Source of the DNA: an uncultured Eisenbergiella sp.
GTDB lineage: Bacteria > Bacillota > Clostridia > Lachnospirales > Lachnospiraceae
Assembly (NCBI GenBank): GCA_947626725.1
Contig: CANQTI010000002.1
Span: 1 to 35,634 of the forward strand
Direction: 5' to 3'
DNA length: 35,634 bases
In this document: piece by piece, positions 1 through 35,634 of the stretch
Layout: each line of letters begins with the position of its first letter
How positions within the stretch are numbered: the stretch's first letter is position 1
Notes under the pieces: model-generated
Seen by the model: the letters and a program-made list of their open reading frames with translations, nothing else
Told to the model about the DNA's origin: nothing
The model's database searches: none
Translations under genes and position numbers: made by a program

Positions 1-76
1 GGGATTTGAACCCTCGCGCCTGTTACAGCCTACCGGTGTTCGAAGCCGGACCCTTCAGCCACTTGGGTACTTCTCC
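1..76 (-). tRNA. tRNA-Ser (anticodon CGA), 3' acceptor end truncated by window start
   Basis: Reverse complement reads GGAGAAGTACCCAAGTGGCTGAAGGGTCCGGCTTCGAACACCGGTAGGC...GGTTCAAATCCC: class II tRNA with long variable arm, T-loop GGTTCAAATCC, anticodon loop TTCGAAC (CGA). Confidence 0.9.
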
Positions 77-267
77 ATAAAAGGGAATGCCCTCGGGGAT
101 GTCCATTTCCTCGAGGCATTCTCTATTCTACTCGAAAAGACTGCATTGTGCAAGAGGAAAAAGCGGGATTTCTGTGATTAATTTGCGCGCGGAAGGGCCC
201 CTGCTGCAGCCGTACGGCCGCCGATGCGGCTTACGAAGCGATTGCCCGTCCATTTTACGGAAAGTGG

Positions 268-296
268 TTGACAACGGTTCCTGCAGATACTATACT
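268..296 (+). promoter_or_regulatory. sigma-A type promoter for acpP (TTGACA-17-TATACT)
   Basis: TTGACA 268-273, 17-nt spacer, TATACT 291-296, upstream of the ORF at 345. Confidence 0.8.
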
Positions 297-344
297 TTTT
301 TTGAAAATAGCCCTTTGATGAGGCGTTAAAGGAGATCGTGTGCT

Positions 345-575
345 ATGTTGGAGAAAATCGCGGATATTATTCGGGAGCAGTTGAACCTGGATGATGTGAA
401 AATTACAGAGGATACCTCATTCAAGGATGACCTTCAGGCGGATTCGCTGGATCTATTCGAGCTGGTGATGGCGTTTGAAGAGGAGTATGGAATCGAGATC
501 CCGTCCGAAGATCTGGAGAAGCTCCAGACTGTCGGAGATGTGATGGAATACATCAAGGATCAGGATATCGATTGA
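345..575 (+). CDS. acpP: acyl carrier protein
   Basis: 76 aa with [21 protein letters not shown], the canonical phosphopantetheine Ser motif; RBS aggaga upstream. Confidence 0.96.
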
Positions 576-601
576 CAGATAATATTCTGTGGAGATAAGA
601 A

Positions 602-641
602 ACGGAGTTGTCTGGCCAGAGGGCGCGGCAGCTCCGTTTTT
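602..641 (+). terminator. putative Rho-independent terminator after acpP
   Basis: ACGGAGTTGTC...GGCAGCTCCGT stem (two wobble pairs) followed by TTTTTG. Confidence 0.6.
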
Positions 642-768
642 GTGTTCCTGGAAGGATGGATATTTTCGGAGACTGTTTTGGGAATATTTTCTATTGGCGG
701 AAATCTGCGGTGTGGTCAGGATATTCTCAGGTCCAAAACCAGTGTTCAGACAAAGCTTGGGAGACGGA

Positions 769-797
769 TTGATTTTGATTTTTGATTTAGGTATACT
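769..797 (+). promoter_or_regulatory. putative promoter for tatD-ksgA (TTGATT-17-TATACT)
   Basis: TTGATT 769-774, 17-nt spacer, TATACT 792-797. Confidence 0.5.
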
Positions 798-879
798 GAA
801 ATCTGAAAATGAGCGCGCATTTCGGGCGTATTATTTTTTAAAGCGGAAATCCGAGCGCGATGTCAGGAGGCGAAAACAG

Positions 880-1650
880 ATGATCTATGAGAGTCATGCA
901 CACTTTGACGATAAAGCTTTTGACGCGGACCGGGACGCGCTGCTGGCGTCTCTGCCGGGAGCGGGGATCGGCCGGGTGATCAACGTTTCTTCGGACCGGC
1001 CCTCCGTGGATTCCACGCTGGCGCTGGCCGAAAAATGGCCGTTCGTTTATGCGGCGGTGGGGATCCACCCTTCGGAGCTGGAGGGCCTGACGGATCCGGA
1101 CTATGACTGGCTGAAGGAACGTCTTTCCCATCCGAAGGCCGCGGCGTTGGGAGAGATCGGGCTGGATTATCATTGGGAAAAAGAAGAGACGGCGCGCGCC
1201 CTGCAGAAGGAATGGTTTGCCAGACAGCTTTCGCTGGCCCGGGAGACGGGAAAACCGGTGATCATCCATTCCCGGGAGGCGGCAAAGGACACCTGGGATG
1301 TGATGGAGGCGTGTCGGTGGGATGGACTGCGCGGCGTCATGCACTGCTTTTCCTATACGAAAGAGACGGCCAGGGATTACCTGAAATGGGATTTCTATTT
1401 CGGCATCGGCGGTGTGATCACATTTCAGAACGCGAAGAAGCTGAAGGAAGCGGTGGAATATATCCCGCTGGAGCGTATTCTGCTGGAGACGGACTGCCCG
1501 TATCTGGCGCCGGTCCCATACCGGGGGAAGCGCAATTCTTCCTTGTATCTGCCCTATGTCGTACAGGCCATCGCACAGATCAAGGGTGTCAGCGAGGATG
1601 AGGCGGAGCGTGTCACCTGGAGGAACGCACAGGAGCTGTTCGGTGTCTGA
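880..1650 (+). CDS. tatD: TatD family metal-dependent hydrolase / DNase
   Basis: MIYESHAHFDDKAF..., AAVGIHPSE, ALGEIGLDYHW, PVIIHSREA, GVMHCFSY, LLETDCPYLAPVPYRGKRNSS are classic TatD motifs. ATG at 880 preceded by AGGAGG-like sequence; the supplied ORF extends upstream. Confidence 0.94.
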   Translation: MIYESHAHFDDKAFDADRDALLASLPGAGIGRVINVSSDRPSVDSTLALAEKWPFVYAAVGIHPSELEGLTDPDYDWLKERLSHPKAAALGEIGLDYHWEKEETARALQKEWFARQLSLARETGKPVIIHSREAAKDTWDVMEACRWDGLRGVMHCFSYTKETARDYLKWDFYFGIGGVITFQNAKKLKEAVEYIPLERILLETDCPYLAPVPYRGKRNSSLYLPYVVQAIAQIKGVSEDEAERVTWRNAQELFGV

Positions 1651-1667
1651 AAAGAGACAGGGGGAAA

Positions 1668-1780
1668 GCATGAAAAATAAGCCGGATGGCTTATTTTTCA
1701 TGCTGCGTTTTGTGCTGCGGGCGTCACAAAACGCGGGATCGCACGTGTCGGCCCATATACGCTCGCGGAATGGAGGAGAC
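1668..1780 (+). ncRNA. operon-internal structured RNA element, copy 1 (P1 hairpin, P2 hairpin with pseudoknot to ksgA leader)
   Basis: P1 GCATGAAAAATAAGCC(1668-1683)/GGCTTATTTTTCATGC(1688-1703); P2 GCGTTTTGTG(1705-1714)/CACAAAACGC(1725-1734); loop CTGCGGGCGT(1715-1724) pairs with ACGCTCGCGG(1759-1768) including two G-U pairs; followed by GAATGGAGG. Confidence 0.65.
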
Positions 1781-2657
1781 TGTGGAATTACTGGGAATCC
1801 CGGCAAATACCATTGCCGTTTTGAAAAAATACGATTTTAAGATCCAGAAGAAGTTCGGACAGAATTTTCTCATCGATCCCCATGTGCTGGAAAAGATCGT
1901 GGAGGCTGCGGAGCTGACGCCGGAGGACTGCGTGGTGGAGATCGGCCCCGGCCTGGGTGCGATGACACAGTATCTGGCGAAGCGGGCCGGGCGCGTGGCG
2001 GCGGTGGAAATCGACCGGGCGCTGATTCCGATTCTGCAGGAGACGCTGGCGGACTGTGAGAACGTGGAGATCATCAACGAGGATATCCTGAAGGTGGATC
2101 TGACCAGGCTGGCGGAGGAAAAAAACGGCGGCAGACCCATCAAGGTGGTGGCGAATCTTCCTTATTATATCACCACGCCCATTGTGATGAGCCTGCTGGA
2201 GAAGCGGGTGCCGCTGTACTCGATGACCATCATGGTGCAGAAGGAGGTGGCGGAGCGGATGCAGGCCGGTCCAGGCGGGAAGGAATACGGCGCCTTGTCC
2301 CTGGCGGTACAGTATTTCGCCGACGCCCGGATCGTGGCCAATGTGCCGCCCAACTGTTTTATCCCCCGTCCCGGCGTGGGCAGCGCCGTGGTCTGCCTGA
2401 AGCGCTACGAAAAACCGCCCGTGTCCGTTCCCGACGAGGACCTGCTTTTTTCCGTCATCCGGGCTTCCTTCAACCAGCGCCGCAAAATGCTGGTGAACAG
2501 CCTGTACAACGCCGCGGGCCTGTCCTTTTCAAAAGAAACCGTGCGGGACGCCCTGCTTTCCATGGGAGTGTCGGAGACTGTGCGCGGCGAGGCCCTGACG
2601 CTGGAGCAGTTCGCGCGCCTTACGGAGCTTCTGGCCGCCGCGCGGGAGGAAGCGTGA
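1770..2657 (+). CDS. ksgA: 16S rRNA (adenine1518-N6/adenine1519-N6)-dimethyltransferase
   Basis: KKFGQNFLIDPHVLEKIVEAA, VEIGPGLGAMTQYL, VVANLPYYITTPIV, FIPRPGVGSAV: RsmA/KsgA family. Start may be ATG 1770 or GTG 1782 (GTG follows GGAGGAG). Confidence 0.95.
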   Translation: MEETVELLGIPANTIAVLKKYDFKIQKKFGQNFLIDPHVLEKIVEAAELTPEDCVVEIGPGLGAMTQYLAKRAGRVAAVEIDRALIPILQETLADCENVEIINEDILKVDLTRLAEEKNGGRPIKVVANLPYYITTPIVMSLLEKRVPLYSMTIMVQKEVAERMQAGPGGKEYGALSLAVQYFADARIVANVPPNCFIPRPGVGSAVVCLKRYEKPPVSVPDEDLLFSVIRASFNQRRKMLVNSLYNAAGLSFSKETVRDALLSMGVSETVRGEALTLEQFARLTELLAAAREEA

Positions 2658-2753
2658 TCCGGGCCGTCAGTTTCGTGATAAATAACACGCGGAATTGGAA
2701 AACTGCGTGTACAGGAGTTGACGGAAGTCCGTCTGCACCGCTGCAGATGCATA

Positions 2754-2812
2754 AAAAATCCTGATACGAGGCCCTCGGCCTCATATCAGGATTCGGCGGT
2801 TGTTTTTATTTC
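2754..2812 (+). terminator. Rho-independent terminator downstream of ksgA
   Basis: AATCCTGATACGAGGCC/CTCGG/CCTCATATCAGGATT hairpin flanked by A-run upstream and T-rich tract (TTGTTTTTATTT) downstream; possibly bidirectional. Confidence 0.7.
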
Positions 2813-3024
2813 TGCTGCCAATATCGCTTCACGGTTTCCAGTGCCTCCGCCTCTGTCAGTTCATACTGCTCAGCCAGCTGCTGGGCCACCAGATTCTGGG
2901 GATTGCCCAGATTCTGTGCGATCCTGACTAGCTTTTCTATTCCCTCCTGTATCCCTTCAGCCCTCGCGATCCTTCGGGTTTCCTGCACATCATATGGTTC
3001 AAAATTTGCAAATAATTCTCCCAT
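2806..3024 (-). pseudogene. C-terminal fragment resembling the Rpn / PD-(D/E)XK nuclease-family transposase group
   Basis: 72 aa MGELFANFEPYDVQETRRIARAEGIQEGIEKLVRIAQNLGNPQNLVAQQLAEQYELTEAEALETVKRYWQQK resembles the coiled C-terminal tail of these proteins; no nuclease core is present. Confidence 0.5.
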
Positions 3025-3238
3025 ACGTCTCTCCTTTTTCTTCTATCACTATAGCAGATAATGCCGCGCCTGACAAGAAAATTCCGGCAGCAGGTCTGAC
3101 TCCAAAAATGAAATTGTAAATTCCACCTTCTGTTACCCTTGTGGAGTTTACCCCTGCACAGCAGGTCTGACGGACCTGCAGGCATCAAGGCTGACAGGTC
3201 CCGGCCGTTTTCGGGTCTGTCAGGTGAAAATATCTTTT

Positions 3239-3267
3239 TTGTGAACCGGGATATCTTTTGTTACAAT
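3239..3267 (+). promoter_or_regulatory. sigma-A type promoter for ECF sigma gene (TTGTGA-17-TACAAT)
   Basis: TTGTGA 3239-3244, 17-nt spacer, TACAAT 3262-3267. Confidence 0.6.
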
Positions 3268-3323
3268 GTATGAGTGAAGGGCGCGAAACCCGGATCAAAA
3301 GACGTCTTTGGAAACCGGAGGAA

Positions 3324-3854
3324 ATGCACGGCATGAACCTGACACAGATACAGCAGTGCATGGAAGCATACGGAAAAGAGGTATATGCCTTCTGCTGTCG
3401 GCTCACGCGGAACCGGCAGGAAGCGGAGGATCTGTATCAGGATACCTTTTTGACAGCAATGGAGCGCATGGAGCAGATCGATGCGCAGGGCAATCCCAAA
3501 AGCTGGCTGATCTCCGTTTGCCTGCGGATCTGGAAAAACCGGAAGCGCAAATTCGCCTGGCGGCAGCGCATCGCCGGAGAACGGCTCTATGTGGAAGAGG
3601 CCGACCGACCCGAAGCGGCCGCGGATACGCCGGAGGAGAAGCTGATCACCGAAGAGCGGCACAGACAGGTGCGGCAGGCGGTGGAAAGGCTGGAAGAAAA
3701 ATTCCGGATACCGGTGTACCTGTATTACACCGCAGAGCTGTCCGTGGAGGAGATCGGGGCACTTCTTGGGATCCCCGCGGGCACGGTGAAAAGCCGGCTG
3801 TATAAGGCGAGGCTGCTGCTGCGAAAGGAACTGGAGGATTTTGATCATGACTGA
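3324..3854 (+). CDS. RNA polymerase ECF-type sigma factor
   Basis: Sigma-70 region 2 (RLTRNRQEAEDLYQDTFLTAMERM) and region 4 (VYLYYTAELSVEEIGALLGIPAGTVKSRLYKARLLLRKEL). Start set at ATG after CCGGAGGAA. Confidence 0.93.
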   Translation: MHGMNLTQIQQCMEAYGKEVYAFCCRLTRNRQEAEDLYQDTFLTAMERMEQIDAQGNPKSWLISVCLRIWKNRKRKFAWRQRIAGERLYVEEADRPEAAADTPEEKLITEERHRQVRQAVERLEEKFRIPVYLYYTAELSVEEIGALLGIPAGTVKSRLYKARLLLRKELEDFDHD

Positions 3855-4683
3855 TAAAGAATTGGATCAGCTCTTAAAATGCGCCCTTTCTCCAGAGAGA
3901 GAGCCGGATGCCCGGCTGAATGAAAAGATCATGGAAAGAATGGGAGGACGTGTGACAATGAGCGGAAAACAGAAAAAAAAGGGAATGTCCTATGCGGTGC
4001 TGGCCGCGGCTGCGGTGTTGGTGCTGGGGACACTGGCGGCCTTTGGCATGTGGCATTATCTGAATCCCGATCAGGTGGCGCAGGAGGTGGGAAATGTGGG
4101 ACTGCAGGAGGCGTTTGCGGGCCCGGACGCCGTTTCCGTCAACGCGACACAGGAATTCGGCGATTATCGGGTGACGCTTCTGGGCGTGGTCTCCGGGAAA
4201 AATCTGTCCCGGTATGAAGGAATGGAGACGCTCGAGGAGGACAAAACCTATGCGGTGACGGCGACGGAGCGTACGGACGGCACGCCTATGCCCGACACCT
4301 CGGACGACGCTTACGGGGAAAAGCCCTTCTTCGTGACGCCGCTGATTCGGGGGGAGGACCCGGCCTGGATCAATGTGTTCACGCTGGGCGGCGGCGGTTA
4401 TTTGGAGACGGTGGTCGACGGTGTGACCTACCGAATTCTGGAGTGCGACAATCTGGAGAAATTTGCGGACCGCGGTCTCTACCTGGCCGTCAATTCCGGT
4501 TCGTTTCTCGATCAGAGCGCTTATACTTTTGATGAGACCAGCGGCGAGATCAGCCGGGTGGAGGGGTACGACGGCGTCAACGCGCTCTTCGATCTGCCTT
4601 TGGATGCGGGTAAGGCGGACAGAGAGGCCGCGGAACAGGCGCTGAACGCGATCTGGGAGGAGCTTTTCCCGGACGGACGGTAA
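3847..4683 (+). CDS. putative membrane anti-sigma factor (DUF4179-like)
   Basis: Overlaps the end of the sigma gene; short N-terminal cytoplasmic segment (DKELDQLLKCALSPEREPDARLNEKIMERM), single TM helix (MSYAVLAAAAVLVLGTLAAFGMW), extracytoplasmic domain. Confidence 0.7.
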   Translation: MTDKELDQLLKCALSPEREPDARLNEKIMERMGGRVTMSGKQKKKGMSYAVLAAAAVLVLGTLAAFGMWHYLNPDQVAQEVGNVGLQEAFAGPDAVSVNATQEFGDYRVTLLGVVSGKNLSRYEGMETLEEDKTYAVTATERTDGTPMPDTSDDAYGEKPFFVTPLIRGEDPAWINVFTLGGGGYLETVVDGVTYRILECDNLEKFADRGLYLAVNSGSFLDQSAYTFDETSGEISRVEGYDGVNALFDLPLDAGKADREAAEQALNAIWEELFPDGR

Positions 4684-4821
4684 ATGTGGTTCAGGGGTGT
4701 CGTCTTTAAACGGCAGTGAACGGTTGGAATTTCCCGGACAGACAGTGAGCGGTGCTGCTCGGGGAAGCCCCATCTAAGACGGATATGAATGTGGGAGCGG
4801 CAGAGCAGACCGCTTGGAAAC

Positions 4822-4864
4822 GGGAATACGGCGTGAAAAAGAAATCATGCCGTATTCCTGTTTT
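4822..4864 (+). terminator. Rho-independent terminator after sigma/anti-sigma operon
   Basis: GGGAATACGGCGTGA...TCATGCCGTATTCCTG hairpin followed by TTTTCG. Confidence 0.65.
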
Positions 4865-4912
4865 CGTATATTTCGAATGAATTTCGAGGTAAAAAAAAAG
4901 TTACTTCTATGC

Positions 4913-4941
4913 TTGACAGGAAATGCATGGCGTGGTATATT
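4913..4941 (+). promoter_or_regulatory. strong sigma-A type promoter for the adhesin gene (TTGACA-17-TATATT)
   Basis: TTGACA 4913-4918, 17-nt spacer, TATATT 4936-4941. Confidence 0.8.
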
Positions 4942-5106
4942 TATCGTAAAACAAACGAAATATAGAGAATAAATATTTATAAAATAGATTATGTCCAGTG
5001 AAGAGACTTGGGAAAGAAGCTTACAGAGACGTTGGTACAGTTTCGTTCGGACGGATTCGAGACAGGAAATTAAGAGGGGCGGAAGCCTTTCGGAAAGGGG
5101 TTATAT

Positions 5107-8100
5107 ATGAAAAAGCGTGTGAGAAAAAGTGTAAGAAGCATGCTGGCGGTTTTGTTGGTGGTTGGAATGGCGATGAGTGTTCCCCTGCAGACGCTGGCGG
5201 AGGAGGAAGCCGGGGCAGAAGCGTTTACCGAGCAGGAACAGGCTCCGACGGAGGGAACAGGGGCAGAAAGCCGAGAAGCACAGGCGACCGTGAGTGGGGA
5301 GAATACGGAAATAGAAGACGTATCCCAAGGCACGGAAGGCGTGGAGACCCCGGAAAACGCAACCCAGAATACAGAGGATGCGACGGCGCCGGAAGGCACA
5401 TCCCAGAACGCGGAAGACGCAGCGGCGCCGGAAAGCACGCCACAGAATGCGGAAGATGCAGCAGCGCCGGAAAGCACGCCACAGAACGCGGAAGACACAG
5501 CGGCGCCGGAAAGCACAAACCAGGACGCAGAAGGCACAAAGGCCCCGGGGAGCACGCCTCAGAACGCGGATGACGCAGAAAGTTTGGGGAAGTTATCCCA
5601 GAACGCGGACGGCGCGGAAAATCCGGAGGCTGCGGGAAACGATTCCGGAGAGGTTCTGCCGGAGACGGCGCAGCCGAATAGTGACGAAATTATGTCTGAA
5701 GAAAGCACCGGAATCGAAGAGATGGAGACACTGAAAACGGACGGCAGCGGTGCCTCAGCGTCCGTCAGGATCAGTGCCATTGTGCAGTATGACGGCGAGC
5801 TGGAAGCAGGGCAGTTTTCTTTCCGGCTGGAATTGACAGGCACAGCCAGTGATCCGGATGATGCCGTGTCCCTGAGCGCTTCCAATGATGCGGAAGGAAA
5901 AATCACGTTTGAGGAAATATCCTATGAAGAAGCAGGGGAGTATGATTATGCGCTTCGCCAGGAAAACGGAGGAGAAATTGTAAACGGCGTCCGGCTGGAT
6001 GATACGGTTTTTACGGTGCATGTTTCTGTCAGCCGGGACGAAGAGAAGGGTGACCTTCTGGTGGAGATGGAGCCTGATGCGTCAGAGCTGGTCTTTTTCA
6101 ACAGGCAGGAGGAAGCGGTTGAAGACGGACATGAAGAAATCGCCGCGGAACTCTCTGCCGGAACGTCGGTCAGCCTGAATAACTATATTAAGTCGGAAAC
6201 CTTTACGGTTACTAATAATGAGTTATCGGTAGGGGATGACGGCCGGACAGATTTTTTTACGCTGACGGCGACATATGCGATCCCTTACGATGCGATCCCA
6301 TGGGATGAAAATGGAGAGGGGGTTGTCCGGTATACCGTTCCGCAGGGTAAGCTTTCGGATGGAACGTTGATCTCGCCGGAGTTTAATCCGGCACAGGGAG
6401 CGGGAACGGTTCGTTCCACTGTTGGCAAAGAGGTCGGCTCTTATGAAATACAGGATGGCGTTATGGTCATCACTTTTTACGAGGGCAAGTTAGAAAAGGG
6501 AACCGAGGTCAGCGGGGAATTATCGATGGAGCTTTCGCTGACGCTGACAAAAGAGCAAGCGGGAGACAATGAAAATATAGAATTTGGAGAGGAAGAGCAT
6601 AAAACAACGGTTCAGTTCCGGAAAGCGGAATCGGTCGGCGTGGAGAAGCGTGCGGAAGATGTTTCTGTGGAAACGATAGAAGGCGATCCATCTCACCGTA
6701 TTCTGAAATATTTTTATGTGATTGAGGTGACCTCTCAGACAGGCACGAGCCAGCCTATAGAGATATCGGATATTCTAAAGCAGCGTGCAGTCGAGGACGG
6801 ATCGCTCGAGGTTCTGAAGCCGGACGACGGCACGCCTGGAGTGGAGATTACCCTGTACGGTGCTGACGGCAAAGAGAAGAGCTGTTCGGCAGGACTGGAG
6901 ATATCATCCGGTGATGCGGCGCTTTTGTCCGGGTCCCTTCCGGCGCTTGCGGAGGGAGACTATTATGTGATCAGGTATTGTGTGACAGAGAAGGTGAGCA
7001 GTTCTGTGGGTGGCACGTTTACGGAGAAAAACAGCGTATCCGTTTCCATTCCGGATCCCCGGAATCCGGCGGAAAAGGTCGTGGCAACGGCTGATGCGGA
7101 TAAGGAATATCATTTCGCCGGCGACGATTTCGTGGATTTCGAGGTAACAAAAGAGGTGCAGAGCGCCGGGGAGGAGATCGAGGTAGGGTCTGATTATTCT
7201 GTGACCTGGCCTTATTGCGTGGAAGTCCATGTGGTGAACGATGAGGAAGGACTGGGAACAAAGGAAAAGACCGTTATCGTCACCGATACGGCTGTGAGCC
7301 GTGCCTGGGGAACCGGACGGAAGCTGCAAAATTTCCACATGTATCGGGTGCAGGAGGGAACCGGAGAGGAAGAGGAAATCACAAAGGATGAGCTGCAGAA
7401 GCTGGGCCTTGAGTGCTCCCTGAATGAAAACGAGGCGATTCAGCAGGGCGAGTGGCTGTTCGGCGTAGAGCTTCCTCCGCTGAAAGCGGGAGAATACTAT
7501 CGGATCAAATATGAGGTGGTGGAGAGCGGCATCTATGCGTTCATCCATGATGGCAAAGAGGATGATTTCAAGATCAGAAGCGAAAACAGCGTCCGCGCTG
7601 AGATAAACGGAAACGCCAAATTTGCGAAAGCGACTGCGACAGCGCTTTTGCCGGACGGAACGGAGCCGCTGCCTTCCCTTGAAAAAGAAAAGGGAAGCGA
7701 TTCCCCGTCTGTGACGGAAGATGGGGAATCCGTCCAGTTTGACTGGCAGATCGTGATCAATGAGTATGGCGCTGTTAATCTGACTGGATATGAGATTTCC
7801 GATGATTATACGGTCTCCTTTGATACGAAAGTTGTGCAGGAGGGCGAGACAGGATCCTATTATGAATCCTATAGAGGGAAAGTATATGTAAAAGAAATCG
7901 GCCGCCCCGACTATAATACAGTATCGGGAGGGTTCATACATCTTCCGGCAAAATTTGAAACTGCGGAAGATGGAAGGTATGTTTTGAAAGAAATAGACGG
8001 AGATGGGGAACTGCCCATTAAGGATCCGCACGATGTGTTTGTACTGACCTACTCTGTTTCGGTCCCGAAAGGGGAGCATTCGCTGATTGACATGTACAAT

Positions 8101-10602
8101 GTAGGAAAGCTGACCGGACAGAAAGAAGGACAGCCGGATACGGAAATCAGCCAGGGAAAGGAGCAGTATTACTGGGATTTTACGGTTGACAAGGAGCACG
8201 GCGATGTGGAGAATCTGGGAGGCGGGGAGAACAGGATACACTGGACTTCCACCGTCAATATTCCGGTTGATGGGTTCCAGAAGGGCGACAGCATCCGTGA
8301 CTATTTGATGGATGCGCAGACAAATACCAACTATCTTCAGAAAAAAGATACGGACGGAAATGTCCTTTTCCAGCAGTGGTTTACCAAACAGCAGGTCGAA
8401 GAGATCAAGGTCAACGGTCAAAATTGGAAGGAACAGAAACTGTCACTGGAGTTGACGGTTGCCTGGATGGAGGCAAACGGGAGCTTGCATTCTAATTTTG
8501 AGCAGTTGAATCAAGTGCCGGAGGATGCATATATCGTGGCATTCCAGCTGACCTTTAAGGAGCCATACGAAGGACCGGATGGAGAAGGAAACGTTTTGCA
8601 GCTCTCTTACAGTTCTATGGCGTATCTGGGAGCGGGTCAGAGCGGAGTGGCCATGAATACCGTAGAAGCGCAGGTTTCCGAAAACAAGAAAACGGCAACG
8701 GACAGTGCAGAACTGCAGCGAGATCGTGAGCAGCTGCTGAATAAAAGTTTGGTCGGCGGCTCAAAAGACGCGGCGTTTACCTATATACCCGGCATGAAAC
8801 TGTATTATCGGGTGGAATTGGATCCGGCGGCCTGCTTTGCACCGAAAAACGGCATTCTGTATCGGGATACGCTGCCGGAGGGTGCGACGCTCGTCCTGGA
8901 CAGCTGGGATTACGCCGGAAACCATTATCAGGCGGGAATGCCGGGATGCGAAGGCGGTATTCTGATCCGGTATCAGGGAAATGATGGGGCCGGAGAGCAA
9001 AATGGCTACCGTGGATTGGATGGCTCCGACATAAAGGTGGAGAGTGAATCGGGCTCCTTTACGGTCAGGATTCCTGCAAGTGCATATATGGTTAGCGGTT
9101 CTATGGAAATGCCGAAGATCATATTGTACTATGCGCTGCGCTTTGATTCCGTGCAGCTTACGGATGGCTCCGCCAGTGCGGTCAATCAGGGGGCGGCCTG
9201 GAATGGTGAGGAAGAAAGCGGAGCTGGAGTTACGGACAGCGCAAAGGTAGAATTTATGTCCGGCGGCCAGATTCAGAAGACCTCATTTACCTATGATCCG
9301 GATACTCAGACACTGTGCTATAGGTTGGATGTCAATGCGGACAGGAGCGATCTTCTGAAGAAGGTTGAGGGTGCGGATGTCTATCATGAGAATCTGACGA
9401 TCAACGATACCTTGGATTACAGTGAATATGAGGCGATTGAAAGCGTTATCCTGGACAGAGCTTCCGTTCGCCTATATAGGAAGGAAGCGGATGGGACCCG
9501 GACGCAGGTATCCTATGCGCCGGAGGATCTGACCGTGAGCAATGAAGGGAGGCAATGCAGCTTCACCCTCCAAGTATCGGATGAAACCTGGTGGCAGGTG
9601 GAATACACCTATCAGTTCACGATCAGAAACGGCGTTGTCGCAGAGTTGCCCAATACGGCGATCCTGTCCGGTGATAAAGAGTGGTTAGTGATCAATGAGA
9701 AAAAGACAGCGCTGTATAAATCTTCTGTAACAGCAAAGACGGAGGCTACGCGCTTACTGCTGAGAAAGTATGAAGCTGATGCGGAAGGAATTCTCAATCT
9801 CTCCAAACCCCTTGAGGGTGCCGTTTTCCAGCTGTGGCGGTATGTGGGCAGCGGAGAGGATACCGGGGAGGAAGCCTGGTATGACCTCGGTGTCTTTACA
9901 ACGGATTCCAACGGAGAGATCGTGCTGGGAGAACCGACAAGAGACGGGGAAGCCTTGCAGATGTTTTATAATTATCTGTACAGGCTGAAAGAGATCAGTG
10001 CCCCGGATAAATACGAGCTAAATGGGGAAGATATTTATTTATTCCTGGATAATGAGGAAATCCGTACGGAGTATATTCCGGACGGCTTTGACAGGGGACG
10101 GTTTGCGGAAACGGAACAGCTTGCAGAGGGCGGATATCTGCTGAGAGTCGGCAACCAGCCAGCGCCTGATCCGGAACCTACACCCGATCCGGAGCCTACA
10201 CCTGATCCGGAACCTACACCCGATCCGGAACCTACACCCGATCCGGGGCCTACACCTGATCCGGAACCTACGCCTGATCCGGAGCCTACGCCTGATCCGG
10301 AACCTACGCCCGATCCGGGGCCTACACCCGATCCGGGACCAGCGCCCGATCCGGGACCAGCGCCTGATCCGGGACCCGTGCCCGGCTTCATTCCTATACA
10401 GGGACCGGAAGCGGGAGTGCTTGGTGTGCGGATTCCGCTTCAGGAGCCAGGTGTATTAGAAGAGAGACGGCCCGGACAAGGTGTTTTAGGGGTGATTCGG
10501 ACCGGAGATAACTCGGCTCTGGGTTTCTGGCTGGCGGCTCTGGGGGCCTCCCTTGCCGCTATTTTGGGAATGGCGGTGAAACGGCGCAAGAGAAACAAAT
10601 GA
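5107..10602 (+). CDS. large cell-wall anchored pilin/adhesin-like surface protein
   Basis: 1831 aa: signal peptide (MKKRVRKSVRSMLAVLLVVGMAMSVPLQTLAEE), FctA/isopeptide pilin-like domain (VRISAIVQYDGELEAGQFSFRLEL...), Cna-B/SpaA-like domain near the C-terminus (KPLEGAVFQLWRY...YRLKEISAPDKYEL), Pro-rich PDPEPT stalk, and C-terminal RTGDNSALGFWLAALGASLAAILGMAVKRRKRNK sorting-type tail. Confidence 0.85.
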   Translation: MKKRVRKSVRSMLAVLLVVGMAMSVPLQTLAEEEAGAEAFTEQEQAPTEGTGAESREAQATVSGENTEIEDVSQGTEGVETPENATQNTEDATAPEGTSQNAEDAAAPESTPQNAEDAAAPESTPQNAEDTAAPESTNQDAEGTKAPGSTPQNADDAESLGKLSQNADGAENPEAAGNDSGEVLPETAQPNSDEIMSEESTGIEEMETLKTDGSGASASVRISAIVQYDGELEAGQFSFRLELTGTASDPDDAVSLSASNDAEGKITFEEISYEEAGEYDYALRQENGGEIVNGVRLDDTVFTVHVSVSRDEEKGDLLVEMEPDASELVFFNRQEEAVEDGHEEIAAELSAGTSVSLNNYIKSETFTVTNNELSVGDDGRTDFFTLTATYAIPYDAIPWDENGEGVVRYTVPQGKLSDGTLISPEFNPAQGAGTVRSTVGKEVGSYEIQDGVMVITFYEGKLEKGTEVSGELSMELSLTLTKEQAGDNENIEFGEEEHKTTVQFRKAESVGVEKRAEDVSVETIEGDPSHRILKYFYVIEVTSQTGTSQPIEISDILKQRAVEDGSLEVLKPDDGTPGVEITLYGADGKEKSCSAGLEISSGDAALLSGSLPALAEGDYYVIRYCVTEKVSSSVGGTFTEKNSVSVSIPDPRNPAEKVVATADADKEYHFAGDDFVDFEVTKEVQSAGEEIEVGSDYSVTWPYCVEVHVVNDEEGLGTKEKTVIVTDTAVSRAWGTGRKLQNFHMYRVQEGTGEEEEITKDELQKLGLECSLNENEAIQQGEWLFGVELPPLKAGEYYRIKYEVVESGIYAFIHDGKEDDFKIRSENSVRAEINGNAKFAKATATALLPDGTEPLPSLEKEKGSDSPSVTEDGESVQFDWQIVINEYGAVNLTGYEISDDYTVSFDTKVVQEGETGSYYESYRGKVYVKEIGRPDYNTVSGGFIHLPAKFETAEDGRYVLKEIDGDGELPIKDPHDVFVLTYSVSVPKGEHSLIDMYNVGKLTGQKEGQPDTEISQGKEQYYWDFTVDKEHGDVENLGGGENRIHWTSTVNIPVDGFQKGDSIRDYLMDAQTNTNYLQKKDTDGNVLFQQWFTKQQVEEIKVNGQNWKEQKLSLELTVAWMEANGSLHSNFEQLNQVPEDAYIVAFQLTFKEPYEGPDGEGNVLQLSYSSMAYLGAGQSGVAMNTVEAQVSENKKTATDSAELQRDREQLLNKSLVGGSKDAAFTYIPGMKLYYRVELDPAACFAPKNGILYRDTLPEGATLVLDSWDYAGNHYQAGMPGCEGGILIRYQGNDGAGEQNGYRGLDGSDIKVESESGSFTVRIPASAYMVSGSMEMPKIILYYALRFDSVQLTDGSASAVNQGAAWNGEEESGAGVTDSAKVEFMSGGQIQKTSFTYDPDTQTLCYRLDVNADRSDLLKKVEGADVYHENLTINDTLDYSEYEAIESVILDRASVRLYRKEADGTRTQVSYAPEDLTVSNEGRQCSFTLQVSDETWWQVEYTYQFTIRNGVVAELPNTAILSGDKEWLVINEKKTALYKSSVTAKTEATRLLLRKYEADAEGILNLSKPLEGAVFQLWRYVGSGEDTGEEAWYDLGVFTTDSNGEIVLGEPTRDGEALQMFYNYLYRLKEISAPDKYELNGEDIYLFLDNEEIRTEYIPDGFDRGRFAETEQLAEGGYLLRVGNQPAPDPEPTPDPEPTPDPEPTPDPEPTPDPGPTPDPEPTPDPEPTPDPEPTPDPGPTPDPGPAPDPGPAPDPGPVPGFIPIQGPEAGVLGVRIPLQEPGVLEERRPGQGVLGVIRTGDNSALGFWLAALGASLAAILGMAVKRRKRNK
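5365..5640 (+). repeat. in-frame 39-bp tandem repeats encoding NAEDAAAPESTPQ-type units
   Basis: QNTEDATAPEGTS-QNAEDAAAPESTP-QNAEDAAAPESTP-QNAEDTAAPESTN-QDAEGTKAPGSTP-... near the N-terminus of the adhesin. Confidence 0.85.
10165..10380 (+). repeat. in-frame 18-bp tandem repeats encoding PDPEPT/PDPGPT/PDPGPA stalk
   Basis: Repeated CCTGATCCGGAACCTACA-type units with synonymous variation. Confidence 0.9.
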
Positions 10603-10685
10603 TTACGGCCAACGGGATTGCGGAGCCGGGTGAGCGCAGAAATGTCAAAAAAATAGATAGCATATTTGGAGAAAGAAAGTTTATG

Positions 10686-10711
10686 ATAGGGGGGAGTTCC
10701 ATCCCCCCTAT
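10686..10711. other. 10-bp perfect G/C-run hairpin upstream of recombinase gene
   Basis: ATAGGGGGGA-GTTCCA-TCCCCCCTAT. Confidence 0.6.
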
Positions 10712-10758
10712 TGACGTGATGGAAAAAATATTAAAAAGCTGTAAAGGAGCGTATTGTT

Positions 10759-11601
10759 ATGGCACATGAAATAACGGAAGAGGTCTTAGAAGCATTTCGG
10801 CAGTATTTGATTTCGGAAGAAAAAGGGAAGGAGACGGTGGAAAAATATCTGCGGGATATGAGGGCATTTTCCAGATGGCTGGATGCCCGCCCGGTGGATA
10901 AGGAAAGAACGATCGGTTGGAAAGAGCACCTGCTGGAAGAGGGGTATTCGCCCCGAACCGTCAATACCATGCTTTCCGCTGCAAACGCGCTGTTTGGCTG
11001 TATGGGCTGGACAGAATGCAGGGTGAAGTTCCTGCGTATTCAGCACAGGACCTTCCGCGAACCGGAGAGAGAACTGAACCGTCAGGAATATTTTCGGCTT
11101 GTCAGGACGGCCTCAGCGCAGAAAAAGGAGCGACTGGCTCTTCTGATGGAAACCATCTGTGCGACGGGAATTCGCGTGTCCGAAGTAAAATATATTACGG
11201 TGGAAGCGGCAAAAAACGGCCGGGCCGACATTTTTTTGAAGGGCAAGGTGCGTTCCATCCTGATTCCGGGGAAGCTTTGCCGGAAGCTGCTGAAATATGC
11301 AAAAGAGGTGAAACGCGAGCGGGGGGAACTTTTCGTGACGAGGAAGGGAAATGGATTGTCCCGCAAGCAGATTTGGCAGGAGATGAAACAGCTTTGCGAC
11401 AAAGCGGGGGTAGAAACCTCCAAGGTGTTTCCGCATAATCTAAGACACTTGTTCGCCACAGTGTATTATCAGGCCAGCAGGGACATTGTAAAATTGGCGG
11501 ATGTGCTGGGACACGGCAGCATTGAGACGACGAGAATTTATCTGCTTTCCACAGGAACGGAGCATCTCAGACAATTGGAAGAACTGGAGCTGATCCTATA
11601 G
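10759..11601 (+). CDS. tyrosine-type site-specific recombinase (catalytic residues intact)
   Basis: SAM-like N-terminal domain, then Arg I (ATGIRVSEV), Lys (LKGKVRSI), HNLRH, GHGSIETTRIYL with Tyr. Confidence 0.92.
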   Translation: MAHEITEEVLEAFRQYLISEEKGKETVEKYLRDMRAFSRWLDARPVDKERTIGWKEHLLEEGYSPRTVNTMLSAANALFGCMGWTECRVKFLRIQHRTFREPERELNRQEYFRLVRTASAQKKERLALLMETICATGIRVSEVKYITVEAAKNGRADIFLKGKVRSILIPGKLCRKLLKYAKEVKRERGELFVTRKGNGLSRKQIWQEMKQLCDKAGVETSKVFPHNLRHLFATVYYQASRDIVKLADVLGHGSIETTRIYLLSTGTEHLRQLEELELIL

Positions 11602-11637
11602 ATGGGACTGCCTCCGGGAACAGGGCAGTTCGGCTGA

Positions 11638-11656
11638 ACGGAATAATGATTCCGTC
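11638..11656 (+). repeat. left copy of 19-bp inverted repeat (putative recombination site)
   Basis: ACGGAATAATGATTCCGTC; matches the reverse complement of 12138-12156 at 18/19 positions and is itself a near-palindrome (ACGGAA-TAATGA-TTCCGT). Confidence 0.7.
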
Positions 11657-12137
11657 AGTTATTAAAAAACATCTGACATCTTTTCGCGCCGGTTCTGCTT
11701 ATGAATATGACAAACCGAAGCTGAAAATGTTCAGAAAGAAAGAAATATTGCTTTCAGATGCCGTCTGAAGCCATTATTTTCTTTCATACGGCAGATTTTG
11801 TATGGCGTAAAACAGCTGCCGGAAAGGCACAAAACAAACTATTTTGTCGTTCTGTATTTAACTCTCATGACTTATTTTCTTTTTTATTCTAGTACGATGC
11901 ATTAAAAAAGTAAAGTGAAAAGTTCAACGGAAATCCGCTATATTTGGCGTCTGATTTGGAAAAAATTCCCATTTTGAAAAGAAAAAAATCGATATGGCAG
12001 ATTTGAAAAGGGGAAAATGGCCGATTCCTGGAAAAAGTTATTTTGTTTTTTTCAGAGAAAGTTTTGAAAAGAATCAGGAAAGGTCAGGCCCTGGAAAGTT
12101 TTTCCCCTTTCAGCGCTAACATGCGCTCTGAGATTGG

Positions 12138-12156
12138 GACGGAATCATTATTTCGT
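12138..12156 (-). repeat. right copy of 19-bp inverted repeat (putative recombination site)
   Basis: GACGGAATCATTATTTCGT; reverse complement ACGAAATAATGATTCCGTC. Confidence 0.7.
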
Positions 12157-12200
12157 TGCCAAAGGACCAAAAGATAGAGCTAAGAACCGGAGGACATGAG

Positions 12201-13025
12201 ATGGAAATGAGGGAAAAAGAGATACAAAGGGAAGAATCAGTCCAGCTTACCCTGGAACTGATTGAGAAATTTCTGGAGGATTTTGCCGGGAAAGGAAGAA
12301 GGGAAGTATCCCTGAAAAATTATCGCGTCATCCTTCTGGGGTTTTACCGACATCTTCCGGAAGATAAGCGGATTGACAGAGAGACCGCGCGCCAGTGGCG
12401 GGATTGGCTGGTTGAGCAGGGATATTCAGAGAGAACCGTAAACAATCGGGTATCGGTCCTGAACTGTTTTATGGCGTTTCTGGGACGCAGGGAATGGCAG
12501 ATGGTGGACTTTTATGAGAAGGGCGGGGACGTGCAGCCGGAACTTTCCCGCCGAGAATACCTCCGCCTCTTGAAAGCGGCCAAAAACGTCGGCAGGGAGA
12601 GATATTATCTGCTGATCAAAACATTAGGCGGCGCTGGGGTACGAATTAACGAATTGTCTCAGGTGACGGTAGAAGCGGTAAAGCAGGGAGTGGTGGGACT
12701 GGAGTGTCATAATCGAAGACGAATCCTGCGCGTTCCAACCGTCCTGCAAAAAGAATTGCTGGCGTTTGCCGAAAGGGAAGGTATTGAGGAAGGTCCGGTT
12801 TTTCTGTCTCAGGACGGATATCCGCTGTCCAGGTCCACTATATGGTACATTGTGAGCAGTATTGGGCAGGAGGCCGGCGTGGAAGAAGAAAAAGCGTCGC
12901 CCAGGTGTCTATGGCAAATGTATCAGAGAACCTACAGCGGGATCCAGTCGAATATTGAGATTCTGGCGGCACAGGCTTATGACCGGATGATGGAGGAAGA
13001 ACAGCTGGAGGTTGGCTGGAAATAA
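12201..13025 (+). CDS. tyrosine recombinase-like protein, probably catalytically degenerate
   Basis: Same architecture as the 10759 gene (SERTVNNRVSVLNCFMAFLGRREW; GGAGVRINELSQVTVEAV) but the HNLRH position reads PRCLWQ and no GHxxxxTxxYxH motif is visible. ATG 12201 preceded by GGAGG; the ORF track uses an upstream TTG. Confidence 0.75.
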   Translation: MEMREKEIQREESVQLTLELIEKFLEDFAGKGRREVSLKNYRVILLGFYRHLPEDKRIDRETARQWRDWLVEQGYSERTVNNRVSVLNCFMAFLGRREWQMVDFYEKGGDVQPELSRREYLRLLKAAKNVGRERYYLLIKTLGGAGVRINELSQVTVEAVKQGVVGLECHNRRRILRVPTVLQKELLAFAEREGIEEGPVFLSQDGYPLSRSTIWYIVSSIGQEAGVEEEKASPRCLWQMYQRTYSGIQSNIEILAAQAYDRMMEEEQLEVGWK

Positions 13026-13066
13026 TGCTTCGTTCCGATCTGGCGGATCGGGGAGGAAAAACGATC

Positions 13067-14155
13067 ATGATTATTGCGAGAACTCCGTTCAGGATGTCCT
13101 TTTTCGGAGGGGGCACCGATTTTGCAGAATTTTATAAAGAATACGGAGGAAGTGTGCTGTCTGCGACCTTCGATAAATTCTGTTATGTTACGATTCGGCA
13201 TCTTCCGCGTTTTTTTCAATATTATACGGAAATCTGCTATTCCGAGATCGAGCGTGTCACGAATGTGGAAGAGCTTCGTCATCCTCTGGTGAGAGAGGCG
13301 ATGAAAATGCTGGATATGCATGAGATTCGGCTGACTTATGAGGCAGATCTGCCGGCCAAGTCGGGGCTGGGAACAAGCAGCTCCTTCGCGGTGGGAATGC
13401 TGAATGCTTTTCATTCGATCAAGGGCCAGTATTTGAGCAAGCGTCAGCTGGCAGATGAGGCTATTTATCTGGAACGCGTGCTGTGCAAGGAAGCGGGCGG
13501 CTGGCAGGATCAGATCGCGGCGGCCTTCGGCGGGATGAACAAGATTCTTTTCGGGGAGGACGGATATCATGTGCAGCCTCTGATCATTTATCCGATCCGC
13601 AGGCGGAAGCTGAACTCCCATCTTTTGCTGTTTTTTACCGGGTTTTCCCGTTATTCCTTTCAGATCCAGTCGGAGACCAGGGCCCGGATGAAGGACAATA
13701 TACAGGATCTTCTGGAGATGAAGTCTTTAGTGGATGAAGCGGAGCGGATCCTGACGGATAAGGAACAGGATCTGGACGAGTTTGGAAGGCTGCTGGATTA
13801 TAACTGGCAGCTTAAGAGGAAGCTGAATCGGGAAATCTCCACAGAATCCATTGACGATATCTATCGAAAAGCGAAGGAAGCCGGCGCGTTGGGAGGAAAG
13901 CTGCTGGGCGCGGGCGGAGGCGGTTTTATTTTGTTTTATGTGCCGCTGGATAAGCAGGCAGCGGTGCGCAATGCACTCAATGATCTGCTTTATGTTCCGT
14001 TTCAGTTTGAGGATGAAGGGAGCCGCATCATTTACTATGCGCCGGAAATTTATTCGCCCAGAGGGGTGAAGCGGAATGTGACAGACGACGTCTGGTATGA
14101 CGATTTTCATGGCCGTTGGGGGGATAGACAGGACGCGTCGATTCCTTTTCGATGA
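13067..14155 (+). CDS. hddA: GHMP kinase, probably D-glycero-alpha-D-manno-heptose-7-phosphate kinase
   Basis: MIIARTPFRMSFFGGGTDFAEFYKEYGGSVLSATFDKFCYVTIR; AKSGLGTSSSFAVGMLNAF; GGKLLGAGGGGFILFY. RBS GGAGG. Confidence 0.85.
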   Translation: MIIARTPFRMSFFGGGTDFAEFYKEYGGSVLSATFDKFCYVTIRHLPRFFQYYTEICYSEIERVTNVEELRHPLVREAMKMLDMHEIRLTYEADLPAKSGLGTSSSFAVGMLNAFHSIKGQYLSKRQLADEAIYLERVLCKEAGGWQDQIAAAFGGMNKILFGEDGYHVQPLIIYPIRRRKLNSHLLLFFTGFSRYSFQIQSETRARMKDNIQDLLEMKSLVDEAERILTDKEQDLDEFGRLLDYNWQLKRKLNREISTESIDDIYRKAKEAGALGGKLLGAGGGGFILFYVPLDKQAAVRNALNDLLYVPFQFEDEGSRIIYYAPEIYSPRGVKRNVTDDVWYDDFHGRWGDRQDASIPFR

Positions 14156-14183
14156 CGTTTGCGCGGAAAGGAGAGACTGGATC

Positions 14184-15521
14184 ATGAAAGCTGTCATCAT
14201 GGCAGGAGGAAAGGGAACCAGGATCGCCGCTATGCGCGCGGATATCCCAAAGCCCATGATCCCTGTGGCAGGAAAGCCGGTGTTGGAGCATCAGATTTGC
14301 TGTTTGCATCGGCAGGGTGTGGCTGATTTTATTCTGGTGGTGGGATACCTTGGGCAGACGATCCGGGATTATTTTGGCGACGGCAGCAGGCTGTGGCCAA
14401 AGGAGAGCGCGGGGGACGTGCGGATTTCCTATCTGACGGAGGAATATCCGCTGGGCACCGCCGGCGCGCTGTATGATCTGGAGTCTTTGCTGCAGGAAGA
14501 TTTTCTGCTGCTGAACGGGGACCTGATCTTCGATATTGACTTGGAGCGGTTCCTGCGCTGTCATGCGAGGACAGTGGAACGGGGAGGGCTTGTGACGATC
14601 CTGACGCATCCGAACCATCATCCGTATGACAGCGCCATCGTCCTTGCTGGGGAGGACGGTTGTGTAAACGGCTGGCTGCATCGGGAAGAAAAACGGGGAT
14701 GGTATCAGAATCGGGTGAACGCGGGATTGCACCTGTTTTCCCCGAAGATATTTTCGGCACTGCGGGAACGGGGGCTTTTACGGGAGCGGATGAAGCTGGA
14801 TCTGGACCGGGATATCCTGAAACCTCTGGCGGGAACCGGCATGCTCTATGCATATCAGTCACCGGAATATGTGAAGGACATGGGAACGCCGCAGCGCTGC
14901 CGGGAAGCGGAGGCGGATCTGTTGGCGGGAAGGACGGCGATGAGAAATCTGTCCCGTCCCCAGCGCGCGGTCTTTCTGGACCGGGACGGCACGCTGAACG
15001 AATATGTAGGTTTTCTAACGGAACCGGGGCAGCTTAGGCTTCTGCCGGGAACGGCCAACGCACTGCGCCTGATTCATGAAGCCGGATATCTGACCGTGGT
15101 GGTGACGAACCAGCCCGTGATTGCGCGGGGAGAGGTGACCTTGGAGCAGCTGCGCGAGATCCATAACAAGCTGGAAACACTGCTGGGCGAGGAGGGCGCG
15201 TATCTGGACGCGATTTATGTCTGTCCGCATCATCCCCATCGCGGCTTTGCGGGAGAACGGCCGGAATATAAGATAAACTGCGGCTGCAGAAAGCCGGCGC
15301 CCGGGCTGCTTTTGCAGGCGGCCCGGGAACTACATATCGCTTTGGAAGGATCCTGGATGGTCGGAGACCGGGACACGGATATCCAGGCGGGAAAAAACGC
15401 AGGCTGTCACACGGCCGGGGTATACGGCTGTCCGGCTGGGGAGGCGGACGCGTATTTCGACACCCTGGAGGCATTCGCCGATTTTTTATGTGAAAACGGG
15501 AAAACCCCGAAAGGAACCTGA
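14184..15521 (+). CDS. bifunctional sugar-1-phosphate nucleotidyltransferase (HddC-like) / HAD-IIIA D,D-heptose bisphosphate phosphatase (GmhB-like)
   Basis: N-terminal MKAVIMAGGKGTRIAAMRADIPKPMIPVAGKPVLEHQI; C-terminal RAVFLDRDGTLNEYVGF, VVVTNQPVIARGEVT, YVCPHHPHRGFAGE...CGCRKPAPGLLLQA, WMVGDRDTDIQAGKNAG. Confidence 0.88.
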   Translation: MKAVIMAGGKGTRIAAMRADIPKPMIPVAGKPVLEHQICCLHRQGVADFILVVGYLGQTIRDYFGDGSRLWPKESAGDVRISYLTEEYPLGTAGALYDLESLLQEDFLLLNGDLIFDIDLERFLRCHARTVERGGLVTILTHPNHHPYDSAIVLAGEDGCVNGWLHREEKRGWYQNRVNAGLHLFSPKIFSALRERGLLRERMKLDLDRDILKPLAGTGMLYAYQSPEYVKDMGTPQRCREAEADLLAGRTAMRNLSRPQRAVFLDRDGTLNEYVGFLTEPGQLRLLPGTANALRLIHEAGYLTVVVTNQPVIARGEVTLEQLREIHNKLETLLGEEGAYLDAIYVCPHHPHRGFAGERPEYKINCGCRKPAPGLLLQAARELHIALEGSWMVGDRDTDIQAGKNAGCHTAGVYGCPAGEADAYFDTLEAFADFLCENGKTPKGT

Positions 15522-15534
15522 GAGGAAGCGCGTT

Positions 15535-16263
15535 ATGGAAAAGATGGCGGAAACGGTGCTGGAGCAGCTGCTGGGGCGTTTCCCTTCCCTGTGTCCGGTA
15601 CGGCAGGAGATCTGGGAGGCCTTTGAGAAAATGGCGTCCTGTTATTGCGAGGGCGGCAAGCTTTTGCTTGCGGGAAACGGCGGCAGCGCCAGTGACGCGC
15701 AGCACATCGCGGCGGAGCTGATGAAAGGGTTCCTGCTGTCCCGTCCGCTGCCGGAGCCGGAACAAGAGCGGCTGCGCGGTTTGGACCCTGACCGGGGAGC
15801 TCTTTTAGGGGAACGGCTGCAGCGGGCGCTGCCGGCGCTGGCGCTGTGCGGACACGATGCGCTCGGCACCGCCTTTTCCAACGATGTGGATCCGCGGCTG
15901 TGTTTCGCGCAGCAGGTGTATGGTTATGGAAGGCCGGGGGATGTATTTCTGGGCATCTCCACCTCCGGCAATTCGGAAAACATTCTTTTTGCGGCTCTGG
16001 CCGCCAGGGCAATCGGCATGACGGTGATTGGATTTACCGGTGCTGATGGGGGCCGGCTGGCTGGCCTTGCCGATCTGTGCGTCAGGATGCCCGAGAGGGA
16101 ATGCTACCGGGTGCAGGAGCTTCAGCTGCCAGTGTACCATTGCTGGTGTCAGATGCTGGAAATCCTTTTTTTTGGAAAAGAGGAAGGAAAAGATGGAAGC
16201 GGACGGAAAAGGTTATCGGAAGATCAGAGTGATGAATGTCGGTTACAGCAATCTGGGGCATGA
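15535..16263 (+). CDS. gmhA: SIS-domain phosphoheptose isomerase
   Basis: LLLAGNGGSASDAQHIAAELMKGFLL, DVFLGISTSGNSENILFAALAARAIGMTVIGFTG; neighbouring hddA/hddC/gmhB functions. Confidence 0.86.
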   Translation: MEKMAETVLEQLLGRFPSLCPVRQEIWEAFEKMASCYCEGGKLLLAGNGGSASDAQHIAAELMKGFLLSRPLPEPEQERLRGLDPDRGALLGERLQRALPALALCGHDALGTAFSNDVDPRLCFAQQVYGYGRPGDVFLGISTSGNSENILFAALAARAIGMTVIGFTGADGGRLAGLADLCVRMPERECYRVQELQLPVYHCWCQMLEILFFGKEEGKDGSGRKRLSEDQSDECRLQQSGA

Positions 16264-16972
16264 AGAACTGCTTAAGGCCGCTGTATCCCATGTGCGGGCG
16301 AGGCGACAAGCGCTGCTGATTTTTCTGAATACGGATGTGGTCATGAGGGTGGAGAAGGACCCGGACCTCGCGCGGATCGTGGCAGAGGCTGAATACGTCA
16401 TGGCGGATGGGATGCCGCTGGTTTGGATTGCGAAATTGTTCCATCGTCCTTTAAAAGAAAAGGTGTCAGGGTCCGATTTTGTGCCGCTTTTGTGCGGAAA
16501 GGCTGCCGAGGAAGGGCTCAGTCTGTTTTTTGCCGGCGGTGAACCGGAGGTAACCGCCCGGGCCGTGGAAAAGCTCCGAGCCGGATACCCCGGCATACGG
16601 ATCGCGGGATATGCCAGTCCCCCTTCCGGCTTTGAAAAGGATCCGGAAGAGATCGGAAGGCTGAATGAAAGTATCCGACAGGCCGCCCCGGATATTCTGG
16701 TGGCTTGCTTCGGATGTCCCAAACAGGAAAAATATCTGTATGAGAACAGAGAGAATTTAGGCGTTCCGCTGCTGGTCTGTGCGGGTGCGACCATTGATTT
16801 TCTGGCCGGCAGGGTGAAGCGGGCCCCGGCATGGATGAGCCGCTGCGGGCTGGAATGGTTTTACCGTTTTCTGCGGGAACCCAGAAGGCTGTTCCGGCGG
16901 TATTTCATAGATGATATGCAGGTGGTGCGGTTAGTGTTTCGTTATTGGCACCAGCGTTATGAGAAGCTGTGA
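16193..16972 (+). CDS. WecG/TagA/CpsF family glycosyltransferase
   Basis: FLNTDVVMRVEKDPDLARIVAEAEYVMADGMPLVWIAKLFHRPLKEKVSGSDFVPLL, GGEPEVTARAVEKL, CFGCPKQEKYLYENRENLGVPLLVCAGATIDFLAGRVKRAPAWM. Confidence 0.92.
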   Translation: MEADGKGYRKIRVMNVGYSNLGHEELLKAAVSHVRARRQALLIFLNTDVVMRVEKDPDLARIVAEAEYVMADGMPLVWIAKLFHRPLKEKVSGSDFVPLLCGKAAEEGLSLFFAGGEPEVTARAVEKLRAGYPGIRIAGYASPPSGFEKDPEEIGRLNESIRQAAPDILVACFGCPKQEKYLYENRENLGVPLLVCAGATIDFLAGRVKRAPAWMSRCGLEWFYRFLREPRRLFRRYFIDDMQVVRLVFRYWHQRYEKL

Positions 16973-16983
16973 GGGAAAGCGGC

Positions 16984-18072
16984 ATGGGACGGAGAAAGAA
17001 AATGGTATGCGTAAAGATCGCGGCGGGACTTTTGTCGGCGTTGGTGTTGGTTATGGATGTGGGCTGCGGCGGCAAAACGCCGCAGGAGCCGGAACGGGAA
17101 ATCGCGCCGCTGGTGGGATATCGGGACTTCACGCGCATTTCTGTTGAAGAAGAAAAGCTGACAGGGGAATGGGATGAAAGCCGCCGGCTGGACGTGATAG
17201 ATCTGGAGGATCAGTTTTATCCGCTTTCTGAGCTTACGGTCACGGCCCCGGAGGACATGGAGCAGGCGGTTTATTTTCTAGATGGCGGGGAATCGGTGAT
17301 CGGCGAACAAAAGCTGCAGGCGGGCGCCAATCCGTTGTCGGGGCCGGAGGGAACCCGTTATCTGGTGTTTCCTATGGCGGCTGAGGACCGGGGAAGACTT
17401 CGGTTTCAGGGGATGTTGGGAGCGGAAGCGGCAAAAGAGAGAGAAGAGGGATGCATCGTTTCTGAGACCCTTAACGGAAAACGGCTGTCTGTACTGGGAG
17501 ACAGTCTGAGTTCTGCTGTCGATTACAGCCCGGACGGAATCTATGGTACATATCCCTTAGGGGATGCAGAAGTGACAGATGTGTGGTGGTATCAGGTAGC
17601 GAAGGCTTTTGACATGGAGATCTGCTGCATCAATGCCTACGGCGGCTCCGGCGTGACCGATCGGCTGGGACGGCCAGAGACGGCCGCAGGAGCCGGCGGG
17701 CGAGGAAGGCGGCTCGATGCGAACGGCGAGATGCCGGAGGTGATCATCGTATGGATCGGCGCCAATGACGCGCTCCAGGGAGTTCCTATGGATACGATCC
17801 GGGAGGCCTACCGGAAAATGCTGGAGGATATCAAAGAATGTTATCCTTCAGCGGAATTGTACCTCGCTACCTATTATCTGATCGACTCGGAAGAGCTGCG
17901 GCAGCTGAATCAGGTGATCCGCGGCCTGGGAGAGGAATACGGAGCGCAGATCCTGGATATGGAAGGCTGCGATGTGGCGAAACAAGAGGGAGCTTTGGCG
18001 GATGGCTCCCATCCGGGCAGGGAGGGGTGCCGGATCGTCGCGGAATATATGGAGGAGCTTTTGCGGAAATGA
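16984..18072 (+). CDS. SGNH/GDSL-type hydrolase, predicted lipoprotein
   Basis: Lipobox-like LVMDVGCGG; GDSL block RLSVLGDSLSS, GGSGVTD, VIIVWIGANDA, DGSHPGREG. Confidence 0.8.
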   Translation: MGRRKKMVCVKIAAGLLSALVLVMDVGCGGKTPQEPEREIAPLVGYRDFTRISVEEEKLTGEWDESRRLDVIDLEDQFYPLSELTVTAPEDMEQAVYFLDGGESVIGEQKLQAGANPLSGPEGTRYLVFPMAAEDRGRLRFQGMLGAEAAKEREEGCIVSETLNGKRLSVLGDSLSSAVDYSPDGIYGTYPLGDAEVTDVWWYQVAKAFDMEICCINAYGGSGVTDRLGRPETAAGAGGRGRRLDANGEMPEVIIVWIGANDALQGVPMDTIREAYRKMLEDIKECYPSAELYLATYYLIDSEELRQLNQVIRGLGEEYGAQILDMEGCDVAKQEGALADGSHPGREGCRIVAEYMEELLRK

Positions 18073-19067
18073 GGGAAGATGGGAAGGAACCTCATACGGA
18101 GATTCGCAATCAGAAAAGAAGAAAGCATCTTCGCCGGCTGATGGCCGTGCCCCTGCTTTTTGTTGTCTGTGCGGCCTTTATCTGGTGGGATAATCATCAT
18201 TTTACGGTCACGCGGTATCGACTCTCATCGCCCAAAGTGCAGGAAACCGTGCGCATTGTCGACTTGAGCGATCTGCACAATGCGTCTTTTGGCCGGGCAA
18301 ATGAGAAGCTGACAGGCTGTATCCGGGAGCTGAATCCTGATCTCATCCTGATGACGGGGGACATGGTGACAGCGGGTCATGAGGATATATCTGTCATCAC
18401 GGAGCTCTGCGCGGATCTGGACGGGATTGCGCCGATCTTCTATACCTATGGCAATCATGAAAATGAAATGGTGTACGGTTCGGACGTGACGCCGGAATTC
18501 CTGGAGTATCAGGCGGAACGGACAGGGATGCAGGAATATGGCCGTTTGGATTTTGAAAAGATAGAGCCGCTGGATGCCCGTTTGCCTTCCGCTTTAAAGG
18601 AATTAGGCGTTGCTGTGGTCAATAACGGCGCGGTTTCTGTTTCGCTGAAGGGAATTACGGCGGATATCATCGGCGCGGACAATTTGAGCGGTACCTTTTA
18701 TCCATATTCCAGTACGGCTGTGGGAGAAGCGCTGGTCCGGGACCGGGAGCATCTGAAGATCGTCCTGGCACATCAGCCGTCCATTGCGGATGCGCTCTCC
18801 TGTGAAGCGGCCTTCTCCTATGATTTGCTGCTTTGCGGCCATAGACACGGCGGGATCATTCGGGTGCCGGGGTTGGGCGGAATGTTTTGTGAGGGCTCTT
18901 TCTGGCCGCTGTTTTCCGGAAATGGGAAAGAAGCTGGAATGTTTTCTTCCGGACAGGGCACGGTTGTCGCCAGCCGGGGCATGGGGAACAGCGGTATCCT
19001 GCCGCGGATCAATAATGTGCCGGAGTTAGTCGTGATCGATATCGAAAAAGGAGGAGACGGAACATGA
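18069..19067 (+). CDS. membrane-anchored calcineurin-like metallophosphoesterase
   Basis: TM segment LMAVPLLFVVCAAFIWW; RIVDLSDLHNASFG, PDLILMTGDMV, YTYGNHE, IVLAHQPS, LLLCGHRHGG. ATGA overlap with upstream gene. Confidence 0.88.
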   Translation: MREDGKEPHTEIRNQKRRKHLRRLMAVPLLFVVCAAFIWWDNHHFTVTRYRLSSPKVQETVRIVDLSDLHNASFGRANEKLTGCIRELNPDLILMTGDMVTAGHEDISVITELCADLDGIAPIFYTYGNHENEMVYGSDVTPEFLEYQAERTGMQEYGRLDFEKIEPLDARLPSALKELGVAVVNNGAVSVSLKGITADIIGADNLSGTFYPYSSTAVGEALVRDREHLKIVLAHQPSIADALSCEAAFSYDLLLCGHRHGGIIRVPGLGGMFCEGSFWPLFSGNGKEAGMFSSGQGTVVASRGMGNSGILPRINNVPELVVIDIEKGGDGT

Positions 19068-20497
19068 AGGAATTCGGTTATTATGTATTTCTCGTGTGCG
19101 TGGCGGTCTGCGCCCTGTGGATGCTGGCTGTTTTTTTTCGGACAGTTCTGTTGTTCCTGCGGTGCCGGAGGCGGTACATGCTGTCGGATATCGGGCGGGA
19201 AATGCTCAGGGGCGGTGGGCTTCGACGCCGGATCCTGGGCTTAGTGAGCGTTTCGGCCTTGTTCGGCGCTGCGGCAGCTTTGATCCTGTTGGCATATCGG
19301 TATCAAAACGCAGCGGTTAATATCACGCTGACCTATACGGAGGCGGCCTCGGGTCTGAATCCCAACGGGAGCCGTTATAATATGAGCGATATCCTTTCGG
19401 ATGAAGTGTTGGAGGAGGCAGCCGGTGCGCTGGGATCTGTGGCCGATCCGGAGCTCCTCAAAAACGGCCTGAGTGTCGAGCCGGCGCAAAAGAAAAAGGA
19501 TGAGGATGACGATGATCTGATTTCCACACAGTTCGCCTTATCTTTTGTGAGCGGACGGGAAACCGGGATTCAGAAAGCGGAGGATATTGTCAGGACAGTG
19601 GCGGAAACCTACCGGAACTGGTTTATTCGGAAATACGCGCCGGATTTTGGCTCGCTGGATCTCTCCTTTGAGGATATCGACGATTATGACTATCCGGATA
19701 TGCAGCAGTATTTGTCCGTGGCCGTGCAGCGGATCATCACTTTTTCGGAGGCTTTTTCGGGAAAGGACGCGGCATTTCTTTCCGGCAGCACAGGGGAGAG
19801 CTTTTCCTCGCTGAAGGCGAAGGCGGAGGATATTCGGAATACGGGATTGGGGGCACTGAATGACTATATTCTCTATAACGGAATTTCCAGAGATCCTGAA
19901 AGCTATATGAGCCGTATCCGCTATGGGCATCTGATAGAGAGCAATGAGTATCTGAAAAATATCCGGGCGTATAATGTTCGGCTCAGGGCCATTGAACGCT
20001 ACGACAACGATATGGCCACGGTGGTTTATATTCCGACCTATGATGTGGATAATACATTCTACATGTCCAAGACGAAGATCGGCATTGACCACTTTTCCAT
20101 TGATGCGGAGGCATTCAGCGCTGCCGCCTCCGGCAATCTGGAGACGATCATGTCTCAGGATTATCTGCTTCGGCAGCTGGAAGGGCACAGACGGGACAGT
20201 GCGGCCCGCCGGAATGTCGGGGAAACGATAGAAACATTGGAGGCACAGATCCTCGAGCTGGCAGAAAAGACGAAACAGACAGCGCAGGATTATCTGGATA
20301 CAGCACAGTACGGATATGTGTCAATATCCACTCCGGATGACAGTTTTTTGAAGGAAGGGATCTGTATCGCCGCGGCGGTGCTGGGATATCTGATCCTGGC
20401 ATATGCCGGTATGGTCCTGGCGCGGATGTGCAGACGGGCCAGGCCGCAGGGTGTTGAAGAAAAGGTATCCGGGGAAGGAAGGGAGGCGGAGTCATGA
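19064..20497 (+). CDS. Wzz-like polysaccharide chain-length/co-polymerase protein 1
   Basis: Flanking TM helices with a large extracytoplasmic loop; shares TYTEAASGLNPNGSRYNMSDILSDEVLEEA with the downstream paralogue's EYVYNGADQGLAPDGTKLDTSEIYSSAVISRV. Confidence 0.65.
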   Translation: MKEFGYYVFLVCVAVCALWMLAVFFRTVLLFLRCRRRYMLSDIGREMLRGGGLRRRILGLVSVSALFGAAAALILLAYRYQNAAVNITLTYTEAASGLNPNGSRYNMSDILSDEVLEEAAGALGSVADPELLKNGLSVEPAQKKKDEDDDDLISTQFALSFVSGRETGIQKAEDIVRTVAETYRNWFIRKYAPDFGSLDLSFEDIDDYDYPDMQQYLSVAVQRIITFSEAFSGKDAAFLSGSTGESFSSLKAKAEDIRNTGLGALNDYILYNGISRDPESYMSRIRYGHLIESNEYLKNIRAYNVRLRAIERYDNDMATVVYIPTYDVDNTFYMSKTKIGIDHFSIDAEAFSAAASGNLETIMSQDYLLRQLEGHRRDSAARRNVGETIETLEAQILELAEKTKQTAQDYLDTAQYGYVSISTPDDSFLKEGICIAAAVLGYLILAYAGMVLARMCRRARPQGVEEKVSGEGREAES

Positions 20498-22659
20498 AGG
20501 ATTTTCGGCCGCTTTCGTACATAAAAAGACATGTGGTCTCTCTGATTCTGTTTTTTATCCTGATGACGGCGGGGCTGTATGTAGCGCTTTCCCTGCTGCA
20601 GACCTATACGGCACAGGTGACGATAGAATATGTTTATAACGGCGCAGACCAGGGACTTGCGCCGGACGGGACCAAGCTGGATACCTCGGAGATCTACTCC
20701 AGCGCGGTGATCAGCCGTGTGCTGGACAATCTGCATCTGGATCAGAAGGACCATCCCATCGACACCGTCCGCTCGGCGGTTCTGGTGGAGCAGGTAGAGG
20801 ACGAAGAGGTGGAGACCGTAAAGACGGCGCTGAACGAGGACGGTGAATCCTCCGATCTTCAGTCTACCAAATACACGATCAGTTATGTCGTGGACTGGAA
20901 GGATGGAAAACAGCTTCAGGAAATGGCCCAGTCCGTTTTGGATGAGATCCTGGACGTTTATTTCACCCTGTTTTCTGAAAAATATATCAATCAGTCCACC
21001 CTCGTCAACAGCATTTCCGGGCTGGAGAGGACAGGCTATGATTATATTGAGCAGGTGGAGCTGATCGAGACGGCGCTCGCATCCACGCTGGAACAGCTGG
21101 AAGCGCGGGCAGAGCTGGCGCCGGGGTTTTATTCCACGGAAACCGGTTATTCCTACAGCGATCTGGAGGGCGAGGTGCGGCTTTTGGACCGATCCCGGAT
21201 TACGCCGCTGCTGGCGTATATCCTGAATCATCAGGTCACGAAGGATAAAGGTGCTCTGCTGGCAAAGTACGGACAGCGTGTGAAGGATCAGGAATTCGGG
21301 CAGGAACGTTATGACATTCGGATCGAGGAAGTGGAGAATATTCTGGATGCTTACGTGGAGAAGCTGCGCGTGTCGAATAACACGGCACAGTCGGAAGTAA
21401 TAACAGGCTCGCGGGCGGGGCTTCTGGGCGGCAATGTGATCGGCGACGTGGAATATCCGGACTATCTGAATGCAGCCGGCCAGTGGCAGCCGTTCGATCA
21501 GACCACAGAGTATGAAATGCTTCTTCAGTCCTGGATCGATCTTTCCGACAGCTATGACAGTTCTGTGGTGGAAGCAGCCTATTGTCAGTATGTGATCGAT
21601 TGCTTCAGCGGCAACGACGAGGCGATTGAAACCTATCAGAGGAGCCCGGCCCGGGTTACGCTGCGCGGGGAGGAGGCCGGAGAGCGTCTGACGGCAGATA
21701 CGGCGGAGGGAGAAGATACAGCCGATACCGCGGAAAAAGCGGAAGAGACGGCCGGTGCAGGGGCGGAAACAGACGCGGGAGGCGGGGAAGCCGCTGCGGG
21801 CAGTCCGGTCTCTTACGGCGGCGCTGAGACGGTTTCCGTGGAGAAGATGGAACGGCTGCTCACCGGTGATTCAGACATTTATGTGGAGCTGCCGAAAACC
21901 TGTACGCCCGAGGATATTGCTTATGTGGAAGGGCAGATCGAGTCGATTCTGGTGAAGATGGATGAACTGTACGCGCAGATCGAAACGACCGGTTCGGAAT
22001 TCAATGATTACATTGGAGCGGAATATATCCGGATGCTTTCCAGCAATCATGTGATCGAGGGAATGAACCTTCCGCTGTATATGGCGGTGGGTGCGGTATT
22101 CTTCCTGGTGCTGGGCTGCTTTGGCGTGATCCTCCTGAGCAGAGTAGGAGATATGATCGAGTATCTTGCCTATACGGACCATCGTCTTCGGATGCCAAAC
22201 CGCGCTGCCTGCGACCGGTATATCGATCGCTGTAAAGAGCGGATCCTTCCCTCCGGCTTTGGTTGTATCTATCTGCAGATCGTCAATCAGAATGAAATCA
22301 ACCGGAAGCTGGGCCGCGAGATGGGTGATGAAGTTTTACGGATTTTTGCTGCAGGTGTCAGAGGTCTTTGCAGCCATGGGGAGGATTTTGCCGGTTATAA
22401 CGGCAGCGGACAGTTCATTGTCTTTTTGGTCGACGGCGGCGATGGAGAGATGGATCGGCTGAATACGGATCTTGAGATCCTTCTGACGGAGCGGTTGGCC
22501 GAAAAAGGTGTGACGCTTCAGTATTATATCGGGATATCGGAATCCCGGACGGATGGCCAGTATCGTATTCGCGGCCTGCTCACGCAGGCAATCGGGCGTA
22601 AGGCCATGTGTGAGGCGGGAATCCGCAGGAGCGGCCAAAACAGTGAGGACAGAGAATAA
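20494..22659 (+). CDS. Wzz-like polysaccharide co-polymerase 2 fused to a degenerate GGDEF-like domain
   Basis: N-terminal TM and Wzz-like loop; Ala/Glu/Gly-rich insert; second TM (LPLYMAVGAVFFLVLGCFGVILL); C-terminal YTDHRLRMPNRAACDRYIDRC...IYLQIVNQNEINRKLGREMGDEVLRIFAAGVR...AGYNGSGQFIVFL. Confidence 0.7.
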   Translation: MKDFRPLSYIKRHVVSLILFFILMTAGLYVALSLLQTYTAQVTIEYVYNGADQGLAPDGTKLDTSEIYSSAVISRVLDNLHLDQKDHPIDTVRSAVLVEQVEDEEVETVKTALNEDGESSDLQSTKYTISYVVDWKDGKQLQEMAQSVLDEILDVYFTLFSEKYINQSTLVNSISGLERTGYDYIEQVELIETALASTLEQLEARAELAPGFYSTETGYSYSDLEGEVRLLDRSRITPLLAYILNHQVTKDKGALLAKYGQRVKDQEFGQERYDIRIEEVENILDAYVEKLRVSNNTAQSEVITGSRAGLLGGNVIGDVEYPDYLNAAGQWQPFDQTTEYEMLLQSWIDLSDSYDSSVVEAAYCQYVIDCFSGNDEAIETYQRSPARVTLRGEEAGERLTADTAEGEDTADTAEKAEETAGAGAETDAGGGEAAAGSPVSYGGAETVSVEKMERLLTGDSDIYVELPKTCTPEDIAYVEGQIESILVKMDELYAQIETTGSEFNDYIGAEYIRMLSSNHVIEGMNLPLYMAVGAVFFLVLGCFGVILLSRVGDMIEYLAYTDHRLRMPNRAACDRYIDRCKERILPSGFGCIYLQIVNQNEINRKLGREMGDEVLRIFAAGVRGLCSHGEDFAGYNGSGQFIVFLVDGGDGEMDRLNTDLEILLTERLAEKGVTLQYYIGISESRTDGQYRIRGLLTQAIGRKAMCEAGIRRSGQNSEDRE

Positions 22660-23941
22660 TCGCATTTTAATTGCAGTTTTTGTAGCGCTGACGGCTGTTT
22701 CCCATGCGGTCGGGTATGAGCATATGTTTTCTGTGTTCGGCCTGAATGTATATATTGCCATGCCCCTGATGGCTTTTATGGCGCTGCTGGGGCCTCTGGC
22801 CTTTCTGATTCAGCCGGATTTTGCCCGCATGAAACTGCTGTGGAGACAGCTCCTGATTTTGCTGGTGCCCATCCTTTTTCCGGCAATCTGGTCGCATGTG
22901 ATCTGGATTGTTGAACAGGCATCCTTCTCGGAGATCCGCAGGGGTTATGTGAGCATTGCCTATATGTTTTTCACCTACAGTGCAGCAGCCTCTTTCGTCT
23001 ATGCGGCGGGAGAGGACGGCGGCTGGCTGTATCTGGCATCCATGCTGCTGGCGAATTTCATTAAAATGATCACGGTTATCGCCGACGGTGGGGTCGGTCC
23101 TTTTGTGACCCAGTTTTTCCGGCTGATGGTGACCTTTGCATCGGACACCGGCCCGCTGATGGCCCAAATGGAATTGCAGGGTGTCACCTTCGGGCTGGGG
23201 ATTTATCTGCTCTGGTTTCTGATGGAGCCAAAGAAGATTCGGGAACATCCGGGGCTGTTTGCCGGGACGGTGTTCTTCTTCTTCCTTGGCCTGAAACGGA
23301 TGGCAGTGGTGGCCGTGCTTGTCACGGCGCCCCTATGTCTGCTCCTGTATCCGAAAAGTGAGCAGGAAAAAGGAAAGCGATTCCTGCTTCATGGCCTGGG
23401 TATTTTGCTCCCGGCAGCAGCTATCGCCTGTGTTGGCCTGATCTATTACGGGGCCTTTGAGGTTCTGGAGAAAATGGGCATCAGTACGAACGGTCGTGCC
23501 ATGATTTATCAGCAGTACCTTCCGTATATGGAGTTTTCTCCGTTTTTTTGGGGAAATGGGGCCGGCTGGGTGGACAATATGCGTCAGCTTTGGCAGCCGG
23601 AGGCGGAAAAAGAATTTGCCCTGGTGTTTCATACGCACAATGAATATTTGCGTATTTATCTGGAGTTGGGAATGATAGGCCTGGCCTGCTGGTGTCTGGC
23701 CAGATTCCATTTGCAGGCGGCCGCGGCCAAAAAGCTGCTGGGTCGGAAAGGTGCGCGTATTTGTGCGGCGGGGCTGATTTACCTGGGGATTAACTATTTG
23801 ATGGATATGCTTGGGATGAATGAGGGTGCAAACGTCCCGCTGGCCGTCCTCTTTCTTTCCTTTGGACTGACGCGGCGGGAGGAAGAAGAACGCCTGGCGA
23901 TGGAAGAGAAAAACAGGGAAAAGTGTGAATACGGCGGATGA
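22643..23941 (+). CDS. O-antigen polymerase/ligase-like integral membrane protein (Wzy-like)
   Basis: Multiple TM helices; FFWGNGAGWVDN...LVFHTHNEYLRIYLELGMIGLACW, typical of Wzy/WaaL-type polymerases. GTG start at 22643 overlapping the upstream gene. Confidence 0.78.
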   Translation: MRTENNRILIAVFVALTAVSHAVGYEHMFSVFGLNVYIAMPLMAFMALLGPLAFLIQPDFARMKLLWRQLLILLVPILFPAIWSHVIWIVEQASFSEIRRGYVSIAYMFFTYSAAASFVYAAGEDGGWLYLASMLLANFIKMITVIADGGVGPFVTQFFRLMVTFASDTGPLMAQMELQGVTFGLGIYLLWFLMEPKKIREHPGLFAGTVFFFFLGLKRMAVVAVLVTAPLCLLLYPKSEQEKGKRFLLHGLGILLPAAAIACVGLIYYGAFEVLEKMGISTNGRAMIYQQYLPYMEFSPFFWGNGAGWVDNMRQLWQPEAEKEFALVFHTHNEYLRIYLELGMIGLACWCLARFHLQAAAAKKLLGRKGARICAAGLIYLGINYLMDMLGMNEGANVPLAVLFLSFGLTRREEEERLAMEEKNREKCEYGG

Positions 23942-23984
23942 GGGGGAAGGGAGAGCAAAAATCCGGGAAAGAAGGGAATGCGGA

Positions 23985-25415
23985 ATGGAAGGGCAGAAAA
24001 AAGTCATAAAGAATTATCTGTACAATGTATCTTATCAGATCCTGGCAATTCTCGTCCCACTGATTACGACCCCCTATGTTTCCCGGGTGCTGGGCGCGAC
24101 GGGTGTTGGGGATTACGCCTATACCAGCAGCATCGTATCTTATTTCGGTTTTGCTGCGGTATTGGGCACAGCGCCTTATGGACAGAGAGAGATCGCTTTT
24201 GTACAGGGCGATGCGGAGCACAGAAGCCGTGTTTTCTGGGAGGTTTTCTGGCTGCGGAGCAGCACGGTTCTGTTGATTGGCTGTGTGTATTGCGTTTTCC
24301 TTGCTTTTGCCAGAAGCTATCGCCTCTTGTATCTGATCCAGATCTGTACCGTAATCTCCTGGTTTTTGGATATCAGCTGGTTCTTTCAGGGGATGGAGGA
24401 GTTCAAAATCACTGTGCTGCGAAACTGCGCAGTGAAGCTGGTGAGCGTCGCGCTTATTTTTCTGTTGGTGCATTCAGACAGGGACGTATGGATCTATACG
24501 TGGATCTTATGCGGCTCCGCGCTGGCAGGCAATCTGACCATGTGGCCTTTTTTGAAGGAGAGACTGGTCAGGGTTTCCAGGAAGGACCTGCGGCCATTTC
24601 GGCATTGGAAAAGTTCGCTGGAGATGTTTCTTCCTCTGGTCAGTACGCAGATTTATCTGATTCTGGACCAGACGATGCTGGGGTCTATCGTGAATACGAC
24701 GCAGGTGGGATATTATACTCAGACCCAGAAAATCCTGCGGCTGGAATCCACAATGCTGTCTTCCCTGTCCACGGTGCTTCTGCCGCGGATGGCGGTGGTT
24801 CTGTCACAGGATAATCTGAAATTAGCCAGGCAGTATTATGAGAAAGCGGTGCGGTTCGGCGTGATGCTGAACCTGCCGATGACCGTGGGAACGATGCTTA
24901 CGGCGGGCTATATCATTCCTTTATTCTTCGGGGAAGGATATGCGCCCTGTATCCGTCTGCTGGGCATCTTCAGCATCCTTCTGATCACGCAGGGGATTGG
25001 CCAGATCGCAGGGACGATGCTGGTGGCCATGAGGCGGCAGAAGGAATATACGGCTTCGATCGTGATCGGATCGGTTATCAACCTGCTGTGCAACGGCATC
25101 CTGATTCCCAGACACGGTGCGCTGGGCGCGACGGTTTCGTCGGTGATTTCGGAAATCTGTATTGAATGGATGCAGTTTTATGCCATCCGGAGGGAATTTT
25201 CCTGGAAGGAGATCGGGAACGCATTTTCCGCCTACCTGTTTCCGGCAGCGGTTATGGGTTTGGCGGTTGCCGCGGCAAGGCATTTCCTGCCGGTAAGCGT
25301 ACAGTCCCTGTTCCTGCTGGTAATTCTGGCTGTGCTGGTATATGGCGTGTGTCTGATCCTGCGCAAAGATCCGATGCTGATAGGAATAGCGGGAAAACGA
25401 AAGGACATTGAATGA
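23985..25415 (+). CDS. polysaccharide flippase (Wzx/MATE-like)
   Basis: MEGQKKVIKNYLYNVSYQILAILVPLITTPYVSRVLGATGVGDYAYTSSIVSYF, hallmark of oligosaccharide flippases; multiple TM. Confidence 0.92.
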   Translation: MEGQKKVIKNYLYNVSYQILAILVPLITTPYVSRVLGATGVGDYAYTSSIVSYFGFAAVLGTAPYGQREIAFVQGDAEHRSRVFWEVFWLRSSTVLLIGCVYCVFLAFARSYRLLYLIQICTVISWFLDISWFFQGMEEFKITVLRNCAVKLVSVALIFLLVHSDRDVWIYTWILCGSALAGNLTMWPFLKERLVRVSRKDLRPFRHWKSSLEMFLPLVSTQIYLILDQTMLGSIVNTTQVGYYTQTQKILRLESTMLSSLSTVLLPRMAVVLSQDNLKLARQYYEKAVRFGVMLNLPMTVGTMLTAGYIIPLFFGEGYAPCIRLLGIFSILLITQGIGQIAGTMLVAMRRQKEYTASIVIGSVINLLCNGILIPRHGALGATVSSVISEICIEWMQFYAIRREFSWKEIGNAFSAYLFPAAVMGLAVAAARHFLPVSVQSLFLLVILAVLVYGVCLILRKDPMLIGIAGKRKDIE

Positions 25416-26830
25416 TGGTAAAACAGCTGTTGTCTGCGATTCAGAAAGATCCGGACCGAATTGTTATGGAGGACGGCAGTCCGTGCAGTATGACCGCGGG
25501 GCAGTTCGAGGATGCGGTGCGGCGCTCGGCTTCCTTTTGGAACACATATTTTCTTTCAAAAGGACATCATGTGGGTATTGCCGCAGATAACAGTGTCATG
25601 TGGTTCGTCCAGGCGATGGGGATCATTGCATCCGGCAACGTGGCGGTCGCCTATAATTTCAATTATTCGGATGAAGATATGCTGGAACAGGCCGAACTGA
25701 CGGATACGGAGGTAATGCTCTGCGGAGAGGATGAGATAGGGGCGTTTGCGGCGTGCAGGAAACGAGTGCCTTTTCTGACATTTTCCGAGGCTTTCGGAGA
25801 TACGCCGGGAGAAGTGGAGGAACGAAAGCCGGATGATCTGGTGTTTCTGCTCTTTTCTTCCGGAACAGCGGGGGACGGCATAAAGGCCGTTATGCTTACG
25901 AATGGGAACATTACTGCCCAATGTCCGTATCTTCTGGCGACGCCTTCCGTCGGTGAGGGTGTATTGATACCGCATCCCATGTACCATATTGCCGGACTGA
26001 TGATCACTTACAGGCAGCTGATCCGCGGGGACCGGATCGTGGTGAGTACGCCCAAGGATATGCTGAGAGATATCCGAAGGTTCGGGCCTTCCAGTGTCTG
26101 CGGGGTCCCGGGGATGGTGCAAAGCGTGCTGAAGCGACCGGAACTGATGTACCGCGCGGACGGCAGTCAGAAACTTCGGAAGTTTTTCTGCAGTGGGGCC
26201 CTTCTGCAGAAAGAGGTGAGACAGGAACTGCATGAGCGTCATATCGAAATAGAGAATGTATATGGGATGACGGAAACCGCTGGGGCGGTCAGCTCCTATC
26301 CCTGCCGTGACGGCTCCTGCGGGATGCCGGAGCCGCAGAACGAAGTCCGGATTGAAAACGGAGAGATCTGGATACGCGGTGGGAACGTGATGCCGGGGTA
26401 TTACCATAACGATGAGGCGACGAAACGGATCCTGCGGAACGGCTGGCTGTGTACCGGGGATATGGGGCGATTGGATGAGGATGGATATTTGTATGTCACC
26501 GGGAGAAAGAAGAACGTGATCGTTCTTTCTAATGGCGAGAATGTATGTCCGGAGGAACTGGAAGAGAAGCTGTATCAGTGTCCGCAGATCACGGAATGCC
26601 GCGTGTACGGAGCCGACGACATGCTCTGTGCCCAGATATACAGTGCGGACAAAGAAACGGTATCTTCTGTGAAGGAGAGGGTGATCCGGGCCTGGGTAAG
26701 CCGACTGAACAGGGAACTGCCGACGACCCATCGAATCGTCAGATTAGATATCCGTGACACGGAATTGGAGAAAACAGCGACAGGGAAAATCAAGAGAACG
26801 CGAATGGAGGCGTGTGAAGAAAAGGTATGA
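25412..26830 (+). CDS. class I adenylate-forming enzyme (acyl-CoA synthetase/AMP-ligase) 1
   Basis: FSSGTAGDGIKAVMLTNGNI (A3), YGMTETAG (A5), TGDMGRLDEDGYLYVTGRKKNVI (A7/A8), ATGKIKR (A10 Lys). Confidence 0.9.
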   Translation: MMVKQLLSAIQKDPDRIVMEDGSPCSMTAGQFEDAVRRSASFWNTYFLSKGHHVGIAADNSVMWFVQAMGIIASGNVAVAYNFNYSDEDMLEQAELTDTEVMLCGEDEIGAFAACRKRVPFLTFSEAFGDTPGEVEERKPDDLVFLLFSSGTAGDGIKAVMLTNGNITAQCPYLLATPSVGEGVLIPHPMYHIAGLMITYRQLIRGDRIVVSTPKDMLRDIRRFGPSSVCGVPGMVQSVLKRPELMYRADGSQKLRKFFCSGALLQKEVRQELHERHIEIENVYGMTETAGAVSSYPCRDGSCGMPEPQNEVRIENGEIWIRGGNVMPGYYHNDEATKRILRNGWLCTGDMGRLDEDGYLYVTGRKKNVIVLSNGENVCPEELEEKLYQCPQITECRVYGADDMLCAQIYSADKETVSSVKERVIRAWVSRLNRELPTTHRIVRLDIRDTELEKTATGKIKRTRMEACEEKV

Positions 26831-28236
26831 TCGAGTATTTATTCAGTCGTTTGGGGGGGGCGTATGGCGATGTAACCGTTCTGGAAGACAGTTTTGGCAA
26901 TTCTTTCAGCGGCGGGGCGCTGATGCGTGCAATCAGGAGATCTGCCGCTTTCTGGAAGGGTTATTTCGGTCCAGAAGAGCATCATGTGGGGATTCTGGCG
27001 GATAACAGCGCCTGGTGGTTTATACAGGCCATGGGCATCATCGCTTCCGGGAATGTGGCCGCGGCCGTCAACCCAAATTTGTCCAATGAGGATATTGCAG
27101 ATTACATTCGCCGTTCCGATACAGAGGTCCTTTTATGTGACGAAGGTATGGAAGAGGATTTGGGAAGGCTGGGCGGCGATGCAGAATTGAAAGGCAGAAT
27201 CCCGGTCTTTTCAGTAAAGCAGGCCATCGGAAAAGGGGAAATTGCTTCCGTAAAGAGGGAGCCGGAGGAGACGGTGCTTCTTCTGCCCTCATCCGGAACA
27301 GGCGGCCGGAGCAAGATTGTAGAACTGTCCGATAAGAATATGAGCGTTCGCGGATATGCCTCCGGGGAGGGTTACGGTTTTCGGAAGGAAGTTTTGACGC
27401 CGCTCCCCCTGTATCACGTGGGCGGTTTCACCGCAGTCTACCGCAAACTCATTCAGGGATACCAGGTTACGGTCAGCAGCCCCGCAGCGATGTGGAGAGA
27501 TATCGGCAATAAAATGGATTTAGCCGTGATTATGGTTCCTCAGATGCTTCAGTACCTTTTGCAGCATCCGGAGCTGCTGACGGATGAGAACGGCAGCAGG
27601 AGGGTATCAGAGGTATACTGTGCCGGCTCCATGGTTTTGCCGGGGATCTGGGAGGCCATGCAGAGGTGCCGGATCCGCCTGTATGTGCCCTACGGAATGA
27701 CGGAGACGGCAGGATCGGTATCGGGGGAGTATGGCGGTTCCCGGGAAGGGGCTTCCGGCTTTGTCTATCCTTTTAATGAGGTGCGGACCGAGAATGGGGA
27801 GATTCTGGTACGCGGTGATAATGTGATGAAAGGTTATTATAAAAATCCGGCGGATACGGAAGAAATTTTGAAAGATGGATGGCTCCATACAGGGGATGTT
27901 GGAAAGATAATCGATGGGTATGTCTATGTTTTTGGAAGAATGAAAAATATTATTATTTTGTCAAATGGCGAGAATGTAAGCCCGGAGGAATTGGAAAGCA
28001 GACTGTGCCGCTGTCCGTTCATTACAGAATGCCGTGTATATGGGCAGGAGGATATGCTCTGCGCCGAAATTTATACGAAAGGCGAAGAAGATGATTTCGC
28101 AGACAGGGAGCAGGGTATCCGCCGTTGGGTTCATCAGATGAACCGGGAATTGCCTATGACACACCGGATTCAGAGACTGGATATCAGGGATACGGAGCTG
28201 GAGAAAACATCAATGGGAAAAATCAGAAGAGCGTAA
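26827..28236 (+). CDS. class I adenylate-forming enzyme (acyl-CoA synthetase/AMP-ligase) 2, paralogue of upstream gene
   Basis: PSSGTGGRSKIVELS, YGMTETAG, TGDVGKIIDGYVYVFGRMKNII, SMGKIRR; N-terminus and C-terminus closely similar to the upstream gene. ATGA overlap. Confidence 0.9.
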   Translation: MIEYLFSRLGGAYGDVTVLEDSFGNSFSGGALMRAIRRSAAFWKGYFGPEEHHVGILADNSAWWFIQAMGIIASGNVAAAVNPNLSNEDIADYIRRSDTEVLLCDEGMEEDLGRLGGDAELKGRIPVFSVKQAIGKGEIASVKREPEETVLLLPSSGTGGRSKIVELSDKNMSVRGYASGEGYGFRKEVLTPLPLYHVGGFTAVYRKLIQGYQVTVSSPAAMWRDIGNKMDLAVIMVPQMLQYLLQHPELLTDENGSRRVSEVYCAGSMVLPGIWEAMQRCRIRLYVPYGMTETAGSVSGEYGGSREGASGFVYPFNEVRTENGEILVRGDNVMKGYYKNPADTEEILKDGWLHTGDVGKIIDGYVYVFGRMKNIIILSNGENVSPEELESRLCRCPFITECRVYGQEDMLCAEIYTKGEEDDFADREQGIRRWVHQMNRELPMTHRIQRLDIRDTELEKTSMGKIRRA

Positions 28237-28247
28237 GCGGGGGAAAA

Positions 28248-28390
28248 GATTGAAAAATGAGCTTGATAGCTCATTTTTCAATCGGCAATTTGTGCCGGAG
28301 CGTCACAAATTGCCCTGATGGCAGATGAGAAATCGCATTCGCGAATTTCTCATCGCCCCGTCGCGTGAACGCTCCGGAATGGGGAAAAAC
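28248..28390 (+). ncRNA. operon-internal structured RNA element, copy 2 (P1, P2 with pseudoknot, extra P3)
   Basis: P1 GATTGAAAAATGAGCT(28248-28263)/AGCTCATTTTTCAATC(28268-28283); P2 GGCAATTTGTG(28284-28294)/CACAAATTGCC(28304-28314); loop CCGGAGCGT(28295-28303) is the exact complement of ACGCTCCGG(28369-28377); P3 hairpin 28324-28354; followed by GAATGGGG. Confidence 0.7.
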
Positions 28391-29167
28391 ATGGCATTAA
28401 TCAAACTGTCAGGCCTGGCAAAAAAAATGAATGATATGCGCAGGATGCTGCTTTACGGCCCTCGTTACAGCACGGAGTCCTATATCCGCCAGCTGCGGCG
28501 TCTGGGGGCCGACATCCATGAAAGTGTGAAAATGGTTTCTCCGGAGACGATTCTGATCGATCCGACGATGCCTTATCTGCTGCGGATCGGAAAGAACGTG
28601 TCCATAGCGGCCAACGTGACGATCCTGACCCATGACGCCGGCTGGCTGGTGATGAAGGCCGACGACGGCGTCGTGCGCGGTCACGTGGCGCCGGTTACGA
28701 TCGGAAACAACGTGTTTATCGGCATGTACAGCATCATTCTCTGCAATGTCACGATCTGTGACAATGTGATCATCAGCGCGGGCAGCGTGGTCACCTCCAG
28801 CCTTCGGGAGCCGGGAGTCTACGCAGGGAATCCGGCGAGACTGGTGATCCCCTATGACAGGTATCTGGCGCTTCGGGAGGGACGGCAGGTTCAGGAGGCT
28901 TATCGGGTGGCGAAAGCCTACTATGAAAGATACGGGAAAAAGCCTCCCCAGGAAATTTTTGGAGATTATTTCTGGATCTTTTATCCGAGGCGCGATATCG
29001 ACCGGATGCCGGAGGTTTTCAGCAGTCAGCTTAAGATAGAAGGGAATTATGAGGTATCCCGTCAGAAATTTATGGAATCGGAGCCGGATTTCGATGGGTA
29101 TGACGCGTTTTGGGACTGGTGTTTTGGTAGAATTGAGAAAAAAAGGAGCAAAAACGATGCGGGATGA
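28391..29167 (+). CDS. left-handed beta-helix (hexapeptide-repeat) acyltransferase
   Basis: IGKNVSIAANVTILTHDAGW...APVTIGNNVFIGMYSIILCNVTICDNVIISAGSVVTSSLREPGVYAGNPARLV. Start placed at ATG 28391 (alternative ATG 28379; the ORF track starts inside P3 of the RNA element). Confidence 0.88.
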   Translation: MALIKLSGLAKKMNDMRRMLLYGPRYSTESYIRQLRRLGADIHESVKMVSPETILIDPTMPYLLRIGKNVSIAANVTILTHDAGWLVMKADDGVVRGHVAPVTIGNNVFIGMYSIILCNVTICDNVIISAGSVVTSSLREPGVYAGNPARLVIPYDRYLALREGRQVQEAYRVAKAYYERYGKKPPQEIFGDYFWIFYPRRDIDRMPEVFSSQLKIEGNYEVSRQKFMESEPDFDGYDAFWDWCFGRIEKKRSKNDAG

Positions 29168-29393
29168 GATTGAAAAAAAGATCCTGGAGCTGGTATGTCA
29201 AAGAACCGGTTCGGATGATATCGATATGGAGATGGATATAATGGAGGACGTCGGCTTTTCCTCCCTGGAAGCGATGGAGCTGATCACGGAACTGGAGGAG
29301 GCGTTTCGGATCCGTATTCCCGCGATTGCGCTGCGGAGAGTCATGACGCTGTCCGATCTTGCGGATGTGGTCGAGGAAAAGCTTAAAAAATAG
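29157..29393 (+). CDS. acyl carrier protein-like, glycan-cluster specific
   Basis: MRDEIEKKILELVCQRTGSDDIDMEMDIMEDVGFSSLEAMELITELEEAFRIRIP: ACP fold with GFSSLEAMEL Ser motif; RBS AAAGGAG. Confidence 0.85.
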   Translation: MRDEIEKKILELVCQRTGSDDIDMEMDIMEDVGFSSLEAMELITELEEAFRIRIPAIALRRVMTLSDLADVVEEKLKK

Positions 29394-29487
29394 CCGTCCG
29401 GCTATTTTCAAGCTCGGGATTTGTGCTGCCGCACAAAGTCCCCCCTGATTCAAATGCCGCCTGATCGGCGGCAGAATAAGAGGAAGT
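29380..29487 (+). ncRNA. operon-internal structured RNA element, copy 3
   Basis: P1 AGCTTAAAAAATAGCC(29380-29395)/GGCTATTTTCAAGCT(29400-29414, one bulge); P2 GGGATTTGTG(29416-29425)/CACAAAGTCCC(29432-29442, one bulge); loop CTGCCG(29426-29431) is the exact complement of CGGCAG(29469-29474); followed by GAATAAGAGGAAG and ATG 29488. Confidence 0.6.
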
Positions 29488-30594
29488 ATGAAGGTTCTGA
29501 TGTGCTGTTCCGATATCAATACTTATAAGGGCGGAATGGTATCGGTGGTGAAAAACTACCTGTCATGGGAGAAGTGGGACGATATCCAAATCTGCTTTGT
29601 TCCGACGCATATCGAGGGAAGCAGAGGAAGGAAAAGCCTCTACTTTTTTAATGCGTATCGGAAAATATGGAGGCTGCTTCGAAAAGGGGAGATCGATATT
29701 GCCCATCTCCATATGGCGGAGAGGGGGAGTTTTTACCGAAAAGCGCTCATCCTCAGACTGTGCAGACGGTTCGGCGTGCCGGTGATCCTGCATCATCATG
29801 CGGCGGAATTTGAAGCCTTTTATGACGGTCTTTCCAAAAGACAAAAAGCGTTTGTGAGGGATACGTTTATGGCAGCGGCTGTGAATCTTGTGTTGGGAGA
29901 ATACTGGAACAGCCGCCTTTTGGGAAGTCTGTCGCCGGGGAATACGCGGATTCTTTACAATGCGGTGAGGGTTCCGGAAACATTCCCTGACAGGAGCGGA
30001 TGCACGGAGCTGCTGTTTTTGGGACGTTTGGGACAGCGGAAGGGAACCTATGAGCTGCTGGAGGCGCTTAGTCGGGTCAACGGGGAACTGCCCGGAGAGG
30101 TCCGCTGCAGATTCTGCGGTGACGGTGAGGTCAGGCAAGTCAGGGAGCGGATCCGGGCACTTGGGCTGGAAAAAAGAATCGCTCATGTCGGTTGGATTGA
30201 CGGGGAGGAGAAAAAGAGGGTCATGGCGCGCACAGCGGTTCATATTCTCCCTTCCTGGAACGAAGGGCTGCCCATGTCGATTTTGGAAACCATGGCGGAA
30301 GGGATTCCCAGCATCGCGACGGATATTGCAGCGGTTCCGGAGGCCGTGAAAAACGGAAAAAACGGGATTCTCATTCAGCCAGGGGATGTGGACGGGCTGG
30401 CGGAGGCGATACGGCAGATGGTGTTTCGGCCGGAACAGAGATTGGAGTTCGGCCGGAAAAGCTATGAAACGGCAAGAGAGCGATTTTCTCTGGAATGCCA
30501 TATGGCGGAGCTTGCGGCCATATACAGGGAAACGGCTGCAAAGCGGCGCCCAGGCAGGAAGCACACGGAAAGGAACATGCGGAGACGGACATGA
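29488..30594 (+). CDS. glycosyltransferase family 4
   Basis: LLFLGRLGQRKGTYELLEALSRV, VHILPSWNEGLPMSILETMAEGIPSIATDIAAVPEAVKNGKNGILIQPGDVDGLAEAI. Confidence 0.92.
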   Translation: MKVLMCCSDINTYKGGMVSVVKNYLSWEKWDDIQICFVPTHIEGSRGRKSLYFFNAYRKIWRLLRKGEIDIAHLHMAERGSFYRKALILRLCRRFGVPVILHHHAAEFEAFYDGLSKRQKAFVRDTFMAAAVNLVLGEYWNSRLLGSLSPGNTRILYNAVRVPETFPDRSGCTELLFLGRLGQRKGTYELLEALSRVNGELPGEVRCRFCGDGEVRQVRERIRALGLEKRIAHVGWIDGEEKKRVMARTAVHILPSWNEGLPMSILETMAEGIPSIATDIAAVPEAVKNGKNGILIQPGDVDGLAEAIRQMVFRPEQRLEFGRKSYETARERFSLECHMAELAAIYRETAAKRRPGRKHTERNMRRRT

Positions 30595-31964
30595 AGCGGG
30601 TTATCGGCCTGAAAAAGGCAGGAATGATCGGGACGCTGACGCTGGGGCTTCTGGCCGCGGGTTTGGGCGAACCCACTGTGGGAAGGGCAGCGTCAGCTTA
30701 TGATCTTTATGCGAAAGAGAATGTGAGGGCGGAGATGGTGCGGCTGCATAACACGCCTCGCAGCGGTCCGGGAGTTTTGCTGGAACATCCCGACTGGTCG
30801 CGGAAAGCGGCGGACCCGGAAAGCGCAGACTGTGCGGACCGGCTGGCGGTATATCTCCAGGGGCTGGCGGAGCAGAAGCAGGTGCTTTTCGGACACCAGA
30901 GCGATACCTATTTTCAGGTATTTGAAGGCACAGAATCAACAGTAAAGGAGCTGACCGGGGATATCAGCGGGATCCTGGGGCTGGACACGCTGACCCTGAC
31001 AGGCAGGGAGCTGGATATTACGGATCCCAAACAGGCGATGGCGAAGGCGCTTGAGATCACAATGGACGCTGCGGAGCAGGGGGCGATCATCACACTGTCC
31101 TGTCACATGCCGAATTTCGGCAGCTCCGGGATTCGGAAGCAAAACGGGAAATGGTATTTCGGAGACTGCCGGCTTGCGGATGCAAAGGATCTTTCCGGAA
31201 ACGCCGGCAGGCGGATCCTTCCGGGGAGAGTCTATCACAGCCGGTTCTGCGCGTATCTGGATATGATCGCTGAATATGGTCTGGCGCTTCAGGAGGAAAA
31301 TATTCCTGTGCTGTTTCGTCCTTTCCACGAAGGAAACGGAGACTGGTTCTGGTGGGGCACGGCGATAAGCGACGCCGATTATCAGGCGCTGTTTCGGTAT
31401 ACGGCGGATTATCTGAGGGGAAAAGGCGTGCACAATTTTCTGTATGTTTATTCTGTGAACGGCCCCGTTGCCGATGAGAAGGAATATCTGGCGAGATATC
31501 CGGGAGACGCTTATGTGGATGTCATGGCCTTCGACCAGTATGACAGCAATATTGCCTATCCGCTTGTCTATAAAGAGGAATTCATGAAATCTTTGGAGAC
31601 CAGCTGCCGGACGGTCAGCGCGGCCGCAGACGGACATGGCAAGATTCCTGCTGTTTCCGAGACCGGAATCTGGGTGCAGAAGCCGGACGGATCGGATCAT
31701 GAGGGGCTTCTTCCGTCAGGCAATCCGATGGCGGGGAAGGACTGGTACGGCCAGCTTGGCCGGATGGCGCAGGAGTACGGAATCCCCTATTACCTTGTAT
31801 GGGTGAGCACCAGCGTCCGGGAAACCCATGTCCCATACCGTTATGATCTGTACCGCGGGCATGAGATGGCGGATGAGTTTCTGGATTTTTATAATCAGCC
31901 TTATTCCATTTTTGCCCATGAGACGAATTTTTATGGGGGAGCGTTTGCGCCGGATCGCGATTGA
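30591..31964 (+). CDS. secreted GH26-like glycoside hydrolase (mannanase-like)
   Basis: Signal peptide; VLFGHQSDTYFQ, ITLSCHMPNFG, VLFRPFHEGNGDWFWWG (acid/base E), FDQYD, PAVSETGIW (second E). Confidence 0.85.
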   Translation: MKRVIGLKKAGMIGTLTLGLLAAGLGEPTVGRAASAYDLYAKENVRAEMVRLHNTPRSGPGVLLEHPDWSRKAADPESADCADRLAVYLQGLAEQKQVLFGHQSDTYFQVFEGTESTVKELTGDISGILGLDTLTLTGRELDITDPKQAMAKALEITMDAAEQGAIITLSCHMPNFGSSGIRKQNGKWYFGDCRLADAKDLSGNAGRRILPGRVYHSRFCAYLDMIAEYGLALQEENIPVLFRPFHEGNGDWFWWGTAISDADYQALFRYTADYLRGKGVHNFLYVYSVNGPVADEKEYLARYPGDAYVDVMAFDQYDSNIAYPLVYKEEFMKSLETSCRTVSAAADGHGKIPAVSETGIWVQKPDGSDHEGLLPSGNPMAGKDWYGQLGRMAQEYGIPYYLVWVSTSVRETHVPYRYDLYRGHEMADEFLDFYNQPYSIFAHETNFYGGAFAPDRD

Positions 31965-31977
31965 TGAGGTGAGGACT

Positions 31978-32988
31978 ATGGGAGTGGAAGTGTCGGTAAT
32001 CGTTCCTGTCTGGAATATGGAGTCATATTTGGAGCGTTGTCTGGATTCCCTCGGCTGTCAGGACTTTGAGAGCATGGAGATTTTGCTCATAGACGACGGT
32101 TCCACGGATGCCAGCGGGGAAATCTGCAGGAGATATGAGAACCGCAGCGGAAAGTTCAGGTATTTTCGAAAAGAGAACGGCGGACTGTCGGACGCCAGGA
32201 ATTACGGGATCCGAAAAGCTGCCGGAAAATGGATCGCGTTTGTGGACAGCGACGATTATGTGGAGAAAAATTATGTGCGTGAATTGTGGCAGTGTGCCCA
32301 AAACTGCCGTACCGGCGCAGCGTGCTGCGGATATTATTATGAAGGATGTGGGACGAAGCAGATAAAATCACCGGCTTTTTACGGCAGGATCGGGATCCGG
32401 GAATTTTGGCAGTATATCCTGAGCCACGATGAGGTTGATACGTCTGTCTGCACAAAACTGTTCTCCGCGGAATTGTTTCATGATGTCTTATTTCCGGTCG
32501 GGAAAAAATACGAAGATATTTATACCCTTTATAAACTGATGGACAAAGTCCCGGCGGTGGGATTGGCAGACATGCCTTTATATCATTATGTCAGGCGGAA
32601 CGGTTCTATCTCGCAAAGCTATGGCGCGGCCAATTCCAGAGATATGATCGGGGCATTCCGGGAAATGCTTGGCTATATCAGCCGCCGATATCCGGAGCTT
32701 CTCGGAGCATGCCGGTCGTTTCTGTATCTGGAACACATTTATAATATCAGCAGCTTATCAAAAGCCGGTTTCTTTTCAGACGAGAGCGAGTGGAAAAAGT
32801 CTCGGAACTATATTTTAAAGCATTGGAGACTAGGGCAGCCGGTTCAGAAGAAGAAATACAGGTTCAGCGCATGGCTGATCCGTCTGGTGCCGGGACTTTA
32901 CAGCCGGGCACTGTTCTGTCTGGCAAAAGGAAAGGAGTGGGCAGCTTATGCGCGGCTTGCTGGTCAGCGTTGTGATACCGGTCTATAA
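31978..32988 (+). CDS. glycosyltransferase family 2
   Basis: VSVIVPVWNMESYLERCLDSLGCQDFESMEILLIDDGSTDASGEICRRY...FVDSDDYVEKNYV. Confidence 0.93.
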   Translation: MGVEVSVIVPVWNMESYLERCLDSLGCQDFESMEILLIDDGSTDASGEICRRYENRSGKFRYFRKENGGLSDARNYGIRKAAGKWIAFVDSDDYVEKNYVRELWQCAQNCRTGAACCGYYYEGCGTKQIKSPAFYGRIGIREFWQYILSHDEVDTSVCTKLFSAELFHDVLFPVGKKYEDIYTLYKLMDKVPAVGLADMPLYHYVRRNGSISQSYGAANSRDMIGAFREMLGYISRRYPELLGACRSFLYLEHIYNISSLSKAGFFSDESEWKKSRNYILKHWRLGQPVQKKKYRFSAWLIRLVPGLYSRALFCLAKGKEWAAYARLAGQRCDTGL

Positions 32989-33976
32989 TGTGGAGGCGTA
33001 TCTGGACCGCTGCATGAATTCGGTAGTGGGACAGAGCTATGGGGAGCTTCAGATCATTCTGGTGGATGACGGTTCCAGAGATCGAAGCGGGAAGCTCTGC
33101 GATGAATGGGCAGCGAGGGATGCCAGGATTCAGGTGATTCATAAACAGAATGAAGGAGCCGGTCCGGCACGGACCAGAGGGATGCAGGAAGCCAGGGGCG
33201 AATACCTGATGTTCATGGATTCGGACGACCGGATCGACGGAAGAACGGTGGAGCGGCTGTTGGATAAGGCTGTCGCGGAAAGCGCGGACGCCTGCTATTG
33301 CGGCTTTGTTGACGTTGATCTGAGCGGAAACGCGAGAAAGGGCATTCCGCCAAAGAAGCTATCTTATGAAGGGAAAGAGATCAGAGAATTTGTCGGTTAC
33401 GCGATCGGCGGGCCGCCGCAGATGACACAGAACTGCTTCTGCGGTTACAGCGCATGTGCCTGCCTCTATAAAATGTCCGTGATCCGGGACGGGGCTGTCA
33501 CGTTCCGGAATGAGAGGAATATATACAGCGAAGACCTGCTTTTTAACGTTGCTTTCTGCAAAAAGGCCGGAAAAGTGGTGATTCTGCCGGAATGTCTTTA
33601 TTACTATTATGCGATGCCGAAATCATCCGGCGGGAGGCCGTTCGAGGCTGTTTTGAACATGCATCGCGTGCTGTGCCAAAGTATCCGGGAGAAATGGGGC
33701 CGGGATGCCTTCCTTCTTCAGAGGATCGAAAGAAGATATATGGATAACCTGATCACATACATTCGGCAGGAAGTGGCCCTGGCGGGCAAAGACGGCTGTC
33801 AGGGCTGTCCGGAGAGGATCCGGCAGGTGTGCAGACAGGAGACGACGCAGGCTGTACTGAGCCGCTATCCGATCGCGAACATGCAGATCCGGCAGAGGAT
33901 CCTGTTTTCGCTGATCCTTCACAGGAGGGAAAGACTGGTATATCTGCTGTTTAAACTCCGATACCGCTCCGGCTGA
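32948..33976 (+). CDS. glycosyltransferase family 2
   Basis: VSVVIPVYNVEAYLDRCMNSVVGQSYGELQIILVDDGSRDRSGKLCDEWA...FMDSDDRIDG; overlaps the upstream GT2. Confidence 0.93.
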   Translation: MRGLLVSVVIPVYNVEAYLDRCMNSVVGQSYGELQIILVDDGSRDRSGKLCDEWAARDARIQVIHKQNEGAGPARTRGMQEARGEYLMFMDSDDRIDGRTVERLLDKAVAESADACYCGFVDVDLSGNARKGIPPKKLSYEGKEIREFVGYAIGGPPQMTQNCFCGYSACACLYKMSVIRDGAVTFRNERNIYSEDLLFNVAFCKKAGKVVILPECLYYYYAMPKSSGGRPFEAVLNMHRVLCQSIREKWGRDAFLLQRIERRYMDNLITYIRQEVALAGKDGCQGCPERIRQVCRQETTQAVLSRYPIANMQIRQRILFSLILHRRERLVYLLFKLRYRSG

Positions 33977-34061
33977 AACAGAAAGCGGGATTTTTCAGGA
34001 AAAGGATTCGGGCGCTCCTTTGGATTTTTGCGGAGAAGGGAGGAAAAACTGGAACTTTCAA

Positions 34062-34091
34062 TTGACAGTTTATGGTAGATATCGGTATAAT
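34062..34091 (+). promoter_or_regulatory. sigma-A type promoter for the symporter gene (TTGACA-18-TATAAT)
   Basis: TTGACA 34062-34067, 18-nt spacer, TATAAT 34086-34091; strong RBS AAGGAGG at about 34116. Confidence 0.85.
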
Positions 34092-34130
34092 TTTAAGTTG
34101 AGAAAATTTCTTATAAGGAGGATGTTACAA

Positions 34131-35363
34131 ATGAAAGCCTTAAAAGCTGTCATGAGAAAGGACAGGCTGTTCATCCGCGTCGCCATAGGTTTTGTCCTGG
34201 GCGTTCTGCTCGGTATTCTGCTGCCCGATCTCAGCATCAAGACCAAGGTCGTGGGCGATATCTATCTGAATATGATCAAGCTCATGATCATCCCCATCGT
34301 GTTCTGCGCGGTGTTCTGCGGTATCGCCAACATCCGTGACGGAGCGCTGCTGCGCCGCATCGGCGCGCGGACCGTGATCCTTTATGTGGTTATGTTCGTG
34401 GCCTCGTCCGTGGTATCCCTGGCGATCGCCTGGATCATCCGTCCGGGCCTGGGCACGGTGTTTGACAACGCGCCCACCTACGATCCGGCCAATCTGGTGA
34501 CGCCTACCGTTTCCAGCTTCCTGGCGAATATCGTTCCGTCCAACATCATTCAGGCGGCTGCCAACGGCGACACCCTGCCGGTGATTCTGTTCACCATCGT
34601 CTGCGCGGTGGCTGTTGTGGCGGTGGAAGATAAGGCGAAGCCGGTGCTGGATCTCGTCAACGGCCTTTCGTCCGTCATGTTCAAGGTTCTGGGATATTTC
34701 ATGGAGTTCTCTCCCATCGGCGTCATGTCCCTGATGGCCTTCTCCGTGGCGCAGTACGGCGCGGGCATTTTCGGCGCGCTGGCGAAGTACATCGGCACCT
34801 GCTGGCTGGCCTGTATCGTCACGTTCCTCGTGGTCATGGTCCTGCCGGTGTGGCTCTACACCAAGGTCAGCCCCGTCAAATTCATGAAGGCCTGCGGCAA
34901 GGTCGCTCTGGTGACGCTTTCCACGACCTCCTCCGCGGCGACCCTGCCCACCACCATCAACGTCAGCGTGGACGATCTGGGCGCGCCCGAGGATATTTCC
35001 CGGTTCACCCTGCCTCTGGGCTGTACCATCAACATGTGCGGCGGCGCCTGCTCTTTCTGCTGTCTGGCCGTGTTTGTATCTGATTTTTACGGCATCAATC
35101 TCCCTCTGGGGACGATCATTTTCCTGGTGCTCGTGGCGACGCTGATCAACATGGCGGCCCCCGGGATCCCCGGCGGCGGCGTGGTGCTGGGCGCTTCCTT
35201 CCTTTCCATCATCGGTCTGCCTTTCGACCTGATGGGCGCCATCAGCGGCTTCTACCGTCTGCTTGACATGGCCTTTACCACCATGAACGTGGAAGGCGAT
35301 GTGGCGGCGAATCTGATCATCGCCAAGAGTGTGGGCGAATACGACGCTTCTCGCGCCAAATGA
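34131..35363 (+). CDS. dicarboxylate/amino acid:cation symporter (DAACS family)
   Basis: YLNMIKLMIIPIVFCAVFCGIANI, TLSTTSSAATLPTTIN, FTLPLGCTINMCGGA, AAPGIPGGGVVLGASFL. Confidence 0.94.
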   Translation: MKALKAVMRKDRLFIRVAIGFVLGVLLGILLPDLSIKTKVVGDIYLNMIKLMIIPIVFCAVFCGIANIRDGALLRRIGARTVILYVVMFVASSVVSLAIAWIIRPGLGTVFDNAPTYDPANLVTPTVSSFLANIVPSNIIQAAANGDTLPVILFTIVCAVAVVAVEDKAKPVLDLVNGLSSVMFKVLGYFMEFSPIGVMSLMAFSVAQYGAGIFGALAKYIGTCWLACIVTFLVVMVLPVWLYTKVSPVKFMKACGKVALVTLSTTSSAATLPTTINVSVDDLGAPEDISRFTLPLGCTINMCGGACSFCCLAVFVSDFYGINLPLGTIIFLVLVATLINMAAPGIPGGGVVLGASFLSIIGLPFDLMGAISGFYRLLDMAFTTMNVEGDVAANLIIAKSVGEYDASRAK

Positions 35364-35634
35364 GGCGCGTAGGATATCAGGGCATGGAGGGCAGCAATTC
35401 GCTGGCCTCCGCCCGCAATATGACCGCTGCTCTCGGCTGGGACGAGGTGGAATATGTGCCGCTGATCACCTCCCGGGGTGTGGTGGACGCGCTGAAGGCC
35501 GGGACCGTGGACTGCGGCGTCATGGCGGTGAACAATCACATCGCCGGCCCGGTGCGAGAGAGTGAAGAGGCCCTGGCCGGGCTGGATTACCGTATTCTGG
35601 AAAAGGATACGATCCCGATCAGCCACTGTCTTTT
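35360..35634 (+). CDS. prephenate dehydratase-like (PDT domain) protein, truncated by window end
   Basis: MRRVGYQGMEGSNSLASARNMTAALGWDEVEYVPLITSRGVVDALKAGTVDCGVMAVNNHIAGPVRESEEALAGLDYRILEKDTIPISHCL; ATGA overlap with the symporter. Confidence 0.75.
   Translation, partial: MRRVGYQGMEGSNSLASARNMTAALGWDEVEYVPLITSRGVVDALKAGTVDCGVMAVNNHIAGPVRESEEALAGLDYRILEKDTIPISHCL

Follow-up and report, generated by a model that had tools for sequence, protein, structure and literature searches.

A dispersed, probably mobile RNA element with its own Shine-Dalgarno sequence at gene starts of Lachnospiraceae-type bacteria

The RNA feature ahead of the GT4 gene in the window (the whole stretch of 35,634 nucleotides analyzed from an uncultured Eisenbergiella sp.) is, in our judgment, likely to be subtype C of a dispersed and probably non-autonomous mobile element of about 110–150 nt, which belongs to Lachnospiraceae-type bacteria and settles between the Shine-Dalgarno sequence (SD) and the start codon of a gene. 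Its RNA folds into hairpins P1 and P2, with P3 in some subtypes, and the P2 loop pairs as a pseudoknot with a strand directly 5' of a built-in SD. The element would become established downstream of the SD that the gene had before and ahead of the start codon, along the direction of transcription; because the built-in SD keeps a constant spacing to the ATG, the downstream gene would stay translatable. We favor the explanation that the element is tolerated because its own SD replaces the displaced one. It resembles a well-behaved parasite of the genome more than a switch dedicated to this operon.

Structure of the copies in the window

The three copies in the window represent three subtypes (Table 1). 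All of them fold far beyond chance, with z-scores against dinucleotide shuffles of −6.2 for copy 3 and −8.5 and −4.3 for the other two, and a covariance model of P1 plus P2, built from 27 copies, scores them at 82.4 bits (copy 1), 98.7 bits (copy 2), and 50.4 bits (copy 3, match at 29379–29449). The preliminary description of copy 3 named a P1 that overlaps the stop codon of the ACP gene, P2, the pairing of its loop CTGCCG with CGGCAG, and a further hairpin, GCCGCC/GGCGGC, at 29456–29472; we recover each of them in the same place. The ACP stop codon (TAG, 29391–29393) lies within the 5' arm of P1, which ends the ACP gene with its last codon and stop just as the element does for scpA. By analogy with the empty sites described below, the GAGG at the end of the ACP gene was probably the SD of the GT4 gene before the element arrived.

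Table 1. Positions of the three element copies in the window
Feature	Position	Strand	Remarks
Copy 1 (subtype B) P1	1667..1704	+	between tatD and ksgA; folding
Copy 1 P2	1705..1734	+	loop CTGCGGGCGT 1715–1724
Copy 1 pseudoknot 3' strand and 13-nt segment	1759..1781	+	ACGCTCGCGG 1759–1768, then AATGGAGGAGACT; before GTG 1782 of ksgA
Copy 2 (subtype A) P1	28248..28283	+	folding
Copy 2 P2	28284..28314	+	loop CCGGAGCGT 28295–28303
Copy 2 P3 hairpin	28324..28354	+	subtypes B and C without P3
Copy 2 pseudoknot 3' strand and 13-nt segment	28369..28390	+	ACGCTCCGG 28369–28377, then AATGGGGAAAAAC; before ATG 28391
SD-like GAGG	29373..29376	+	in the end of the ACP gene, just 5' of the element; direct reading
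Copy 3 (subtype C) P1 hairpin	29380..29414	+	reading, folding
Copy 3 P2 hairpin	29416..29442	+	arms GGGATTTGTG 29416–29425 and CACAAAGTCCC 29432–29442, loop CTGCCG 29426–29431; reading, folding, covariation
Copy 3 H3 hairpin GCCGCC-TGATC-GGCGGC	29456..29472	+	arms GCCGCC 29456–29461 and GGCGGC 29467–29472; alternative to pseudoknot
Copy 3 pseudoknot 3' strand CGGCAG	29469..29474	+	complement of P2 loop
Copy 3 13-nt segment AATAAGAGGAAGT	29475..29487	+	carries the element's SD and sets the constant spacing to the GT4 start, ATG 29488; GAATAAGAGGAAG directly precedes the ATG

Gene types are taken from Pfam; ksgA, scpB, and spoVAC were named by reading translations. Two of the copies lie within a polysaccharide-type gene cluster, and copies 2 and 3 flank its Hexapep (acyltransferase) and PP-binding (ACP) genes. 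The earlier statement that they bracket this gene pair is thus literally correct, but they are merely two of 33 dispersed copies.

The RNA structure is real, and P1, P2, and the pseudoknot all covary strongly across copies. Across the 27 copies, 95.7% of P1/P2 cells are paired and two-sided changes occur at 14 of 27 pairs (0 of 500 shuffles as high), and the pseudoknot, whose 3' strand was picked by its spacing to the start codon, with complementarity left out of the choice, reaches a mean pairing score of 20.3 in 74 copies versus 15.0 with partners swapped (0 of 200 as high); these counts are not probabilities, because the shuffles keep the relatedness between copies. Loop and 3' strand change together between subfamilies, as in CCGGAGCGT/ACGCTCCGG, CCGAAGCGT/GCGCTTCGG, CCGCAGGCGT/GCGTCTGCGG, TCTGAGCG/CGCTCAGA, CTGCGGGCGT/ACGCTCGCGG, and CTGCCG/CGGCAG.

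Distribution, placement, and empty sites

The element is dispersed. A covariance model search finds 33 copies in its own genome, a 1.85-Mb draft of 69% completeness. Counting that genome, 28 of the 116 searched have matches, with at most 19 copies per relative. Occurrence within the genus is patchy: the same search finds zero copies in G005 and G010, which belong to the same genus and are at least 95% complete. The exact core pattern of the subtype-A P2 occurs in at least 119 stretches of the genome collection, and the record titles among the matches listed name Acetatifactor, Roseburia, Eisenbergiella, Lachnospira, Parablautia, and other Lachnospiraceae or Clostridia. Against 300 genomes across the phylum, covariance model R1 matched the own genome alone at E ≤ 1e-5. 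Plasmid and phage collections yielded no match to the element, none of the Rfam families scores it at or above the gathering threshold, and literature searches found no described element of this kind.

Copies are oriented in the same way as the downstream gene and have a common layout, [old SD]-P1-P2-(P3)-pseudoknot strand-AATGGAGG-ATG, in which about 13 nt separate the pseudoknot from the ATG. An automatic scan found a co-directional start codon 12–16 nt past the pseudoknot strand in 66 of 86 copies, and many of the remaining 20 look alike by eye and were overlooked by the scan; in an independent set the start codon lies at 12–16 nt in 84 of 124 copies, and at exactly 13 nt in 71. The distance from GGAG to ATG is 10 nt at 32 of 40 element starts; among the 295 native starts of the same DNA, only 58 have this distance. 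This spacing is therefore the element's own rather than a local habit. Moreover, the GGAATG linker before the SD is nearly diagnostic of the element: element-like hairpins lie upstream of 100 of 109 GGAATG-SD-ATG starts, and scrambled linkers gave 0 and 0. At the other end, an SD-like sequence lies just 5' of P1 in 73 of 86 copies, as against 8–14 of 86 in control windows further upstream. The genes that follow are unrelated and include ksgA, scpB, spoVAC, and a trxB-like gene. The enrichment at start codons could also come from selection for function.

Insertion sites differ between close relatives. Among seven genomes, the genes downstream of copies are almost all different, and orthologous sites are almost never common to the genomes compared. 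The gap between tatD and ksgA, for instance, is empty in G006, where the flanks are 93% identical; in G007 it holds a subtype-A copy rather than the subtype B of the own genome, and in G002 it holds what looks like a degenerate remnant. The scpA–scpB gap is filled in the own genome alone among seven compared, and the spoVAC site in the own genome alone among four. The element's 5' flank at spoVAC matches the region where the relatives have their SD; it is the ancestral SD, and the element therefore sits between the old SD and the ATG. Together with the empty sites in relatives, this flank leads us to the view that the element lands downstream of a gene's SD and ahead of its start codon, bringing a replacement SD with it. 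A search of relatives for empty counterparts of copies 2 and 3 found nothing of the cluster except an acyltransferase in G007, 52% identical, and its start carries no element.

We infer that the element moves in trans and that the initiation region may be targeted rather than merely tolerated. In several copies the 5' flank is itself the 3' end of an element, as if insertion had happened more than once at the same spot. Flanks are slightly more similar within than between copies (6 of 300 permutations as high), and flanks of 17 identical nucleotides on either side, covering SD and start codon, make L098 (2501–2650) and L122 (2501–2630) the best candidates for recent insertion with target duplication. 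No target duplication is evident at the scpB and spoVAC sites, and target site duplication is possible, with weak support. Like MITEs, the element is dispersed and multi-copy, has a stable secondary structure, and lacks coding capacity, having only a short, unconserved frame from an NTG; terminal inverted repeats were not found, as its 5' end, AGTGTGAAAAAT, and its 3' end, CGCTCCGGAATGGAG, are not complementary. The Y1 transposase (PF01797), the expected partner if the element derived from IS200/IS605, does not co-occur with it consistently: among incomplete drafts it went undetected in G000, G001, G002, G003, G008, G012, and G070, several of them element-rich, and is present in others.

Alternative explanations

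The feature was previously proposed to act as a switch, and a cis-regulatory RNA (riboswitch-like or thermometer-like, the pseudoknot competing with an alternative hairpin to control translation of the downstream genes) deserves consideration, since the covarying pseudoknot adjoins the SD, the CTCC of the subtype-A pseudoknot strand could, by reading, pair with the GGAG of the SD, and the alternatives in copy 3 are close in computed energy. H3 and the pseudoknot in copy 3 are indeed mutually exclusive, as proposed, because both use 29469–29472, and their computed energies of −13.9 and −12.6 kcal/mol, which ignore loop strain, are near enough for switching to be physically possible. We nevertheless regard this explanation as improbable. 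The exclusive structures are not conserved, with H3 confined to subtype C and the CTCC:GGAG pairing to some subtypes; the downstream genes are unrelated and form no consistent set conserved by descent; and the sites are not common to genomes, close relatives having empty ones.

In some subtype C copies the two pairings come apart. H3 is intact in seven of the eight C copies that we read by eye (L379 even carries a compensatory change from C-G to T-A), and the pseudoknot is perfect in the window copy, L382, and L384 and kept by wobble in L091, L381, and L095. Two of the eight keep H3 with the pseudoknot damaged by a central mismatch (L379) or absent (L308), and L095 is the reverse case, with one mismatch in H3. 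This comparison gives no evolutionary support to the proposal that the alternative pairings form a switch, and nothing points to switching in copy 3. The broader description of an operon-internal RNA element stands insofar as the RNA is structured, repeated, and inside operons and its pseudoknot covaries, but not as a switch specific to the operon, given sites that are dispersed and empty in relatives. More generally, repeated structured RNAs in operons may be mobile repeats and not dedicated switches.

An H3-type hairpin also occurs alone, without P1 and P2, as hairpin-GAATGAGAGGAA-ATG before other genes of the genus, including in genomes without the P1/P2 element; one example precedes a gene that comes after a putative atpG, named by eye. 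The H3 of copy 3 is therefore probably a separate SD-proximal module that has been joined to P1–P2. A second family, a GCCGC-loop-GCGGC hairpin followed by (A/G)GAATGAGAGGAA and ATG, stands before many genes of the genus (L166, L168, L169, L306–L335), here too also in genomes that lack P1/P2 elements, and some of its sites look conserved by descent.

A leader-peptide attenuator seems to us equally improbable. Here the SD before P1 would drive a short ORF from an NTG in P1, whose translation would open P1 and P2 and so control the downstream SD. A start-like NTG stands at the matching place of P1 in 69 of 86 copies, the SD-like sequence upstream recurs as given above, and the two are about 10 nt apart, as in real genes; against this, the peptide is not conserved, its frame and length vary between subtypes, and the 5' SD is accounted for as the one that the interrupted gene had ancestrally, as at spoVAC. 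A role in processive antitermination or RNA processing, on the model of EAR or the RNA target of LoaP, which the element resembles as a structured RNA within operons (polysaccharide operons included) with stable hairpins and several operon-internal copies, two of them in the polysaccharide-type cluster, is hardly credible, because neither EAR nor another Rfam family matches, LoaP is mostly absent, exceeding its curated cut-off in 2 of 25 genomes (G024 and G021, not G000) and so not tracking element presence, and the copies precede housekeeping genes, nearly always at the start codon, a position that antitermination does not require and leaves unexplained.

The mobile element with a replacement SD thus remains our preferred reading, and on it the pseudoknot may hold that SD open. 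A bolder version, in which the element actively recognizes SD and start codon as its target, the old SD starts a short leader ORF in P1, and the pseudoknot holds the replacement SD open, is tentative and, taken jointly, rather unlikely; if true, it would describe a self-insulating, start-codon-targeted mobile element.

Related elements and neighboring features

Small structured repeats are usually considered intergenic and tolerated. The present element occupies one spot at each gene, after the SD and before the start codon, keeps its orientation, and brings its own SD; it may serve as a natural portable 5'-UTR through which translation initiation is rewired at dozens of genes in common gut bacteria. 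Landing at start codons with its own SD is new, and the closest known kind is the BOX-type repeats. According to the sections of PMC3049150 drawn on here, BOX, RUP, and SPRITE of Streptococcus pneumoniae are likewise small, modular, dispersed, structured repeats, are judged to be parasitic non-autonomous mobile elements, are in some cases co-transcribed with their neighbors, and can also give an upstream gene its stop codon; their sequence is different, however, and those sections mention no landing between SD and start, built-in SD, or pseudoknot. Correia elements and ERIC are, in the background given there, also dispersed hairpin repeats and can affect mRNA processing once transcribed (PMC3049150). 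Correia elements have 26-bp inverted repeats at their ends (PMC3049150), whereas our element has none and is fixed in orientation relative to the gene.

TD-2 RNA (Rfam RF03162, clan CL00124) has the same order of hairpins when the element is read antisense. On that strand, the copy at 28245–28351 of the window (minus strand) and others score 36.2–39.2 bits, below the gathering score of 48.7. TD-2, a Treponema RNA, differs in matching the opposite strand and in an alignment shown without a pseudoknot; the two may be distantly related, with TD-2 annotated in antisense, and we keep this as a lead only.

Elsewhere in the window, a 20-nt inverted repeat (95% complementary; 11637–11656 and 12138–12157, 481 nt apart) lies between two tyrosine-recombinase (Phage_integrase) genes (10759–11601 and 12156–13025), with a polysaccharide-type cluster downstream. 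The locus looks like an invertible promoter of the phase-variation kind; a promoter scan was not above chance. Finally, positions 5107–10602 hold an ORF of 1831 amino acids, a repeat-rich surface protein that has a SpaA-like domain and two repeat arrays, one of 39-nt repeats at 5333–5605 and one of 18-nt repeats at 10109–10412.
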